64,000 nt of DNA from Herminiimonas contaminans (GTDB lineage: Bacteria > Pseudomonadota > Gammaproteobacteria > Burkholderiales > Burkholderiaceae_D). The notes beneath the pieces are model-generated. The model was not told the origin of the DNA, ran no database searches, and was given only the letters and a program-made list of their open reading frames with translations. Location of the stretch: NCBI RefSeq assembly GCF_015645465.1, contig NZ_JADOEL010000002.1, positions 186,001-250,000 of the forward strand, given 5' to 3'. The position numbers were made by a program, and so were the translations under genes. Each line of letters begins with the position of its first letter. Positions within the stretch are counted from its first letter, which is position 1. This document shows, piece by piece, positions 1-64,000 of this stretch.

Positions 1-576
1 AGAGATAGGATCCAGCGCCGAGGTAGGCTCATCCAGCAGCAAGACGTCCGGTTTGACTGCTACACCGCGGGCGATACACAGACGTTGTTGCTGACCACCC
101 GACAGGCTCAAGCCGCTCTTGTTCAGCTTGTCCTTGACTTCGGTCCACAGCGCTGCCTTGTTCAGCGCCCATTCAACGCGCTCATCCATTTCGCCTTTAG
201 GCAGGTTTTCATACAGACGCACACCGAAAGCGATGTTGTCATAGACCGACATCGGGAACGGCGTCGGCTTCTGGAACACCATGCCGACCTTGGCACGCAG
301 CATGTTCACGTCCTGACCTGGTTCCAGGATGTTTTTACCGTGGTACATGATCTTGCCTTCCGCACGTTGGCCTGGGTACAGGTCATACATGCGGTTGAAG
401 GTGCGCAGCAAGGTCGATTTACCGCAGCCCGATGGGCCGATGAATGCCGTTACCTTTTTATCGTGAATATCGAGATTGATATTCTTCAGGCCCTGGAAGG
501 AGCCGTAGTAGAAATTCAGGTTGGCAATTTCGAGGGTCTTTTTATTGGTCATGTCCACAGACGTTTGAGTAGTCAT
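1..576 (-). CDS. pstB: Phosphate ABC transporter ATP-binding protein PstB (3' part outside window)
   Basis: Cytoplasmic ATPase that powers high-affinity phosphate import through PstC/PstA. The 192 visible codons show Walker A (GPSGCGKS, about residues 47-54), a Q-loop (FQKP, 101-104), the ABC signature LSGGQQQR (158-165) and Walker B with the catalytic Glu (LLLDEP, 179-184). The PstB-typical reading frame starts at an ATG 20 bases after the pstA stop. The gene leaves the window before its last quarter, so phoU or phoB beyond it cannot be seen. It is the last visible gene of pstSCAB. Confidence 0.97.
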
Positions 577-596
577 AGCGTTCGCTTGGATTAAAT

Positions 597-1457
597 TCAG
601 TTATGGATTTTTTGATTGAACAAAGAACGCGACAGGATATTCAGTGCCAGTACGCTGAAGGTAATCAGCAGTGCACCGCCCCATGCCAGCGAACGCCAGT
701 TATCGTAAGGACTCATCGCAAACTGATAGATCACCACTGGCAAGTTGGCCATAGGCGCATTCATGTTGGCGCTGTAGAACTGGTTGTTCAACGCAGTAAA
801 TAACAATGGTGCTGTTTCGCCCGAGATACGCGCTACCGCCAGCAGGACGCCGGTAATGACACCCGCCTTGACTGCACGCAGACGCACAAAGGTGGCAACA
901 CGCCAGCGCGGTGCACCGAGTGCGAAAGCTGCTTCACGCAGGCTGGTCGGTACCAGGTTCAACATATTGTCGGTAGTACGCACCACGACCGGGATTGCAA
1001 TCAGCGAGATCGCAAAGCTACCGGCCCAGCCGGAGAAGTGCTTCACGTTTGCCACGTAGACTGCATAGATAAACAAGCCAATCACGATCGAAGGTGCAGA
1101 CAGCATGATGTCAGTCACGAAGCGCGTGATTTTGGCGAACCAGCTGACTTCACCGTATTCCGCCAGGTAGATACCTGCCAGGATGCCGATAGGTGTGCTG
1201 ATAAAGACAGCCGCACCGACCATCAGCAAGCTGCCGACGATGGCATTCATCAGACCGCCGCCTTCGCTACCAGGCGCAGGCGTGGTTTGCGTGAAGATCG
1301 CCAGGTTGATCGCCCCTACGCCTTTGATCACCAGTGTGAACAGGATCCACATCAGGAAGAACAAGCCCAGCAACATCGCCAGGAAGGACAGCGCAATACC
1401 GACGCGATGGATAAACAAGCGTTTCCGATAAACCGGATTCATGGTTTCGGTTTTCAT
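597..1457 (-). CDS. pstA: Phosphate ABC transporter permease PstA
   Basis: Inner-membrane permease of the Pst phosphate importer, 286 residues, normal for PstA. It has a first membrane segment at about 16-45, then five more. The cytoplasmic coupling motif has the usual [12 protein letters not shown] form at about 175-186. The start ATG overlaps the pstC stop by 4 bases (ATGA), so the two permeases are probably translationally coupled, as expected for the PstC/PstA heterodimer. Confidence 0.96.
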
Positions 1458-2482
1458 TTAGCGCCCTCCTTGCGGGACATGCCCATCAACATCAGCTTCG
1501 CGGCCGAGAGGACGAGGAAAGTAATCACGAACAGGATCAGGCCGAGGGCAAACAGTGACGATACGTGCAACACCGATTCCGCTTCAGCGAATTCATTTGC
1601 CAGTGTCGAAGCGATACTGTTGCCAGCCGCAAACAGTGACCACGACAATTTATGCGCATTACCAATGACGAAGGTAATCGCCATGGTTTCACCCAGTGCA
1701 CGCCCCAGTCCCAGCATCACACCACCGACTACACCGATACGGGTGTATGGCAATACGACTTTGCGTACCACCTCCCACTTGGTGCAACCCAGTGCGTAGG
1801 CTGATTCTTTCAGGACTGGCGGCACGATTTCAAAGACGTCGCGCATCACGGAAGCGATGAACGGGATGATCATTACTGCCAGGATGATGCCCGCAGCCAG
1901 GATACCGATACCCATCATCGGACCCTTGAACAGATTGCCGATGACCGGCAGCTGGCCCAGAGTCGCAGCCAGTGCCGGCTGGATGTAATCCGAGAACAAT
2001 GGCGCAAATACAAACAAACCCCACATACCGTAGATGATACTTGGCACACCTGCCAACAACTCAACTGCGGTGCCCAGTGGTCGTTTCAACCAGGCCGGGC
2101 AAATTTCCGTGAGGAATAAAGCGATGCCGAAGCTGATCGGGAAAGCGATCGCCAGGGCGATGAGAGATGTAGCTAAAGTGCCGACAATGGCAATTGCTGC
2201 GCCATATTGATCGTTGACTGGATCCCACTCAACGCTGGTCACGAATGGCAGACCGAATTCTTTTAACGCTGGCCATGCCCCTATCATCAGGGATGCAATG
2301 ATGCCCAGCAAAACGAACAAAACGCTCAGCGCGAAGATGAACGTTACTTTATGAAATAAAAAATCCTGCAGACGCTGCTTGCGCATGGTGGCCATCAGCG
2401 CTTTGCTGAAAATGCCGCTTTCACTATTTTCTTTATCGATAGTCATTGCGTGGGCAGGAATAGTATTAAGACTTGCGCTCAT
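1454..2482 (-). CDS. pstC: Phosphate ABC transporter permease PstC
   Basis: Second permease of the Pst importer, 342 residues. A long cytoplasmic N-terminal stretch (about 1-45) precedes the first membrane segment, followed by the usual transport domain with the coupling motif [12 protein letters not shown] at about residues 226-237. It is separated from pstS by 100 bases that contain a strong hairpin (2501-2544), which probably makes pstCAB expressed below pstS. The stop overlaps the pstA start by 4 bases. Confidence 0.96.
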
Positions 2483-2500
2483 AATTATTTGGTTTTAAGC

Positions 2501-2544
2501 AGGGCTGCCTCAGCGCATCTTGCGATGTGTACCGAGACAGCCCT
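2501..2544 (-). promoter_or_regulatory. Intercistronic hairpin between pstS and pstC
   Basis: The arms 2501-2511 (AGGGCTGCCTC) and 2534-2544 (GAGACAGCCCT) pair over 11 positions with one G-U. A second small hairpin (CATC, GCAA loop, GATG) sits in the loop. No T-run follows on the minus strand, so it is more likely an RNA-stabilising or attenuating element than a simple terminator. It fits the need for more periplasmic PstS than membrane PstCAB. Confidence 0.7.
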
Positions 2545-2582
2545 TGGTTAAATAGCGACTGAATCTGCGATTAAATCAGCTC

Positions 2583-3626
2583 TTACCAAATAGCCTTGCC
2601 GGAAGCATCTTTGACATTTGCTTTCCATGCGTCCTGAACCAATTTCACAACTGGTGCAGGCATTGCAACGTAGTCCAGGTCGGAAGCCATAGCGCCGCCG
2701 TTTTTGTAGGACCAGTCAAAGAATTTCAACACTTCTTTAGCGCGTTCAGCCGATGCTTGCGATTTGTGCAAGAGGATGAAAGATGCGCCAGTGATAGGCC
2801 AGCTCGATTTACCAGCCTGGTTGGTCAGAATCACGCCCATACCTGGGGTTTTTGCCCAATCAGCACCAGCTGCAGCTGCTTTGAATGTTTCGTCGTCAGG
2901 TTGTACGAATTGACCGTCACGGTTTTTCAACTGGGTGTGGGACATTTTGTTCTTTTTAGCGTACGCGTACTCTACGTAGCCGATCGAACCTTTGATACGT
3001 TGAACGTTAGCTGCAACGCCTTCGTTACCTTTGCCGCCCACGCCTGCTGGCCATTTAACTGCTGTACCTGCGCCCACGCCTTCTTTGAAGTCAGCATTGG
3101 TTTTCGACAGGAAGTCGGTCCACAAGAATGTGGTGCCCGAGCCGTCCGAACGGTGCACAACGGTGATGTCGGAATCTGTCAGTTTTGCACCTGGGTTCAA
3201 TGCAGTGATACGTGCATCGTTCCATTTGGTGATTTTGCCGAGGTAGATGTTAGCCAGTACTTCTGGCGTCATTTTCAATTGACCTGGGGTGATGCCGTCC
3301 AGGTTGACGATAGGCACAACGCCGCCCATGATCGCCGGGAATTGCAGCAAGCCTTCAGCTTCCAGCTCTTCTTCTTTCAGCGGCATGTCGGATGCGCCGA
3401 AATCAACGGTTTTTGCCTTGATTTGTTTAATGCCGCCGCCGGAGCCGATGGATTGATAGTTCAAGCCAGTGCCGGTTGCTGCTTTATAGGATTCTGCCCA
3501 TTTGGAATAAATAGGGTAAGGGAAGGTCGCGCCAGCACCTGTAATATCAGCTGCTACTGCGGAAGAGAACGCCACTGCTGCGACTGCAGCTACCATGGCG
3601 GTTTTAACAAATTGATTCAATCGCAT
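2583..3626 (-). CDS. pstS: Periplasmic phosphate-binding protein PstS
   Basis: Substrate-binding subunit of the Pst phosphate importer, 347 residues. A Sec signal peptide covers about residues 1-25 (positive start, alanine-rich core, AVA cleavage site). The mature protein opens with the PstS hallmark ITGAGATFPYPIYSKW. Phosphate-binding loops are visible (GSGGGIKQI, DFGASDMPL, and HRSDGSGTT about halfway). A good AGGAG lies before the ATG. Upstream are a minus-strand Pho box and a TAGAGT -10, so it is predicted to be PhoB-activated. It is the first gene of pstSCAB. Confidence 0.97.
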   Translation of the reverse strand: MRLNQFVKTAMVAAVAAVAFSSAVAADITGAGATFPYPIYSKWAESYKAATGTGLNYQSIGSGGGIKQIKAKTVDFGASDMPLKEEELEAEGLLQFPAIMGGVVPIVNLDGITPGQLKMTPEVLANIYLGKITKWNDARITALNPGAKLTDSDITVVHRSDGSGTTFLWTDFLSKTNADFKEGVGAGTAVKWPAGVGGKGNEGVAANVQRIKGSIGYVEYAYAKKNKMSHTQLKNRDGQFVQPDDETFKAAAAGADWAKTPGMGVILTNQAGKSSWPITGASFILLHKSQASAERAKEVLKFFDWSYKNGGAMASDLDYVAMPAPVVKLVQDAWKANVKDASGKAIW

Positions 3627-3663
3627 AACTGCTCCTTAGGGTTAACTAAATAAGACAGTGCGA

Positions 3664-3696
3664 ACTCTAGCGAACAATTATGACAGCTTTATGACT
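3664..3696 (-). promoter_or_regulatory. Pho box and promoter of pstSCAB
   Basis: On the minus strand the half-sites AGTCAT (3696-3691) and TGTCAT (3685-3680) lie exactly 11 bases apart, the PhoB direct-repeat pitch. Ten bases after the second half-site comes TAGAGT (3669-3664), a plausible -10 with the Pho box taking the place of the -35. The predicted start of transcription lies about 30 bases before the pstS ATG. This follows the known PhoB promoter layout; binding itself is inferred. Confidence 0.8.
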
Positions 3697-3738
3697 TCGG
3701 AAAAATCATGTCATAAACTTGATTTTGGACAAAAAAGC

Positions 3739-3772
3739 TTGTCATTAAGTTGTCATAATGGGTCACTACACT
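3739..3772 (+). promoter_or_regulatory. Pho box and promoter of ppk-sixA
   Basis: The plus strand carries TTGTCATTAAGTTGTCATAA at 3739-3758: two TGTCAT half-sites (3740, 3751) 11 bases apart. Ten bases after the second is TACACT (3767-3772), a possible -10. This is the same geometry as the pstS box on the other strand and the olsB box at 11384. A further isolated TGTCAT at 3709 is out of phase. The ppk start lies only 15 bases beyond the -10, so the leader would be very short. Confidence 0.78.
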
Positions 3773-3786
3773 CTGCGAGGTCACCA

Positions 3787-5904
3787 ATGGCCAAAGTCAA
3801 GAAAATGCACAAGAAAGCCGTAGCAGAAGCCGTTTCCGCCCCAGTATTACCGCAAAGCGCCATCTATTTAAACCGTGAATTGTCACAATTGGCCTTTAAC
3901 CGCCGGGTACTGGCGCAGGCCGAGAATCCGGACGTCCCGCTGCTGGAACGCTTGAAATATTTGTGTATCGTCAGTAATAACCTGGATGAACTGTTTGAAG
4001 TCAGGATCGCCAGCCTGCTAGCCAATAATCACATGGAAGGCGAGTTCATCGAACCGCCTGCCCTGTCGGCCGCGCTGGCAGTGGCCGGCGCCGAATGTCA
4101 TCAGATCGTCGAACGCCAGTACCGCGTCTTGAATGAGAGCGTGCTGCCACAGCTGGCGCAGGAAGGCATCCATTTATTACGAGACCAGGACCGTAATGAT
4201 GCGCAGCGCGCCTGGGTGAAGGCTTATTTCGACCGTGAAGTGCGCCCTTTGCTGACGCCTATCGGCCTCGATCCGGCCCATCCGTTCCCGCAAGTTGTTA
4301 ATAAGAGTCTGAATTTCATCGTTGAACTGTCCGGCAAAGACGCTTTTGGCCGCGGTACCGCGATTGCCATCCTCAAAGCGCCACGCGTTTTGCCGCGTGT
4401 CATACAACTGCCGCCGGAATTATCCAAGAACGGCGTCTCTTTCTGCCTGCTGTCCTCCATCATCCATGCCCATATCAACGACCTGTTCAGTGGTCGTGAA
4501 GTACTGGCCTACTCGCAGTTCCGTGTCACACGCAACAGCGACCTGTGGGTAGATGAAGAAGAGGTGAAAAACCTGCGCCAGGCCTTGCAAGGCGAGCTGC
4601 AAAGCCGCAATTTCGGTGTCGCTGTGCGTCTGGAAGTGGCAAAAAACTGCCCACCACACCTGTCACAATTCCTGCTGGAACAGTTTTCCATCGATAAAAA
4701 CCGCCTGTATGCGGTCGATGGCCCAGTGAACATGGTGCGCCTGTCCGAGCTGATAGATCATGTCACCAAGCCGGAACTGCGTTTCCCGCCCTATTCACCG
4801 ATGTATCCGCCCAAGCTGGCAAATGCCGACTTGTTTGCAGTTGTAGGCAAGCACGATGTGCTGCTGCACCACCCGTTCCAGTCTTTCCAGCCGGTGCTCG
4901 AATTCATCCGCAGCGCGGCGCAGGACCCGGACGTGGTCGCCATCAAGCAGACTATTTACCGTACCGGTATGAACTCCGACCTGATGGAGTCGCTGATCCT
5001 GGCGGCGCAACGCGGCAAGGAAGTGACGGTAGTCGTTGAATTGATGGCGCGTTTTGACGAAGAAGCGAACATTAACTGGGCAGATCGCCTGGAACGCGCC
5101 GGCGCACAAGTCGTGTACGGCGTGGTGGGCCTGAAAACCCACGCCAAACTGGCGCTGGTCATCCGCCGCGAAGCGGGCGCACTACGCTACTACGCACACA
5201 TGGGTACCGGTAACTACCATCCGAGCACCACCAAGTTCTATACCGATTTCGGCCTGTTGACCGCGAATCCGGCCATTGCTACCGAGGTGAATGAAGTCTT
5301 TATCCACCTCACCAGCCTGACTAAGCCAAAGAAACTGGATCATCTGTGGCTGGCGCCTTTCGCCCTGCAAAAGGAGTTCATACGCGCCATCCGCAACGAA
5401 GCGAAGATCGCGCGCCTGGGACGCCCTGGCCGCATCATCGCCAAAATGAATGCTTTGTTGGATGAATCCGTCATCCGCGCCTTGTATGCTGCGTCTGCCG
5501 ATGGCGTAAAAATCGATCTCATCGTGCGTGGTGCCTGCGCGCTGCGCCCTGGTGTGCCGGGCTTGTCGGATAACATCCGCGTCCGCTCCATCGTCGGTCG
5601 CTTCCTCGAGCACAGCCGCATTTATTACTTCCGTAACGACCTGGCGCACGATGTCTATCTGTCCAGCGCGGACTGGATGAACCGCAATCTGTTCCGCCGT
5701 ATCGAAGTCGCCTTCCCAATACTCGATCCGGCGTTAAAAAAACGTGTGATTGCAGAAGGTCTGGACCCCTACCTCAAAGACAATTTGAATTCATGGGAAC
5801 TAGATTCCAACGGCGTCTATCAAAAACGTAAGCCTCGGGGAAAATCCGGCGCATTCAGCGCACAACAACATCTGATGCAGGTATTAGGCAACCCTGTGGA
5901 GTAA
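3787..5904 (+). CDS. ppk: Polyphosphate kinase (Ppk1)
   Basis: Makes inorganic polyphosphate reversibly from ATP. 705 residues from the ATG at 3787, which follows GAGG; an in-frame ATG at 3658 lies upstream of the Pho box and is unlikely. The N-terminal domain begins with YLNRELSQLAFNRRV. The two phospholipase D-like catalytic domains contain the histidines of KTHAKL (H452, the phosphorylated one by family analogy) and AHMGTGNYH (H471). The C-terminal part ends with YLSSADWMNRN and LDPYLKDN. sixA follows 4 bases after the stop. A Pho box in front predicts induction by phosphate limitation. Confidence 0.97.
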   Translation: MAKVKKMHKKAVAEAVSAPVLPQSAIYLNRELSQLAFNRRVLAQAENPDVPLLERLKYLCIVSNNLDELFEVRIASLLANNHMEGEFIEPPALSAALAVAGAECHQIVERQYRVLNESVLPQLAQEGIHLLRDQDRNDAQRAWVKAYFDREVRPLLTPIGLDPAHPFPQVVNKSLNFIVELSGKDAFGRGTAIAILKAPRVLPRVIQLPPELSKNGVSFCLLSSIIHAHINDLFSGREVLAYSQFRVTRNSDLWVDEEEVKNLRQALQGELQSRNFGVAVRLEVAKNCPPHLSQFLLEQFSIDKNRLYAVDGPVNMVRLSELIDHVTKPELRFPPYSPMYPPKLANADLFAVVGKHDVLLHHPFQSFQPVLEFIRSAAQDPDVVAIKQTIYRTGMNSDLMESLILAAQRGKEVTVVVELMARFDEEANINWADRLERAGAQVVYGVVGLKTHAKLALVIRREAGALRYYAHMGTGNYHPSTTKFYTDFGLLTANPAIATEVNEVFIHLTSLTKPKKLDHLWLAPFALQKEFIRAIRNEAKIARLGRPGRIIAKMNALLDESVIRALYAASADGVKIDLIVRGACALRPGVPGLSDNIRVRSIVGRFLEHSRIYYFRNDLAHDVYLSSADWMNRNLFRRIEVAFPILDPALKKRVIAEGLDPYLKDNLNSWELDSNGVYQKRKPRGKSGAFSAQQHLMQVLGNPVE

Positions 5905-5908
5905 CAAA

Positions 5909-6367
5909 ATGGAACTGATCTTGTGGCGGCATGCAGAAGCGGAAATGGGTGAACCCGATGAAGGCCGTGCATTGACCGCAAAAGGTCACAAGCAGGCTTG
6001 GAAGATGGCTGAGTGGCTGGACCATAACCTGCCCAATAGCTGCAAGATCCTGGTCAGTCCCGCCACCCGTACGGTACAGACCGCAGAGGCCCTGGGGCGC
6101 AAGTTCAAGATCGTTGACGATCTGAGCCCCGAATCCACGGTGGAAAAAATCCTGGCCGCCACCAACTGGCCGGATAGCCGCGAACCAGTACTGGTCATCG
6201 GCCATCAGCCGACGCTGGGTCAGCTGGCCGCCACGCTGGTCACCGGCAGCCCGCAAGACTGGACTATCCGCAAAGGTAATGTCTGGTGGATAGTGCAGCG
6301 CGAGCGCGGTGATATCTCTGGCAATTACGTGCGCGCAGTCATGGCGCCGGACCTGCTGACCAAATAA
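5909..6367 (+). CDS. sixA: Phosphohistidine phosphatase SixA
   Basis: Small histidine-phosphatase-superfamily enzyme, 152 residues. The RH motif is at R7-H8 and the second catalytic histidine in VIGHQP at H99. SixA in E. coli removes phosphate from histidine on phosphotransfer proteins. It lies 4 bases after ppk and so is probably co-transcribed from the Pho-box promoter. Whether it acts on Ppk's phosphohistidine or on a phosphorelay or PTS protein cannot be told from sequence. Confidence 0.9.
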   Translation: MELILWRHAEAEMGEPDEGRALTAKGHKQAWKMAEWLDHNLPNSCKILVSPATRTVQTAEALGRKFKIVDDLSPESTVEKILAATNWPDSREPVLVIGHQPTLGQLAATLVTGSPQDWTIRKGNVWWIVQRERGDISGNYVRAVMAPDLLTK

Positions 6368-6376
6368 GCACCATCC

Positions 6377-6781
6377 TCACTCCAGACCGAACAAACCGTC
6401 TTTATCAAGGATGGCATAGGTAATTTCGGGATTCCGTTCCAGACACTTGCGGATAGCAGCGGGTATCGTTTGCTTCGTTTTGCGACACAAGCCCAGCTGT
6501 TCTTCCAGCACGATGTTCAAACCACGTACGGTACGCACCTCATTCAGGCCCGGACTGATTTGCAGCGCGATCCCCAGCTGCGCATACATGCGTTCTTCCA
6601 TGTGCTTGAGGTCGGCATAGCTGCTGATCGCCTCTATCCGCGCGATCAGCTTTTTTTCTTCCATCTTGGTTAAACGCAAGATACGCAGGTCGCCCGCAGG
6701 ATTGCCCAGCAACGCATCACGCTCGCAAGTGCACAGGCCTTGCGGGCATTCTTCACGCATTACAAACGGCGGCGACTGCAT
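6377..6781 (-). CDS. Hypothetical protein with CxxxxCxC N-terminus
   Basis: 134 residues from the ATG at 6781, chosen because GGAG lies 6 bases before it; an ATG at 6814 gives 11 extra residues with no ribosome site. I do not recognise the family with confidence. A short N-terminal segment carries CPQGLCTC (about residues 12-19). Then comes a basic linker (RILRLTKMEEKK) and a mainly helical domain. Two further Cys sit at about 96 and 110. It converges on sixA and stands upstream of nothing obvious, so context gives no role. Confidence 0.75.
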   Translation of the reverse strand: MQSPPFVMREECPQGLCTCERDALLGNPAGDLRILRLTKMEEKKLIARIEAISSYADLKHMEERMYAQLGIALQISPGLNEVRTVRGLNIVLEEQLGLCRKTKQTIPAAIRKCLERNPEITYAILDKDGLFGLE

Positions 6782-6835
6782 GGCATCACTCCATGACGAT
6801 ATCGGTGTCAGCACATACCGGGGGCTAACGACCGC

Positions 6836-7177
6836 TTACACTTTCTTGACGAACTCCGACTTCAGGCTCATCGCGCCAAAGCCATCGATCTTGCAATCGA
6901 TATCGTGGTCGCTATCAACCAGGCGGATGTTTTTAACCTTGGTTCCTACTTTAAGCACACCGCCCGAACCTTTCAACTTCAAATCCTTGATGATGGTCAC
7001 GGTATCACCATCCTGCAACACCGTCCCGACTGCATCGCGATACACCTTGGCCTGCTCGCTGGCTTCAACTGCTGCCTGCGCTGACCACTCATGCGCGCAC
7101 TCAGGGCAAATATACAGGCTGCCGTCTTCGTAGGTGTATTCGGAATTACATTGCGGGCATGCCGGCAAATTGCTCAT
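6836..7177 (-). CDS. yjdM: PhnA/YjdM family zinc-ribbon protein
   Basis: 113 residues, full length for the family. An N-terminal zinc ribbon uses C7, C10, C24 and C27 (CPQC, CPEC). The C-terminal PhnA domain holds the motifs [15 protein letters not shown] and [11 protein letters not shown]. The family was named for the phosphonate operon of E. coli but its role there was later discounted; YjdM function is not settled. It sits beside phosphate genes, which may be chance. An AAGGACACC stretch precedes the ATG. Confidence 0.93.
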
Positions 7178-7437
7178 AAGGTGTCCTTACAGATAAAGCG
7201 TTACTGAAAGTCGCCAGTATACAACCTGCCCTTCCAGTAGCTGCACTTTGCCGCAACAGCAGGCTTTCATCCGCTTAATTTTTTATGTTATTCTGCTTGC
7301 GCTGTCGCACGTAGCTGCGCACGCCGTAAGCGTTTACGTCAATCAACGCGCAACCAGCCATGCATCATGGCGGGAGTGCGCTGACGTATGTGCTGCAGCG
7401 GGCTCCCGGGATCATGGTGTTATACGGAGTCTGTTAC

Positions 7438-8613
7438 ATGTCTGAAGCATCCCCGCGTTTTGATACTGCGTATCGTCATCTGATCTGGAAGACGCTCGCC
7501 CTCTTTCTTTCCTATCTCGCTGTTGCCATGTCCTTGCCGGTACTACCGGTCTATGTCACGCAGCAGCTGCACTACGGCAACGTACTCGCCGGTCTCGCCG
7601 TCGGTATCACCTTCCTCGCCACCATCCTGACCCGCAGCCAGGCCGGCACGCTGACCGACCGCATAGGCGGCAAACACAGCATGCGGCGCGGCCTGGTGAT
7701 TTACACCATCGCCAGCCTGGTGTGCTGGGTCTCGGCTTGGCCCCTCTTCCCTATTTCATTCAGCTATGGCTTGCTGATCGTCGGTCGCCTGCTGCTCGGC
7801 TGGGGGGAAAGCCTGGCGCTGGTCGGCATGCTGGGCTGGAGCATAGAACAGATGGGACCTGCGCGCGCCGGTCGCGTCATCGCCTTGTCCGGCATGGCCA
7901 TCTACGGTGCCTTTGCCGTCGGCAGCCCGCTCGGCCTCGCGATCTTCCAGCACTTTGGCTTCACTGGCCTGATGCTGGTGTGTGCCACCCTGCCTTTGCT
8001 CGGGCTGGCCATGATCAAGAACATGCCGGAAGGCGCATTGCAAAACGGCGTACGGGAATCGTTCTGGCGCATCCTCGGCCGCATCTGGCGCCCCGGCCTG
8101 ACCGTGGGCTTGCAAGGTGTCGGTTTTGCCGCACTGGGCGCTTTCATTACGCTGCACTTCATCAATCAGGGCTGGGCCTATGGCAGCCTGGGCCTGACCT
8201 TGTTTGGCAGCGGCTTTGTCGGCATGCGTTTATTCTGCGGCCACCTACCTGACAAGATAGGCGGCAGCCGTGTCGCCATCGTTTCACTGGCGATCGAAGC
8301 GACCGGTCAATTCCTGCTGTGGAGCGCCAACGAACCAGCCTGGGCCTTACTCGGCGCATTGCTGACCGGCATCGGCTGTTCGATGATCTTCCCGTCGATG
8401 GGAATGGAAGTGGTCAAGCGCGTCCCACCGCAATTACGCGGCACCGCAGTCGGTGGTTTCGCCGCCTTCCAGGACATCGCCTATGGCTTGACCGGGCCAG
8501 TAGCGGGTCTGTTTGCCGATCACTATGGTTATGCGTCGGTGTTCCTGGTCGGCGGCATCGCCGCAACCATGGGTATAGGTACCGCGATACTGACAGGCAG
8601 GGAAAAGACTTGA
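7438..8613 (+). CDS. MFS transporter, YhhS/YfcJ-like
   Basis: 391 residues with about 12 membrane segments. The start at 7438 has GGAG 8 bases upstream; an in-frame ATG at 7360 would add 26 non-membrane residues without a site. Features include the MFS loop 2-3 motif GTLTDRIGGKHSMRRG at about residues 63-78 and an N-terminal segment SLPVLPVYV. Its style is that of the UPF0226 (YhhS/YfcJ) efflux permeases. Substrate unknown. It converges with the glycosyltransferase gene across a paired hairpin. Confidence 0.85.
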   Translation: MSEASPRFDTAYRHLIWKTLALFLSYLAVAMSLPVLPVYVTQQLHYGNVLAGLAVGITFLATILTRSQAGTLTDRIGGKHSMRRGLVIYTIASLVCWVSAWPLFPISFSYGLLIVGRLLLGWGESLALVGMLGWSIEQMGPARAGRVIALSGMAIYGAFAVGSPLGLAIFQHFGFTGLMLVCATLPLLGLAMIKNMPEGALQNGVRESFWRILGRIWRPGLTVGLQGVGFAALGAFITLHFINQGWAYGSLGLTLFGSGFVGMRLFCGHLPDKIGGSRVAIVSLAIEATGQFLLWSANEPAWALLGALLTGIGCSMIFPSMGMEVVKRVPPQLRGTAVGGFAAFQDIAYGLTGPVAGLFADHYGYASVFLVGGIAATMGIGTAILTGREKT

Positions 8614-8615
8614 AC

Positions 8616-8669
8616 TGAGGTATGAACAAGGACGAGTACTGCGCTATGCAGCGGAGTACTCGCACCTCA
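8616..8669. terminator. Two-part hairpin between convergent genes
   Basis: Inner arms CGAGTACT (8633-8640) and AGTACTCG (8655-8662) pair perfectly, with GCGCT/AGCG pairing continuing inside. Outer arms TGAGGT (8616-8621) and ACCTCA (8664-8669) also pair. It lies between the convergent stops of the MFS gene and the glycosyltransferase gene and could end both transcripts. No clear T-run, so termination efficiency is uncertain. Confidence 0.6.
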
Positions 8670-8672
8670 ACA

Positions 8673-9722
8673 TCATGCGCTAGGCTTGGGTGATGCGCGA
8701 CGCACCATAGGGATGTGATCGGTCTTGCGTACCGGATGCAAATGCGTGAGGAATTGCTGGGTTGCTGCACTCCACGAGTAGCACAGCGCATGCTCGCGCA
8801 CCACTGAACGCTTCAGGTTCAGCGCATCAAAGCAGGCGCGCATCAGGTCTTCATGCAGCACGCCGGATTTACCCTGTGCCACCACGTCGATCGGACCTTC
8901 CACCGGATAAGCCGCGACCGGCACACCGCAGGCCATCGCTTCGATCAGCACCAGGCCGAAAGTGTCGGTACGGCTGGGGAATACGAAGACGTCAGCGCAG
9001 CTGTAGTAAGCCGGCAATGCATCATGCGGCTTGGCGCCGAGGAAGTGAACCTCGGGGTACTTCTTCTCCAACTCTTCGCGCATAGGGCCATCGCCTATCA
9101 CCCACTTCGCGCCCGGCAAATCCATTTGCAGGAAAGCTTCTATATTTTTTTCCACCGCAACACGACCGACGTAGAGATACAGCGGTCGCTCTTGCGTTAC
9201 TTCTTCGCGCTGGCCCGGGCGGAAGTAATCGGTATCCACACCACGGCTCCATTGCACGACATTTTTAAAGCCGCTTTTTTCCAGCGCATCCTGCATGCGC
9301 GGCGTCGGCACCATGACGGCCTTGGCTGGTTTGTGGAACCACTTCAGCCAGCGATAGGTAAGCGCCAGCGGCAGGTGGAAACGTGCGCGCAGGTATTCAG
9401 GGAAACGGGTGTGATAGGCAGTAGTGAAGTCGAGGCCACGGTTGATGCAGAAACGGCGCGCCGCCAGCCCCATAGGGCCTTCGGTAGCGATGTGTATGCA
9501 ATCCGGATCGAAGTCTTCCAGTGCTGCAGCAACCTTGGCATATGGCTTATAGGCCAGGCGTATCTCCGGATAGGTCGGGCAGGAATAGCTGCGCATGTGT
9601 TCCGGCGTCACCATCAACACGGCATGACCGTTGGCGCGCAATTGCTTGCGCGTCGCTTTCAGCGTGTTGACCACACCATTGACTTGCGGCTCCCAGGCGT
9701 CGGTTACGATGGCGATACGCAT
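8673..9722 (-). CDS. Family-4 glycosyltransferase, Agt-like, third gene of the lipid operon
   Basis: 349 residues, GT-B fold. The N-terminal Rossmann half opens with MRIAIVTDAWEPQVNGVV. The donor-binding half contains YVGRVAVEKN and the family motif region PSRTDTFGLVLIEAMACG, where the first Glu of the usual E-x7-E pair is Asp. It overlaps the preceding metallophosphoesterase gene by 19 bases. The nearest functional analogy is the Agt glycosyltransferase paired with PlcP in lipid remodelling of alphaproteobacteria, which glycosylates diacylglycerol. SQD2-type or mannosyl transferases look similar, so the sugar is unknown. Confidence 0.85.
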   Translation of the reverse strand: MRIAIVTDAWEPQVNGVVNTLKATRKQLRANGHAVLMVTPEHMRSYSCPTYPEIRLAYKPYAKVAAALEDFDPDCIHIATEGPMGLAARRFCINRGLDFTTAYHTRFPEYLRARFHLPLALTYRWLKWFHKPAKAVMVPTPRMQDALEKSGFKNVVQWSRGVDTDYFRPGQREEVTQERPLYLYVGRVAVEKNIEAFLQMDLPGAKWVIGDGPMREELEKKYPEVHFLGAKPHDALPAYYSCADVFVFPSRTDTFGLVLIEAMACGVPVAAYPVEGPIDVVAQGKSGVLHEDLMRACFDALNLKRSVVREHALCYSWSAATQQFLTHLHPVRKTDHIPMVRRASPKPSA

Positions 9723-10564
9723 AATTCTTCACCTTTTTCATGTTTTGCTGCCTTGTGCGACTTGACGATTTCCTGCCAGGTCACCAGACGCAAGGCACCG
9801 GATGCATCTTCCACCAAAGCGGACAGGCTTTCGACCCAGTCACCATCATTGCAATAAGTAATACCGTCGATGTCGCGGATCTCAGGTTTATGGATGTGAC
9901 CGCAGATCACGCCGTCCAGTCCGCGACGCTTGGCTTCAGCGGCCAGCGCATTTTCAAATGAAGAGATGTAGCTGACGGCATTCTTCACTTTCAGCTTCAG
10001 GTATTGCGACAGCGACCAGTACGGCAAACCGGCACGGGCGCGCCAGCTGTTGAACCATTGATTGAATTTGAGGATGACGGTGTAGAGGTTGTCGCCCACA
10101 TAGGCCAGCCATTTGGCACAGGCGATCACGCCATCAAAGCGGTCACCATGCAGCACCAGCATGCGCTTGCCCTGCGCTGTCGTGTGTATGAGTTCATCAC
10201 GGATGCGTATGCCACCAAAATCCAGGTCTATGAATTGGCGTACCGCTTCGTCGTGATTGCCGGGCACGAAGATCACTTCGGTACCCTTCTTGGCCTTTTT
10301 CAGCACCGTTTGTACTACGTCGTTATGCGCTTGTTCCCAGTACCAGCGGCGTTTCAGTTGCCAGCCGTCGATGATGTCACCAACCAGGTAGAGGGTGTCC
10401 GATTCCGTTTTGCGCAGGAATTCCAGCAGGCGTTGCGCCTGGCAACCAGTGGTTCCCAGGTGCAGGTCTGAAATCCAGATTGTACGAAAGCGGATAGGCT
10501 CGCGCTTCGCGCCAACTTCCGCACCGATAAAATCAGTCGTCAAAAATTGGTCGCGTGGCTTCAT
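9704..10564 (-). CDS. PlcP/LpxH-type metallophosphoesterase, second gene of the lipid operon
   Basis: 286 residues of the calcineurin-like phosphoesterase fold with all metal motifs: SDLHLG (about 32-37), GDIIDGW (62-68), GNHDE (101-105), HGDRFD (about 139) and CGHIHKPE near residue 230. Databases usually name this family UDP-2,3-diacylglucosamine hydrolase. However, the GDIIDGW-type motif followed by WYWEQAHNDVV matches the PlcP phospholipase C group that turns phospholipids into diacylglycerol under phosphate stress in Sinorhizobium. Its neighbours (OlsB-like, Agt-like) and Pho box favour PlcP. It overlaps the gene before by 4 and the gene after by 19 bases. Confidence 0.85.
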   Translation of the reverse strand: MKPRDQFLTTDFIGAEVGAKREPIRFRTIWISDLHLGTTGCQAQRLLEFLRKTESDTLYLVGDIIDGWQLKRRWYWEQAHNDVVQTVLKKAKKGTEVIFVPGNHDEAVRQFIDLDFGGIRIRDELIHTTAQGKRMLVLHGDRFDGVIACAKWLAYVGDNLYTVILKFNQWFNSWRARAGLPYWSLSQYLKLKVKNAVSYISSFENALAAEAKRRGLDGVICGHIHKPEIRDIDGITYCNDGDWVESLSALVEDASGALRLVTWQEIVKSHKAAKHEKGEELCVSPS

Positions 10565-11328
10565 GCTGGTTGCGCCTCTTTCAGGTAGTGACGTGCGTAG
10601 CGGGCATCGAGCTTGGCCAGCGGCAACATCATGAACAGATCTGCACTGTGGAAATCAGGATCCCAGGCCGGGTTGCCGCAGACCCAGGCACCGCTGCGCA
10701 GATAACCCTTGATCAACGGTGGTACCACCGCCACATGACCAGGTTCGCGTTCGGCGATAGGGAAAGGCAAATGTGGTGTGACGCGATACTCGGCTGGTGC
10801 CAGGCTGTTTTCTGCCAGCGAGTGATACAGCGCAGCAGCATTGTGGCCGCCATCAGCCAGGCTGACACTGGCGCAACCGATCAGGTATTCACATTTTTCT
10901 TTCTTCATGTAGGCAGCCAGACCAGCCCACAGCAGCATGATGACGCCGCCACTGCGGTAGTCCGGATGGATGCAGGCACGTCCTGCTTCCACGATGCGGT
11001 TGCGCAGATTATTCAGGCGGCTCAGGTCGAATTCCTGCTCGGAGTAAAACTGACCCATCTTGCGCGCAGCTTGCGGACTCATGACGCGGTAAGTGCCGAC
11101 CACTTTCAGTGTTGCCGAATCGCGTACGATCAGGTGATCGCAGTACGCATCAAATTCGTCTTTATCGAGTCTCTCTTCGTTCTTCAGTGAAGACAGTCCC
11201 ATAGACTCGATAAAAACTTTGTAACGCAAACGCTGTACTTCACGTACTTCCTTTTGCGTGCTGGCAAGGCTCAGCGTCAGCTTGGGAGAAGCAAGATTGG
11301 TATCGGCAGAAGCATTCAGTAATCGCAT
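10561..11328 (-). CDS. olsB: OlsB-type N-acyltransferase (ornithine lipid synthesis), first gene of the lipid operon
   Basis: 255 residues, the size of OlsB. It belongs to the GNAT-fold acyltransferase group, with RLRYKVFIESMGL, the conserved DHLIVRD, VVGTYRVM and EAGRACIHPDYRSGGVIMLLWAGL motifs. OlsB moves a 3-hydroxyacyl group from acyl-carrier protein to the alpha-amine of ornithine, giving lyso-ornithine lipid; an OlsA would be needed for the second acyl chain and is not in this window. The stop overlaps the next start (ATGA). The gene is preceded by three phased Pho half-sites, so it should be induced by phosphate limitation. Confidence 0.85.
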   Translation of the reverse strand: MRLLNASADTNLASPKLTLSLASTQKEVREVQRLRYKVFIESMGLSSLKNEERLDKDEFDAYCDHLIVRDSATLKVVGTYRVMSPQAARKMGQFYSEQEFDLSRLNNLRNRIVEAGRACIHPDYRSGGVIMLLWAGLAAYMKKEKCEYLIGCASVSLADGGHNAAALYHSLAENSLAPAEYRVTPHLPFPIAEREPGHVAVVPPLIKGYLRSGAWVCGNPAWDPDFHSADLFMMLPLAKLDARYARHYLKEAQPA

Positions 11329-11367
11329 GTGTCGTCCTTTGTATTGTGACGAACGAAGCGTAACTGT

Positions 11368-11411
11368 TGATTACTTCAGCAAAATGACAGGAGCATGTCA
11401 GTTTCATGACA
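11368..11411 (-). promoter_or_regulatory. Triple Pho half-site and promoter of the olsB-plcP-agt operon
   Basis: On the plus strand ATGACA (11384), ATGTCA (11395) and ATGACA (11406) lie exactly 11 bases apart. On the minus strand they read TGTCAT, TGACAT, TGTCAT toward olsB. Ten bases after the last comes TAATCA (11373-11368), a weak -10. The geometry equals that of the pstS and ppk boxes in this window. It ends about 40 bases before the olsB ATG. PhoB control is inferred from this match. Confidence 0.82.
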
Positions 11412-11455
11412 CGACAACACTCTCAGACATTCCAATCCCTGAGAGTGCGGGACAT

Positions 11456-11480
11456 AAAAAAACCGGCGCATGGCACCGGT
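11456..11480 (-). terminator. Terminator after the H1-like gene
   Basis: On the minus strand an 8-base stem (ACCGGTGC / GCGCCGGT, one G-U) with a 3-base loop spans 11480-11462 and is followed by a run of T (11462-11456). It lies about 60 bases after the stop of the histone H1-like gene and separates it from the lipid operon. Confidence 0.88.
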
Positions 11481-11540
11481 TTTGTTTGCCCTGAAACAAC
11501 AGGCCTGCAACTCCCTGCGCAGGGCAGGAAATCTGCATGA

Positions 11541-12119
11541 TTACTTGGATTTTTTCGGACGCCCAGCTTTCAGCGGCGACAAGGCTGCGATCACACTGTT
11601 GAGCTTCTTCATGTCCATGTCTTTGATCAGCGCAACGCCAGCACGCAGCAATTCGCTTTTCTTGACCGCAACACCGGCTTTCAGGAAGGCTTTTTTCACT
11701 TCGCTCAAAACCTGGTATTCGATTTCCGGCATGGTGAAGCTATCGCGTACCAGCTTGGCTTTTTTGCCTTTTACTTCGGCCACTGGCTTCGAAGCTGGCT
11801 TGCTTACTGGTTTAGCTACTGGCTTGACCGCAGGTTTCACGGCTGGCTTGACGGCCTTGGTGACGCGCTTGCTTGCTGCTGGCTTAGTTGCTGGTTTGGC
11901 TGCAGGCTTGCTTACAGCTTTCTTTGCAGGCGACTTGGTCGCTGCTGGCTTGGCTGTCACTTTCTTCGCCGGTGCTTTGGCCGCAGGCTTGGCTGCAGCT
12001 TTTTTAGCCACTGCCTTTTTTGCTGCTGGTGCTTTGCTTGCTACTGCTTTTTTAGCAGCAGCTTTCTTTGCTGGCGCTTCTGGCTTCACTTCCACCTTGA
12101 CTTCTGTTTCGTTCGACAC
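11541..12119 (-). CDS. Histone H1-like alanine/lysine/proline-rich DNA-binding protein
   Basis: 192 residues. The first two thirds (about 10-120) are low-complexity AAKKAVAKKPAAK-type repeats resembling eukaryotic H1 tails and the H1-like proteins of Bordetella and Burkholderia. A folded-looking C-terminal part (about 125-192) contains FTMPEIEYQVLSEVKKAFL and ends in a basic GRPKKSK. The start is GTG with AAGGAGAAGC just before it. Likely a nucleoid-binding or regulatory protein. Its length may vary between strains because of the repeats. Confidence 0.85.
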   Translation of the reverse strand: MSNETEVKVEVKPEAPAKKAAAKKAVASKAPAAKKAVAKKAAAKPAAKAPAKKVTAKPAATKSPAKKAVSKPAAKPATKPAASKRVTKAVKPAVKPAVKPVAKPVSKPASKPVAEVKGKKAKLVRDSFTMPEIEYQVLSEVKKAFLKAGVAVKKSELLRAGVALIKDMDMKKLNSVIAALSPLKAGRPKKSK

Positions 12120-12311
12120 ACGCTTCTCCTTGTAATTAATAGTATAAATAATATATATAGTTTATTCTTTTTTTGCAAGAAAATACCGTATAAACACTGT
12201 AACAGCGGGGCCGAGAGCGCGTAAAGCTTGCGCTGCAACAGGCGCAAATTCATCATGCCGTCACAATTCAAAACCAGAATTGCGGTCAAATACGCTCACT
12301 CCATTTCACAC

Positions 12312-13430
12312 ATGAACCTGCTCCGGTTTTTCGCAATTGCTTCCACCTCCCTCCTGCTCGCCAGTTCCGCTGCCGCAGAAGAACCCAACACCATCGTGGT
12401 CGGACAGGCGATCGACCTGTCCAGCCAGAACGCATCGGTAGGTCGCGACTATGTGGCCGGGATCAAAACCTATTTCGATGCGCTGAATGCCGCTGGCGGG
12501 GTCAATGGCAAACGCATCCGCTACATCGTGCGCGATGATCAGGCATTACCGGCAGTGGCGGCGAAAGCGGTTACCGAGCTGATAGAACGTGATCAGATCG
12601 ACTTCCTGCTGGGTGGTGTGGGCGACGGCACGGCGCAAGCGGTGCTGAACGCACCCGCCTTCAAACGCAGCAGCCTGGTGCTGTTTGCCCCCTTGGTCGA
12701 TACGGTGGAACTCAATAGCAGCCGTGTGCTGTTCTGGCGCCCCAGCTATCTGCAGGAAGTCCGCCACATCCTGTCGCACTTCAGCCAGCTGGGGATGACA
12801 GATGTTGGTATTGCTTACCAGGACACGCCGTGGGCGCAGCAGGCCTTCCGCAACTTGTCCTCGGAATTGCGCGGACGCGGGGTGAAGTTGAATGGCTCTG
12901 CCAAGCTGGGTACTAATGAAAAACTCAACGCGCAAGAGGCTACGCAACTGGCCGGCAGCAAGCCGGGCTTCGTCATCGTGATTGCCGACACCATCAGCAC
13001 CGCCCTTTTCCTGAAGGAGTTCCGCCGCACCGCAGCACAAACCTTTGTCGCCGGAACCTCATTGATCAACCTGGAAACCCTGCGCGAACTGGCTGGCGCA
13101 CGTGCCGTTGAGTGGACGGTCTTTTCCCAGGTAGTGCCGAACCCCAACACAGGCCGATCCTCGATCCAGCTTGAACACTTGAATATGATGAAGAAGTACC
13201 GCGACGAGCCGCCGTCATCGCTGACGCTGGAAGGATTTACCGTCGCCAAGACCCTGGTCAGGGCGATCCAAAGAAGCAAGCGCAGCAATCAGGCTGCACT
13301 GCAGGATTTGATGAATCAGGATGTGAATATCGACCTGGGCGGCCTGTCTGTCACAGGATCGCCGAACAGCAAACACTTGTCCGGCTATCTGGATATAGCG
13401 CTATTCAAAAAGAACGGCCTGGTGTTTTGA
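12312..13430 (+). CDS. Periplasmic ligand-binding protein, LivJ-like (type I fold)
   Basis: 372 residues from the ATG at 12312; this start gives a proper signal peptide (about 1-22, ending SSAAA), whereas upstream in-frame ATGs do not. The mature protein has the branched-chain amino acid-binding type opening TIVVGQAIDLSSQNASVGRDYVAG and GVNGKRIRYIVRDDQ, a typical two-lobe fold. No permease or ATPase gene is next to it, so it is an orphan binding protein, perhaps feeding a distant ABC system or a sensor. Ligand unknown. Confidence 0.85.
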   Translation: MNLLRFFAIASTSLLLASSAAAEEPNTIVVGQAIDLSSQNASVGRDYVAGIKTYFDALNAAGGVNGKRIRYIVRDDQALPAVAAKAVTELIERDQIDFLLGGVGDGTAQAVLNAPAFKRSSLVLFAPLVDTVELNSSRVLFWRPSYLQEVRHILSHFSQLGMTDVGIAYQDTPWAQQAFRNLSSELRGRGVKLNGSAKLGTNEKLNAQEATQLAGSKPGFVIVIADTISTALFLKEFRRTAAQTFVAGTSLINLETLRELAGARAVEWTVFSQVVPNPNTGRSSIQLEHLNMMKKYRDEPPSSLTLEGFTVAKTLVRAIQRSKRSNQAALQDLMNQDVNIDLGGLSVTGSPNSKHLSGYLDIALFKKNGLVF

Positions 13431-13436
13431 GGTATG

Positions 13437-13465
13437 GCTGATTGTAGTTAGCAGCTGCAATCAGC
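13437..13465 (+). terminator. Hairpin after the binding-protein gene
   Basis: GCTGATTG (13437-13444) pairs with CAATCAGC (13458-13465) and is followed by TTTCG. It lies between the convergent stops of the binding-protein gene and dedA. T-run is short. Confidence 0.55.
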
Positions 13466-13473
13466 TTTCGAAC

Positions 13474-14073
13474 TCAGTTGTGCGGCTTGAAGCGGATAAA
13501 ACGATAAACGTAGATCGCGATCACCGTGTACACGACGGCTTTCGAGACCGGATCGACATAGTGCTGCACCACTTCATACTGCGATTGCAGCAGATAGCCG
13601 GTCAGGGCCAGCAAGCAAGTCCAGATCAGTGAACCGATAGTCGAATACATTAAAAACGGCAGCATAGGCATTTTCACGCCACCGGCAGGCACCGAAATCA
13701 GCGTCCGTATCGCCGGAACCAGGCGACCAAAGAAGACAGCTGCTGCATCGTGCCGCTCAAACCAGTCCGACGCCTTATCGATATCTCCCGGCGACACCGT
13801 CAGCCAGCGTCCATGCCTGGCCGCCAGCCGCTTCAGCCTGTCCTTGCCGAACAAGGCACCAGCGTAGTACCACGGCAAGGCACCAACCACCGATCCGGCC
13901 GTACCGGCCAATATCACCAGGAAAATATTCAGTTCACCACGTGCAGCGACAAAGCCTGCCAGCGGCATGATGAGTTCAGACGGGATGGGAGGAAAAACAT
14001 TCTCGGCCAGCATCAGCAAGAAAATGCCAAGGTAGCCACCTTGCGACACGATATCGACAATACTATGGAACAA
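13474..14073 (-). CDS. DedA family membrane protein
   Basis: 199 residues, normal DedA length. The family motifs are visible: ENVFPPIPSELIMPLAGF near residues 24-41, and FFGRLVPAIRTLISVPAGGVKMP near 114-136, with the essential acidic and arginine residues. Four or five membrane segments. DedA proteins are linked to membrane-potential upkeep and lipid-carrier (undecaprenyl phosphate or phospholipid) flipping. Monocistronic, convergent with the binding-protein gene; ppx follows on the same strand upstream of it. Confidence 0.92.
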   Translation of the reverse strand: MFHSIVDIVSQGGYLGIFLLMLAENVFPPIPSELIMPLAGFVAARGELNIFLVILAGTAGSVVGALPWYYAGALFGKDRLKRLAARHGRWLTVSPGDIDKASDWFERHDAAAVFFGRLVPAIRTLISVPAGGVKMPMLPFLMYSTIGSLIWTCLLALTGYLLQSQYEVVQHYVDPVSKAVVYTVIAIYVYRFIRFKPHN

Positions 14074-14153
14074 ACCCGTCTCCTGTAGATGATCAAAAAC
14101 GGGTCATGCTAAACCGTCAGGCTTGCGTGGACAAGCACTGACGGCAAATTACC

Positions 14154-15608
14154 TTAGTTAGTCAGCTTGACGTAAAAGTCGATGCCGACTTCACTCCAGC
14201 ATTCTTTTTCTTTATCTATCCAGTAGGCAACGGTCGGATGCTGGGTTACCCACTGCTTGCGGATTTCCAGTTCTATGCCTTTTTTCATGCGCAAGCGTAT
14301 ATCGTCCGGCGCCACGTCTATGCGGGCATGCATGAACATCAGCGCCAGTCGCAATGCGACTACTGCCTTTGCAAAGTCACTGTCACTCAGTTGATCTGCT
14401 ACTTTGCGCAAATTTCCTTTTTGCGCCAGCACCAGATTGCTCATCACGCGTTGCTCACGCGTGGTAAAGCCCGGCAAGTCAGCGTTTTCCACCATATAGG
14501 CGGCATGCTTGTGATAACCGCTATGTGACACGACCAAGCCGACCTCATGCAACAGGCCGCTCCAGAACAGGAGTTTGGTATAGGTATCGTCGCTCGGCTT
14601 AAGCAAACCGAGGAAAGCACTGGCAATCTGTGCAGCCTTCTCGGCGCGCTTCTCATCCACTTTGAAGCGCTGCAGGAATTCACGTGCCGACTGCTCACGC
14701 CGGTCACGCTTGGTGGCGCGCAAATGCAAGTCCCACAGCACGCCCATACGCAAACCGGCTTCTATCGGCGTCACGACCTTAATGCTGAACTCTTGCATCA
14801 AGGCGACCAGGATCGCGAGGCCACTGGTAATGCTGGCGGCGCGATCCGCTTTCATGCCGACCAGGTCGATGTTGCCCGCGTGACCGAACTGAATCAGGCG
14901 CTTGCGCAATCCTTCCAGGCTCTTGAGCGACATCTGGCCATCACCCAGGCCATTCTTGCTAATCGCATCGGCAATCGCACGCATGGTGCCGGATGAACCG
15001 TAGGCATTGCTCCACAACTCTGGCTTATATAGCGGCACCGCATCTTCGAAGCGCGAGCGTGCCGACAGCACGGCAGCATCAAACGCCTCGGCGGTAATGA
15101 CGCCGTTCGGGAAGAAATTCAGGCTTTGCGGCACGGTGCCTACACTGAAGGATTCCACCTGCTCAATTTTTGGCCCTTTACCGAGGATGACCTCGGTCGA
15201 ACCACCGCCGATATCCAGTACCAGGCGACGCTCATTCTGCGACAGCGTGCTGGCCACACCCATGTAGATCAGACGGCCTTCCTCTTCACCGGAGATGATT
15301 TCTATCGGGTAACCGATCGCCGCTTCTGCCGCTGGCAGGAAGACGGCTGAATTCCTGGCGATACGTATCGTATTGGTGGCAACGACGCGCACTGCGCTCA
15401 GCGGAAAAGTACTCAGGATGGAATTGAAGCGTGCCAACGATTCAATTGCACTTTCCATCGCTTTCGCAGTCAGGTTGCCCTTGCTGTCCAGGCCAGCGCC
15501 CAGACGTATCGGATCGCGCGCGCTCTTGATGATGCGCATGGTGTCGCCATCATGGCGCCCTATATGAAGGCGAAAACTATTCGAACCGAGATCTACCGCT
15601 GCAAACAT
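14154..15608 (-). CDS. ppx: Exopolyphosphatase / pppGpp phosphohydrolase (Ppx/GppA)
   Basis: 484 residues with the actin-like ASKHA fold. It opens with FAAVDLGSNSFRLHIG (phosphate-binding loop 1) and shows ISGEEEGRLIYMGV near 109-122 and DIGGGSTEVILG near 142-153. The C-terminal part after about 305 is the HD-like helical domain of long Ppx proteins. It releases phosphate from polyphosphate ends, the reverse of Ppk at 3.8-5.9 kb, or converts pppGpp to ppGpp. No Pho box with correct 11-base phasing is visible in front of it. Confidence 0.94.
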   Translation of the reverse strand: MFAAVDLGSNSFRLHIGRHDGDTMRIIKSARDPIRLGAGLDSKGNLTAKAMESAIESLARFNSILSTFPLSAVRVVATNTIRIARNSAVFLPAAEAAIGYPIEIISGEEEGRLIYMGVASTLSQNERRLVLDIGGGSTEVILGKGPKIEQVESFSVGTVPQSLNFFPNGVITAEAFDAAVLSARSRFEDAVPLYKPELWSNAYGSSGTMRAIADAISKNGLGDGQMSLKSLEGLRKRLIQFGHAGNIDLVGMKADRAASITSGLAILVALMQEFSIKVVTPIEAGLRMGVLWDLHLRATKRDRREQSAREFLQRFKVDEKRAEKAAQIASAFLGLLKPSDDTYTKLLFWSGLLHEVGLVVSHSGYHKHAAYMVENADLPGFTTREQRVMSNLVLAQKGNLRKVADQLSDSDFAKAVVALRLALMFMHARIDVAPDDIRLRMKKGIELEIRKQWVTQHPTVAYWIDKEKECWSEVGIDFYVKLTN

Positions 15609-15907
15609 TCCATCCTCTCAATCACGCCCCTGCTTTATCTGTACCACGTCTGTATTTTATATATCGAACGACTTACACCATGCTTGCAATGCCGCGCGAA
15701 AAGTTCGTGACAATAAGCCCGCATTATTACCGCGTGATGACAATTCTCAAGAGTAAGACTGGCCTTACTTCGTAGCGGTGCTGCACGTATAAAAAAATTG
15801 CGCATCATAGATGCGCAAATCATTTATACCATTTTCAAATACGAATCGCCAATGAAGATTTGGCGGCATCCGCAAATCTTTTTATCGCGTGTGGCTCATG
15901 TGTAGCA
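15609..15907. other. Gap between ppx and the Hsp70 gene
   Basis: 299 bases without a gene. It holds the ppx promoter region and the Hsp70 terminator at 15791-15818. TTGTCAT-like words near 15715-15750 are 30 bases apart and not in Pho phase. Nothing else is seen. Confidence 0.6.
15791..15818 (-). terminator. Terminator of the YegD-like Hsp70 gene
   Basis: A perfect 9-base inverted repeat TTGCGCATC / GATGCGCAA with loop ATA spans 15798-15818. On the minus strand it is followed by seven T (15797-15791). It lies 90 bases after the Hsp70 stop. Confidence 0.9.
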
Positions 15908-17158
15908 TCAGCCGAATTTTCGCACCGCATCCAGCGCCAGTCCGGCACCAATACTACCAAACAGATCGCCCTCTACCCGCCGTGCATCCGGCAGCAGGGA
16001 GCTGATCTTTTCACGCAACAGATGGACACCGCTGGAGCCACCAGTGAACACGACGGTATCGACATCCGCAGCGGCTATACCTGCATCTTTCAGCAAATTG
16101 GCGACCGTACTTTCAACTGTCATGACCATCTTGTCGATGGACTCATCAAACTCATCGCGGCGCAAAGTCAGTGTCGTGCTCGGCGCAATACGATCCAGCA
16201 CCAATTCGGTTTCCATCTGCGACGACAAGGCTATCTTGCCCTCCTCGGCCTTCAGCGCCAGCCAGTGGCCGGAACGGTTTTCTATCAGGTGCAGCAGGCT
16301 ATCGAGCTTGGGCTTGTCGCGCGCATCGCGATAGATATCCTTGATCTGCAACCAGGTCTTCTGCGAGTAAGCCAGGTTAATCGTGTGCCAGGTCGCCAGG
16401 TTGAAGTAGTAGCTGGACGGCACTTCGGTATCGTTGTTCAGGCGACTACCCAGACCGAGCAAAGGCATGATGCTGGTCAGACTCAGGTATTTATCGAAAT
16501 CGGTACCGCCGATATGCACACCACCGGTCGCCAGGATATCGTCGCGACGGTCATCCTTTTTGGCCCGTTCTGGTGACAACCGTACCAGCGAGAAGTCGGA
16601 AGTACCACCACCAATATCGGCAATTAGTACCAGCTCTTCCTTATCTATCTGTGACTCGTAGTCGAACGCGGCAGCGATAGGCTCGTACTGGAAATCGATA
16701 TCCTTGAAACCGACAGACTGCGCGATTTCATACAAGGTATCTTCCGCCAGGATATCGGCTTCTTCATTGCCGTCGACAAAGTAGACCGGACGACCCATGA
16801 CCACGCTGGTGAACTCACGGCCGGCCGCTTTCTCAGCCCGGTCCTTCAGTTCGGCGATGAATTGCGTCAGCAAGGCGCGGAAAGGCAGAGCCTTGCCCAT
16901 CACCTCGGTCTGGTCGTCGATCAAGCTGGTACCGAGCAGGCTCTTGAGCGAGCGCATCAGGCGGCCTTCGTAACCTTGCAGGTAATTTGCCAGCGCAGCG
17001 CGGCCGTAATAGACCTGCTCTTCGTCTGCGTTAAAGAAAACAACGGACGGCAAGGTAACCTTGCCATCTTCCAGTTGCAATAGTGCCGACTGGCCGGGAC
17101 GGCTCCAGCCGACGGTCGAATTCGACGTCCCAAAATCGACGCCGCATGCGTTTGCCAT
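15908..17158 (-). CDS. yegD: YegD-like Hsp70-family chaperone
   Basis: 416 residues. It has the Hsp70 nucleotide-binding fold: phosphate loop CGVDFGTSNSTVGW at about 5-18, EPIAAAFDYES near 157-167, phosphate loop 2 ADIGGGTSDFSLV near 177-189, and VVFTGGSSGVHLL near 373-385. It lacks the separate peptide-binding domain and lid of DnaK, as YegD proteins do. Client and co-chaperone unknown. Monocistronic with its own terminator. Confidence 0.92.
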   Translation of the reverse strand: MANACGVDFGTSNSTVGWSRPGQSALLQLEDGKVTLPSVVFFNADEEQVYYGRAALANYLQGYEGRLMRSLKSLLGTSLIDDQTEVMGKALPFRALLTQFIAELKDRAEKAAGREFTSVVMGRPVYFVDGNEEADILAEDTLYEIAQSVGFKDIDFQYEPIAAAFDYESQIDKEELVLIADIGGGTSDFSLVRLSPERAKKDDRRDDILATGGVHIGGTDFDKYLSLTSIMPLLGLGSRLNNDTEVPSSYYFNLATWHTINLAYSQKTWLQIKDIYRDARDKPKLDSLLHLIENRSGHWLALKAEEGKIALSSQMETELVLDRIAPSTTLTLRRDEFDESIDKMVMTVESTVANLLKDAGIAAADVDTVVFTGGSSGVHLLREKISSLLPDARRVEGDLFGSIGAGLALDAVRKFG

Positions 17159-17418
17159 GGAAAAAACCTGTGAAAATGAAATGGGTCACGATGATAAGTC
17201 ATAGACCGCAGCAAGTGTTTATTTTCTCGCCCGTCCCGCATCTGCCGATGTTGTCATACACTTATCAGTATTCTTCTATATGCACAGTCATATTCACGCT
17301 GGCTAAATGAGGATTACAATTAATTGCCGTTCTTTCATTACCTGCAATGAACCAGTTGTCAGCAACTGTTGTCAGCACCACATGGGTACCCAATCGCTAT
17401 CGATAAAGGAGACACATC

Positions 17419-17748
17419 ATGGTTAACCTCGGCTTGCAAGTCCGCCTGGAAGCTAAACCCGGTAAGGAAAAAGAACTGGAAGAATTCCTGCGCGCGCAAC
17501 TGCCGTACGCGCTTGGTGAGCCTGCCACGATAGCCTGGTTCGCCGTCAAGCTGAATGACAACACCTTCCTCATCTTCGATGCCTTCGAAAACGAAAGCGG
17601 GCGAAAAGCCCATATCGATGGCGCCATTGCCGCCGCTCTCGGTGAAGTTGCCTCCCAATTCCTGGCCAAACCACCCGTTATAGAAAAGCTCACGGTATTG
17701 GCAGCCAAGCTCCCGGGCAGCGGCGAAGTGCCGGATTCATTAGGCTAA
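17419..17748 (+). CDS. Antibiotic-biosynthesis-monooxygenase-fold (ABM) small enzyme
   Basis: 109 residues with a dimeric alpha-beta ABM domain: GLQVRLEAKPGKEKELEEFL at the start and TIAWFAVKLNDNTFLIFDAF in the centre. Quinol monooxygenases such as YgiN share this fold. AAGGAGACACATC gives a strong ribosome site. The next gene, a 56-residue protein, starts 58 bases later and may share its transcript. Substrate unknown. Confidence 0.85.
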   Translation: MVNLGLQVRLEAKPGKEKELEEFLRAQLPYALGEPATIAWFAVKLNDNTFLIFDAFENESGRKAHIDGAIAAALGEVASQFLAKPPVIEKLTVLAAKLPGSGEVPDSLG

Positions 17749-17805
17749 GCAGCGAACTAGCCGTTTGCGTCGCTGCGTCGTAAAATACCGGCTTACGGAG
17801 GATTT

Positions 17806-17976
17806 ATGAATACGAGTTGGGGTAGCGAAGAGGATATGGAAATCGATGACGAGTTCATCGCCGACATCGAGCACCTGGTGCCATCCAGGCAACGCAACCA
17901 CGGCGACATCGGGACGCTGGACTTCTATGACCGGCAAGACCGCATGGCGCGCGAATTTTCCGACAAGCCACGCTAA
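17806..17976 (+). CDS. Small acidic hypothetical protein, 56 residues
   Basis: Frame from ATG 17806 to TAA 17974-17976, with ACGGAGGATTT right before the start, one of the best ribosome sites in the window. The product begins MNTSWGSEEDMEIDDEF and is rich in Asp/Glu in its first half, more basic at the end (MAREFSDKPR). No membrane segment or cysteine. I do not recognise it. It stands between the ABM-fold gene and the MBL-fold gene on the same strand. Confidence 0.7.
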   Translation: MNTSWGSEEDMEIDDEFIADIEHLVPSRQRNHGDIGTLDFYDRQDRMAREFSDKPR

Positions 17977-18060
17977 TCAAGTAACGGGTGCCACGCGCAC
18001 CCGTTTTCCTGTCTGCCTCCCCTGTCTTCATCGTTAGCCATCCCTTGCAAGGAACCGCCC

Positions 18061-18927
18061 ATGTCGCCTGTCGTACAAGCCTTCTTCGACACAGAAACCG
18101 GTACCGTCAGTTACGTCATTCATGAAGCAGGTGCAGTCGATTGCGCCATCATCGACTCCGTCCTCGATTACGATCCCAAATCCGGCCATACCAGCACCAC
18201 CTCGGCCGACAAAATCATCCAATTCGTGCAAGCGCAGGGCCTGCATGTGGAGTGGATACTGGAAACCCACGCCCACGCCGACCACCTGTCCGCCGCCCCT
18301 TACCTGAAGCAGCACCTCGGTGGGCGCATCGCCATCGGCCGCATGATTACCAAAGTCCAGCGCGTGTTTGACGAAATCTTCAATCTTGAAGATTCATTCA
18401 AATTCGATGGCTCGCAATTCGACTATTTATTCGACGAAGACGAGGTTTTTCATATCGGCAAGCTACAGGCCCAGGCCTTGTACGTGCCCGGCCATACGCC
18501 CGCAGATATGGCTTATCACATCGGTGACGCGATTTTTGTCGGCGACACCCTGTTCATGCCGGACGCCGGGACCGCGCGCTGCGACTTTCCGGGCGGTGAC
18601 GCCCATACCATGTACCGCTCGGCGCAAAAGATCCTGGGCTTTCCGGATCAGACACGCTTGTTTATGTGTCACGACTATCCGCCGAATGGACGTGCACCGG
18701 CCTGGGAAACGACGGTCGCCCAGCAACGCACCAAGAACATTCACATCCGCACCGGCATCAGTGCAGATGAATTCGTCGCCATGCGTACCGCGCGCGACAA
18801 AACCCTGGGTATGCCGACCCTGATCCTGCCTGCCATCCAGGTCAACATCCGCGCTGGCAATCTGCCGCCAGCCGACAACAACGGTATTCGCTACCTCAAA
18901 ATTCCGCTCAACACGCTGCCGGGATAA
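18061..18927 (+). CDS. MBL-fold hydrolase of the ETHE1/Blh type (possible persulfide dioxygenase)
   Basis: 288 residues. The metallo-beta-lactamase metal site is at H70, H72, D74 and H75 (ETHAHADHLS). VPGHTPADMAYHIGD and VGDTLFMPDAGTARCDFPGGDA follow, the last being typical of ETHE1-like persulfide dioxygenases and the Blh protein of biofilm/sulfide (BigR) regulons. No rhodanese or BigR regulator is adjacent. An AAGGA precedes the ATG. Role in sulfide or persulfide detoxification is inferred from family only. Confidence 0.88.
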   Translation: MSPVVQAFFDTETGTVSYVIHEAGAVDCAIIDSVLDYDPKSGHTSTTSADKIIQFVQAQGLHVEWILETHAHADHLSAAPYLKQHLGGRIAIGRMITKVQRVFDEIFNLEDSFKFDGSQFDYLFDEDEVFHIGKLQAQALYVPGHTPADMAYHIGDAIFVGDTLFMPDAGTARCDFPGGDAHTMYRSAQKILGFPDQTRLFMCHDYPPNGRAPAWETTVAQQRTKNIHIRTGISADEFVAMRTARDKTLGMPTLILPAIQVNIRAGNLPPADNNGIRYLKIPLNTLPG

Positions 18928-19106
18928 GCGTATTCTGAGATAGCATGTCGCACCATTTATACTGCACCATTTCAGTGCTGGCATGCGTCGCTTTTGATGG
19001 CATCGATATTGCTACATGGAAATGTAGGCATTTGCCTGGGCAATACGCTGCCGCGACCAGATATCGGAAGCGCAAGCATTTGTGATTTTAGATACTGTGT
19101 ACCAAC

Positions 19107-21200
19107 ATGTTGCTCTCCATGCCATCCCATCCCGCCGACCCGACACTGCAGGCCCGTTTGCTCAGCACCTTGTTGGCCAACCTGGAAGGCATGGTCTATC
19201 GCTGCCGACTCGACGCCCACTGGACCATGGAATTCGTCAGCGAAGGCTGCTTCGCACTGACTGGATATACCGAAGAAGACCTGCTCTTCAACAGCCGCAT
19301 CTCCTACGAACAAATCACCCATCCCGATGACCGCCAACATGTGCGCGACACGATACAGGAAGCAGTGCAAAACAATCGCCGCTTCGACATCGAATACCGT
19401 ATCGTGCGTGCCGATGGCAGCATCCGCCACGTATGGGAGCGCGGCACCAATATTTCGCATGACACCTGGGACATACTCGAAGGCTTTATCCAGGACGTGA
19501 CCGAGCGCAAGCAGGCCGATGAAGCCTTGCGTGAAGCGGAGCGCCGCTATCGCAGCATCTTTGAAAATGCGATAGAAGGGATATACCAGTCGACCCCGAA
19601 CGACGGTTATCTCGCCGTCAATCCGGCGCTGGCCCGCATGTACGGCTACGACAGCCCGCAGCAACTGATCTCCACGCTGCGCGACATCGATCACCAGGTC
19701 TATGTCGATCCGCAGCGTCGTCTCGAATTCAAGCGCCTGATGAGCAAGCATGGCGTCGTCACCAACTTCGAATCGCGTGTGCATCGCCGCAACGGCGAAA
19801 TCATCTGGATCTCGGAAAACGCCCGTTCGGTCTACAACAGTGACGGCACGCTGCTATTCTTTGAAGGCACGGTCGAAGCCATCACCGAGCGCAAACTACA
19901 CGAAGCGGAAATCCAGTTCCAGGCCACGCACGATGCACTGACCGGGCTGCCGAACCGCACCCTGCTCTACGATCGCATGCAGCGCGCCGTCCTGCATTCG
20001 CAACGTTATGGCAACCTGACCGCGATTGCCTTCCTCGACCTCGATCAGTTCAAATTCATCAATGACAGTCTGGGTCATCAGGTCGGTGACGAACTACTCA
20101 AAATCACCGCGCAGCGCCTCACCTCCTGCCTGCGCGAAAGCGACACCGTAGCGCGCCAGGGCGGCGATGAATTCGTACTGCTGCTGACCGACCAGCCGAA
20201 TGAAGAAGCAATCACCCACACCATGCAGCGCGTGCTGCATGAAGTCTCGCAACCGTGGAAAGCCAATGACCTGGAATTCCAGATCACTTGCAGCATAGGC
20301 GTGACGCTGTGCCCGGATGACGGTCGTGATGCCGAGACCTTGCTAAAAAACGCCGACTCCGCGATGTACAAGGCAAAGGAACTGGGACGCAACAACTTCC
20401 AGTACTTCTCGGCCGAAATGAACACGTCAGTCACCGACCGTCTCGAATTGCTGAATCGCTTGCGCCAGGCGATTAGCAATGAAGACTTTGTCCTGCATTA
20501 CCAGCCCAAGGTCTGCCTCGCCAGCCATAAGATCACGGGGGCCGAAGCACTGGTACGCTGGAATAGCGCACACTCGGGCATGGTTTCACCCGCCAGCTTC
20601 ATCCCGCTGGCAGAAGAAACCGGCCTCATCATTCCGCTCGGTGAGTGGGTTCTGCGCACTGCCTGCCGACAGAACCGTGCATGGCAGGAATCCGGTTATC
20701 CGGCCATCCCGATTTCAGTCAACCTGTCGCCGCGCCAACTGGCACGTGGTGATATCGTTGAGGTCGTGGAACGGATACTGGATGAAACAGGTCTGCAGCC
20801 GCAATACCTGGAACTGGAAATTACCGAAAGCGTGATGACCACCGACGTGGAAAAATCATTTGCGCTACTGACCCGCTTGCGCGCACTCGGCGTCAAGATT
20901 TCGCTGGATGATTTCGGCACTGGCTACTCCAGCCTGAGCTACCTGAAACGCTTCCCGGTCGATACGCTGAAGATAGACCAATCCTTCGTGCGCGACATTG
21001 CCACCGACCAGGACAGTGCGGCGATCGTGAAAGCAATTATTTCACTCGGAAGAAACCTGAATCTGACCGTGCTGGCCGAAGGAATAGAAAGCGCAGAGCA
21101 ATTCCGTTTCCTGCTGGAAAACGGCTGCGATGAAGGCCAGGGTTACCTGATGAGCAAGCCGATACCGAATAAAAACTTTGTCGATTTGCTGACGCAGTAG
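19107..21200 (+). CDS. PAS-PAS-GGDEF-EAL cyclic-di-GMP enzyme
   Basis: 697 residues, no membrane segment. Two PAS/PAC sensor units (about 15-140 and 145-265) precede the GGDEF domain, with intact GGDEF at about 352-356 and an RxxD inhibitory site (RESD) five residues before it. The EAL domain has EALVRW near 480, LEITESVMTTD, DDFGTGYSSLSYLKRF and EGIES, so both synthesis and breakdown activities look possible. The start at 19107 lacks a clear ribosome site; an ATG at 19119 is an alternative. Its stop codon lies in a 10-base hairpin. Confidence 0.93.
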   Translation: MLLSMPSHPADPTLQARLLSTLLANLEGMVYRCRLDAHWTMEFVSEGCFALTGYTEEDLLFNSRISYEQITHPDDRQHVRDTIQEAVQNNRRFDIEYRIVRADGSIRHVWERGTNISHDTWDILEGFIQDVTERKQADEALREAERRYRSIFENAIEGIYQSTPNDGYLAVNPALARMYGYDSPQQLISTLRDIDHQVYVDPQRRLEFKRLMSKHGVVTNFESRVHRRNGEIIWISENARSVYNSDGTLLFFEGTVEAITERKLHEAEIQFQATHDALTGLPNRTLLYDRMQRAVLHSQRYGNLTAIAFLDLDQFKFINDSLGHQVGDELLKITAQRLTSCLRESDTVARQGGDEFVLLLTDQPNEEAITHTMQRVLHEVSQPWKANDLEFQITCSIGVTLCPDDGRDAETLLKNADSAMYKAKELGRNNFQYFSAEMNTSVTDRLELLNRLRQAISNEDFVLHYQPKVCLASHKITGAEALVRWNSAHSGMVSPASFIPLAEETGLIIPLGEWVLRTACRQNRAWQESGYPAIPISVNLSPRQLARGDIVEVVERILDETGLQPQYLELEITESVMTTDVEKSFALLTRLRALGVKISLDDFGTGYSSLSYLKRFPVDTLKIDQSFVRDIATDQDSAAIVKAIISLGRNLNLTVLAEGIESAEQFRFLLENGCDEGQGYLMSKPIPNKNFVDLLTQ

Positions 21201-21217
21201 CCTGTTGCAGGCTACTG
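21195..21217 (+). terminator. Hairpin at the end of the GGDEF-EAL gene
   Basis: CAGTAGCCTG (21195-21204) and CAGGCTACTG (21208-21217) pair perfectly over 10 bases with a 3-base loop and include the TAG stop. No T-run follows, so it may be a transcript-end stabiliser between convergent genes rather than a full terminator. Confidence 0.5.
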
Positions 21218-21238
21218 CTGGCAGAGAGATGAAGACGC

Positions 21239-21910
21239 TTAGAAATTCAGGCGCTTGACGCCATCGGCAGTACCGAGCAAACCGATATTCGCACCACGAC
21301 GCGCAAACAAGCCTACCGTCACAACACCCACGATATCGTTAATCTGCGCTTCCAGCGCTGCCGGATCCTGTATCTGCAGACCCAGCACATCGATGATGTA
21401 ACAGCCGTTATCCGTCACCACTGGTTTGCCGTCTTTCACGCGCAAACGTGGCTCGCCACCGAGTGCGGCCAGCTTGCGTGCCACCACCGCCTGTGCCATC
21501 GGAATCACTTCTACCGGCAAGGGGAAAGCGCCCAGCTTATCAACCAACTTGGAGCCATCAGCGATACAGACGAATTGCTTGGCGACCGAAGCCACGATCT
21601 TTTCACGTGTCAACGCCGCGCCACCACCTTTGATCATCGCGCCCTGCGCAGTGATCTCGTCCGCACCATCGATATATACCGACATCGTATCGATATCGTT
21701 GAGGTCAAAAACTGGAATGCCGTGGCCGCGCAAGCGCTCAGCGGTCGCTTCGGACGACGCTACTGCGCCTTTGATGCGGTCCTTGATCTTGCCCAATTCA
21801 TCAATGAAAAAATTGGCAGTAGAACCGGTACCGACACCGATGATTTCACCCGCCACTACGTAATCGATGGCAGCACGCGCCACCGCTTGTTTCATTTCGT
21901 CTTGAGTCAT
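21239..21910 (-). CDS. rpiA: Ribose-5-phosphate isomerase A
   Basis: Interconverts ribose-5-phosphate and ribulose-5-phosphate in the pentose phosphate pathway. 223 residues, standard length. [15 protein letters not shown] near 21-35 binds phosphate; [14 protein letters not shown] near 52-65, [27 protein letters not shown] near 84-110 carries the catalytic Asp, Glu and Lys. Monocistronic, apart from the zwf cluster 7 kb away. Confidence 0.97.
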
Positions 21911-22048
21911 GAGCTATGCAAGGAAAAGTCTGAAGAAGGCAGCCATTTTACCGGAAGCCCCGGTGTACCAGCCTCAAATACAGGAAAATTGCGGCAAAAA
22001 TTGGGGAGCGCCGCTCTGCAACACCTGAGTTGAGCAATTATCAGCCTG

Positions 22049-23803
22049 CTAAGTTTTCTCGTCGTTCGAGTGCTCCAGCGTCTCGAACAGGGCGATTTGC
22101 AGGCGTGTATGCCAGCGCACGAAAGTCTTCCACAGCAGTGCCGTGACTATCGCTGCCGCCAGCAGCAAGAGCATCAGCATATTCGTCGGTGGCAGGATAC
22201 GTGCACTCAGCAAACCGATCAGCAACAGGATGCCAGCGATAGACAACAACGGAATCACCTCGGAAATCAGGCGCCGCAGCCCATACACAAAGTGCCCGCC
22301 ATCACCGATCACGATTTCCGCCAGTAGCTGGCTCAGCGCATTCAGCTTGCGGTAAGTTGCAATCAGGAACGGCAGCGACAACGCAAGCGCCCCTGCAAAC
22401 ACAATCGCCTTCTGCGTATGCTCATCAGCGATGGAACCCGCCAGGTGCTTCTCTATCACGCCAAACACATAAATCCCCGCCAGGAAAACCGCCGCTGTCA
22501 TCGCGCAGTTCACGATCACCTGCGCTACGATGCGCACAATGATCTTGAACAAGGCGGCGCGATCCCCTTCCGGCTGCTTGTGCTGCAACCAGTCGGTATA
22601 GCGGTTGGCGACACGGCTGATACTGTCCGGCATGGCCGCTGCCGCACGCAAGGAAACCGGATCAGCCCACTTGATCAGATATGGTGTCAGCAAGGTAGTG
22701 ACAGCTGAAACCGCCACCACGATCGGATACAGGAAATCACTGGTGACCTGCAGTGTCAGGCCCAGCGAAGCAATGATGAAAGAAAACTCGCCTATCTGCG
22801 ACAAGCCCATGCCGACCCGCATCGAAGTCCGGCCATCATTACCGGCTATAAACGTCCCCAGGCCGCAGGCAAACACCTTGCCCAGCACCACCGCCACCGT
22901 AATCACTGCGATCGGCCACGCATAGGTAACCAGCACCGTTGGATTGAACAACAAGCCGACACCGACAAAAAACAAGGCACTGAACATATCGCGTATCGGT
23001 GCGATCAATCGTTCTATCAAATGCAGCTGCCGCGCCTCGGCCATAATCGCGCCTATCATGAAGGCACCGAGTGCAATGCTGTACTCCATCTGCAGCACCA
23101 GCAGGCAAAAACCGAAACACAGGCCCAGTACCGTAATCAGGAACACCTCATTGCTTTTGAATCTGGCGACATAAGCCAGTATGCGTGGCACCAGCAACAA
23201 GCCAAGTACCAGCGTCACAATCATGAACAGGGACAGCTTGCCGACCGTCACGAAGACATCACCGGCATCAACCGAACCATTCATCGCGATGCCGGACAAG
23301 AGCGCGATCATGCCGATGGCGAGTACATCCTCAACAATCAGGATGCCGAAAATCAGCTGGGCGAAACGCTCATGCTTCAGCCCCAGCTCATCCAGCGCCT
23401 TGATGATGATGGTGGTTGAAGAAATGGCCAGCATCGCACCGAGAAACAATGCATCCATCGCTTTCCAGCCGAAGTAACGTCCTATCTCATACCCGATCCA
23501 GGTCATCAGGACGATCTCTCCGAACGCAGCGATGAATGCGGTCACGCCGACGCGGCTGAGCTTCTTCAGGTTGAACTCCAGCCCCAATGAAAACATCAGG
23601 AACACCACACCCAGCTCCGCCACGATCTTGATCGTGCGGTCATCCTGTATCAGTTCAAATGGTGGGGTGTGCGGGCCGATAATGACACCGGCCAGGATAT
23701 AGCCGAGTACGACTGGCTGCCTGAAGTAATGGAAAATGATCGTGACGATACCGGCGATCAACATAATCACCGCCAGATCCTGAATAAATTCAGCTCCATG
23801 CAT
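22049..23803 (-). CDS. CPA2-family cation:proton antiporter without a nucleotide-binding domain
   Basis: 584 residues. The first 380 are the usual Kef/YbaL-type antiporter domain with LGYILAGVIIGPHTPPF, ELGVVFLMFSLGLEFNLKKL and GMGLSQIGEFSFIIA. Instead of the C-terminal TrkA-N/RCK domain of KefB and YbaL there is a linker and a second membrane region (about 430-570) with four predicted segments. Ion not predictable; K+ or Na+ for H+ exchange is usual. Monocistronic. Confidence 0.88.
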   Translation of the reverse strand: MHGAEFIQDLAVIMLIAGIVTIIFHYFRQPVVLGYILAGVIIGPHTPPFELIQDDRTIKIVAELGVVFLMFSLGLEFNLKKLSRVGVTAFIAAFGEIVLMTWIGYEIGRYFGWKAMDALFLGAMLAISSTTIIIKALDELGLKHERFAQLIFGILIVEDVLAIGMIALLSGIAMNGSVDAGDVFVTVGKLSLFMIVTLVLGLLLVPRILAYVARFKSNEVFLITVLGLCFGFCLLVLQMEYSIALGAFMIGAIMAEARQLHLIERLIAPIRDMFSALFFVGVGLLFNPTVLVTYAWPIAVITVAVVLGKVFACGLGTFIAGNDGRTSMRVGMGLSQIGEFSFIIASLGLTLQVTSDFLYPIVVAVSAVTTLLTPYLIKWADPVSLRAAAAMPDSISRVANRYTDWLQHKQPEGDRAALFKIIVRIVAQVIVNCAMTAAVFLAGIYVFGVIEKHLAGSIADEHTQKAIVFAGALALSLPFLIATYRKLNALSQLLAEIVIGDGGHFVYGLRRLISEVIPLLSIAGILLLIGLLSARILPPTNMLMLLLLAAAIVTALLWKTFVRWHTRLQIALFETLEHSNDEKT

Positions 23804-23925
23804 AGATTCAACTTTCGGTTTGTTTCTACTGGAGTGCGGACTGATGCGTGACGCGATGTGGCTGGTTTAAGCGTACACACAGATCTGGCCTGTGTCTACG
23901 GGGTATTAGTGAATGGCGACTGTTG

Positions 23926-24250
23926 TCAACTTATGAACGGTGGGATTTTGTACCCGTGGCAGTGATGCCGTTCTTTCTTCGTGAAAAAGTAAGTTGCCAA
24001 GAGCGGTTCAGGTAACTCATAAAGGCTTCGGTTGTGAGTCCACTGTGACGATGCCGTTTGTGCGGGACAGAAAATGGAAAAAGAAGTGGGTGTGTTTGAG
24101 CGCAGCGAGTTTCGCCCACTTCCCATTTTTTGTCCTGCATAGACGGGGACCCCGCAGGGGCAGCGGCGCCGTGGTCGCCTTTCTTTGCTTACTTTCTTTG
24201 GCGAAGCAAAGAAAGTGAGTGGCTGCCGGGCCACCCCCGGCAACCCCACT
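23926..24250. repeat. Hairpin-rich intergenic repeat-like element
   Basis: Part of a 547-base gap without a convincing gene. It contains a long imperfect inverted repeat: GGGACAGAAAATGG and AAGTGGG around 24063-24090 against CCCACTT and CCATTTTTTGTCC around 24114-24135. There is also a perfect 12-base repeat CTTTCTTTGCTT (24179-24190) / AAGCAAAGAAAG (24204-24215), and GCCGGG / CCCGGC (24225-24241). The minus-strand frame contains the words FFASPKKVSKERRP, which I associate with spurious proteins often predicted from dispersed intergenic repeats in Burkholderiales and Xanthomonads. Copy number cannot be checked here. Confidence 0.6.
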
Positions 24251-24308
24251 CTCCACGAATAGCAAACAACATCAGCACCACAAAACTGAAAACCAACCCG
24301 CCAATAAA

Positions 24309-24329
24309 AAAGCCGCTAAAAGCGGCTTT
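24309..24329 (-). terminator. Terminator of edd-eda
   Basis: AAAGCCGCT (24309-24317) and AGCGGCTTT (24321-24329) pair perfectly with a 3-base loop. On the minus strand the hairpin runs into TTTTTTATT. It lies 22 bases after the eda stop. Confidence 0.92.
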
Positions 24330-24350
24330 CTTTAAATCAAAACTGAAGCA

Positions 24351-24971
24351 TCACTTCAACCCAGCAGCAGCCTTAGCCAAAGCAGTAACCCGATCCCAAG
24401 CCCCAGCCGCCAGTGCATCCTTAGGCGTCAACCAAGACCCACCGACACAAGCCACGTTCTTGCACGCCAGGAACTGCGCCGCAGTCTCCTGCGAAATCCC
24501 GCCGGTAGGACAGAACAGTACATCAGGCAAAGGCCCGGCAATCGCATTCAACATGCCAACGCCACCCGCAGGCACCGCCGGGAATAATTTCAACTGATGG
24601 AAACCAGCTTCCCGCGCCGCCATCACTTCCGACGGCGTCATCACACCCGGCAACAAAGGCAAACCACTCGCCAGCGAGCCCTGTATCAGCTCCTTGGTCA
24701 AGCCCGGCGATACACCAAAGACCGCACCCGCATCACGCGCCGCGGCAAAGTCTTCCGAACGTGTCAGCGTCCCGACACCGAGTATCGCTTCCGGCACCTG
24801 CTCCGCAATCGCGCGTATCGCGCTCAGGCCATGCTGGGTGCGCAAGGTCACTTCCAGCACACGGATACCGCCCGCCACCAGCGCGCGCGCCAGCGGCACT
24901 GCATGCGCCAGGTCATCGATAGCTATCACCGGTATGACCGGCGAGGTACGCATGATTTCCAGCAGATTCAT
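24351..24971 (-). CDS. eda: KDPG aldolase (Entner-Doudoroff)
   Basis: Splits 2-keto-3-deoxy-6-phosphogluconate into pyruvate and glyceraldehyde-3-phosphate. 206 residues, TIM barrel. Visible are the catalytic Glu in RVLEVTLRT (E40), GVGTLTRSEDFAAARDAGA, the Schiff-base Lys in QLKLFPA (K128) and the phosphate loop CPTGGI. It begins 2 bases after the edd stop and ends in a strong terminator, so edd-eda is one transcript. Confidence 0.97.
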   Translation of the reverse strand: MNLLEIMRTSPVIPVIAIDDLAHAVPLARALVAGGIRVLEVTLRTQHGLSAIRAIAEQVPEAILGVGTLTRSEDFAAARDAGAVFGVSPGLTKELIQGSLASGLPLLPGVMTPSEVMAAREAGFHQLKLFPAVPAGGVGMLNAIAGPLPDVLFCPTGGISQETAAQFLACKNVACVGGSWLTPKDALAAGAWDRVTALAKAAAGLK

Positions 24972-24973
24972 AT

Positions 24974-26902
24974 TCAGTTTCCTATAGGTCGCTCTATCAG
25001 ATTATCTTCATCAACAAACGGCTCATCGTCCGGCACCGCCAGGGTATTGGTGGTTTTGTCTTCGTCAGCTTCCAGCAGTGGTGGTGGCAGGCCGAAGGTA
25101 GTCGCACCTTCTTCTGCGGCACTAACCGAATGACGGAACATCGCAAACAATTCACGGCCCATACCGATTTCATTTTGCGACAGGTCTGCAGGCTCGACGC
25201 CACGTGCCGCCCATTCAGCTTCTGGTACCAATGCTTGCAACACGCCGGTTTCGGCGTTGAGTTCTATCATGTCGCCGCTACGCACTCGGCCCAAAGGACC
25301 GCCTGCCAATACTTCCGGCGAAACGTGGATAGCGGCCGGTACTTTACCCGACGCCCCGGACATACGACCATCCGTCACCAAAGCAACATGACGTCCTGCA
25401 TCCTGCAAGCTGCCCAGCGCCGGTGTCAACGCATGTAATTCCGGCATACCGTTCGCACGTGGCCCCTGATGACGCAAGACGGCGATGAAGTCACGATTCA
25501 ACTCACCGGCCTGATACGCATGCATGAAGGCTTCCTGCGATTCGAATACGATGGCTGGCGCGGTGACTATCCGATGCTGTACCTTGACCGCCGACACCTT
25601 GATGACCGCACGCCCCAGGTTACCGGACATGAGCTTCATGCCGCCGTCGCCGGAGAATGGTTCGGCAGCCGTGCGCAATACATCGGTATTGCCGCTGACA
25701 GCTGCCGCCGGTTTCCAGACTACCTGCTCACCTTGCAGGAAAGGCTCGCTGGCATGCGCGCGCAAGCCGCGGCCGAGGATGGTCATGACGTCGTCATGCA
25801 AGAGTCCGGCATCCAGCAATTCACGGATCACGAAACCGGTGCCGCCCGCAGCGTGGAAGTGATTCACGTCGGCGTCGCCGTTTGGATATATACGTGCCAC
25901 CAGCGGTGCAACCGCCGACAAGGCATCGAAGTCATCCCAGTCGATCACGATACCGGCCGCTTTCGCCATCGCCACCAGGTGCAAGGTGTGATTGGTTGAA
26001 CCACCGGTAGCCAGCAATGCCATGACTGCGTTGACGATGGTTTTTTCATCGACCAGGCGGCCGATAGGCGTATAGGTCTGGCCTTGCGCACTGATTTCGA
26101 CTGCACGCTGGGCGGCGTGGGCCGTCAATGCGTCGCGCAGAGGCGTGTTGGGTGTAATGAAAGCAGCGCCCGGCAGATGCAGGCCCATGACTTCCATCAA
26201 CATTTGATTACTGTTCGCGGTGCCGTAGAAAGTACAGGTACCGGCGTCGTGGTAAGACTTGCCCTCTGCTTCCAGCAATTCTTCGCGGCCGATTTTTCCT
26301 TGCGCGTAGAGCTGGCGTATTTTGGCTTTTTCCGGATTCGACATGCCGCTGGTCATGGGCCCGGCCGGGACGAATACCGCAGGCAAATGACCGAAGTGTA
26401 AAGCACCTATGACCAGGCCCGGCACGATTTTGTCGCACACGCCCAGATAGACGGCAGCGTCGAACATATTGTGGGACAAGGCGATGGCGGTCGACATGGC
26501 GATCGTGTCGCGCGAGAACAGCGACAACTCCATGCCTGGTTGCCCCTGCGTAATACCGTCGCACATGGCGGGTACGCCACCGGCGAATTGCGCCACGCCA
26601 CCGGCTTTGCGCACCGCATCCTTGATGATGTGCGGGAAGCGCTCGAAAGGCTGATGTGCCGACAGCATATCGTTATAGGCAGAGACGATGGCGATCGAGG
26701 GGGCGAGCTGCTGCTTCAGTATCAGCTTGTCGTTGGCGGGAGAAGCGGCAAAACCATGCGCCAGATTGGTACAGGACAGCGTACTGCGTTGCACACCCTT
26801 TTGACGCGTATTTTCCAAACGTTGAAGGTAAGCAGCGCGATACGGCCGGCTACGCTCTACGATCCGTGCGGTTACGGCAGTCACAACAGGATGGAGCGAC
26901 AT
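24974..26902 (-). CDS. edd: 6-phosphogluconate dehydratase (Entner-Doudoroff)
   Basis: Converts 6-phosphogluconate to KDPG. 642 residues, slightly longer than E. coli Edd (603) because of an acidic C-terminal tail rich in Asp and Glu. The iron-sulfur dehydratase family motifs are present: [23 protein letters not shown] near 110-132, [13 protein letters not shown] near 152-164 and [17 protein letters not shown] near 515-531. A HexR-like operator lies 24 bases in front of the ATG. First gene of edd-eda, diverging from pgi-zwf-hexR-tal. Confidence 0.96.
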
Positions 26903-26925
26903 ATTAAATCCCTAGAAAAACAGTT

Positions 26926-26942
26926 TTGAAATTTTACTACAA
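26926..26942 (-). promoter_or_regulatory. HexR-like operator before edd
   Basis: TTGAAATTTTACTACAA on the plus strand; the complement TTGTAGTAAAATTTCAA is close to the HexR consensus as I remember it from gammaproteobacteria, roughly TTGTARTWWWATTACAA. It lies 24 bases before the edd ATG, a repressor-like position. HexR itself is encoded at 30405. Confidence 0.7.
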
Positions 26943-27166
26943 TAATTTACAGCTACCTATCGTCATTTTTTACCCGGGCACGAAAAGTCATGACTACGCT
27001 ATGACTACATTACGCGTCAGAAATTCATTCCTGCGTGATCCCGCAGCAAACCGGGGAATTATGAGATTGGATTGAACTTTCCTTGCTAGCAGGTATCCGT
27101 TACAGGCTCACTACAAATCAGGAGCGTAGCAAATTTAATGCTTTGCATTGCCGCACGCAAATTTAT

Positions 27167-27183
27167 TTGTAGTGAAATTACCA
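27167..27183 (+). promoter_or_regulatory. HexR-like operator before pgi
   Basis: TTGTAGTGAAATTACCA matches the same pattern as the edd operator (TTGTAGT followed by AAATT and an imperfect ACAA end). It ends 10 bases before a TATAGT hexamer and 47 bases before the pgi start. With hexR in the same cluster, this points to autoregulation of the operon. Confidence 0.7.
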
Positions 27184-27230
27184 TAAATTGATGTATAGTG
27201 AAAACCAACCATAGATCGCATATAACGCCC

Positions 27231-28871
27231 ATGCGCACGACCCTTACCGCTACTGCCGCCTTCCAGGCGCTGCAACAGCACCATACAGAAAACAAAGACC
27301 GACAGGTTCGTCATTTATTTGCGCAAGATCCTGCCCGTTTCAGCAAATTATCCGCCGAAGGCGCTGGCCTGTTCCTCGACTATTCAAAAAATATAGTCGA
27401 TGACAAAACCATGACATTGCTGTACGCATTGGCGCGCGAAACACAGGTCGAAGCACAGCGCGATGCCATGTTTGCCGGCCAGGAAGTCAATCGTACCGAA
27501 CACCGCGCCGTCCTGCACACTGCCCTGCGCAAGCCGCGCAATGAGAAGCTGGTACTGGGACAGCAAGACCTTGTGCCCGAGGTACACGCCGTGCTGGACC
27601 GCATGGGCGTTTTCAGCGAACGCGTCCGCTCTGGCGCATGGCGCGGTTACGACGACCGTGAGATTACAGATGTCGTCAATATCGGCATAGGCGGCTCCTA
27701 CCTCGGTCCGAAGATGACTTGCCAGGCACTGCGCTCCTTTGCCCATCCACGCCTGAACACACACTTTGTCTCGAACGTGGATGGTCACGATCTCGACGCC
27801 TTGCTTACCCGCATCAACCCTGCCACGACCCTGTTCATCATTGCTTCCAAAGGTTTTAATACTGCCGAAACCATGATGAATGCACAGTCGGCACGCGCAT
27901 GGTTCCTGCGTCACGCGAAGGAAAGCGATTTAAGCAAACACTTCGTCGCCGTCTCTACCCATCTCGATGCGGTACAGGCTTTCGGCATAGCGCCGGAGAA
28001 TATGTTCCCGTTCTGGGATTGGGTTGGCGGTCGCTACTCGGTATGGTCGGCCATCGGTCTGGCACTCATGCTGTCGATCGGACCGGAATGCTTCAGGGAA
28101 TTCCTCGCTGGTGCGCATGCGATGGATCAGCACTTCCAGCAAGTACCACTGGAAGAAAACCTGCCTGTCATCCTCGCGCTGATCGGTATCTGGAACCGTA
28201 ACATCCTCGGCAGCAGCTCGATTTCGATTGCGCCTTACCATCAGGACTTGCGCCTGTTCCCCGGCTATCTGCAGCAGCTGGAAATGGAAAGCAATGGCAA
28301 GAGCGTGCAAGTCGATGGCTCCAAAACCAGCACCACGACCTGCCCTATCATCTGGGGCGACGTCGGCACCAACGGCCAGCACGCCTACTTCCAGTTATTG
28401 CATCAGGGTACTGACGTCATGGCAGTCGATTTCATTGCTGCGCTGAAGCCTACCCATTCCATGCAACAGCACCAGGTGCAGTTGCTGGCAAATTGCTTCG
28501 CACAATCCGAAGCCTTCATGCGCGGCAAAAATGCCGACGAGGTACGCGCCGATATGCAGGCACAAGGTTTGCCGGAAGCTGAAATTCAAAAGCTATTGCC
28601 GCATCGCATCTTCCCTGGCAATCGCCCGAGCAATACCATCCTGATGGAAACCCTGAATCCGCACGCACTGGGCGCATTGATTGCACTGTATGAACACAAG
28701 GTGTTTGTACAAGGCGCGATCTGGGGCATTAACAGTTTCGATCAATGGGGCGTAGAGTTGGGCAAGATACTAGCAAAAAACATCGCAGCCGAACTCAGCG
28801 ATAAAGCCAAACCAGAGCAACATGACAGCTCGACCAATGGCCTGATCGCACGTGCCAAGGCTGCACTCTAA
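27231..28871 (+). CDS. pgi: Glucose-6-phosphate isomerase
   Basis: Interconverts glucose-6-phosphate and fructose-6-phosphate. 546 residues from ATG 27231, matching E. coli Pgi (549); in-frame ATG 27198 would add 11 residues. Neither has a clear ribosome site. Motifs: NIGIGGSYLGPKM near 153-165, FWDWVGGRYSVWSAIGL near 259-275, GNRPSNTILM and ALYEHKVFVQGAIWGINSFDQWG near 485-507 with the active-site Lys. Followed 48 bases later by zwf; likely first gene of pgi-zwf-hexR-tal. Confidence 0.97.
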   Translation: MRTTLTATAAFQALQQHHTENKDRQVRHLFAQDPARFSKLSAEGAGLFLDYSKNIVDDKTMTLLYALARETQVEAQRDAMFAGQEVNRTEHRAVLHTALRKPRNEKLVLGQQDLVPEVHAVLDRMGVFSERVRSGAWRGYDDREITDVVNIGIGGSYLGPKMTCQALRSFAHPRLNTHFVSNVDGHDLDALLTRINPATTLFIIASKGFNTAETMMNAQSARAWFLRHAKESDLSKHFVAVSTHLDAVQAFGIAPENMFPFWDWVGGRYSVWSAIGLALMLSIGPECFREFLAGAHAMDQHFQQVPLEENLPVILALIGIWNRNILGSSSISIAPYHQDLRLFPGYLQQLEMESNGKSVQVDGSKTSTTTCPIIWGDVGTNGQHAYFQLLHQGTDVMAVDFIAALKPTHSMQQHQVQLLANCFAQSEAFMRGKNADEVRADMQAQGLPEAEIQKLLPHRIFPGNRPSNTILMETLNPHALGALIALYEHKVFVQGAIWGINSFDQWGVELGKILAKNIAAELSDKAKPEQHDSSTNGLIARAKAAL

Positions 28872-28919
28872 AAACAATAACGTTCTGACGAACACTTACT
28901 TACATTAAAACCCTTCATC

Positions 28920-30389
28920 ATGGCTCTTACCGATTTTGATCTTGTCTTGTTTGGCGGCGGCGGCGACCTGTCGATGCGCAAACTGATTCCTGCGCTGTAT
29001 GCACGTGACCGCGCCGGGGATTTGCCTGCCACGGCCCAGATCATCTGCGTCGGGCGCAACGAGCGCAGCACAGCCGAGTTCATCGAGACCGTGAATGAGA
29101 ACGCCAAATCACACATCAACGAAAAGACCTTCAGCCAGGCCGTGTGGGACAAGTTTTGCGCCCGTATCAAATACGTCGCGCTGGACGCCAGCGATGCCAA
29201 CACCTATCAGCCGCTGAATGACGCCTTGCGCGACAGCAGCAGCGTGACCCGCGTGTTTTACCTGGCGACGCCGCCTACCCTGTTTGCCAGCATTTGCCAC
29301 AACCTGTCGGCACGCGGCCTCGCAACAGAACAAACCCGCGTCGTGCTGGAAAAGCCGCTGGGTCGTGATCTCGCCAGCGCGAAACAGATCAATCAGGAAG
29401 TCAGCCAGGTCTTCAAGGAATCGCAGATCTACCGTATCGACCATTACCTCGGCAAAGAGGCGGTGCAAAACTTGCTGGCACTGCGTTTTGGCAATGTGCT
29501 GTTTGAACCGTTGTGGCGTCGTGAATGGATTTCCGACGTACAGATCACGATTGCGGAAGAAATCGGTGTCGGCAACCGCATGGGTTACTACGAAACCTCC
29601 GGTGCGCTGCGCGATATGATGCAGAACCATTTGCTGCAACTGCTGTGTATTGTGGCGATGGAGCCACCACTGTCGGTGACACCGGATGCTGTGCGCGATG
29701 AAAAGCTGAAAGTATTGCGCTCGCTGAAACCTTTCACACAAAACACCCTGGCCAAGAATGTCGTGCGCGGCCAATACCGCGCCGGTCACGTCAATGGCGT
29801 CGCGGTACCGGCGTATCGCCAGGAAAAAACTGCCGACCCTGATTCCAATACCGAAACCTTCGTCGCCGTCAAAGCAGAGATCGATACCTGGCGCTGGGCT
29901 GGCGTGCCCTTCTACCTGCGTACCGGCAAGCGCATGGCTGACCAATTGGCAGAAATCGTGGTGCGTTTCAAATCGATCCCGCATTCGATCTTTGCGCAAT
30001 CGACCAGCAGCTTCCAGCCGAACTGCCTGGTCATCCGCCTGCAACCGGACGATGGCCTGCAACTCAACCTGATGGCGAAAACACCGGGCGATGGCATGCG
30101 CCTGAAACCGGTCGAACTGGAACTCGACTTTGCAGAAACCTTCAAGGCACCACGCATGGACGCCTATGAACGCCTGCTGCTGGACGTCTTGCGCGGCCAG
30201 CTGACTCTGTTTATGCGCAGCGATGAACTCGAAGCTGCCTGGGAGTGGGTAGAACCGGTACTGCGTTACTGGGAACAGGAAGGCAATGAACCGCTGCCGT
30301 ACGCATCCGGTACCTGGGGTCCAGCCGCATCCAGCTCGCTGATCGGGCGCGACGGCCTGCAATGGCGCGAAGAAGCCCTGCCGGAATAA
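28920..30389 (+). CDS. zwf: Glucose-6-phosphate 1-dehydrogenase
   Basis: Oxidises glucose-6-phosphate to 6-phosphogluconolactone with NADP (or NAD) reduction. 489 residues. The dinucleotide motif reads FGGGGDLSMRKLIPALY (11-27) and the substrate signature RIDHYLGKE is at about 173-181 (H175). EKPLGRDL lies before it. It feeds both the Entner-Doudoroff genes on the other side of the control region and the pentose phosphate route. No pgl (lactonase) is encoded between it and hexR, although that is a common arrangement. Confidence 0.97.
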   Translation: MALTDFDLVLFGGGGDLSMRKLIPALYARDRAGDLPATAQIICVGRNERSTAEFIETVNENAKSHINEKTFSQAVWDKFCARIKYVALDASDANTYQPLNDALRDSSSVTRVFYLATPPTLFASICHNLSARGLATEQTRVVLEKPLGRDLASAKQINQEVSQVFKESQIYRIDHYLGKEAVQNLLALRFGNVLFEPLWRREWISDVQITIAEEIGVGNRMGYYETSGALRDMMQNHLLQLLCIVAMEPPLSVTPDAVRDEKLKVLRSLKPFTQNTLAKNVVRGQYRAGHVNGVAVPAYRQEKTADPDSNTETFVAVKAEIDTWRWAGVPFYLRTGKRMADQLAEIVVRFKSIPHSIFAQSTSSFQPNCLVIRLQPDDGLQLNLMAKTPGDGMRLKPVELELDFAETFKAPRMDAYERLLLDVLRGQLTLFMRSDELEAAWEWVEPVLRYWEQEGNEPLPYASGTWGPAASSSLIGRDGLQWREEALPE

Positions 30390-30404
30390 GCGGAATACAC
30401 CGGC

Positions 30405-31262
30405 ATGCTGCTCGATTCCATACGCACGCAATACGACTCGCTTTCCAAATCGGAAAAGAAAGTCGCACTGGCCGTACTGGAACAGCCTGAACTGGCGATC
30501 GCAGAAAACATCACTGCACTGGCGAAAAAAGCCGATGTCTCGGAGCCGACCGTGGTGCGCTTTTGCCGCGCCATCGGTTTCGACGGCTGGCAAGCCTTCA
30601 AACTCAAACTGGCGCAGGGCCTGGCGCTGTCTACTGGTGATGGCGCATCGCCAGTGCTGGACGACATGGCGGCCGACCTGGTTGATAAAGTCTGCAACCG
30701 CTCCATCAACACCCTGCTCGACCTGCGCAACAGCCTGGATGCGAATGCGATAGAACAGGCTTTGCAGGTGCTGGGACGTGCCAACACCATAGAATTTTAC
30801 GGCCAGGGAACGTCCGGTATCATCGCTGCCGATGCCCAGCATAAATTCTTCCGCTCCGGTGTACCTACCGTCGCCTACTCGGACCCGCACATACACAGCA
30901 TCGCTGCGTCCCTGCTGAAGAAAGGTGACGTCGTGGTCGCCATCTCGCAACGCGGCAACAGCGTATCGCTGCTGCGCAGCGTGCAACTGGCGCGCAGCTC
31001 AGGCGCGGCTATCGTCGTGCTGGCACCCAGCGGCACACCGCTGGCCGAACTGGCGACAGTACTGATTCCTATCGACTTGCACTTCCATACCGACCCATAC
31101 ACACCGATCTCGGCCCGCCTCGCGCATCTGGTCGTCATCGACATCCTGGCGGTCGGCCTGGCGCTGCGCCTCAGTCCCGAACGCCGTAAAAAAATGCTCC
31201 ATGCGCAAAAGGCCTTGCAGAAATTCGACCTGCAATTCGACTCCTTCCTGCAAGCGCCGTGA
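30405..31262 (+). CDS. hexR: HexR, RpiR-family regulator of central carbon genes
   Basis: 285 residues. N-terminal RpiR-type helix-turn-helix (about 1-75) with SEPTVVRFCRAIGFDGWQAFKLKLA, then a SIS sugar-phosphate-binding domain (about 120-255) with FYGQGTSGIIAADAQHKFFRSG and AISQRGNSVSLLRSV. HexR binds KDPG and represses edd, zwf and related genes in Pseudomonas; the same role is inferred here because it sits right after zwf and HexR-like sites precede both arms of the locus. It starts 15 bases after zwf. Confidence 0.92.
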   Translation: MLLDSIRTQYDSLSKSEKKVALAVLEQPELAIAENITALAKKADVSEPTVVRFCRAIGFDGWQAFKLKLAQGLALSTGDGASPVLDDMAADLVDKVCNRSINTLLDLRNSLDANAIEQALQVLGRANTIEFYGQGTSGIIAADAQHKFFRSGVPTVAYSDPHIHSIAASLLKKGDVVVAISQRGNSVSLLRSVQLARSSGAAIVVLAPSGTPLAELATVLIPIDLHFHTDPYTPISARLAHLVVIDILAVGLALRLSPERRKKMLHAQKALQKFDLQFDSFLQAP

Positions 31263-31353
31263 GATTTGCCTGCTCAGCTGGCAGCAAAAATGGCGAAACA
31301 TTGCGTACAATAAGCTTGTCTATACCTCCCCTTACAGCCAACGTTAGCGTGCC

Positions 31354-32289
31354 ATGAACCAACTCGAACAACTGAAGCAATACACCACCATAGTTGCCGA
31401 CACAGGCGACTTCCAGTCGATCAAGGCTTTTGCACCACAAGATGCAACGACCAATCCTTCGCTGATCCTGAAGGCTGTACAGAAGGATGAGTACCGTCCC
31501 ATCATGGAAAAGGTCGCGCGCGACCACGCGGGCAAAAGCACCAATGAAATCGTCGATCACTTGCTGGTCGCCTTCGGCCAGGAAATCCTGAAAGTCATTC
31601 CTGGTCGTGTTTCCACCGAAACCGATGCGCGCCTGTCTTTCGACACTGAAGGCTCGATTGAAAAAGGCCGCACCCTGATCCGCCTGTACGAAGCAGCGGG
31701 TATCTCGCGTGACCGCGTCCTGATCAAGATCGCATCGACCTGGGAAGGCATACGTGCTGCGCAGGTGCTGGAAAAAGAAGGCATACACTGCAACCTCACC
31801 TTGCTGTTCTCGCTGCCGCAAGCCATCGCCTGCGCCGATGCACGCGTGCAACTGATCTCGCCTTTCGTCGGCCGCATCTACGACTGGTACAAAAAATCGA
31901 CCGGTACCGACTACACCGGCGCAGATGATCCGGGCGTGCAATCGGTCAAGCGCATCTACACCTACTATCGCAAATTCGATTACGCGACCGAAGTCATGGG
32001 TGCCAGCTTCCGTAACACCTCACAAATCATCGAGCTGGCTGGTTGCGACTTGCTGACCATCAGCCCGGAACTCTTGCAGAAGTTGGCTGAAACCGACGCC
32101 CCACTGACACGCAAGCTGGTACCGGCAGAAGCGAAGAATGCAGACATCGTCAAACTCACGCTGGATGAAAAAACCTTCCGCAGCCTGTTGAATGACGATG
32201 CAATGGCAACCGAGAAACTGGCAGAAGGCATACGTGCATTCTGCGTCGATGCAGTCAAACTCGACAAGTTGATTGAATCAGTAAAGTAA
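31354..32289 (+). CDS. tal: Transaldolase (TalB type)
   Basis: Moves a dihydroxyacetone unit between sugar phosphates in the non-oxidative pentose phosphate pathway. 311 residues. The Schiff-base Lys is in VLIKIASTW (K125), with [10 protein letters not shown] near 32-41 and [16 protein letters not shown] near 149-164. It begins 91 bases after hexR and ends in a 13-base hairpin, so it is probably the last gene of pgi-zwf-hexR-tal, possibly with an own promoter in the gap. Confidence 0.96.
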
Positions 32290-32326
32290 ATCGGCGCTGC
32301 TCCGTTCGGACCAGCTGATTTTCAAG

Positions 32327-32356
32327 CAAAAGGGCAAGGGCAACCTTGCCCTTTTG
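32327..32356. terminator. Strong hairpin after tal
   Basis: CAAAAGGGCAAGG (32327-32339) and CCTTGCCCTTTTG (32344-32356) form a perfect 13-base stem with a GCAA tetraloop. The stem's own AAAA and TTTT ends let it work in both directions, for tal and for the convergent AraC gene that ends 7 bases later. Confidence 0.88.
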
Positions 32357-32362
32357 CGTTGC

Positions 32363-32884
32363 TTACGCAGCTACAGCATTCAATGCGAGCGTCGGTATGT
32401 AATCCGTTGCGGACTGACTGAGTTTATTCAGCCTGCGCCACTCTTGCGGCGAAACACCATGAACGGAATTGAAAACCCGGGTGAAATGCGACTGGTCGCA
32501 AAATCCATGCATGTAAGCGATGTCAGTGAGATGCAGGTCTGACAGCAACATGCTGCTGCAAGCCGTCGTAATACGTCGTTGCAAAATATAGATACGCGGC
32601 GAAACGCCCAAGCTTTGCTTAAAGATGCGTGAAAAGTGACTCACGCTTAATTCCAGTGCAGCGGCCAGATCCATGGTGCGGATACGCGTCGCCATGCACT
32701 CGTCTATATACGCATTCAGACGCTGGATTTGCCAGGCAGCAAGGACGTTCTTTCCGGCCTGCTCTGGCTTACTGCTCTCTTCCTGAAAAGAGATGTCGAT
32801 AATATTGAGTGCAGATGCTGCTGTCTGCCCAGGTTTGCGTGCGGGATAGCTATGCGGCGGGCGGCGCAGTGGGAGGGTATGCAC
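32363..32884 (-). CDS. Short AraC-family regulator
   Basis: 173 residues, essentially a DNA-binding domain with a 50-residue lead. The two helix-turn-helix motifs are visible: MDLAAALELSVSHFSRIFKQSLGVSPRIYI near 71-100 and LTDIAYMHGFCDQSHFTRVFNSVHGVSPQEWRR near 119-150. No ligand domain, so it may be controlled by its level only. Upstream lies the response-regulator gene, also on the minus strand but 120 bases away. Target unknown. Confidence 0.88.
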   Translation of the reverse strand: MHTLPLRRPPHSYPARKPGQTAASALNIIDISFQEESSKPEQAGKNVLAAWQIQRLNAYIDECMATRIRTMDLAAALELSVSHFSRIFKQSLGVSPRIYILQRRITTACSSMLLSDLHLTDIAYMHGFCDQSHFTRVFNSVHGVSPQEWRRLNKLSQSATDYIPTLALNAVAA

Positions 32885-33007
32885 GAGTTGGCTCCTGTTA
32901 ACATCACATCAAATACACAAGCAAGAATGATGCGTGCGTAAGCCCGTGTGCAACAGCCCCTGGCTGGGGGAAGTAAAACTACACTAAAGTGTGGTTTACG
33001 CGCCTGA

Positions 33008-33640
33008 CTACAACTCTATAAAGCCGCGCTCTATGCCTATGGTCACCGCATGCGTACGGTTGTTGGCACCGAGCTTGTCCATGATGCTGCGCAGATGGCC
33101 TTTGATCGTATCCTCCGTCAATACCAGTTCCTGCGCAATCTGCTTATTGCTCAGGCCTTGCGCGATCAGCTTCAGTACCTGGATTTCACGCGGGCTGAGG
33201 CAATCCTGCCCCATATACTCCATCAGTTCGGCAGATATTTCCGGCGGAAAATAACGCTGCCCTGCTGCCAGTGCGCGTATCGCATCACACAACTCCTTGC
33301 GCAAGGCACTCTTGAGCAAATAGCCCTGTGCACCAGCCTTGATCGCATGCAAGGCGCGTACATCACCGCGATAAGTCGTGAGTATTGCAATGCGCGCCTG
33401 CGGGAATTCGGCACGTATCATGCGCACCGCATCTATGCCATTCGCATTCGGCATTTGCAGGTCGATCAGCGTCACATCCGGCTGCAGCGTGCGAAACAGA
33501 ACCAGCGCCTCATTACCGTCCGCGGCTTCACCGACCAGCTCGATATCGCTTTGACTGCCGATCACCGCAGCGATCCCCTCCAGCATTAACGGATGGTCAT
33601 CCGCGACAAGTACACGTATGGTTTTATTTGCAGTCATCAC
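33008..33640 (-). CDS. NarL/LuxR-family response regulator
   Basis: 210 residues. The receiver domain opens with RVLVADDHPLML and its phosphorylation site is in VTLIDLQMP (D60). The C-terminal LuxR helix-turn-helix has LSPREIQVLKLIAQGLSNKQIAQELVL near 147-173. The start is GTG at 33640 overlapping the sensor-kinase TAG stop (TAGTG), or the ATG directly after it. Partner of the beta-propeller kinase encoded just upstream. Targets unknown; the nearby catabolic operon at 36.9-42.0 kb is a candidate. Confidence 0.92.
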   Translation of the reverse strand: MMTANKTIRVLVADDHPLMLEGIAAVIGSQSDIELVGEAADGNEALVLFRTLQPDVTLIDLQMPNANGIDAVRMIRAEFPQARIAILTTYRGDVRALHAIKAGAQGYLLKSALRKELCDAIRALAAGQRYFPPEISAELMEYMGQDCLSPREIQVLKLIAQGLSNKQIAQELVLTEDTIKGHLRSIMDKLGANNRTHAVTIGIERGFIEL

Positions 33641-36600
33641 TACTCACTTCCTGGTTTCTTGCGCCAGCTGATCCGGTTTAACCAGCAGCGCATGATATTG
33701 CGGTAAGCCAACCTGGCCGACATGCTGAGTACGATCTCGGTACCGGTATTCCGGATACTCTTGATATTCAGATTCGCACCTATCTTGTGCGCTCGTTCGT
33801 GCATGCCACGCAGGCCCCAATGATCCGGGCGCCCTTTAATGCTGATGTAGGCCTGGTCTATGCCGACGCCGTCGTCACTGATGGTCATGCGGAAGCCACG
33901 CAGCGTATATTCGATTTTTACCAGCACCTGCTGTGCCCGGGCATGGCGGAACGCATTATTAATTGCTTCATGCGCGATGCGGTAAATCTCGTCGCGCACA
34001 GTCGCACGCAATGGCAGTGGCGTGCCGATCACGGACAGATGAAAGGCAGCGCTGCCGTCATACGCCAGGCTGACGCCCAGGGCCCGTATGCAATCATGCA
34101 AATCACCTGTCACCACTTCATTGCGCAAATCGCGCACCCGGTCACGCCCTTCTATCAATACTTCGTCGGCACGGTCCAGTGCTTTTTCCAGGCCTATCCG
34201 GCCCGGATGATCAGCCGGTATCGATTGTGCCACCGCCTGGAAACGCAGGATCAATCCATAGACACTCTGTAATAAAGTATCGTGCAATTCACGCGCAATA
34301 CGTTCGCGCTCAGCATGCCGTTCTTCCATCCGCGTGCGCATGTGTTCGGCAGCACGACGCGCATTGATACGGTAAAAAATCCACAGCAACACAAAGATCG
34401 CCACGCCAGCAATCAACAGGAACAACGGTTGTTTGTAGAACACCTGCGGAATCGTGAAAGCAAACACCGCTTCCTGCGAACTGGGCAAACCATCCTTGTT
34501 GTAAGCCAATACGCGGAAACGATAATTGCCGGCCGCCAGCGCCGTATAGGTCGCCTCGCTCTGCCGTCCGGCGTCATGCCAGCCATGGTCGTAGCCATCG
34601 AGACGATAGCGGAATGACAAACTTTCCGGTGCCGACAAACTCAGTGCCGCATAGTCAATCACGATACGCTGCGCATTCGCTGCCAGTGTGGTCGCCGTGG
34701 TTTGCGCCAGATACGCACCATCCACGCTGACCGACTCGATGGTGACTTCAGGCACCGCATCATCCTGTCGTGGCCGCTGTGGATCTATCCACATCACGCC
34801 ATTGCTGGTGGAGAACCAAAGCAAGCCATCTTCGGCCCGCATCGCCGTTGGCAAAGGCAAGACCTGATAAGGATCATTCGCCAGTCCCCCCATCAGGTTA
34901 TAGGAGCGATAGCGTATCTGATATGCGGGATCGGCCAGCGCACGCTGCAACTCGCTACCAGTCAACTCGAATATCCCGGCCTTGGTATGTATCCAAAGAT
35001 CCTCGCTGCCCTCACGGGGCACGACCAGGATCGCGTAGATATTGTCGAACAAACCGTTGCCCGGCATCTGCACCGCATGGAAACGCTGATCCTGGATAAA
35101 GCCCAGTCCATGTTGACCTCCTATCCAGGTACGTCCCTGCTGCGGCGCAATCGCGGTGATATGGCCTATATTCAGGCCATCCGCCTTGCTCCACTGCTTT
35201 TCGCCGTTCGCATCGCGCATCACGACCAGATTGTCGCGATAACCAAACCATAGCCGTCCCTGCGTACCGGCGGCAGCCACCACCGGCATCAACTGACTGG
35301 CTACTGTCGTCGGCGCAGGCACCTGGCTCCATGCACCTGCATGCAGTTTGAACAGCCCCAGGCGATTAATCGCAACCCACAGATTCCCGTCTTCATCATG
35401 CACCATGGCGCGCACCGAAGAATCCGCGGGCGCACCAGTCGGCAAGTGCGCAGCAAAAACCAGGCGCTCTCCCTCCGAACGCCAGATACCACCCGGCCCC
35501 GCCATCCAAATGTGTCCGCTGCTATCACGGATAGCACTGGTGACGGGTGCAGGCATGGTCAGCGTATATAAATTGCCGCCCTGCACACGCATGGCCGGAC
35601 GATTACTGCTCCCGGCCCAGATACTGCCGTCCGCACCTGCAACCAATGCATAGTTCAATGCATCTATCGGAAAGTCGGATGGCATCAAGGTGCGCGGGCG
35701 AAAGCGATCCAGACCGGCGTTGGTGCCGACCCACACATTGCCATCACGATCTTCCAGCATGGGCCAGACGTAGTCGGAGCTCAAACCATCCTTGCTGGTA
35801 AAACGTTCGCGTGCCCCGGTCGCATAGACATCAGTCGGTGTCGCGACATATTTCAGGCCACGCCCCAGGGTACTGATCCACAAGGCACCGCTGCGATCAA
35901 ACAGCAAACCACTGGAAGTCGCACTACCTGCGCGGCTGATGAACAGCTTGCCTGCGGCCGACACGATCCTATGCAATTTCCCGCTATAACGTTCAGCGAT
36001 CCAGATGGAATCATCTGCGCTCTGTGCAATATTGCTGACACCTTCCACCGCGAGCCCGCTATCCATGAAAGCCTGCGCGCCCTCCGGCAAATAAAACAGC
36101 CGATACTCATTCACCGCCCACACGGTGCCGCTACGGTCTACGAATACAGTACGCGCCTTGCGGCCAGGGAATTTCAAATCTACGGCAACAGAGTGCCAGC
36201 GCTTGCCGTCGTAGCGTGCCAGCCCGTCTTCGGCAGCGGCCCAGATGACGCCTTTGCGATCGCGCGCCAGGCTATAGACCACACCGGCAGGCAGGGAGGC
36301 GTCGAAAGCAAAGCGATGCATCCCTTGGGGATTGATCAGCACCACGCCTCCGGCGCGCAAGCCCACCCATAAATCATCACCATCCGCCAGCAGCGCCGAG
36401 ACTATGCCCAGCGCCTTGCCATCCGGCGCTTCATAGCGGACGAAACGGGAACCGTCGAAACGGTACAAGGAGTCATTGGTACCCAGCCAGAGATAACCAT
36501 TGCGTGTCTGCGCGATCGCGCCGACCTGGCTGGGGCCGCCGTCAGCGGCCAGCCAGCGCCGGTGTTCCAGATGTTCCAGTGATGGAATACTCGCTGCCAG

Positions 36601-36750
36601 CAGTCTGCTGCTCGCCAGCAGCGCCAGCAAAACCAGACAGCCGCAAACAAGCGTGACCCGGCCTGGCCTGGCAGGCTTACATATCGTCGCTACCAGGGTA
36701 TGGAACACGTTCATGATGGTCGGATGGGATAAAACAGTCGCTGTCTGCAT
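33640..36750 (-). CDS. Sensor histidine kinase with beta-propeller sensor, Y_Y_Y domain and HisKA_3
   Basis: 1036 residues. An N-terminal membrane/signal segment (about 32-53) is followed by two-component-regulator propeller repeats of the form YLWLGTNDSLYRFDG, LWVGLRAGGVVL and VWVGTNAGLDRF (about 60-660). Then come a Y_Y_Y domain (about 665-750), one membrane segment (about 770-790) and a cytoplasmic HisKA_3 kinase with the phosphorylated His in ARELHDTLLQ (H823). HATPase motifs are EAINNAFRHA and DDGVGID. The sensing part is therefore periplasmic. No receiver is fused. The start could also be ATG 36714. Ligand unknown. Confidence 0.93.
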   Translation of the reverse strand: MQTATVLSHPTIMNVFHTLVATICKPARPGRVTLVCGCLVLLALLASSRLLAASIPSLEHLEHRRWLAADGGPSQVGAIAQTRNGYLWLGTNDSLYRFDGSRFVRYEAPDGKALGIVSALLADGDDLWVGLRAGGVVLINPQGMHRFAFDASLPAGVVYSLARDRKGVIWAAAEDGLARYDGKRWHSVAVDLKFPGRKARTVFVDRSGTVWAVNEYRLFYLPEGAQAFMDSGLAVEGVSNIAQSADDSIWIAERYSGKLHRIVSAAGKLFISRAGSATSSGLLFDRSGALWISTLGRGLKYVATPTDVYATGARERFTSKDGLSSDYVWPMLEDRDGNVWVGTNAGLDRFRPRTLMPSDFPIDALNYALVAGADGSIWAGSSNRPAMRVQGGNLYTLTMPAPVTSAIRDSSGHIWMAGPGGIWRSEGERLVFAAHLPTGAPADSSVRAMVHDEDGNLWVAINRLGLFKLHAGAWSQVPAPTTVASQLMPVVAAAGTQGRLWFGYRDNLVVMRDANGEKQWSKADGLNIGHITAIAPQQGRTWIGGQHGLGFIQDQRFHAVQMPGNGLFDNIYAILVVPREGSEDLWIHTKAGIFELTGSELQRALADPAYQIRYRSYNLMGGLANDPYQVLPLPTAMRAEDGLLWFSTSNGVMWIDPQRPRQDDAVPEVTIESVSVDGAYLAQTTATTLAANAQRIVIDYAALSLSAPESLSFRYRLDGYDHGWHDAGRQSEATYTALAAGNYRFRVLAYNKDGLPSSQEAVFAFTIPQVFYKQPLFLLIAGVAIFVLLWIFYRINARRAAEHMRTRMEERHAERERIARELHDTLLQSVYGLILRFQAVAQSIPADHPGRIGLEKALDRADEVLIEGRDRVRDLRNEVVTGDLHDCIRALGVSLAYDGSAAFHLSVIGTPLPLRATVRDEIYRIAHEAINNAFRHARAQQVLVKIEYTLRGFRMTISDDGVGIDQAYISIKGRPDHWGLRGMHERAHKIGANLNIKSIRNTGTEIVLSMSARLAYRNIMRCWLNRISWRKKPGSE

Positions 36751-36913
36751 GATACGACCAATTTACGACCAATTCCCGCTGCGATCAGCGACGGGAGCAT
36801 AGTCGTCGAGCGAGCAGTTTACTTGATACCGCAGCCATAGGTAGCCGGATAAAGATGGCAGGAGTAAGGCAGACACCGTCCATGCAGACGATGGCCTTAC
36901 GCATGCGATCTGC

Positions 36914-36939
36914 GCTTGCTGCACACCTGTGCAGCAAGC
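36914..36939. terminator. Perfect hairpin after the isochorismatase-fold gene
   Basis: GCTTGCTGCACA (36914-36925) and TGTGCAGCAAGC (36928-36939) pair over 12 bases with a 2-base loop, 10 bases after the gene's stop on the minus strand. No T-run is seen on either side. It may be a transcript-end stabiliser. Confidence 0.5.
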
Positions 36940-36948
36940 TTGCCGCTA

Positions 36949-37641
36949 TCAGCGTACCGGAGCTGGTACTGGTGCCAATGTTTCGTGTGCGCCGACCGAG
37001 CGTGCCGGAGCCTTGTGCACCATGGTGTAGGCGTAGTCGATACCCATGCCGTAAGCACCGGAGTGTTCTTTCACGATGGAGGTCACTGCATCGTAAGTTT
37101 CCTTGCGCGCCCAGTCGCGCTGCCATTCCAGCATGACTTGTTGCCAGGTGACAGGAACCACGCCAGCCTGGATCATGCGTTGCATCGCCAGGTCATGCGC
37201 CATCAGCGAGGTACCGCCGGAAGCATCAGCCACCATGTAGATTTCATAGTCGCCTTCCAGCATCGCGCACAGCGCAAAGCTGTTATTGCAAACTTCGGTC
37301 CACAGACCAGCAACCACGACTTTCTTGCGACCATTTTTCTTCAAGGCGTCACGCACCTTTTGGTCATCCCATGAATTCATCGAAGTGCGCTCGAGGATTT
37401 CCTTGCCCGGGAATACATCCAGCAATTCCGGATAGGTGTGACCGGAGAAGCTTTCTGTTTCCACCGTCGTGATGATGGTAGGGATATTAAATACCTTGCC
37501 AGCCTTGGCCAGTGCAACCGTATTGTTTTTCAGGGTCTGGCGATCTATCGATTGCACACCGAAAGCCATTTGCGGCTGATGATCGATGAAGATCAGTTGC
37601 GAATTACTTGGTGTCAATACTTCCAGTTTCGGATTGCTCAT
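36949..37641 (-). CDS. Isochorismatase-fold hydrolase, YcaC-like
   Basis: 230 residues from the ATG at 37641 (GGAG six bases before); an ATG at 37653 is too close to that site. Cysteine-hydrolase fold with the acid in LIFIDHQPQMAF (about residues 17-28), Lys in the central region, and the VVVAGLWTEVCNNSFALCAM motif with the nucleophile Cys. The homolog YcaC has no firm substrate; relatives cleave C-N bonds. Last gene of a minus-strand operon with MFS, DoxX and amidohydrolase genes (67 bases after the MFS stop by this start). Confidence 0.88.
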   Translation of the reverse strand: MSNPKLEVLTPSNSQLIFIDHQPQMAFGVQSIDRQTLKNNTVALAKAGKVFNIPTIITTVETESFSGHTYPELLDVFPGKEILERTSMNSWDDQKVRDALKKNGRKKVVVAGLWTEVCNNSFALCAMLEGDYEIYMVADASGGTSLMAHDLAMQRMIQAGVVPVTWQQVMLEWQRDWARKETYDAVTSIVKEHSGAYGMGIDYAYTMVHKAPARSVGAHETLAPVPAPVR

Positions 37642-37720
37642 ACCATGCTCCATTCAATTGAAAGCGACTACGAATAGTGAGTCGCATAAATAAAACCTGC
37701 AAAAATTCCAGGCACTTGCC

Positions 37721-39301
37721 CTATACAGCTGCAATAAAATGTTCAGTACGCGGCGCGTCAGGTCCGATGTGGAAGCTGTGCGCACGCAAGGTGATGGCTT
37801 TATCGTTCTCGGTAAAACGATCTTCCTGACGCAAATGCTCAAGCCAGGATTCAACGACAAAGGTTTCGATGTAGCGACCAGGCTGTACGGTATCTTCGAA
37901 GATGCCCCAGGTCAGTGCGCCGCCACGACGGCGTACGCGACGCATTTCCTGCACCGCAATCTTGAACTCGGCCTGGTTTTCAGGCGCAACCAGATACTCG
38001 ACCGTGATCATGACCGGGCCGGAATCATGCGCAGGGCCTGCTGCCCCATCGCCCACATCGTGTTTGCTCAGGTGTTTGGACGGTGCCAGATTCAGGTCTG
38101 GCGATAAATCCAGACGCCAGCGCAATGCCGTCGCACAGAACAGGACCATGCCGACCGCCGCGATAATCAGTGCATTGGATGTACCGAGCTTGCCCGCGGT
38201 CTGCCCCCAGATCGCACTGCCCGCCGCCATCGAACCAAAGAACACCACCAGATACACGGCCAGTGCCCTAGCCTTGACCCAGCCTGCGGAGCTGCGTTGT
38301 GCGCCGACGTTCAGGATGGACAGCATGGCAATCCAGGCGAAACCGGAAAACAAGAGGATCACGCCCAGCAGCACTGCGCTTTTCATCATCGCCAGCGCCA
38401 GCATGGAAGCGGCAAAGATTAATGTCGCACCGAGTGCCAGCACGTCATTTGAATAGCGCTTGCGCATACCCGGCAAGACCAGTGCACCGACGACAGCGCC
38501 GAGCCCTATGCATGCTAGCAGGATGCCGTAACCACCAGCACCAAGAGCGAGGCCATTCCTCGCCACCAGCGGCAACAAGGCCCAGGCGGCACTGCCGAAT
38601 ACAAAGAAGGCAACCGCGCGGATCAGAACCACGCGCAGTACCGGTGCTGCATGCACATAACGCAGACCGGCACGCACTGCAGGCAGGAAATGTTCAGCGG
38701 GCAAACGCTGTACCTTCTTCGGCGACTGCCAGAAGTACAGCACAGCGACGACACCCAGTACCGACAAGGCATTCAGAGTGAACACCACGGCTGGTCCGGC
38801 GAAGGACAAAATGATACCGGCCAGTGCTGGCCCGATCGCGCGGCTGATATTAATCCCCAGCGAGTTCAGTGCAACCGCCGCGGCCAGGTCTTCCTTCGCG
38901 ACAAGATCCGGCACTATCGCCTGGAACGGTGGCGCAGCCATCGCTGCACCGACGCCGAGGAAGAAGGTCGCCGCCAGCAGGATTTCAGGTGTCACCATGC
39001 CGACGAAGGCCAGTGCGCTCAGTACCGCTGCGGTAATCAGCATCCAGAACTGCGCAAACAACAGATATTTGCGACGATCGATAATGTCGGCCAGCACGCC
39101 AGAGGGCAAGGCAAACAAAAACATAGGCAAGCTGGTCGCAGCCTGCACCAGCGCCACCATGAAAGGATCAGTGCTGAGTGAGGTCATCATCCAGCCTGCA
39201 CCCACGTCATGCATCCAGGTACCGATATTCGATGCGACCGTGGCCAGCCACAGCGCGCGGAATAGTTTGTTGTGTAACGGGCTAAACGAAGAATTTGCCA
39301 T
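37721..39301 (-). CDS. MFS_3 (DUF894/EntS-like) transporter with C-terminal ABM-like domain
   Basis: 526 residues from ATG 39301; a GTG three bases upstream is possible. Residues about 1-405 form 10-12 membrane segments with FALPSGVLADIIDRRKYLL as the MFS loop motif. The last 110 residues (ITVEYLVAPENQAEFKIAVQ, GIFEDTVQPGRYIETFVVESW) look like a soluble ABM-type ferredoxin-like domain; this tail is usual in the DUF894 family. The ATG shares a base with the doxX stop (TGATG), so translation is probably coupled. Probably an exporter; substrate unknown. Confidence 0.88.
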   Translation of the reverse strand: MANSSFSPLHNKLFRALWLATVASNIGTWMHDVGAGWMMTSLSTDPFMVALVQAATSLPMFLFALPSGVLADIIDRRKYLLFAQFWMLITAAVLSALAFVGMVTPEILLAATFFLGVGAAMAAPPFQAIVPDLVAKEDLAAAVALNSLGINISRAIGPALAGIILSFAGPAVVFTLNALSVLGVVAVLYFWQSPKKVQRLPAEHFLPAVRAGLRYVHAAPVLRVVLIRAVAFFVFGSAAWALLPLVARNGLALGAGGYGILLACIGLGAVVGALVLPGMRKRYSNDVLALGATLIFAASMLALAMMKSAVLLGVILLFSGFAWIAMLSILNVGAQRSSAGWVKARALAVYLVVFFGSMAAGSAIWGQTAGKLGTSNALIIAAVGMVLFCATALRWRLDLSPDLNLAPSKHLSKHDVGDGAAGPAHDSGPVMITVEYLVAPENQAEFKIAVQEMRRVRRRGGALTWGIFEDTVQPGRYIETFVVESWLEHLRQEDRFTENDKAITLRAHSFHIGPDAPRTEHFIAAV

Positions 39302-39720
39302 CACGCCACCCGCTTGCGTTGCAGTACTGCATCAAGGGAAAACTTGCCGGGACCGCACAGCGCGATCGAGCCGAAGATAATCATCAACAGCCAGCCAAAC
39401 TGCCCTTCTGCGATTGACCACTGCGTATGCACGATCAACATCGACACCAGCAAGACGCAAATAACCGGCAGGCTGGCCAGGCGCGTCAGCAAGCCCAGCG
39501 CGATCAGGATCGCGCATATCACTTCGGCAAAAATCGCCGCCAGCAAAGAGAAGCTGGTACCGAAACCAAACGGATCTTCGATACGAACCAGCTCTTCGCT
39601 GTAATGCATGATCTTGGGCCAGCCATGCACATGGAACAGCATGAAAGCGCCGCTCACGCGCAAGAACAACAAGCCCAGATCGATCTGCGGCACGGACAGA
39701 AAAGGTAAATTTTTCGTCAT
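39301..39720 (-). CDS. DoxX family membrane protein
   Basis: 139 residues from ATG 39720; this start lies after the amidohydrolase stop and gives the usual DoxX length. Four membrane segments, with LGLLFLRVSGAFMLFHVHGWPKI near the start and AEVICAILIALGLLTRLA in the middle. DoxX proteins are linked to quinone or oxidative-stress reactions in membranes; here it is probably a partner of the exporter or amidohydrolase. Its stop overlaps the MFS start. Confidence 0.88.
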   Translation of the reverse strand: MTKNLPFLSVPQIDLGLLFLRVSGAFMLFHVHGWPKIMHYSEELVRIEDPFGFGTSFSLLAAIFAEVICAILIALGLLTRLASLPVICVLLVSMLIVHTQWSIAEGQFGWLLMIIFGSIALCGPGKFSLDAVLQRKRVA

Positions 39721-39724
39721 ATCA

Positions 39725-41749
39725 TCAGAACGCAAAACAGCTGCAACCCAGTGCGCCCCAAAAGCCGGAGTAATTTGAAATCGGTACGTTGGATTTGCGT
39801 GCCACATCATGTGCGTGCATATGTACACCACACGCACCAGCGCATTGATGCGGCAAGGCTGCGACTTGCTGCTTGGCATTCACACGACGGTAATGACCAG
39901 GCACGGTTTTCACTGGCGACCAGTCCGGCAATACAGGTATCGGTGGTGGTGCGAGGTTTACAAACTCATGGGCACCGAACACAACCTTGCCACCCACCAC
40001 GGTCAGCACTGACTCCAGCGACTTGATGTCGTCCTCTTGTATGCTGAAAAAATCCGCGGACAGTACCGCCAGATCGGCCAGCTGACCTTCCTGGATCCGA
40101 CCTTTCTTGCCCTGATCGCTGGAGAACCATGCACTACCATTGGTCCACAATTCCAAAGCCGTATCACGTGATAACTGCGCACCGGTCTGGTACAACTTCA
40201 TGCCACCTACGGTGCGACCGGATACCAGCCAGTACAAAGCAGTCCACGGGTTGTAGCTGGCAACACGGGTCGCATCGGTACCACCACCGACCGGCACGCC
40301 TGATTCGAGCATGCGCTTGATAGGTGGTGTGTGTGCCGCCGCTTCGGCACCATAACGCTCGACAAAATATTCGCCTTGGAATGCCATCCGGTGTTGAATC
40401 GCGATACCACCGCCCAGTGCATGTACACGGTCGATATTGCGTGGCGTAATCGTCTCTGCATGATCGAACATCCAGCGCAAGCCATTGAATGGCGTATCGC
40501 GGTTTACCTTTTCGAACACATCCAGCATGCGACCTATAGATTCATCGTAAGTGGCGTGCAGACGGAACGGCCAGCGTTGCGACACCAGATGACGCACTAC
40601 CTTTTCCAATTCATCTTCCATCCCCGCCGCCAACTCAGGGCGCGGCTCGAGGAAGTCTTCAAAGTCAGCAGCTGAAAACACCAGCATCTCACCCGCACCG
40701 TTATGCCGGTAAAAATCGTCGCCCTGGCCGGGCTTGATCATGGTTGTCCACTTCTGGAAATCTTCCAGCTCCTTGCCCTTGTTCTGTGTGAACAAGTTGT
40801 AGGCGATGCGCACAGTCAACTGCTGTTCACGTGCGAGCTGATCAATGATTTCGTAATCTTCCGGGTAGTTCTGGAAGCCGCCGCCTGCATCGATGGTACT
40901 GGTGATGCCGAGGCGATTCAGCTCGCGCATGAACTGACGGGTTGAGTTCACCTGCAACTCACGCGGCAGGCTCGGTCCCTTGGCCAGCGTCGCATACAGG
41001 ATCAGTGCATTTGGTTTGGCTATCAGCATGCCGGTCGGGTTACCGGCCGCATCGCGCTGGATTTCACCGCCCGGTGGATTCGGCGTGTCCTTGGTATAAC
41101 CCACCGCGCGCAAGGCAGCGCGATTCAGCAAAGCACGGTCGTACAAGTGCAATACAAACACCGGTGTATCCGGTGCCGCGGCATTGATTTCATCCAGCGT
41201 CGGCATGCGCTTCTCGGCAAACTGGAACTCGGTCCAGCCACCGACCACACGCACCCATTGCGGACTTGGCGTGCGCAATGCCTGTTCCTTCAGCATACGC
41301 AAAGCATCGGCCAAAGATGGCACGCCTTCCCAGCGCAATTCGAGGTTGTAGTTCAAGCCGCCGCGTATCAGATGGATGTGCGAGTCATTCAAACCCGGGA
41401 TCACGGTACGGCCATTCAGGTCTATCACCTGGCTCTCCGGCGTACGATGACGCATCACATCTTCCAGGTCACCGACTGCCAGGAATTTGCCATCCTTGAT
41501 CGCGACCGCAGTCGCCAGTGGGCGACTCTTATCCACCGTGTGGAAACGGCCATTAATCAAAATCATCGTCGTACCCGCACCTGCTGCCACCTTTGCGACC
41601 TTGTCAGCTGGCCCGCGTGCGGTAGCAGGCAGGCTGGCACCGGCCGATGCCGCTGCAGCTGGAGTGGAACGACCTGCCATCGCGCCCAGGGTTGCCAGTG
41701 CGGCACCGGAAGCAACGGACTTCAGTATATTTCTGCGATTGTTATTCAT
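39725..41749 (-). CDS. Exported YtcJ-like amidohydrolase with Cys/His-rich tail
   Basis: 674 residues. An N-terminal twin-arginine-type signal (NRRNILK, then an alanine-rich stretch to about residue 35) predicts export. The amidohydrolase-3 domain starts at MILINGRFHTVD and includes the metal motif NDSHIHL near 120, HATYDES, FDHAETITPRN and the late Asp in GGGTDATRV. The last 40 residues hold CAGACGVHMHAHD and end GCSCFAF, a metal-binding-looking tail. It sits 4 bases before the DoxX start and 45 bases after the XapX gene. Substrate unknown. Confidence 0.88.
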   Translation of the reverse strand: MNNNRRNILKSVASGAALATLGAMAGRSTPAAAASAGASLPATARGPADKVAKVAAGAGTTMILINGRFHTVDKSRPLATAVAIKDGKFLAVGDLEDVMRHRTPESQVIDLNGRTVIPGLNDSHIHLIRGGLNYNLELRWEGVPSLADALRMLKEQALRTPSPQWVRVVGGWTEFQFAEKRMPTLDEINAAAPDTPVFVLHLYDRALLNRAALRAVGYTKDTPNPPGGEIQRDAAGNPTGMLIAKPNALILYATLAKGPSLPRELQVNSTRQFMRELNRLGITSTIDAGGGFQNYPEDYEIIDQLAREQQLTVRIAYNLFTQNKGKELEDFQKWTTMIKPGQGDDFYRHNGAGEMLVFSAADFEDFLEPRPELAAGMEDELEKVVRHLVSQRWPFRLHATYDESIGRMLDVFEKVNRDTPFNGLRWMFDHAETITPRNIDRVHALGGGIAIQHRMAFQGEYFVERYGAEAAAHTPPIKRMLESGVPVGGGTDATRVASYNPWTALYWLVSGRTVGGMKLYQTGAQLSRDTALELWTNGSAWFSSDQGKKGRIQEGQLADLAVLSADFFSIQEDDIKSLESVLTVVGGKVVFGAHEFVNLAPPPIPVLPDWSPVKTVPGHYRRVNAKQQVAALPHQCAGACGVHMHAHDVARKSNVPISNYSGFWGALGCSCFAF

Positions 41750-41794
41750 GAGGAGACCCGTCTGGTGAGAGTAAGCGTGGAAGGGATAAGGTCG

Positions 41795-42037
41795 TTATTT
41801 CTTGCCCTGCTCTGTCGCGTCAACGCCTGTAATTTTGGAAGAGCAATTTTCACAAAACCAGGAGAGCGTGATGGGTTCCCGCTGGATGATGCGGCTGGCA
41901 ATCGGTACCAATTGCTCGCCGATCAACATCCCAAGCAGTCCCAGTAGGGCGATAGCTGGCGGCGCGGGGGAGCGCACATGAAGCAATCCGTAAATCACCC
42001 CGACCAATACGCCAGCGCCGATAGACATCAGGTACAT
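41795..42037 (-). CDS. XapX domain membrane protein
   Basis: 80 residues from ATG 42037, which has AAAGG six bases before it; upstream in-frame ATGs lack a site. It starts MYLMSIGAGVLVGVIYGLLHVRSP and continues AIALLGLLGMLIGEQLV, the two-segment XapX domain. The C-terminal tail has CENC. XapX proteins accompany amidohydrolase/isochorismatase operons but have no known function. First gene of the operon running to 36949. Confidence 0.82.
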   Translation of the reverse strand: MYLMSIGAGVLVGVIYGLLHVRSPAPPAIALLGLLGMLIGEQLVPIASRIIQREPITLSWFCENCSSKITGVDATEQGKK

Positions 42038-42352
42038 GGAATACCTTTTAAAAATCATCATATGCGGCGGATTATCTGCGATCCGCCCGGGAGACACTTG
42101 GATCAGAATGCTATTTCCGCTCAGAAAAAGCTATCTATTACTGGCAAATATTGCGTCCCGGAACTGCCTGTCGACAGCCGTAACGACCAGCTCAGCATTG
42201 GCACCTGTACCTATGGCTGTTTCTTTGGCGAGCCACGCCGGGTGATCAGCTCAGCAACCTATCGGCGATAAAAACTGTAATAGCTTGCGGCTGGTGTCAC
42301 TGTCAGAGTGGAACACCAACCGCATTTTTATAAGCTCAACAGGATCAGTGCT
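42038..42352. other. Gap with promoter region of the XapX operon and end of the MFS gene
   Basis: 315 bases without a convincing gene. A hairpin at 42286-42324 (TGCGG-C-TGGTGT against ACACCA-A-CCGCA, one mismatch) lies after the MFS stop on the minus strand and may terminate it; TTTTTATC follows 18 bases on. A smaller stem GGCGGAT / ATCCGCC is near 42065-42090. The XapX operon promoter should lie here but no clear hexamers stand out. Confidence 0.5.
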
Positions 42353-43744
42353 TCAATGTTTCCGTATCTTGATTTCCGAAATTTCTTCCAGCGACAAACC
42401 ACGCGTCTCAATGCCGAATCGATAGACAATAAATGCGGCAATCACGAAGCAACCCGCCCCAACGGTAAAGACACCAATCTGCCCGACCAGGGGCAAAATC
42501 ACGCCGACGATCGTAGGCCCCAATAATGAGCCGAGACGTCCGACGGTAGAAGCCATGCCGCAGCCAGATGCACGGGCTCTTGTCGGGTACAGCTCAGGGG
42601 TATATGTGTAGAGCACCGCCCACATGCCAAACATGAAGAACTGCATCATCGCACCGGCCGATACCAATGCAACAAATGTATGCGCTGAACTAGCTACCCA
42701 CCCATAGATGAAAACCATGACTGCACCACCTACCAGAGTCGAGATACAAGCTGGTTTGCGGCCCCAACGTTCTACCACCCATGCTGCCCACAGGAAGCCA
42801 GGTATGCCACCACAGGCGATATACACGGTATAGAGTACGGATTTAGTGACTTCCAGCCCGGACTGCTGCAGCAATGCGCCTATCCAGGTATTCAAGCCGT
42901 AAAAGCCCAGCAATGCGAAGAACCACAAACCCCAGACTGTCAGTGTGCGACGGCGATAAATCGGCGACCACAAAACCTTCAGCCCAAAGCTACCCTGGTC
43001 ACGCATCATTGCAGTCTGGGTAATCGGAGGCAAGGAATCCACTTTCAGTATCCGCTGTACTTCGTTCTCTATGCCACCGACTATCTGTGCAGCTTCAGCA
43101 TGCCTGCCTTTTGATTCCAACCAGCGCGGTGATTCGGGTACATAACGACGCACGACAAAAAGGAATACCGCAGGTATGGCACCCAGCATAAACATCGTGC
43201 GCCAGCTATACGATGCGAGCACGTAGTAAGACATCAAACCTGCACATATAAATGCAATCGGCCAGTTACCATCCATCAGGGCCAGGTATTTTCCGCGTTG
43301 CTTCGCCGGTATGAATTCGGACAGCAAGGTCTGCGCCAACGGCAGTTCCATACCCATGCCGATACCCAAGAGCACGCGATAAATAGCAAGTGAAACGGGA
43401 TCCTGTGCGGTCGAGCAAAGAAAGCTCGCGAGACCCCAGATAATCATACTGATTTGGAAGATAGGTTTGCGTCCGAATTTATCCGCCAGCATGCCCGAGC
43501 TGACCGCCCCCAGTGCCATGCCGACAAAGCTGGCACTGCCCAGCATGCCTGCTTGCGCAGTCGTAAGGCCGAATTCGGTTTTGATCGAACCCAGCAGGTA
43601 AGCCATCATCGCCAGGTCCAGGTTGTCGAAGAAGAAGGCCAGCGCAATCACCATAAACAGGAAGCGGTGGTAGTTGCAGATGGGCAGGCGCTCCAGCCTG
43701 TCGGCAGCGCTAATCGCTGCGGTCTCAAGATCATTTTTTCTCAT
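42353..43744 (-). CDS. MFS metabolite:H+ symporter (AAHS-like)
   Basis: 463 residues from ATG 43744, which has GAGGATTCC just before it; upstream frame has no site. Twelve membrane segments with DNLDLAMMAYLLGSIKTEFGL at segment 1, the loop motif GMLADKFGRKPIFQ near 90 and YTPELYPTRARASGCGMAS late. The 'FFFDNLD' and loop style resemble importers of aromatic acids and similar carboxylates. It is separated from the flavin-binding gene by a terminator, so it has its own promoter, but its place suggests it imports the substrate of the nearby enzymes. Confidence 0.88.
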   Translation of the reverse strand: MRKNDLETAAISAADRLERLPICNYHRFLFMVIALAFFFDNLDLAMMAYLLGSIKTEFGLTTAQAGMLGSASFVGMALGAVSSGMLADKFGRKPIFQISMIIWGLASFLCSTAQDPVSLAIYRVLLGIGMGMELPLAQTLLSEFIPAKQRGKYLALMDGNWPIAFICAGLMSYYVLASYSWRTMFMLGAIPAVFLFVVRRYVPESPRWLESKGRHAEAAQIVGGIENEVQRILKVDSLPPITQTAMMRDQGSFGLKVLWSPIYRRRTLTVWGLWFFALLGFYGLNTWIGALLQQSGLEVTKSVLYTVYIACGGIPGFLWAAWVVERWGRKPACISTLVGGAVMVFIYGWVASSAHTFVALVSAGAMMQFFMFGMWAVLYTYTPELYPTRARASGCGMASTVGRLGSLLGPTIVGVILPLVGQIGVFTVGAGCFVIAAFIVYRFGIETRGLSLEEISEIKIRKH

Positions 43745-43970
43745 GGAATCCTCTATGTATATTTTTTTGAAACGTCGTTGTAGCGATATATTTCGCTGAC
43801 CTCGTACTGTGTTCCGAGACCATGCAGATGGCGCTTTAGAAGCGGCCATCCTCTATCGCCTGCACGCCATTTTTATGTTGCAAAAAATGACTGGAGAAAT
43901 GAGAAAAAAGTGAAGCGACTACATTGCTGGCATGCATATTTCCGACCATGCTATGTCCAGCTGTATGCAT

Positions 43971-44003
43971 AAAAAAAGCAGCCATACCTTGCGATATGAC
44001 TGC
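43971..44003 (-). terminator. Terminator of the ridA-purA-like-flavin operon
   Basis: On the minus strand GCAGTCATA (44003-43995) pairs with TATGGCTGC (43986-43978), one G-U, followed by seven T (43977-43971). It lies 24 bases after the stop of the flavin-binding gene and separates this operon from the MFS gene. Confidence 0.88.
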
Positions 44004-44026
44004 CCGTGTACCAGCTAAAACGAGTG

Positions 44027-44653
44027 TTACTTGAAGCGATCCGGATCGAATGCATCCGTCCCCAGAGACGATAGCGCGGCCCCTGCAGGAAACGGGAAAC
44101 GCACATAAGGTGCTTGCGGCTGGCCCGGTGGCGAATATTGGCCATCAGCAAGTATGCGTTTCTTGGCTGTCATCTCGATGATTTTGCAATTGAATGCCAC
44201 GATCTGATTCGCCGCTCCATCCTCTATCGGCTTATACCCTTTTTCCGGACGGAATTTATCCAGGGCCTGGTTCTGGTGCGAGCGAACTTCATCGGTTCCC
44301 TCCCGTATCTCGGCGATACAACGGGCGATGACGCTGTAATACTCAAGACTGGTGTTTTGCCCTTTCGGTGCTTTCAACAAGGCAACCGGCTGATCCACCT
44401 CTATCGTGATGTGTTGATTCGCCCTGATCAGGCTCGCCATCTTGCCGAAGCGCGAACAGTGTATGAGGAAGGTATTGTTCACAAAGGTAAAGCTTTGCGG
44501 CACGACATAGGGAAACGGCTCATCCTGCACGCCGACGCGACAGATCAGTTGATCCTTGAGGAAGGCATGAATGGCAGGCCAGTCATCCCACGCAAGGTCG
44601 GTACGACGCATCTCGGTTTTAAAATAATCTGGGGCTGTCGTTATAGCTACCAT
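44027..44653 (-). CDS. Pyridoxamine-oxidase-fold flavin-binding protein, NimA-like
   Basis: 208 residues. Split-barrel flavin-binding fold: LICRVGVQDEPFPYVVPQSFTFVNNTFLIHCSRFGK near 36-71 and ANQHITIEVDQPVAL near 78-92, the pattern of the PNPOx-2/NimA group that binds FMN or heme and reduces small molecules. The ATG shares bases with the stop of the PurA-like gene (TAATG), so translation is coupled. Last gene of the operon ridA, purA-like, flavin gene. Confidence 0.85.
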   Translation of the reverse strand: MVAITTAPDYFKTEMRRTDLAWDDWPAIHAFLKDQLICRVGVQDEPFPYVVPQSFTFVNNTFLIHCSRFGKMASLIRANQHITIEVDQPVALLKAPKGQNTSLEYYSVIARCIAEIREGTDEVRSHQNQALDKFRPEKGYKPIEDGAANQIVAFNCKIIEMTAKKRILADGQYSPPGQPQAPYVRFPFPAGAALSSLGTDAFDPDRFK

Positions 44654-46008
44654 TACGCACCTATTAAAGTTTCATTGAAATATACCGATTGATGGCGCTC
44701 AGGGCCGATACCTATGCCCCTGATCCTGCAGCCTGTTTGTGCTTCGATAAACTCCAGTATCTGCTGCAATTCAAACGGAATACCTTCTCCGTCCAAGGTA
44801 AAGGCCGGAAAATTCACCGTGTCCCTATCCTTGCCACGTCCAGCAAGCAGCGGTATGCAAGCCTGCGGCGTATCGGAAAAATACACCAGGCAATCACATT
44901 TGTTCAGAAAGAGCTCATCGATACCATGCAGCATCACGACATCCGCCAACTGAGTCAGATCCAGCAGCCCTACGCGCCGTGGTCGTCCGCTCCCAGTTCC
45001 GTATTCACCTGTCAGCATACGCAAGGCTATACCTTGTTTGTATGCATCGTTGGAACGCAGTAATTCGGCTGCATCAAAACTGGCACGCTCGGACGCTGCA
45101 CCTGTTCCGTTGCGAGCAGCTTCCGCACAATATTGTTCTGACCGCGCCCCACCCAGCTCAGACGGAAAGTGACCTGAACCAACACGGGACATCACTGCCT
45201 TGGCCACGCCTATAGACTTGCGATGGTAAGCACAAGGCAAGTCCCCGCCGACATAGGCGTAAGACGGTGCCGTGTGGCTGGACGTCACATAGGGCTGATC
45301 TCCATACATCACATCCAGCAGCACCGACTGCGCACCTTCGAACAAGACACACGCTCCCGCCTGGACACGGCTCACCAGAAACAGCGGATCGTCGGTCACG
45401 TAGCTTTGCACCAGCTGCCACGCCTCAGACCATGCCTGCATGGATACGCCAACCTGAGTTTCGGCGCCGTGCATCGTGCCCAATTGAGCTCGATAGCGTT
45501 TATGCATCTGAGCGAGTGCAGATGCGCCGTCATCAAGCAAGTCGCGAATTTGCAAGGCAACACGTTCGCCATCCTGCATACGCAGCGCGCGATCTGCATA
45601 GCATGGACCGATACCATTGCCGGTCGTCCCGATTTCCTTCCCATGTATTTGATCAAGGTGCATATGAACAGGCTGCACCAGCACGCAACGGCTGCTCACA
45701 TACAGACGCCCTTCCAGCGAGATACCGATCTCCTGCAGTGACCTTATCTCCTCTGCCAGCTGGACGACTCCGACCGCACAGCCGGAGCCTATATACAAAA
45801 GCTTATCGGGATAAAACACTGCAGAAGGAATCTGCCTCAGCTTGACCGTACCCTGCGCACTGACCACCGTGTGGCCGGCATTGGCTCCGCCATTAAAGCG
45901 CGCAATGATGTCGTACTCGCTGGCGAGAAAATCGACGACCTTGGCCTTGCCTTCATCGCCATACTGGAGACCGACTAACACGTCTGCATAGCCACCGACA
46001 TTTTTCAT
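44653..46008 (-). CDS. Divergent PurA-like ligase (adenylosuccinate synthetase family), substrate unknown
   Basis: 451 residues from ATG 46008, which overlaps the RidA stop (ATGA). The GTP/phosphate loop reads QYGDEGKAK (15-23) where PurA has QWGDEGKGK; catalytic Asp and His are kept (D18, H46 in NAGHT). IGTTGNGIGPCYADR has Asn where PurA has Arg (TTGRGIGP) and Arg for the Lys of the active-site signature. The aspartate loop is GTGSGRPRR instead of the TTGRRRR type. NKCD near the end keeps guanine recognition. I infer a GTP-dependent amino-acid ligation, perhaps on a base other than IMP. It lies in a catabolic-looking operon, not with purine genes. Confidence 0.8.
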   Translation of the reverse strand: MKNVGGYADVLVGLQYGDEGKAKVVDFLASEYDIIARFNGGANAGHTVVSAQGTVKLRQIPSAVFYPDKLLYIGSGCAVGVVQLAEEIRSLQEIGISLEGRLYVSSRCVLVQPVHMHLDQIHGKEIGTTGNGIGPCYADRALRMQDGERVALQIRDLLDDGASALAQMHKRYRAQLGTMHGAETQVGVSMQAWSEAWQLVQSYVTDDPLFLVSRVQAGACVLFEGAQSVLLDVMYGDQPYVTSSHTAPSYAYVGGDLPCAYHRKSIGVAKAVMSRVGSGHFPSELGGARSEQYCAEAARNGTGAASERASFDAAELLRSNDAYKQGIALRMLTGEYGTGSGRPRRVGLLDLTQLADVVMLHGIDELFLNKCDCLVYFSDTPQACIPLLAGRGKDRDTVNFPAFTLDGEGIPFELQQILEFIEAQTGCRIRGIGIGPERHQSVYFNETLIGA

Positions 46009-46478
46009 GCGCCATCTGCCTTCACGATAAAAGTAGCCTCCACTTCTACCGGCGCACCGAAAGGCAGGCTGGCCACACCTATCGCGATGCGGGCATGGCT
46101 GCCTTTGTCGCAAAAAATTTCGGTGATCAGATTCGATGCGGCATTGATAATGAGCGGCGCATCAATGTAACCATCGGCGGTTGCAACAAAGCCACCCAAC
46201 CGCAGTACGCGCTCCACCCTTTCCAGGTCACCATTGGTCGCATGAGATACCCAGCCGAGGATATTCATTACACACAGTCGTGTCGCTTCCTGCGCCTGCT
46301 CGGCGGATACAACGCTTGGCACCTTGCCTACGAACAGCGGCTTGCCATCCCGCACTGGTAATTGCCCGGAGACTGTCAATAAACCCTGGTGCAAGGTATA
46401 AGGAGAAAAAGGAGCGGTCGGCAGGGTAAACGCAGGAACCACAAGCCCTGCTGCGCGAATGCGATCAGATACTGACAT
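46005..46478 (-). CDS. RidA/YjgF-family protein
   Basis: 157 residues, RidA fold of the longer YjgF-like kind that starts DRIRAAGLVVPAF. The motif GSHARIAIGVASLPFGAPVEVEATFIV at the end keeps the active-site Arg. RidA proteins deaminate reactive enamines or imines. The stop overlaps the PurA-like start by 4 bases, and AGGATAATCA precedes its own ATG. First gene of the operon; divergence of RidA copies inside catabolic operons (for example RutC) suggests a role on an unstable intermediate. Confidence 0.88.
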   Translation of the reverse strand: MSVSDRIRAAGLVVPAFTLPTAPFSPYTLHQGLLTVSGQLPVRDGKPLFVGKVPSVVSAEQAQEATRLCVMNILGWVSHATNGDLERVERVLRLGGFVATADGYIDAPLIINAASNLITEIFCDKGSHARIAIGVASLPFGAPVEVEATFIVKADGA

Positions 46479-46652
46479 TGATTATCCTAAGTAAAGATGA
46501 AGAACGCGCGCCGGCACACACGCCAGGCGCGCGGAAGACGTGCCGAAAGGACAGCGGCTTCAGCATTACTATGACGACCGTCAACGCCTGTGTCTGCCGG
46601 CACGATGCCAATAGATATCGTGCATACGCCAAGGCGCAAATTAGTTGTGGAT

Positions 46653-47444
46653 TTACTCTGAGGCCGGAAACAGTTCGCGAAAATACTCGGTGGGTGTCAA
46701 GCCTATTGCGCGCTTGAACATGGCACTAAAAGCACTGGGGCTTTCATAGCCCAGTTGCAAGGCAATATCGGTGACATTTTGATTGGTCGCCAGCATCTGG
46801 ATAGCGGCAAGCAATCGCGCCTGCTGCTTCCACTGGCTGTACGTCAATCCGGTTTGCTCCGGAAACAGACGCACGATGGTGCGTGCACTCGCACCTATCG
46901 ACTTACTCCATTCATCCACCGTCGTCTCGTCCGAAGGCTCGGCCAGGATGCGCTGGCAAATCTTGCCCAGGCGCACATCAGTCGGCATAGGCAAATGCAG
47001 GGGCACTACCTTCAGTGGTTTGATTTCGTGCAACAGGAGCTGTACCAGCAGGCCATCCCTACCCGTCTCGTCATAGTCCAGCGGAATATGCACCATCGCT
47101 GCAATCAGTTCACGCAACAGTGGCGGCACAGATACCACGCAACATTCTGTCAGCTCAGGCGGAATATGATCCTGCCTGACATACACAGTGCGCATTTCCA
47201 CGTTGCCACATGCCTGCATGCTATGCATCATGTTCGGCGGTACCCAGACCGCTCGTTGCGGCGGTACCACCCACGAGCCGAGCTCCGTCATTACCAGGAT
47301 GGCGCCGGAGTACGCGTAAATCAATTGTCCGCGTGGATGCTGATGATAATCAATGAGGTGATGATTGGCCAGGTCACGCGCCATGCCTCCGGCTGGCCGC
47401 TCGATGTGTTGATAGTCTTCCCGATTTTCGCTTTTACCAAACAT
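46653..47444 (-). CDS. AraC-family regulator with cupin sensor
   Basis: 263 residues. N-terminal cupin (about 20-110: HHLIDYHQHPRGQLIYAYSG, VPPQRAVWVPPNMMHSM) and C-terminal double helix-turn-helix (about 165-258: TTVDEWSKSIGASARTIVRLFPEQTG, NVTDIALQLGYESPSAFSAMFKRAIG). This is the layout of small AraC sensors of metabolites. It lies between the ridA operon and the divergent alpha/beta hydrolase gene and is the natural candidate to control both. Confidence 0.92.
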   Translation of the reverse strand: MFGKSENREDYQHIERPAGGMARDLANHHLIDYHQHPRGQLIYAYSGAILVMTELGSWVVPPQRAVWVPPNMMHSMQACGNVEMRTVYVRQDHIPPELTECCVVSVPPLLRELIAAMVHIPLDYDETGRDGLLVQLLLHEIKPLKVVPLHLPMPTDVRLGKICQRILAEPSDETTVDEWSKSIGASARTIVRLFPEQTGLTYSQWKQQARLLAAIQMLATNQNVTDIALQLGYESPSAFSAMFKRAIGLTPTEYFRELFPASE

Positions 47445-47536
47445 GGCATTTCGACGACAGATAGTGGCGTGTAGAAGCGGGCATCGCTCCAGTCATAACT
47501 TTACAGTTTCTTTTTCAACTACCGGAGAAGAAACAA

Positions 47537-48397
47537 ATGTCAGTCTACCGCAATTTCAATCAAGTCGAGCTGGATAAACAGTACAACGTGCGTGGCGGAA
47601 TTCCAGATTACCAGGATATATTTTCCCGCTGGTCCAGCACCAGCGCCGCCTTCCGCCAGGCAAATCGCGTGATCGAAAATGTACCTTACGGCAGCAATGA
47701 AACACAAAACCTGGACTTCTTTCCGGCCGCCACTGCCGGACGTCCATTGCTGGTTTTCATCCACGGCGGCTACTGGCAATCGCTGGACAAATCCGACTTT
47801 AGCTACATCGCTGAGCCTTACATAAAAAACGACATCAACGTTGCAGTCGTCAACTATCGCCTCGCACCTAGCGTAGGCATGGATGAAATCGTCGCCGACA
47901 ATCGTGATGCATTGATCTGGCTCTATCGCAATGCAGAAGATCTGGCGTTTGATAAGGACAAAATATTTTTGTCCGGCCATTCAGCAGGCGGTCATCTCAC
48001 GGCCACGATGGTAAGCACGGACTGGACTGCACATGGTCTGCCTGCCGATGTACTGAAAGGTGCATGCGCGATCAGTGGCCTGTACGACCTGGAACCGATA
48101 CGCCTGTGCTATCTGAACAAAGCGGTCGGTCTGACTGCAGAGCAGGTTGCGGCATACAGCCCGGCGCGCAAGCTGCCCACTGTCAAGACACCTATCATCC
48201 TCACTGTAGGCGGCGATGAATCAAATGAGTATCACCGCTTGCAAGCTGAGTATGCGGCACTGCTCGGATCGAGGAATATGGAAATACAAATCGTCGACCA
48301 GGCCGATGGACATCATTTCGATGCGGTTGATCGCCTGGGTGATGAAGAAAATGAACTGGGCAAAGCCATGCTGGATTTGATCAGGCGCTACTCCTGA
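47537..48397 (+). CDS. Alpha/beta hydrolase, arylformamidase-like
   Basis: 286 residues. The oxyanion motif is HGGYWQS (about 75-81), the nucleophile elbow GHSAGGH (Ser near 150), a late Asp around GGDES and the catalytic His in ADGHHFD near 258. HGGYW followed by this spacing is typical of kynurenine-formamidase-like enzymes, which cleave N-formyl or amide bonds. GGAGAAG lies before the ATG. It diverges from the AraC gene. A true KynB is less likely because no other kyn gene is near. Confidence 0.87.
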   Translation: MSVYRNFNQVELDKQYNVRGGIPDYQDIFSRWSSTSAAFRQANRVIENVPYGSNETQNLDFFPAATAGRPLLVFIHGGYWQSLDKSDFSYIAEPYIKNDINVAVVNYRLAPSVGMDEIVADNRDALIWLYRNAEDLAFDKDKIFLSGHSAGGHLTATMVSTDWTAHGLPADVLKGACAISGLYDLEPIRLCYLNKAVGLTAEQVAAYSPARKLPTVKTPIILTVGGDESNEYHRLQAEYAALLGSRNMEIQIVDQADGHHFDAVDRLGDEENELGKAMLDLIRRYS

Positions 48398-48420
48398 ACA
48401 TATATGCACGCATAAAAATA

Positions 48421-48452
48421 CGGCTGGGGCACTCTTGCAGTGCAACCAGCCG
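48421..48452. terminator. Hairpin between the alpha/beta hydrolase and DUF3597 genes
   Basis: CGGCTGG (48421-48427) pairs with CCAGCCG (48446-48452), and GCACT (48429-48433) with AGTGC (48439-48443), giving a long stem with a small internal loop. It lies between convergent stops. T-run weak. Confidence 0.6.
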
Positions 48453-48472
48453 CATTGATATTGGTTTGACGG

Positions 48473-48850
48473 TCAGTGTTTCAACGCATCCGGTACCTTG
48501 CCGCCGTTCTCAGCCAGCTTGATCATGACTTGCTTGTGCAGCCAGATATTCATGGTCGCCGAATCATTGGTATCACCTGTGTATTTCAGCTCCTGTGCCA
48601 GTGTCTTGCGCGCGGTCAGGCTGCTGTCGAGGTCGAGCAGTTTCATCAGATCGACGATGGACGTACTCCAGTTCAGCTTTTGTGCATTCTTTTGCGCCAT
48701 ACCATTCAGAATGGCTTCGACGTCGACTTGCGTGACAGGTGCTGCTGGTGCGGTGGCTGGTGCTGCCGCCGTAGCCGACGGTGCTGCGGGTGCCGGAGCG
48801 GCATGAGAGGAAGGAAAGATCTTGCTGAAGATAGTGCTGAGTATACCCAT
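48473..48850 (-). CDS. DUF3597 domain protein
   Basis: 125 residues. It begins MGILSTIFSKIF, followed by a 25-residue Ala/Pro linker, then the DUF3597 domain with VDVEAILNGMAQKNAQKLNWSTSIVDLMKLLDLDSSL and ARKTLAQELKYTGDTNDSATMN. Families of this domain are annotated from sequence only; the LysM-free, soluble form suggests a cytoplasmic role but no function is known. A good ribosome site (AAAGGAG) precedes the ATG. Confidence 0.87.
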   Translation of the reverse strand: MGILSTIFSKIFPSSHAAPAPAAPSATAAAPATAPAAPVTQVDVEAILNGMAQKNAQKLNWSTSIVDLMKLLDLDSSLTARKTLAQELKYTGDTNDSATMNIWLHKQVMIKLAENGGKVPDALKH

Positions 48851-48986
48851 GATGTAGCTCCTTTAAAAAATCGGAAAGTCGATGGAATCTATACTGCCTA
48901 CTGCCGTGCGATAAAACATATACCGCAAAAAACACCAAATGAATTCCTGGCAGGCAGGGATAGCCATCCCCGCCATGCACAGCAAT

Positions 48987-49076
48987 TTATTTGAAGATCA
49001 AACCGTTGAAAGTCCAGTAGCCCAGCAGGAACAGCGCCAGTGCAATGACAAACTGCTTCAGAAATTGTTTATTCAT
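48987..49076 (-). CDS. 29-residue single-pass membrane protein
   Basis: Frame from ATG 49076 to TAA 48987-48989, too short for normal gene finders. AGAGGACGAC stands directly before the ATG. The product starts MNKQFLKQF, has one hydrophobic segment (VIALALFLLGYW) and ends GLIFK. Positive start and short tail suggest the N-terminus stays in the cytoplasm. It lies between the DUF3597 gene and the CoA-transferase gene, 24 bases after the latter's stop, and may be the last gene of that transcript. Confidence 0.65.
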   Translation of the reverse strand: MNKQFLKQFVIALALFLLGYWTFNGLIFK

Positions 49077-49100
49077 GTCGTCCTCTGTTCGCGGCGCTTT

Positions 49101-50345
49101 TTACACTACGCCGTCGCGTCTCAATTCGGCAATACCCGCCTCATCATAACCCAGTGTTCTCAATACATCATCTGTATGTTGACCCAGCGTCGGCCCCAGC
49201 CACTTGGTCTCACCCGGCGTGGCCGACAACTTGGGCGTGATCGCAGGTAATTTAATCGGTGTGCCATCGGCAAAAGTATGCTGCTCGAACATCTTGCGCG
49301 CGAGAAATTGCGGATCACTCATCATGTCGCGTATCGAATAGATTTTACCGACCGGCACATCCGCTTCCTGCAAGATCTGCAATGCACTGTCTATGGTCTG
49401 GGTCGCGCACCATTGCTGGATCGCCGCATCGATTTCAGCGGTACGCGGTACACGTCCGTCATTGCGTACGAGTTGTGCATCATTGGCGAGATCATCACGT
49501 CCCATCGCCAGCATCAGGCGTTTGAAGATGGCGTCGCCATTACCGGCGATTACAATGTTTTCACCATCACCTGTCGTATAAGTGTTCGACGGCACGATGC
49601 CAGGCAAGGCACCGCCGGTACGTTCACGTACCACGCCGGCATAGTCATACTCAGGCACCAGCGATTCCATCATGTTGAACACGGCTTCATACAAGGCCAC
49701 GTCTATCATCTGACCCTGCCCTGCCTGCGACGCCTCACCTGTTTCGCCGTTCCAGCGACCACCAGTCGCATCACGATGGCGCAAGGCCATCATCGCGCCT
49801 ATCACGCCATGCAAGGCCGCGACCGAATCGCCTATCGAGATGCCGACTCGTAGCGGCGGCCGATCCGGAAAGCCGGATACATAGCGCAGCCCGCCCATAG
49901 ACTCACCGATCGCACCGAAACCAGGTTGATCCTTCAAGGGCCCGGTCTGGCCAAAGCCGGACAAACGCACCATGATGGTGGCCGGATTGATAGTCTTCAA
50001 TTGATCGTAACCGAGCGACCATTTTTCCAATACGCCGGGTCGGTAATTTTCAATAATGATGTCGGCTTCCAGTGCCAGCTTGCGCGCAATTTCCTGGCCG
50101 CGAGCATCCTTCAGGTTCAGCGTCAGGCTTTTTTTATTGCGCGACTGCACTGACCACCACAGCGAAGTGCCGTCTTTCAATACGCGCCATTGACGTATCG
50201 GGTCACCACCGTCCGGCGATTCTATCTTGATGACGTCGGCACCGAACTCAGCCAACATGCGTGAACAAAAAGGTCCGGCAATCAGCGTGCCGAGCTCAAG
50301 AACCTTGATACCGGCCAGTGGCCCGGATGCAGCAGTTTTTTCCAT
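49101..50345 (-). CDS. CaiB/BaiF family III CoA-transferase
   Basis: 414 residues. N-terminal GIKVLELGTLIAGPFCSRMLAEFGADVIKIESP is the usual family opening, followed by SRNKKSLTLNLKD, and the catalytic Asp is in GQMIDVALYEA (about residue 217). Between RDATGG and GQGQ there is an extra stretch of about a dozen residues (RWNGETGEASQA) compared with the common form. It transfers CoA between organic acids. Genes around it give no substrate; the AidB-like and AMP-like genes that often accompany it are absent here. Confidence 0.9.
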   Translation of the reverse strand: MEKTAASGPLAGIKVLELGTLIAGPFCSRMLAEFGADVIKIESPDGGDPIRQWRVLKDGTSLWWSVQSRNKKSLTLNLKDARGQEIARKLALEADIIIENYRPGVLEKWSLGYDQLKTINPATIMVRLSGFGQTGPLKDQPGFGAIGESMGGLRYVSGFPDRPPLRVGISIGDSVAALHGVIGAMMALRHRDATGGRWNGETGEASQAGQGQMIDVALYEAVFNMMESLVPEYDYAGVVRERTGGALPGIVPSNTYTTGDGENIVIAGNGDAIFKRLMLAMGRDDLANDAQLVRNDGRVPRTAEIDAAIQQWCATQTIDSALQILQEADVPVGKIYSIRDMMSDPQFLARKMFEQHTFADGTPIKLPAITPKLSATPGETKWLGPTLGQHTDDVLRTLGYDEAGIAELRRDGVV

Positions 50346-50380
50346 ATCTTGTAATTGGGCTTACTTGTTTTTACTTGTTA

Positions 50381-51049
50381 TTAGTTGCTGCGCGCCTGAC
50401 CCAGCTCACGCAATTCAGTATTGAGATTGTGCCGCGCCTGTGCCTCCAGTGCGGCCACCATCATAGGCGTGTAGAACAGGCTGGGGCGTTCCAGAAAGTC
50501 TTCTATCACCCGCCCACGTCCATGCCGGAAGTCTTCCTCTGCCACCCATGCATATTCGGAACGTATGGCCGCACTATACACATGATAGATATCTTCATCC
50601 GCACCAAGGATGGCGAGGTCCATATCGAGGAATAAAGGCAGGTCGGGAATTTCGGGTGAACTCACGGCATGCATGGCGGTTGCGGCTATGCACTCCATGA
50701 CAGGCGGGATATGGTATTCGTCGATGTGCATCGCGATCATCGCGCAGCGCGCCCACTCTGCACTGCGCTCTTCATTGTCTTTCAGATGCGTATCGTAGAT
50801 GACATCGTGGAACCAGATGGCAAATTCCACCATTTCCTTTTGCCGTATCTGTTCCTGATGCTGTTCGGCACGCCGCAGCAAAGCCGAGACATGCGACAGA
50901 TTGTGATACTTGCGCTTCGGTTCTGAATAGTGCCGCAGCAATTCAGCCCACACCGCATCTGCGGCAGCGGGATCAGCAAAGACAGATGCAGTCACCGTCT
51001 GCCATTTTTGCTGCAACCAGGCATGATCTATAGAAGTAGCTGTCGACAT
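50381..51049 (-). CDS. HD-domain phosphohydrolase
   Basis: 222 residues. The metal-binding HD pattern is present: YHNLSHVSALL (first His, about 48-58), WFHDVIYD (HD pair, about 79-86) and late DMDLAILG. Predicted metal-dependent HD superfamily proteins of this size have no known substrate. Located after recR on the same strand with a 51-base gap, possibly on its transcript. Confidence 0.85.
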   Translation of the reverse strand: MSTATSIDHAWLQQKWQTVTASVFADPAAADAVWAELLRHYSEPKRKYHNLSHVSALLRRAEQHQEQIRQKEMVEFAIWFHDVIYDTHLKDNEERSAEWARCAMIAMHIDEYHIPPVMECIAATAMHAVSSPEIPDLPLFLDMDLAILGADEDIYHVYSAAIRSEYAWVAEEDFRHGRGRVIEDFLERPSLFYTPMMVAALEAQARHNLNTELRELGQARSN

Positions 51050-51100
51050 CAGGTATCACCTTCATGAAAGATGAAACATCAGGCTGCCCGCGACCGGGTC

Positions 51101-51697
51101 TTAGGTTGCCCGCCTATCCAGCATCGCACGTGCGATCGTGCCAGCATCCACATATTCCAGCTCGCCACCGACCGGTACGCCACGCGCCAGTCGACTGACT
51201 TTCAGGCCGCGCGCTTTCAGCGTTTCGCTGATGTAGTGCGCAGTCGCTTCACCTTCATTGGTAAAGTTGGTCGCCAGTACCACTTCCTGCACGATACCGT
51301 CAGTAGCACGGGCTATCAGCTTTTCCAGGTGTATATCCTTGGGGCCTATACCGTCGAGCGGCGACAGGCGTCCCATCAGCACAAAGTATAAGCCTTTGTA
51401 AGTCAGCGTCTGCTCTATCATTAACTGATCGCCCGGCGTTTCCACCACGCACAGCAGTTCCGGATTGCGCTCGCCATCAAGACACGTTTCGCATATTTCA
51501 TGCTCGGTGAAGGTATTGCACATGGCGCAGTGCTGGACCTTCTCCACCGCTTGCGACAAGGCACGACCCAGCATCGCGGCACCATCCCTGTCGTGTTGCA
51601 TCAGGTGATAAGCCATGCGCTGCGCAGACTTCGGACCGACGCCCGGCAGCCGACGCAATGCTTCAGTCAGGAAATCTAGGCTGGACGGTGTTTTCAA
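51101..51697 (-). CDS. recR: Recombination protein RecR
   Basis: Works with RecF and RecO in loading RecA at gaps. 198 residues with a helix-hairpin-helix ([19 protein letters not shown] near 12-30), a four-Cys zinc finger (CAMC, CETC near 57-72) and a Toprim domain with [12 protein letters not shown]. Third gene of dnaX-ybaB-recR, 21 bases after ybaB. Confidence 0.97.
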
Positions 51698-51718
51698 TGG
51701 CTACGCTTCAAGACTTGA

Positions 51719-52045
51719 TCAGAACGGCATTTTGAAACCAGGTGGCAAAGGCATACCTGCCGTCACACCCGACATTTTTTCTTGCGAAGTGGCTTCAGCC
51801 TTGCGCACTGCATCGTTGAATGCAGCAGCAACCAGGTCTTCCAGCATGTCTTTGTCATCTGCCAGCAGCGACGGATCGATGGAAACGCGTTTCACATCGT
51901 TCTTGCACGACATCACGACCTTGACCAGGCCAGCACCGGATTGACCTTCCACTTCGATGGCAGCCAATTGGTCCTGCATTTTTTTCATGTTGTCTTGCAT
52001 TGCTTGCGCTTGCTTCATCAAGCCAGCCAATTGGTTTTTCATCAT
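51719..52045 (-). CDS. ybaB: YbaB/EbfC nucleoid-associated protein
   Basis: 108 residues, dimeric DNA-binding protein. [27 protein letters not shown] forms the first helix and [26 protein letters not shown] the conserved core; it ends [11 protein letters not shown], typical of the family. AAGGAGCAAG precedes the ATG. Between dnaX (48 bases) and recR. Confidence 0.96.
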
Positions 52046-52092
52046 GATCTTGCTCCTTTAAATAATTCGGATTGAAGGTTGGGAATCTGCGT

Positions 52093-54111
52093 TTAAATCG
52101 GTCGGACCGATCCCGGCACGATGGTCGCACCGAATTCACGCATGAGTTTTTGTACGAAGGGATCTTCCTCCATCGAGTGTTCGGCATCACGCTGACGCTC
52201 GGCACGATCAGCAATCGCAGCGGCACTGGCGGTGTGCTCGACGGCACCGATGGTGGTTTGCAAACGCACTGTCTGGCCGAAATGTTCGCACAATACAGCC
52301 GTCAATTTTTCTGCACTGCCATTTGCCAGCAAGACATCGACGGCAACCAGCAAGTCGAAGGTAATCAGGTGGCTTTCTGCCGTCGGGCCGCATTTGAGCA
52401 ATTCACTCTGCAAAGCCAATTGCTGCGCCACGCCGCGTACCGGCAGGACGGCAGCCAGGGCAGGCCAGTTGCCATCCCAGTTCAGGCTCTCTACCGGATG
52501 TAACCGGAACGGACGCGGCTCACGTGGCGCAGCAGGTGCAGGCGTCGGTTCAGCGGCAGCTTCCGCTACTGCTGCAGGTTGCGGTTCAGTTTTTTTTTGA
52601 GCCACAGGGCTGGAGAATTCTTCGCCATTGCTACCGGCAAACGGCGGCTCATCATCCCACGGCGGTGCAGGTGCCATATCAATGGCTGGCGAGCGGTCCA
52701 CGACTGCAGGCGCTGCAGGTGCTACAGGTGCGGCCGGAGTCGCGACAGGCGCAGCAACAGCAGGTGCTGCAGCTGCGGCCGGAGCAGATGACGTGCCACC
52801 TTTCATACCAGCACGTGCTGCTTCCAGTGCCGCGCGAGCCGGGCTGATTGCTCCGGCCGGACGCGCAGGTGCGCTAGTCGTGGCTGCTTGCGGCGCTGCA
52901 CTCAGACGTGCCGCGGGTGCAGGTGCCGCCTGGGCCGTTGCTGCAGGAGCCGCCGCAGGACGGGCAACAGCAGGTGTAGGTGCTGCCGCAGGCTTGGCTT
53001 CAGCCGGGCCAAAGCCGGGACGGAAAGCCAGCATGCGCAACAAAGTCATCGCAAAGCCAGCGTATTCATCTGGTGCCAGTCCGAGTTCATTCCGACCATG
53101 CACAGCGATTTGATAGAACAGCTGTATTTCTTCGGCATCGAACAATCCGGCCAGACGCATGACATCGGCGTACTCAGGCAAATCTTCCGGCACTGCAGCC
53201 GGTACCGTCTGCGCCAGCGCAATGCGGTGCAACAAGGAACCAAGGTCTTGCAAGGCTGCGTTGTACGACAGGCTGCGCGTTGCCATCTCGTCGGCGACTG
53301 CCAGCAAACCGGCGCCGTCTTTTTGCGCCAGCGCATCCAGCAGGCGAATCAGGAAAGATTGATCCAGCGCACCCAGCATGCCCTGCACTGCATCCAGTGT
53401 GACCTTGCCAGCTGCATAGGCGATCGCCTGATCCGTCAGCGACAAGGCATCGCGCATGGAGCCGTGCGCACCTTGTGCCAGCAGGCGCAGCGCGGGTGTT
53501 TCGAATTCGATGTTTTCCTGTCCGAGGATATTGTCCAGATGCGAGACGATATGGCCGGGCGGCATTTGTTTCAGGTTGAATTGCAGGCAGCGCGACAGGA
53601 CGGTGACCGGGATTTTTTGCGGGTCGGTCGTCGCGAGGATAAATTTAACGTGTTCCGGCGGTTCTTCCAGCGTCTTCAGCATGGAGTTGAACGCATGGTT
53701 GGTGAGCATGTGCACCTCGTCGATCATATAGACCTTGAAGCGTGCATTCGACGGTGCATATACCGCCTGCTCCAGCAATTGCGCCATTTCATCGACGCCG
53801 CGATTGGACGCCGCATCCATCTCTATATAGTCCACGAAACGACCGGCATCAATCGCCACGCAGGCTTCACACACACCGCACGGGGTGGAAGTGATGCCAC
53901 CATTGCCATCCGGACCTACACAGTTGAAGGATTTGGCCAGGATACGCGACAGTGTGGTCTTGCCGACGCCGCGGGTACCGGTGAACAGATAAGCATGATG
54001 CAGGCGCTGATTATCCAGTGCGTGGGTCAAGGCTCGCACGACGTGCTCCTGCCCGACCAGGGTGTCGAAGCTTTTCGGACGATATTTGCGGGCGAGAACT
54101 TGATAGGACAT
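52093..54111 (-). CDS. dnaX: DNA polymerase III subunit tau/gamma
   Basis: Clamp-loader ATPase. 672 residues from the ATG at 54111 (MSYQVLARKYRP is the universal start; the longer frame adds 8 residues). Walker A GTRGVGKT (45-52), zinc Cys at 64, 78, 81 and 84, and IDEVHML. After about 370 an Ala/Pro-rich linker, then the tau-specific end domain with ESLNWDGNWPAL. At codons 505-508 the coding strand has C followed by nine A; a -1 shift leads to AAC TGA, so a gamma-like product of 508 residues may be made by frameshift or transcript slippage. Confidence 0.95.
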   Translation of the reverse strand: MSYQVLARKYRPKSFDTLVGQEHVVRALTHALDNQRLHHAYLFTGTRGVGKTTLSRILAKSFNCVGPDGNGGITSTPCGVCEACVAIDAGRFVDYIEMDAASNRGVDEMAQLLEQAVYAPSNARFKVYMIDEVHMLTNHAFNSMLKTLEEPPEHVKFILATTDPQKIPVTVLSRCLQFNLKQMPPGHIVSHLDNILGQENIEFETPALRLLAQGAHGSMRDALSLTDQAIAYAAGKVTLDAVQGMLGALDQSFLIRLLDALAQKDGAGLLAVADEMATRSLSYNAALQDLGSLLHRIALAQTVPAAVPEDLPEYADVMRLAGLFDAEEIQLFYQIAVHGRNELGLAPDEYAGFAMTLLRMLAFRPGFGPAEAKPAAAPTPAVARPAAAPAATAQAAPAPAARLSAAPQAATTSAPARPAGAISPARAALEAARAGMKGGTSSAPAAAAAPAVAAPVATPAAPVAPAAPAVVDRSPAIDMAPAPPWDDEPPFAGSNGEEFSSPVAQKKTEPQPAAVAEAAAEPTPAPAAPREPRPFRLHPVESLNWDGNWPALAAVLPVRGVAQQLALQSELLKCGPTAESHLITFDLLVAVDVLLANGSAEKLTAVLCEHFGQTVRLQTTIGAVEHTASAAAIADRAERQRDAEHSMEEDPFVQKLMREFGATIVPGSVRPI
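52590..52598 (-). promoter_or_regulatory. A9 slippery run inside dnaX
   Basis: Nine A on the coding strand, read CAA AAA AAA ACT. A -1 change of frame, or one extra A, gives AAC then TGA. E. coli dnaX uses an A-rich slippery heptamer and Thermus dnaX an A9 run to make gamma; the position after the linker fits. A stem AGCGG / CCGCT lies about 25 bases downstream. Confidence 0.65.
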
Positions 54112-54328
54112 AGGGCCGTTCGTGAATAAGGGCAAACCGCATTTTACCTGACACCGGCACCGGATTTACAGTGTTCCTGCTTTCTCCGGTCGCAGCGCGC
54201 TATCCCATTGAATAATCACGCTTTTTATTCTGCGTATGGGCACTGTAAATAGATGAAAACTGGCAGATCCGCGCATCTGGCGATAGACTGAAGCTTCCAT
54301 CCTCTACGGCCAGGCCAGGGAGTGCACC

Positions 54329-55972
54329 ATGCAATGGACTACCCACGAAGTCAGCAACCAGGTTCCGGACTTGCATGACTACAACCTGTACAGCAGCGAT
54401 ACCGTGCTGCAGGCAGCGATACAAGACAGCGCTGCCAGCTGGTATGCACCGGAATTAAAGCATCTGGGTGCCGAACTGGGCTCACAGGAAACATTGCAAC
54501 TGGGCCAACTTGCCAACCAGCATGTGCCAGAACTGCAAACCCATGATCGTTTTGGCAATCGCATAGACCGCGTCGACTTCCATCCGAGCTGGCATCGCCT
54601 GCTGGGCATGCAAAGGCACGCCCAGCTGCATGCCCTGCCGTGGGCGCAGCCACGCGCCGGAGCGCACATCGCCCGCACTGCTGCCTACTATTTGCAGGCG
54701 CAGGTCGAATCGGGCTCGCTCTGCCCTGTCACCATGACCTATGCCGCCATTCCGCTGCTGCAACAGGAGCCAGCGCTGTTTGCGACGCTGCAGGAAAAAC
54801 TGTTTTCGCTGCAACACGATGAACGCGACCTGCCACTGGCTGAAAAGAATTCCATGCTGATAGGTATGGGCATGACCGAGAAGCAAGGCGGTTCCGATGT
54901 ACGCAGCAACACCACCGTCGCGCGGCCGCTGGAAACCGCAGGACGTGGCCGCGCGTATGCCATCACCGGGCATAAATGGTTTTTCTCCGCACCGATGTGC
55001 GATGCGCATCTGGTGCTGGCACGTACCGAAGCCGGGCCATCCTGTTTCTTCGTGCCGCGCTGGCGACCAGACGGCAGCAAGAACACCATCCTGATACAGC
55101 GTCTGAAAGACAAGCTGGGCAATCGCTCCAATTCCAGCAGCGAAGTCGAATTCCAGGACGCCTATGGCGTGATGGTCGGTGAAGACGGGCGCGGCATACC
55201 AACCATCATAGAAATGGCCAACCACACACGCCTGGACTGCGTGATCGGTAGCGCCGGACTGATGCGCAATGCCCTGGTGCAGGCGATACACCATGCACGC
55301 CATCGCCATGCCTTCGGCTTGCCATTGGCCGAGCAAGCGCTGATGCAAAACGTGCTGGCCGACCTCGCACTGGAAAGCGAAGCCGCGACGCGTCTGATGC
55401 TGCGCCTGGCGCAAGCAGCGGAAGCGATAGATGATCCGCTGGAACGGGCATGGCGACGCATCGTCACACCGGCCGCCAAATTCTGGGTCTGCAAACGTGC
55501 ACTTGAATTCAGCGGCGAATGCATGGAAGTCTGGGGTGGCAACGGCTACATAGAGAATGCACCTATGGCGCGCATGTACCGCGAAGCGCCGGTGAATTCA
55601 ATCTGGGAAGGTTCGGGCAATGTAATGTGCCTGGATGTACTGCGTGCCATCGCAAAAGAAAGCGACGCGTTCAAATTGCTGCTGGATTCATTGCTGGATA
55701 TCGCGCTGGAACACAAAGGCTTGCGTGAACTCATCGCAGAGTTACGTACCGACCTCGCACTGCCAGCAGCACAGCAAGAGATGCAGGCCAGACGCTTTAC
55801 GCAGCGCCTAGTGTTGGTGGCACAGTCCTGCCTGATGTTGCAGTCTGCTCCGCCTGCGATTGCCGAGGCATTTGTTAACAGCCGCCTGGATGCGGAATGT
55901 GGCCGGGTGTTTGGCGCACTCGCCACGCCGCTGCCGGCACAGGACATCCTGCAGCGTGCATGGCCAGCTTAA
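54329..55972 (+). CDS. AidB-like acyl-CoA dehydrogenase
   Basis: 547 residues, the length of AidB. The acyl-CoA dehydrogenase flavin motifs are present: MGMTEKQGGSDVRSNTT near 180-196, ITGHKWFFSAPMCDAHLVLAR near 212-232, and WGGNGYIENAPMARMYREAPVNSIWEGSGNV near 405-435, where the Arg and Trp-Glu-Gly motif of AidB-type enzymes is visible. GGGAG precedes the ATG. In E. coli AidB belongs to the alkylation response; here only family is known. Convergent with the RND pump gene, 3 bases apart. Confidence 0.88.
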   Translation: MQWTTHEVSNQVPDLHDYNLYSSDTVLQAAIQDSAASWYAPELKHLGAELGSQETLQLGQLANQHVPELQTHDRFGNRIDRVDFHPSWHRLLGMQRHAQLHALPWAQPRAGAHIARTAAYYLQAQVESGSLCPVTMTYAAIPLLQQEPALFATLQEKLFSLQHDERDLPLAEKNSMLIGMGMTEKQGGSDVRSNTTVARPLETAGRGRAYAITGHKWFFSAPMCDAHLVLARTEAGPSCFFVPRWRPDGSKNTILIQRLKDKLGNRSNSSSEVEFQDAYGVMVGEDGRGIPTIIEMANHTRLDCVIGSAGLMRNALVQAIHHARHRHAFGLPLAEQALMQNVLADLALESEAATRLMLRLAQAAEAIDDPLERAWRRIVTPAAKFWVCKRALEFSGECMEVWGGNGYIENAPMARMYREAPVNSIWEGSGNVMCLDVLRAIAKESDAFKLLLDSLLDIALEHKGLRELIAELRTDLALPAAQQEMQARRFTQRLVLVAQSCLMLQSAPPAIAEAFVNSRLDAECGRVFGALATPLPAQDILQRAWPA

Positions 55973-55975
55973 TAG

Positions 55976-58900
55976 TTAGCGTGCCGCCAATTCCTGCTCA
56001 GGCGTAATCTGCAATGGACCATCGCCGCTAAAGCGATCGAAGAAGAGATAGATCACCGGCGTGATGAATAGCGTAATCACTTGCGACACCATCAAACCGC
56101 CGACCACGGCCAGACCCAGTGGTTGGCGCAACTCGGCACCAGCCCCCAACCCTAATGCTATCGGCAAGGCACCGACTGCCGCCGCCATCGTGGTCATCAT
56201 GATGGGACGGAAACGCAGGATACACGCCGAGCGTATCGCCTCGGCGGGGGTCATACCCTGATTGCGCTGCGCTTCCAGCGCAAAGTCGATCATCATGATC
56301 GCGTTCTTCTTCACCAAGCCGACCAGCAGCAAGATACCGATGGTCGCGATCATCGTCAGTTCAAAACCGAATATACGTAGCGTCAACAGCGCCCCGACTG
56401 CAGCAGAAGGTAGACCTGCGAGAATAGTAATCGGATGGATGTAGCTTTCGTACAGCACACCCAGCAAGATATAAATCACCACCACCGCCAGCAGCAGCAA
56501 AGCCACCTGGCTACCTTGCGATGACTGGAATACCGCGGCGTCACCGGCATAGGAAGTGATGACGCTGGATGGCAATTCGATCTGGCTACGGATCTGGTCT
56601 ATCTTTGCGGTGGCTTCACCCAGCGGAACGCCGGGAGCCAGGTTGAATGAAATCGTCACCGCCTGCAGTTGTCCCTGATGATTCACCGAGATCGGTCCGG
56701 CGGTACGCTCCACGGTCGCCAGGCTGAGCAGCGGCACCAACACACCGGTCTTGGCGCGCAAGTAAATCTTGTTCAGGTCGGCTTCATCCTGCTGCCCTAC
56801 ATTCATGTCCTGCATGATGACGTAGTAGCTATTGTTGCTGGTGTATATGGTCGAGATCTGACGATCACCGTAAGCGCTGTACAAGGCAGTGCGTATATCC
56901 TGGATACTGACACCCGCCTCATTCGCACGATCACGATCGATATTCACCACTGCCTGCAAACCCTTGAGTTGCGAATCACTGGTGACATCGATGAAGGCGC
57001 GTTCAGCACGCATGCGCGCCTGCATTTTTTCCGCCCAGTCATTCAACTCATCCGGACGCACGCTCTGCATCACGTATTGGTACTGGCTCTTGCTGCTGCG
57101 ACCACCGAGACGCAAGTTTTGTACAGGTGTCATGTACACCGACAAACCAGGTATACCACTCACCTTGCGGCGCAAATCGCGCAACACTTTGTCCATGGGT
57201 TCACGTTCGCTGCGCGGCTTGAGGCCGATAAACATATTGCCGACATTGCTGTCACGCGTACGGGATGTAGTAGTAGCCACGTTCGGATCGTTCTGTACGA
57301 TCTCGGCCGCCGCCGCAACCAGCTTCACCATGGTTGGGTAGGACGCATCTTCCGGCCCTTCTATCGTGACGCTGATCTGGCCTATGTCTTCAGTCGGGAA
57401 GAACCCTTTCGGTATCGTGATGAACAGTACGGCCGTCAACAGGAAGGTCCCGACTGCCAGCCACAAGATACTTTTACGATGGCTGAGCGACCAGTCGAGG
57501 CCGCGTGTATAGCCGTCCAGCACGCGATTGAATAATTTCTCGAATGAGCGGCTCAGCCAGTTTTCCTGGGCATGCTCGGCGGGTGTTTCATGCTTGAGGA
57601 AGCGGCTGCACAACATAGGCACCAGCGTCAGCGACATTACCGCCGACACCATCACTGCCAGCGAAACGACAGCTGCGAATTCATAGAACAGCAAACCAAT
57701 CACGCCCGGCATGAAGAAGATAGGAATGAACACCGCCACCAGCGAAATCGAGATCGAGATAATGGTGAAGCTGACTTCGCGCGAACCCTTGAGGGCGGCG
57801 GCCAGCGGCTCCATACCATCCTCGATATGACGCACGATATTTTCCAGCATCACAATCGCATCATCGACCACCAGGCCGACTGCAATCGTGATCCCCAGCA
57901 GCGAAATATTATCCAGGCTGTAACCCAACCAATACATCAGTGCGAAACAGCCTATCAATGAAATCGGCAAGGACAGCACCGGGATGACAGTTGCCGACAA
58001 ACGCTTGAGGAAGAGGAAAATCACCAATACCACCAACACGATAGTCAGCAGCAAAGTGAGCTTCACATCATGGATCGCTTCGCGTATCGATACTGAACGG
58101 TCATTCAAAACCTGGACATTGATGGACGCTGGCATCTGGTCCTTGAACTGCGGCAGGGTCGCCTTCACCGCATCCACCACCGCTACCGTATTTGCATTCG
58201 GCTGACGCTGCACCGCCAGCACGATAGACGGCTCACCATTGACCCAGCTGCCGCTTTTGATCGACTCGACGCTGTCTTCAACGATGGCCACATCGCGCAG
58301 GCGTGTGGTCTGGCCATTCCGACTGCTGATAACCAGGTTACTGAATGCTTCGGCATTGCGTAACTGTTTGTTCGCCTGCAACGTGAGGGTCTGGCGTGTA
58401 CCGTCCAGCACACCGACCGGCGAGTTCGCATTCGATGCGCGCAAGGACTGCGCGACTTCATCCAGTGTCATATTGCGTGCCGCCAGCTCATCCGGCTTGA
58501 CCTTGACGCGTACCGCGTAACGACGCTGACCATAAACCTGCACTTGCGCCACACCATTGATGGTCGACAGCGACGGCGAAATCAGGTTTTCCGCATAGTC
58601 GTTCAGCTCGGACAGGGAAAGCGAAGGTGAAGTCAGCGCCAGCAAGAGGATAGCGGCATCTGCCGGATTGACCTTGCGATAGGCGGGCAAGGCCGTCATC
58701 TCTATCGGCAAGCTGCGTTGCGCACGCAACAGCGCCGCTTGCACGTCGACTGCTGCGGCATCGATATCGCGGTTTTGATCGAATTCCAGCGTGATGGAAG
58801 TATTACCCAGCGTGCTGCTGGAGCTGATCGTCGACAGGCCGGCGATGGTCGAGAATTGTTTTTCCAGCGTCGTCGCCACCGAGGCCGCCATCACTTCCGG

Positions 58901-59065
58901 GCTAGCCCCGGGTAAGGTGCCGGTGACATTAATGACCGGTGTGTCGTAACTCGGGAGTGCTGCAATCGGCAATTTGAAATAACAGAAAGCGCCAAGCACG
59001 ACCACTGCGATCGAAAGCAACACAGTCATGACTGGCCGGCGTATGCAAAGTTCGGAAATATTCAC
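55976..59065 (-). CDS. RND multidrug efflux inner-membrane pump, MdtC/HAE1 type
   Basis: 1029 residues, standard RND length with 12 membrane segments and two large periplasmic loops. Opens MNISELCIRRPVMTVLLS; SYDTPVINVTGTLPGASPEVM, the proton-relay segment GLVVDDAIVMLENIVRH near 400-416 with paired Asp, and GLVKKNAIMMIDFA near 920 are visible. Closest in style to MdtB/MdtC-type pumps. The adaptor gene lies 99 bases upstream. No outer-membrane factor is encoded here. Confidence 0.94.
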   Translation of the reverse strand: MNISELCIRRPVMTVLLSIAVVVLGAFCYFKLPIAALPSYDTPVINVTGTLPGASPEVMAASVATTLEKQFSTIAGLSTISSSSTLGNTSITLEFDQNRDIDAAAVDVQAALLRAQRSLPIEMTALPAYRKVNPADAAILLLALTSPSLSLSELNDYAENLISPSLSTINGVAQVQVYGQRRYAVRVKVKPDELAARNMTLDEVAQSLRASNANSPVGVLDGTRQTLTLQANKQLRNAEAFSNLVISSRNGQTTRLRDVAIVEDSVESIKSGSWVNGEPSIVLAVQRQPNANTVAVVDAVKATLPQFKDQMPASINVQVLNDRSVSIREAIHDVKLTLLLTIVLVVLVIFLFLKRLSATVIPVLSLPISLIGCFALMYWLGYSLDNISLLGITIAVGLVVDDAIVMLENIVRHIEDGMEPLAAALKGSREVSFTIISISISLVAVFIPIFFMPGVIGLLFYEFAAVVSLAVMVSAVMSLTLVPMLCSRFLKHETPAEHAQENWLSRSFEKLFNRVLDGYTRGLDWSLSHRKSILWLAVGTFLLTAVLFITIPKGFFPTEDIGQISVTIEGPEDASYPTMVKLVAAAAEIVQNDPNVATTTSRTRDSNVGNMFIGLKPRSEREPMDKVLRDLRRKVSGIPGLSVYMTPVQNLRLGGRSSKSQYQYVMQSVRPDELNDWAEKMQARMRAERAFIDVTSDSQLKGLQAVVNIDRDRANEAGVSIQDIRTALYSAYGDRQISTIYTSNNSYYVIMQDMNVGQQDEADLNKIYLRAKTGVLVPLLSLATVERTAGPISVNHQGQLQAVTISFNLAPGVPLGEATAKIDQIRSQIELPSSVITSYAGDAAVFQSSQGSQVALLLLAVVVIYILLGVLYESYIHPITILAGLPSAAVGALLTLRIFGFELTMIATIGILLLVGLVKKNAIMMIDFALEAQRNQGMTPAEAIRSACILRFRPIMMTTMAAAVGALPIALGLGAGAELRQPLGLAVVGGLMVSQVITLFITPVIYLFFDRFSGDGPLQITPEQELAAR

Positions 59066-59164
59066 TATGTATTTTGCCCAGGCAAAGTCACGGGGATCAG
59101 ATATGCAACAAGGATTAAATTAAAGCTTGATCACACGCGAAATATGATCAGGCCAAAAACTAAC

Positions 59165-60298
59165 TCAGGTCGGTGCAGCAGGTGTGGCCGCCGCTTTTTT
59201 CACTTCACGGATTTTGGTGCCGGGACGGAGGTTTTTAGTCCCCTCCACTACCACACGGCTACCGGCTTTCACACCGGATACGGCCGCCTGACCATCTTCG
59301 ATCGCCAGCACTTCTATCTTTTGTTCCTGCACCGTGTCATCCGGCTGTACCACGTAGAGCAATTTATCGACCGGCCCGGTGACCACTGCCTGCGCTGGCA
59401 CCAGCACCGCATCGGGTACTTCACGCGACACCAGGTTCACGTTGACATAGGCGCCCGGCCACAGCTTTTGCTCGGCATTCGCGAATTCCGCCTTCATGCG
59501 TATGGTGCCGCTTTGGGTGTCAGCCAGGTTATCGATGAAGGTCAGCTTGCCGGTCAGGACTTCCTGCCCTGGCAGTTGCGCGTGTACCGGGGCATTGCCT
59601 TGCGGATAAGTGGCGCGGATATTGCGCAGCTCGCGTTCCGGCAAGGTAAAGCTGATCATGATCGGGTCTATCTGCACGATGGTCACCATCACGGTACCGG
59701 TTGGTTGCGCCAGGCTACCCGGATGGACATTGATGACACCGATGCGACCGGAGATACCGGCGGTGATTTTATTGTCACTCAGGGCAACCGCACTCGACTG
59801 GATCGCTGCCTGGTTGGCCTTCACCGTATTGCGCAGCGCTTCCACCTTGTTGCGTGCGGTATCGACCACCGCCTGAGAAACGAAGTTTTTCGATAACAAA
59901 TCCTGATTGCGCTTCAATACCTGCTCGGCATCGGCCAGGTCGGCCTGCCCTGCCGCCAGTTGCGCCGAAGCCCTGGCCACATTCGACTGGTCGCTGCGCT
60001 CATCCAGGGTGAATAAAAGTTGTCCGGCTTTGACGAACTGCCCTTCCTTGACGTGGATGGTGCGGACTATGTTTTGCACCTTGGGACGGACATCAACGGT
60101 ACTGACGGCGGTCACATAGCCATTTGCAGTCACGGTGATCGGTATGGTCTTTTGCGTGGCGATGACAGTTTTGACAGATTGCGTACCGTCGCCGCCGGAT
60201 CTGCCGCGCTCAGCTTTGCCACCGAACACCAGATAAGCGGCGCCTGCGACCACTGCGACACCCACGCCTATCCACAGATATTTTTTACTTGCTTGCAT
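59165..60298 (-). CDS. RND periplasmic adaptor, MdtA-like
   Basis: 377 residues. N-terminal membrane anchor (about 7-25, WIGVGVAVVAGAAYLVFGG), lipoyl-like halves VRTIHVKEGQFVKAGQLLFTLDERSDQ and ITAGISGRIGVINVHPGSLAQPTG, a helical hairpin between them (about 105-170), and beta-barrel and membrane-proximal domains. It bridges the RND pump to an outer-membrane channel. First gene of the two-gene operon. Confidence 0.93.
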   Translation of the reverse strand: MQASKKYLWIGVGVAVVAGAAYLVFGGKAERGRSGGDGTQSVKTVIATQKTIPITVTANGYVTAVSTVDVRPKVQNIVRTIHVKEGQFVKAGQLLFTLDERSDQSNVARASAQLAAGQADLADAEQVLKRNQDLLSKNFVSQAVVDTARNKVEALRNTVKANQAAIQSSAVALSDNKITAGISGRIGVINVHPGSLAQPTGTVMVTIVQIDPIMISFTLPERELRNIRATYPQGNAPVHAQLPGQEVLTGKLTFIDNLADTQSGTIRMKAEFANAEQKLWPGAYVNVNLVSREVPDAVLVPAQAVVTGPVDKLLYVVQPDDTVQEQKIEVLAIEDGQAAVSGVKAGSRVVVEGTKNLRPGTKIREVKKAAATPAAPT

Positions 60299-60622
60299 AG
60301 AGACTACTTATCCTGAGCTGCCGATACGGCGTTTAGAGAGTTAGTTGCAGAGCTGCATCGAAAATTGCATGCGCAAGTTTAACCTTAGCAGGCGTCAATT
60401 CGTTAGCGATACCTGCCAAAACCGGGGCGCAAGCCCAGCAAGGACACAAACATACGTGGTCTGCAGGACTAAGGCAAATGAACAATTGTGGATTATTTAT
60501 CGCGAGTACGACGAAGTGCGATGGAAACGCCGTTTCGAAGCAAGGGGGGATGGCAGTAGCGGGAGGGTGATACTGAACTACGAGGATAATTACAACTATC
60601 TATATATAGACGTCTGTAAAGA

Positions 60623-60718
60623 GGCGAGCCTTGTCTACGGCACTTGCAGGAAATGGCTGTGGCTGCTTCGTTCCCGACCTGACCAGGTTGGCCATGCCAC
60701 AATGCGCAGGGGCCCGCC
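60623..60718 (-). ncRNA. ffs: Signal recognition particle RNA (4.5S, small type)
   Basis: The minus strand contains the universal SRP RNA core ACCTGGTCAGGTCGGGAA followed by GAAGCAGCC, the M-domain binding asymmetric loop and GNRA-like tip. The ends pair: GGCGGGCC at the 5' end with GGCTCGCC at the 3' end (one G-U). About 96 bases, normal for proteobacteria. It binds Ffh and targets membrane proteins. Exact ends may shift a few bases. Confidence 0.93.
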
Positions 60719-60725
60719 GACACGA

Positions 60726-60754
60726 ATTTTAACAGCAAAGGCGCAGTCTGTCCT
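60726..60754 (-). promoter_or_regulatory. Promoter of ffs
   Basis: On the minus strand AGGACA (60754-60749), 17 bases, TAAAAT (60731-60726), with the first base of the RNA 7 bases later. This spacing is that of a good sigma-70 promoter. Confidence 0.72.
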
Positions 60755-60826
60755 CTGCGTATGCAGGGATTTCTAAATTTTCCATGGATGACCTGCAGCT
60801 CATCTGTTCAGGAACCCAAAAAATAA

Positions 60827-60858
60827 TGGTGCTTCTATATAGATATATAGAAGCACCA
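60827..60858. terminator. Terminator of ubiD, perfect 15-base stem
   Basis: TGGTGCTTCTATATA (60827-60841) and TATATAGAAGCACCA (60844-60858) pair perfectly with a 2-base loop. On the minus strand it is followed by TTATTTTTT. On the plus strand CTTTTT follows, so it may work both ways. Confidence 0.9.
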
Positions 60859-60895
60859 CTTTTTCTGACATCAGCAACTGCGATGACCGCAGCTA

Positions 60896-62380
60896 TTAAA
60901 TACCCAGCTCCTGCCAGATCTGGTCGACGCGCTGCTTCACCTCATCGGTCATGGTGATGGTACGCCCCCATTCGCGATTGGTTTCACCCGGCCACTTATT
61001 GGTCGCATCTATCCCCATCTTGCTGCCGAGACCACTGACCGGCGATGCAAAGTCCAGGTAATCAATAGGCGTATTTTCTACCAGGGTGGTATCGCGGGTC
61101 GGATCGACGCGGGTGGTAATCGCCCAGATCACTTCCTTCCAGTCGCGGATATTCACGTCTTCATCCACCACCACAATGAACTTGGTATACATAAACTGGC
61201 GCAGGAAACTCCAGACGCCAAACATGACGCGCTTGGCATGCCCCGGATAAGCCTTCTTCATCTGCACCACCGCCATCCGGTAGCTGCAACCTTCCGGTGG
61301 CAAATAGAAGTCGAGAATCTCGGAGAATTGCTTTTGCAGCAAGGGAATGAAGACTTCATTCAGCGCCACGCCCAGTACCGCAGGCTCATCCGGCGGTTTG
61401 CCGGTATACGTAGAGTGATAAATCGGATCGCGCCGCATCGTGATGCGGTCTATCGTGAAGACCGGGAAAGAATCCTGCTCATTATAGTAACCAGTGTGGT
61501 CGCCATATGGACCTTCCAGCGCATGCTCGTAACCGGATGGATGCGACTCGTCCGGGTAGATGTGCCCTTCCAGCACGATCTCGGCCGAAGCCGGTACGCG
61601 CAACTCGCTGCCCAGCGCCTTGACCAGCTCGGTACGGCTGCCACGCAAGAGACCGGCAAACTGGTATTCGGACAAGCTATCCGGTACCGGCGTCACCGCT
61701 CCTAATATAGTAGCGGGATCAGCACCCAGCGCGACCGCGACCGGATACGGCTTGCCGCGGTTAACTATACTGTGCTCACGGAAGTCGAGCGCACCGCCGC
61801 GATGGGCGAGCCAGCGCATGATGACCTTGTTGCGGCCTATCACCTGCTGGCGATAAATCCCCAGATTCTGGCGTTTCTTGTGCGGGCCTTTAGTAATAAC
61901 CAGACCCCATGTAATAAGAGGTGCGATATCGCCGGGCCAGCAATGCTGGATAGGCAGGCGTGCGAGGTCGACGTCATTGCCTTCCCACACGATATCCTGG
62001 CAAGGAGCACCGCGCAGTTCTTTCGGCGCCATGTCCCAGATCGACTTCACGAGCGAACCCAGGCCCATGATGTCCTTGAAACCTTTCGGTGGTTCCGGCT
62101 CCTTCAGCATGGCCAGCACGTGGCCAATTTTGCGTAATTCACTCACATCCGTGGCACCCATGCCGAGTGCGACGCGATGCGGTGTCCCGAAAAGATTGCC
62201 GAGCACGGGAATCTTTTGACCGGTCGGTTGCTCGAACAGCAGTGCCGGACCAGCAGCCCGCAAAGTGCGGTCGCAGATCTCCGTCATCTCTAAATAAGGC
62301 GAAACCGGCACGTTTATGCGCTTAAGTTCGCCCATTTGTTGCAATTGAGAAATGAAGTCGCGTAAATCAGAATATTTCAT
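60896..62380 (-). CDS. ubiD: 3-octaprenyl-4-hydroxybenzoate decarboxylase UbiD
   Basis: Prenylated-FMN-dependent decarboxylase of ubiquinone synthesis. 494 residues, standard length. [21 protein letters not shown] opens the protein; [27 protein letters not shown] near 170-197 and [25 protein letters not shown] near 355-380 are typical, as are the active-site E, R and E residues of [11 protein letters not shown] near 288-298. The ubiX partner that makes the cofactor is not in the window. Ends in a strong terminator. Confidence 0.96.
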
Positions 62381-62864
62381 ATTTTTTTCGCCGTTTTGTA
62401 CTTTGGACTTGATTATTCAATTAAAACGCCCAAGTACCTGATTCCTTTGGCTTTTACCGGGTCTGGACTAAAAATGTTAGATTCAAAAGTTATAGAATAT
62501 TGATTTTATAGTGTTGACTTGATATAAACCGCCTCCTACAATTCGCGCAACTTGAAGAGCAGGCCCCGTATTTGAACACCAAACCGGGCAGAAAAGAAAC
62601 TCTCTTCATTTCACGGGATCGGGGTCCCACATGACATTTTAGGAGTGTTTTCAAAAGGCGCTTAGCCTTCTCCCCGAAAAAGTTGTTTGCCAAGGGCACC
62701 GCTGCAGAATGCGCGACCCTATAAGTAACCAACTCCGACGTTTGCCGTACGCCAAGCGACTGCAAACGATTTCTCTGATTCACGGCATGTGCAGGGTTCT
62801 ACGAAATAATTCATTTGTTTTGTGGTGGAGCCCTTTACTTGCCGCGTCAATCCTGGAGTTTTTA
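62381..62864 (+). promoter_or_regulatory. Upstream region and long leader of the transglycosylase gene
   Basis: 484 bases without a recognised gene. A good sigma-70 promoter TTGACT (62514-62519), 17 bases, TACAAT (62537-62542) predicts a start near 62549 and a leader of about 315 bases. Small stems occur at 62615-62628 (GGGA/TCCC) and 62655-62669 (AAGGC/GCCTT). The frame is open from ATG 62709 to the gene, but no ribosome site stands there. I see no known riboswitch pattern. Confidence 0.55.
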
Positions 62865-63788
62865 ATGTTAAATCGAATTACCTCGGCGATGCGTAAAGCC
62901 GCCAAGCAGTCTGCACGACAGGTAATTGCGCATTCAACCGCAATGCGCACTACCAATAACAAAGTCGTCGCAACCGCACGCCACGCCGTCATGGCGCTGG
63001 GTCTGACAGCAATCGCAACCCTGGCTTTGATGTTCTTCAAGCCAGAAGTCGCAGAAAAAATCCAAGCCATCTCGCCGTTCTCGGACGCCGTAGCGGCCAC
63101 ACCATCGGATGATGACCTGTCGCCTATCGCTAACCTGATGGATGATCCAGCCTCGGCTGCAATCGAAGATGCCCCCGTCGTTAGCGCCAATCCGGCCATG
63201 CTGGGCACCGACGTGCAACAGCAACGCGTAACGCAATGGATCTCCAAGCGCTATCGCGTAGCGAACGACGCCACCAATATGCTGGTCTCGGCGGCCTACC
63301 TGACCGCCAAGGAAATCAACCTCGATCCGCTGTTGATCCTGGCTGTGATGGCAATTGAATCGCGCTTTAACCCGTTTGCCGAAAGCCCGGTGGGCGCGCA
63401 AGGCCTGATGCAAGTCATGTCTAAAGTGCATCACGACAAGTTTGCTGAAATGGGCGGCACACAAGCAGCGCTGAACCCGGTTGCCAACATCCGCGTCGGT
63501 TCGCTGATCCTGAAAGAGTACGTCTCACGCGGCGGCTCGGTAGAAGCTGGCCTGAAACGCTATGTAGGCGCTGCAGGCATGGATAGCGACGCTGGTTACG
63601 GCGCCAAAGTCCTGGGCGAGTACGACCGCCTGAAAGCAGTTGCCAGCGGCAAACGTGTTTCCGCTTTTGCAACCATGGCCAGCCGCGCAGCACCAAAAGC
63701 GCAGCCAGTCGTGATCCAGGAAAAGTCGGCAGCACTGGAAGACAAGAACACGCAGAAGCTGGATGGCGATAAATTCACTTCGCTGTAA
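62865..63788 (+). CDS. SLT-type lytic transglycosylase, membrane-anchored
   Basis: 307 residues from ATG 62865, chosen because CTGGAG lies 7 bases before it. A membrane segment at about 41-58 (AVMALGLTAIATLALMFF) anchors it, then a linker and the SLT domain (about 135-250) with the catalytic Glu in ILAVMAIESRFNPFAESPVGAQGLMQV and IRVGSLILKEYVSRGG. It cleaves peptidoglycan glycan strands. The tail after 260 is basic and Ala-rich. Long structured leader suggests post-transcriptional control. Confidence 0.88.
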   Translation: MLNRITSAMRKAAKQSARQVIAHSTAMRTTNNKVVATARHAVMALGLTAIATLALMFFKPEVAEKIQAISPFSDAVAATPSDDDLSPIANLMDDPASAAIEDAPVVSANPAMLGTDVQQQRVTQWISKRYRVANDATNMLVSAAYLTAKEINLDPLLILAVMAIESRFNPFAESPVGAQGLMQVMSKVHHDKFAEMGGTQAALNPVANIRVGSLILKEYVSRGGSVEAGLKRYVGAAGMDSDAGYGAKVLGEYDRLKAVASGKRVSAFATMASRAAPKAQPVVIQEKSAALEDKNTQKLDGDKFTSL

Positions 63789-63815
63789 TAGCGCTGTAAT
63801 AGTAGATGCATCAAT

Positions 63816-63842
63816 AAAAAAGGAGCCTCAGGCTCCTTTTTT
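63816..63842. terminator. Bidirectional terminator
   Basis: AAAAAAGGAGCC (63816-63827), loop TCA, GGCTCCTTTTTT (63831-63842): perfect stem with A and T runs on both sides. It ends the transglycosylase gene and the convergent aminotransferase gene. A small direct repeat CGCTGTAATAG occurs twice just after the transglycosylase stop. Confidence 0.93.
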
Positions 63843-63868
63843 TACGTCTGCACTATCAGCACATCGAC

Positions 63869-64000
63869 TCAGGATTTCACATGCTGCTCGCGAAATGCCT
63901 TTAACCGTGCCACCGCTTCCTGCAGATTCTCCATCGAAGTCGCATACGAAACGCGCACATACTGATGCGCAGTAGACGGACCGAAGTCCAGCCCCGGCAC
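63869..64000 (-). CDS. Class I/II aminotransferase, C-terminal end only
   Basis: Only the last 43 codons are in the window, stop at 63869-63871. The visible part has VPGLDFGPSTAHQYVRVSYATSM, then a final helix ENLQEAVARLKAF. The R-V/I-S-Y-A-T-S motif with the preceding G-x-x-F-G is the usual C-terminus of PLP-dependent fold-type-I aminotransferases of the aspartate-aminotransferase group. Substrate cannot be decided from this piece. Confidence 0.88.
   Translation of the reverse strand: MPGLDFGPSTAHQYVRVSYATSMENLQEAVARLKAFREQHVKS

Follow-up and report, generated by a model that had tools for sequence, protein, structure and literature searches.

A predicted PhoB-controlled operon joins OlsB-, PlcP- and Agt-type genes in Herminiimonas contaminans

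Most descriptions of lipid replacement during phosphate limitation come from marine bacteria, rhizobia, methanotrophs, and pseudomonads. In the betaproteobacterium Herminiimonas contaminans, three overlapping genes resemble olsB, plcP, and agt. The locus raises the question of whether one Pho-type promoter could serve both a glycolipid route and an ornithine-lipid route. We analyzed it within a window of 64,000 nucleotides (contig NZ_JADOEL010000002.1, positions 186,001 to 250,000) on the basis of gene order, nearest protein families, a PhoB-type promoter with its conservation, and recurrent linkage. It is very likely from these features that a single PhoB operon starts two routes of phospholipid replacement, with both steps of the glycolipid route and only the first step of the ornithine-lipid route.

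In the proposed scheme, PhoB would activate the three genes under phosphate limitation. PlcP would take the phosphorylated head group off phospholipids to give diacylglycerol, and Agt would add a sugar to this diacylglycerol, yielding a phosphorus-free glycolipid. The sugar may be glucose, galactose, or glucuronic acid, as in characterized Agt relatives. OlsB would acylate ornithine, or an amino acid like it, with a hydroxy fatty acid to form a lyso aminolipid, to which an unlinked OlsA-type acyltransferase would add the second acyl group. For the enzyme activities, the induction at low phosphate, the identity of the amino acid and the sugar, and the OlsA step, we infer from sequence.

Operon layout and Pho-type promoter

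The coordinates are given in Table 1. Neighboring ORFs of the operon overlap by 4 and 19 bases, as the first-pass annotation had stated correctly to the base. A terminator-like stem sits between the operon and the upstream gene, where four such sites were found compared to 3.2 in shuffled sequences. A scan for plain sigma-70 promoters between 8400 and 11600 detected none, compared to 2.0 in shuffles.

Table 1. Positions in the window of the operon, its promoter elements, and the presumed pst genes.
Feature	Position	Strand	Remark
Three-gene operon	8673-11328	minus	
OlsB-like N-acyltransferase	10561-11328	minus	255 aa; first gene
PlcP-type metallophosphoesterase	9704-10564	minus	286 aa; middle gene
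Agt/GTcp-clade GT4 glycosyltransferase (predicted)	8673-9722	minus	349 aa; third gene
Tandem Pho box	11384-11411	minus	three half-sites
Half-site TGTCAT	11406-11411	minus	
Half-site TGACAT	11395-11400	minus	
Half-site TGTCAT	11384-11389	minus	
-10-like hexamer TAATCA	11368-11373	minus	putative role
Terminator-like hairpin	11459-11483	minus	5' of operon; consensus match only
Presumed pstS	2583-3626	minus	putative, named from sequence
Presumed pstC	1454-2482		after pstS; putative
Presumed pstA	597-1457		putative
Presumed pstB			cut by window start; putative

The three half-sites stand at an exact 11-base pitch, and the -10-like hexamer lies 10 bases beyond the last of them; both spacings had been noted before and are exact in the sequence. 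The triple half-site pattern, with up to three mismatches allowed, occurred once in the window, at the operon itself and with 0 mismatches. In shuffled sequence the mean was 0.07, and 7 of 100 shuffles had one match at this threshold. Genome-wide, 40 Pho boxes were found at up to two mismatches compared to 13 for a reversed control pattern, and one Pho box alone is therefore weak evidence. The strong part of the Pho-box evidence is the conserved triple array.

This array was examined in 46 leaders, which were chosen for olsB-plcP adjacency and are therefore not a random sample; their sources were 40 loci in 145 family genomes and the 80 top-ranked named loci among the matches listed. It was present in 27 of 44 distinct leaders among the matches listed, compared to 0.25% of shuffles; the identical leaders L086 and L089 were dropped from this count. 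Leader L088 is an artefact in the leader counts, as it starts past the contig edge and represents a wrong 2830-base stretch. Without it, the array stands in 27 of 43 leaders, and a second Pho-box count that also excludes it gave matches in 23 of 45, both among the matches listed. Single-base shuffles were the controls of the array count and of the second Pho-box count, and dinucleotide shuffles those of the 250-base box scan.

The array was absent in 17 of the 44 distinct leaders among the matches listed, with the L088 artefact counted in. In one genus (g26), all three loci read showed neither the array nor an 11/14 Pho box over 250 bases. Leader L155 reaches the array threshold without the conserved promoter. 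The TAATCA hexamer falls within a block, TGAAGTAaTC, that is kept across genera. In these comparisons, the three-half-site promoter is kept across genera, though not everywhere.

The genome encodes PhoB (299 bits; NCBIfam cut-off 296.2) and PhoR (394.3 bits; cut-off 334.2) at locus L206. Their genes adjoin pst genes just beyond the window edge, and the genes that we take to be pstS, pstC, pstA, and pstB lie at the start of the window. Both marks of a Pho regulon member were found, namely an upstream box conserved between genera and PhoB in the genome. The PhoB-type control predicted by the first-pass annotation is thus backed by promoter conservation together with PhoB and PhoR over cut-off beside pst.

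The OlsB-like protein, the OlsA step, and linkage in relatives

The first protein matched Pfam Acetyltransf_5 with 126.9 bits. Two NCBIfam OlsB models scored best, at 173.3 and 170.4 bits, both below their cut-offs of 350 and 320. The next families were OlsF (69.8 bits) and the exosortase-associated acyltransferase (41.9 bits), and the glycine-lipid family GlsB reached 21.5 bits. The protein is the only match in the genome to OlsB model NF052554, and the OlsB-like proteins at L164 and L197 likewise score under the NCBIfam cut-offs. A PDB search gave two matches, with E values of 0.38 and 0.89, neither of them informative. By the model scores, OlsB is the nearest described family, and the earlier label of an OlsB-like N-acyltransferase agrees with these scores, sub-cut-off as they are.

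The operon does not contain an OlsA gene. The genome has one OlsA-like gene, an unlinked candidate nearest to the OlsA models (L005, G000:C1:343852-344595) and flanked by apaH-like and pyrC-like genes. Of the 145 family genomes, 144 carry this candidate and only 108 carry OlsB; the candidate is therefore not confined to ornithine-lipid synthesis, and its co-occurrence gave no signal on pathway completeness. The genome has no dedicated OlsA linked to OlsB, and none that follows OlsB across the 145 family genomes. The module had been called complete; this holds for both glycolipid steps and the first ornithine-lipid step, but overstates the case because OlsA is outside the operon and its candidate does not track OlsB.

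A survey of the three-gene order in the 145 family genomes revealed a widespread arrangement. PlcP was found in 76 genomes, and among these the olsB-plcP-agt genes were contiguous in 31, while olsB and plcP were adjacent in 48. OlsB lay within 6 kb of PlcP in 61 of the 76, elsewhere in 13, and was absent in 2, so that linkage is frequent without being obligatory. Herbaspirillum rhizosphaerae is one of the relatives with the operon. The neighbor count took either strand up to 6 kb and may miss matches at contig ends.

Other assemblies displayed the linkage with different parts. The orders were olsB-olsA-plcP at L197, olsA-olsB-plcP-agt at L139 and L164, plcP-agt-dgkA-olsB at L152, plcP-agt-olsF at L202, and olsF-plcP at L201, and at L200 an olsF whose product scores over the OlsF cut-off overlaps plcP. 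At some loci, MGDG-synthase-type enzymes occupy the place of Agt. In a linkage tree of 134 rows, picked rather than randomly sampled, 113 were labelled, and the other 21 were omitted because their flanks were short. Among the matches listed, the best tree requires 12 linkage changes, and well-supported branches force 6, with the placement of some long-branched rows being uncertain. This linkage, widespread and recurrent with other parts, lay beyond the view of the first-pass annotation and is the more interesting side of the locus. The proposal that both replacement routes are joined in one betaproteobacterial operon is supported.

These data bear on two alternatives. The first keeps the glycolipid half as described and has the OlsB-like protein make another amino-acid lipid or N-acyl amino acid (lysine, glutamine, or a signal). 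The sub-cut-off OlsB scores and the operon without OlsA would fit this, as would Acinetobacter baumannii, where both ornithine and lysine lipids are described as needing olsB and olsA (PMC11828411). However, the best models are two OlsB families, far above GlsB, and plcP is elsewhere linked to olsB-olsA pairs or to an OlsF over cut-off; we consider this alternative unlikely, though of some weight.

The second alternative takes plcP-agt as the working unit, with olsB on the shared promoter but lacking a working second step, so that little ornithine lipid would be made. The presence of the OlsA candidate does not follow that of OlsB, and the gene pairs vary, because olsB-plcP occurs without an Agt match (E 1e-30) in 15 of the 76 PlcP genomes. 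Yet olsB is the first gene and the closest to the Pho array, other genomes link plcP to olsA or olsF, and A. baumannii is described as pairing a Pho-box olsB with an unlinked, phosphate-unresponsive olsA (PMC11828411). This explanation is quite improbable, and two routes started by one operon are the preferred reading.

The phosphoesterase and the glycosyltransferase

All metal motifs claimed for the phosphoesterase were found: DLH (33), GDIID (62), GNHD (102), HGD (139), and GHIH (222). In the tree, 37 PlcP-type rows and 22 LpxH rows were split by one branch with SH-aLRT 100, and the protein fell on the PlcP side; no row is named as a characterized PlcP, and the Sinorhizobium meliloti row is taken as PlcP by assumption. 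The protein is 47% identical to that PlcP-like protein of S. meliloti, possibly SMc00171, and 23% identical to the LpxH of its own genome.

According to database annotation, the middle gene would instead encode an additional LpxH-like enzyme acting in lipid A synthesis. Public records do label PlcP relatives UDP-2,3-diacylglucosamine diphosphatase, as had been anticipated. LpxH models are the best NCBIfam matches, but at 53.1 and 48.8 bits they remain far below cut-offs of 134 and 190.35. Likewise, all nine PDB matches to the PlcP profile at E ≤0.001 are LpxH chains. Against this, the genome has a separate true LpxH with 291 bits (cut-off 134), adjoining a ppiB-like gene as E. coli lpxH adjoins ppiB, and LpxH was over cut-off in 20 of 21 genomes searched, this one included. 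The PlcP-type protein also has GNHD where that LpxH has GNRD, a contrast resting on the genome's own sequences because a literature search pairing LpxH with GNRD found nothing. With scores below the cut-offs, a separate branch, and LpxH elsewhere in the genome, the LpxH reading was rejected as extremely improbable. The phylogeny proposed in the first-pass annotation thus places the protein outside LpxH, and we assign it to the PlcP type.

The third protein carries the GT4 motifs GRVAVEKN (186) and FPSRTDTFG (248), which follow the clade pattern GRVAXEKN / FPSXTDTFG. The His104-Asp256 dyad of the Agt/GTcp clade corresponds to H104 and D253. Of 14 key GTcp residues, whose importance was reported from mutation of the Pelagibacter enzyme (PMC8231724), 13 are kept, the exception being Thr162, replaced by Ser. 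The protein is 53% identical to a plcP-adjacent glycosyltransferase of Sphingomonas. These features place it in the Agt/GTcp clade of diacylglycerol glycosyltransferases, in line with its initial naming as an Agt-type family-4 enzyme, and diacylglycerol would be its acceptor.

A single pathway to a glycosylated ornithine lipid had also been suggested, with the overlap of the three genes as its sole support. It is hardly credible: diacylglycerol from PlcP would not be needed, the glycosyltransferase keeps the residues of a diacylglycerol enzyme, a search of the paper library on four phrases for such a lipid found nothing, and in Desulfovibrio alaskensis, which has both lipid classes, PMC5193443 describes ornithine lipid as retained in the agt mutant and glycolipid as retained in the olsF mutant, each mutant losing one class.

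Known systems and biological meaning

The two-route operon resembles the plcP-agt operon of Methylosinus trichosporium and marine type-2 plcP clusters, in which PlcP stands beside an Agt-type glycosyltransferase; the marine clusters are reported to have predicted Pho boxes, with PlcP supplying diacylglycerol for Agt (PMC9239053, PMC4796936). However, the marine plcP contexts described in PMC4796936 contain glycosyltransferases and the type-1 betaine-lipid genes btaA and btaB, with no ornithine-lipid gene named there, and PMC9239053 gives M. trichosporium OlsA and OlsB by locus tag without describing them within the plcP cluster.

Both routes are reported as phosphate-responsive in one cell in pseudomonads. 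In Pseudomonas putida BIRD-1, PlcP, OlsA, and OlsB are PhoBR-dependent (PMC5082522), but olsA/olsB (0974/0975) and plcP (1390) carry widely separated locus tags, whereas one transcript is predicted here. P. aeruginosa combines PlcP, Agt1, and Agt2 with olsBA, in separate olsBA and plcP-agt1 operons rather than one predicted transcript (PMC8528852, PMC9804370). In D. alaskensis G20, glycolipid and ornithine lipid jointly replace phospholipids in low phosphate, but agt (Dde_3613) and olsF (Dde_3661) are separately numbered and not described as one operon in that source, and the enzyme is OlsF, not OlsB (PMC5193443). The Pho box at olsB and the unlinked olsA outside phosphate regulation in A. baumannii are a likeness; as a difference, the main text of that paper lacks the word Agt (PMC11828411).

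Glycolipid and ornithine-lipid genes are thus treated as separate loci in the cited literature, as far as these sources describe them, and a search of open-licence PMC literature found no description of an operon that unites plcP with olsB or olsF. With a single widespread operon, one deletion set could test whether both routes are used jointly. The operon would also serve as a phosphate-stress marker, and it shows that a gene labelled LpxH in these groups can encode PlcP instead.

A broader reading, which we offer tentatively and hold to be possible rather than probable, treats the making of aminolipid and of glycolipid as a single functional unit. This unit would have been assembled on several occasions under a PhoB promoter from exchangeable components: PlcP next to OlsB alone, OlsB plus OlsA, or OlsF, and next to an Agt- or GT28-type enzyme. 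If different parts did give rise to the linkage on separate occasions, the cell probably requires both lipids jointly. Selection would then act for a set ratio of zwitterionic aminolipid to neutral or acidic glycolipid, which would hold membrane charge and curvature while phosphorus is withdrawn. For H. contaminans itself, the operon suggests that the bacterium probably swaps phosphorus-containing membrane lipids for two phosphorus-free kinds at once.

Gene identities in the operon

The three overlapping genes and the half-site array were found exactly where the first-pass annotation had placed them. The window ORFs overlap by 4 bases (OlsB-like/PlcP-like) and 19 bases (PlcP-like/glycosyltransferase).

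Coordinates of the operon, its surroundings and selected loci (window positions, or locus: positions)
Feature	Position	Strand	Remark
OlsB-like gene	10561-11328	minus	255 aa ORF
PlcP-like gene	9704-10564	minus	286 aa ORF
Agt-type glycosyltransferase gene	8673-9722	minus	349 aa ORF
Half-site TGTCAT	11406-11411		ahead of operon
Half-site TGACAT	11395-11400		ahead of operon
Half-site TGTCAT	11384-11389		ahead of operon
TAATCA	11368-11373		10 bases past last half-site
Terminator-like hairpin	11459-11483		between operon and upstream gene; consensus match only
Histone-H1-like protein	11541-12119	minus	directly upstream of operon; rich in lysine and alanine, no Pfam match
Pho-box-like sites	3680-3697, 3739-3756		2 mismatches each; shortly ahead of pstS, next to ppk
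Bacterial small signal recognition particle RNA	60620-60718	minus	75.3 bits
LpxH, own genome	L002:1444-2262		separate from operon
DgkA, relative	L057:4078-4572	plus	diacylglycerol kinase
Membrane-like protein, relative	L048:2062-2571	minus	~169 aa, no Pfam match
PlcP homologue, relative	L060:2985-3890	plus	metal motif GNHD altered, as are further conserved positions
Methyltransferase-like protein, relative	L200:2258-2992	minus	PF13578; between plcP and Agt-like gene

The middle gene is PlcP-like, not LpxH. NCBIfam LpxH models gave its product 53.1 bits (cut-off 134) and 48.8 bits (cut-off 190.35), and the separate LpxH of the same genome 291 and 263.7 bits. The latter gene has a ppiB-like neighbour, and lpxH of E. 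coli likewise adjoins ppiB. LpxH over the cut-off was found in 20 of the 21 genomes searched, this genome among them. The proposed phylogeny against LpxH and S. meliloti PlcP placed the protein on the PlcP side: in a 59-row tree, one branch (support 100) split 37 PlcP-type from 22 LpxH proteins, and the closest named PlcP was that of Herbaspirillum rhizosphaerae (85% identical), which makes Oxalobacteraceae the most likely family of the genome. Identity was 47% over 268 residues to the Sinorhizobium meliloti protein, presumably its PlcP, SMc00171, and 23% over 226 residues to the own LpxH. The sub-cut-off scores, the separate LpxH and the separate tree branches make LpxH a very unlikely identity for the middle gene. 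Databases do name such genes as LpxH-like hydrolases, as had been anticipated: matches in 32 plasmid records were annotated as UDP-2,3-diacylglucosamine diphosphatase in 24, and 8 had no annotated gene beneath the match. Three Pseudomonas aeruginosa plasmid records (H5-H7) carried a PlcP-type gene among the matches listed. The altered homologue at L060, with OlsB about 2 kb away in the same genome, is perhaps inactive or repurposed.

The third gene is a putative Agt-type glycosyltransferase gene, as first described. Two motifs given for GTcp-type enzymes in PMC8231724, GRVAXEKN and FPSXTDTFG, occur in its product as GRVAVEKN at 186 and FPSRTDTFG at 248. According to the same paper, Pelagibacter GTcp lost all or nearly all activity when residues of a certain set were replaced by Ala; of 14 such residues, 13 are kept here, the exception being Thr162 to Ser. 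G16, G82, G85 and H104 have identical numbering, and R, R, K, D, T, F, G, E and W are numbered 3 lower. A Sphingomonas glycosyltransferase adjoining plcP was 53% identical over 337 residues.

The first gene is classed by its model scores as OlsB-like. Its product matched Pfam Acetyltransf_5 (126.9 bits), and its best NCBIfam models were two OlsB models at 173.3 and 170.4 bits, below their cut-offs of 350 and 320, followed by OlsF (69.8 bits); glycine-lipid GlsB scored 21.5. The OlsB model had no second match in the own genome. OlsA is required for the second acyl step. Among three PF01553 proteins in the genome, the one closest to OlsA was a 248 aa protein at L005, encoded between genes resembling apaH and pyrC; the OlsA models gave it 121.3 and 99.6 bits (cut-off 300), and the general model for AGP acyltransferases 98.5. 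Co-occurrence does not support this candidate, because it was present in 144 of 145 family genomes versus 108 for OlsB. The module had been called complete; the joining of two routes stands, but "complete" is too strong for an operon whose OlsA candidate is unlinked and lacks co-occurrence support. A precedent is A. baumannii, in which olsB has a Pho box and olsA lies elsewhere and is not phosphate-responsive (PMC11828411).

Predicted Pho promoter

With 3 mismatches allowed, the triple half-site pattern had a single match in the window, the perfect one at this operon (shuffles, 0.07 on average). A Pho box of at least 11/14 within 140 bases was detected in 24 of 46 olsB-plcP leaders (0.33 expected), one of the 24 being a contig-edge artefact. 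The three-half-site array (at least 15/21) was present in 27 of 44 distinct leaders versus 0.25% of shuffles. The aligned consensus was TGTCAt, AAAC, GACAT and cTGTCAT at fixed spacing, then TGAAGTAaTC and gtTA..CT. The operon promoter is conserved, although the array was missing from 17 of the 44 leaders, including three loci of one genus (g26) with no box of at least 11/14 over 250 bases. ORFs that we take to be pst genes lie at the start of the window, and profile searches just outside it identified PhoB (299 bits, cut-off 296.2) and PhoR (394.3 bits, cut-off 334.2). Together with the array, these regulators favor the Pho control that had been proposed.

Other arrangements were tested at 19 starts in 15 loci. 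Pho boxes were found at olsF of L200, plcP of L152 and olsB of L203 (12/14 each) and at both divergent L199 operons (13 and 12 of 14), and none at olsF of L201, olsB of L142 or plcP of L154.

Gene order within and outside the family

Among 145 family genomes, matches were obtained for PlcP in 76 (E threshold 1e-30), OlsB in 108 (1e-15) and Agt in 47 (1e-30). The suggested survey of the three-gene order found olsB-plcP-agt contiguous in 31 of the 76 PlcP genomes, from 7 genera as counted by reading the tables. In the same 76, olsB-plcP lacked an adjacent Agt in 17, OlsB lay otherwise within 6 kb of PlcP in 13 and elsewhere in 13, and OlsB was absent from 2. Several Agt-less genomes had an MGDG-synthase-type enzyme (PF06925) after plcP. 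Eight genomes had plcP-agt followed by olsB 2-3 kb downstream, with DgkA- and SixA-type genes in between at the loci read.

Among the matches listed, the stretch examined contained an OlsB match in 28 of the best 80 named loci, OlsB and PlcP together with an Agt match (at least 46% identity) in 12 and the contiguous order in 7: Herbaspirillum rhizosphaerae (L085), Acidovorax sp. CF316 (L148), two Comamonadaceae MAGs (L142, L153), a Burkholderiaceae MAG (L145) and two uncultured betaproteobacteria (L139, L164). In the last two, olsB was preceded by an OlsA-like gene whose nearest models were those of OlsA, at scores below the cut-off. Polynucleobacter L152 showed plcP-agt-dgkA-olsB. DgkA often followed plcP-agt (L057 and 21 of the best 80 named loci), most of all in Burkholderia, Paraburkholderia and Cupriavidus; this order is consistent with recycling of PlcP-derived diacylglycerol. 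The small L048 membrane-like protein, encoded after an MGDG-synthase-type gene in plcP clusters and with matches at L086, L088, L091, L093 and L094, might be a so far undescribed component of lipid remodelling.

In the class survey of 274 genomes, PlcP matched in 79 (1e-30) and OlsB in 59 (1e-10), with the two not close together in most genomes carrying them. Nine loci picked for nearness or high identity were read. L197 had olsB-olsA-plcP in tight succession; L198, GT-plcP, a PAP2 phosphatase, a second GT, then olsB-olsA; and L199, divergent GT-plcP and olsB-olsA. In L200, olsF overlapped plcP by 4 bases; the methyltransferase-like gene came next, its product possibly modifying one of the lipids, and then an Agt-like gene. 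L201 had olsF-plcP, then an Agt-like frame seen by eye, and L202 plcP-agt-olsF. OlsF exceeded the cut-off of 620 in L200 (667.8 bits) and fell below it in L201 and L202 (419 and 425 bits). L203 had plcP-agt with olsB-olsA about 6 kb off; L204 and L205 had plcP-agt and no OlsB in the stretches read. On the best PlcP tree (134 partly hand-picked rows, 113 labelled), the olsB/olsF-linked state required 12 changes; branches with good support force 6 of these. Outside the family, linkage is found with other parts, in olsA-containing or olsF versions.

Proposed lipid replacement

Low phosphate would activate PhoB, which would bind the half-site array and drive a single transcript. PlcP would convert phospholipids to diacylglycerol, Agt would add a sugar to it, and OlsB would catalyze the first step of an aminolipid. 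This mechanism is proposed because of published work on the same families, in PMC9239053, PMC4796936 and PMC8528852 (PlcP-Agt route) and PMC5082522 (PhoBR-dependent PlcP, OlsA and OlsB in P. putida). In D. alaskensis, as given in PMC5193443, ornithine lipid remains in an agt mutant and glycolipid in an olsF mutant; therefore, both routes run side by side there. This independent loss argues against a glycosylated ornithine lipid, a product also suggested by the first-pass annotation and left without support. Its main reading, two replacement routes joined in one operon, agrees with the overlapping OlsB-, PlcP- and Agt-type genes behind one array. Searches of open-licence PMC papers found no description of an operon that unites plcP with olsB or olsF.
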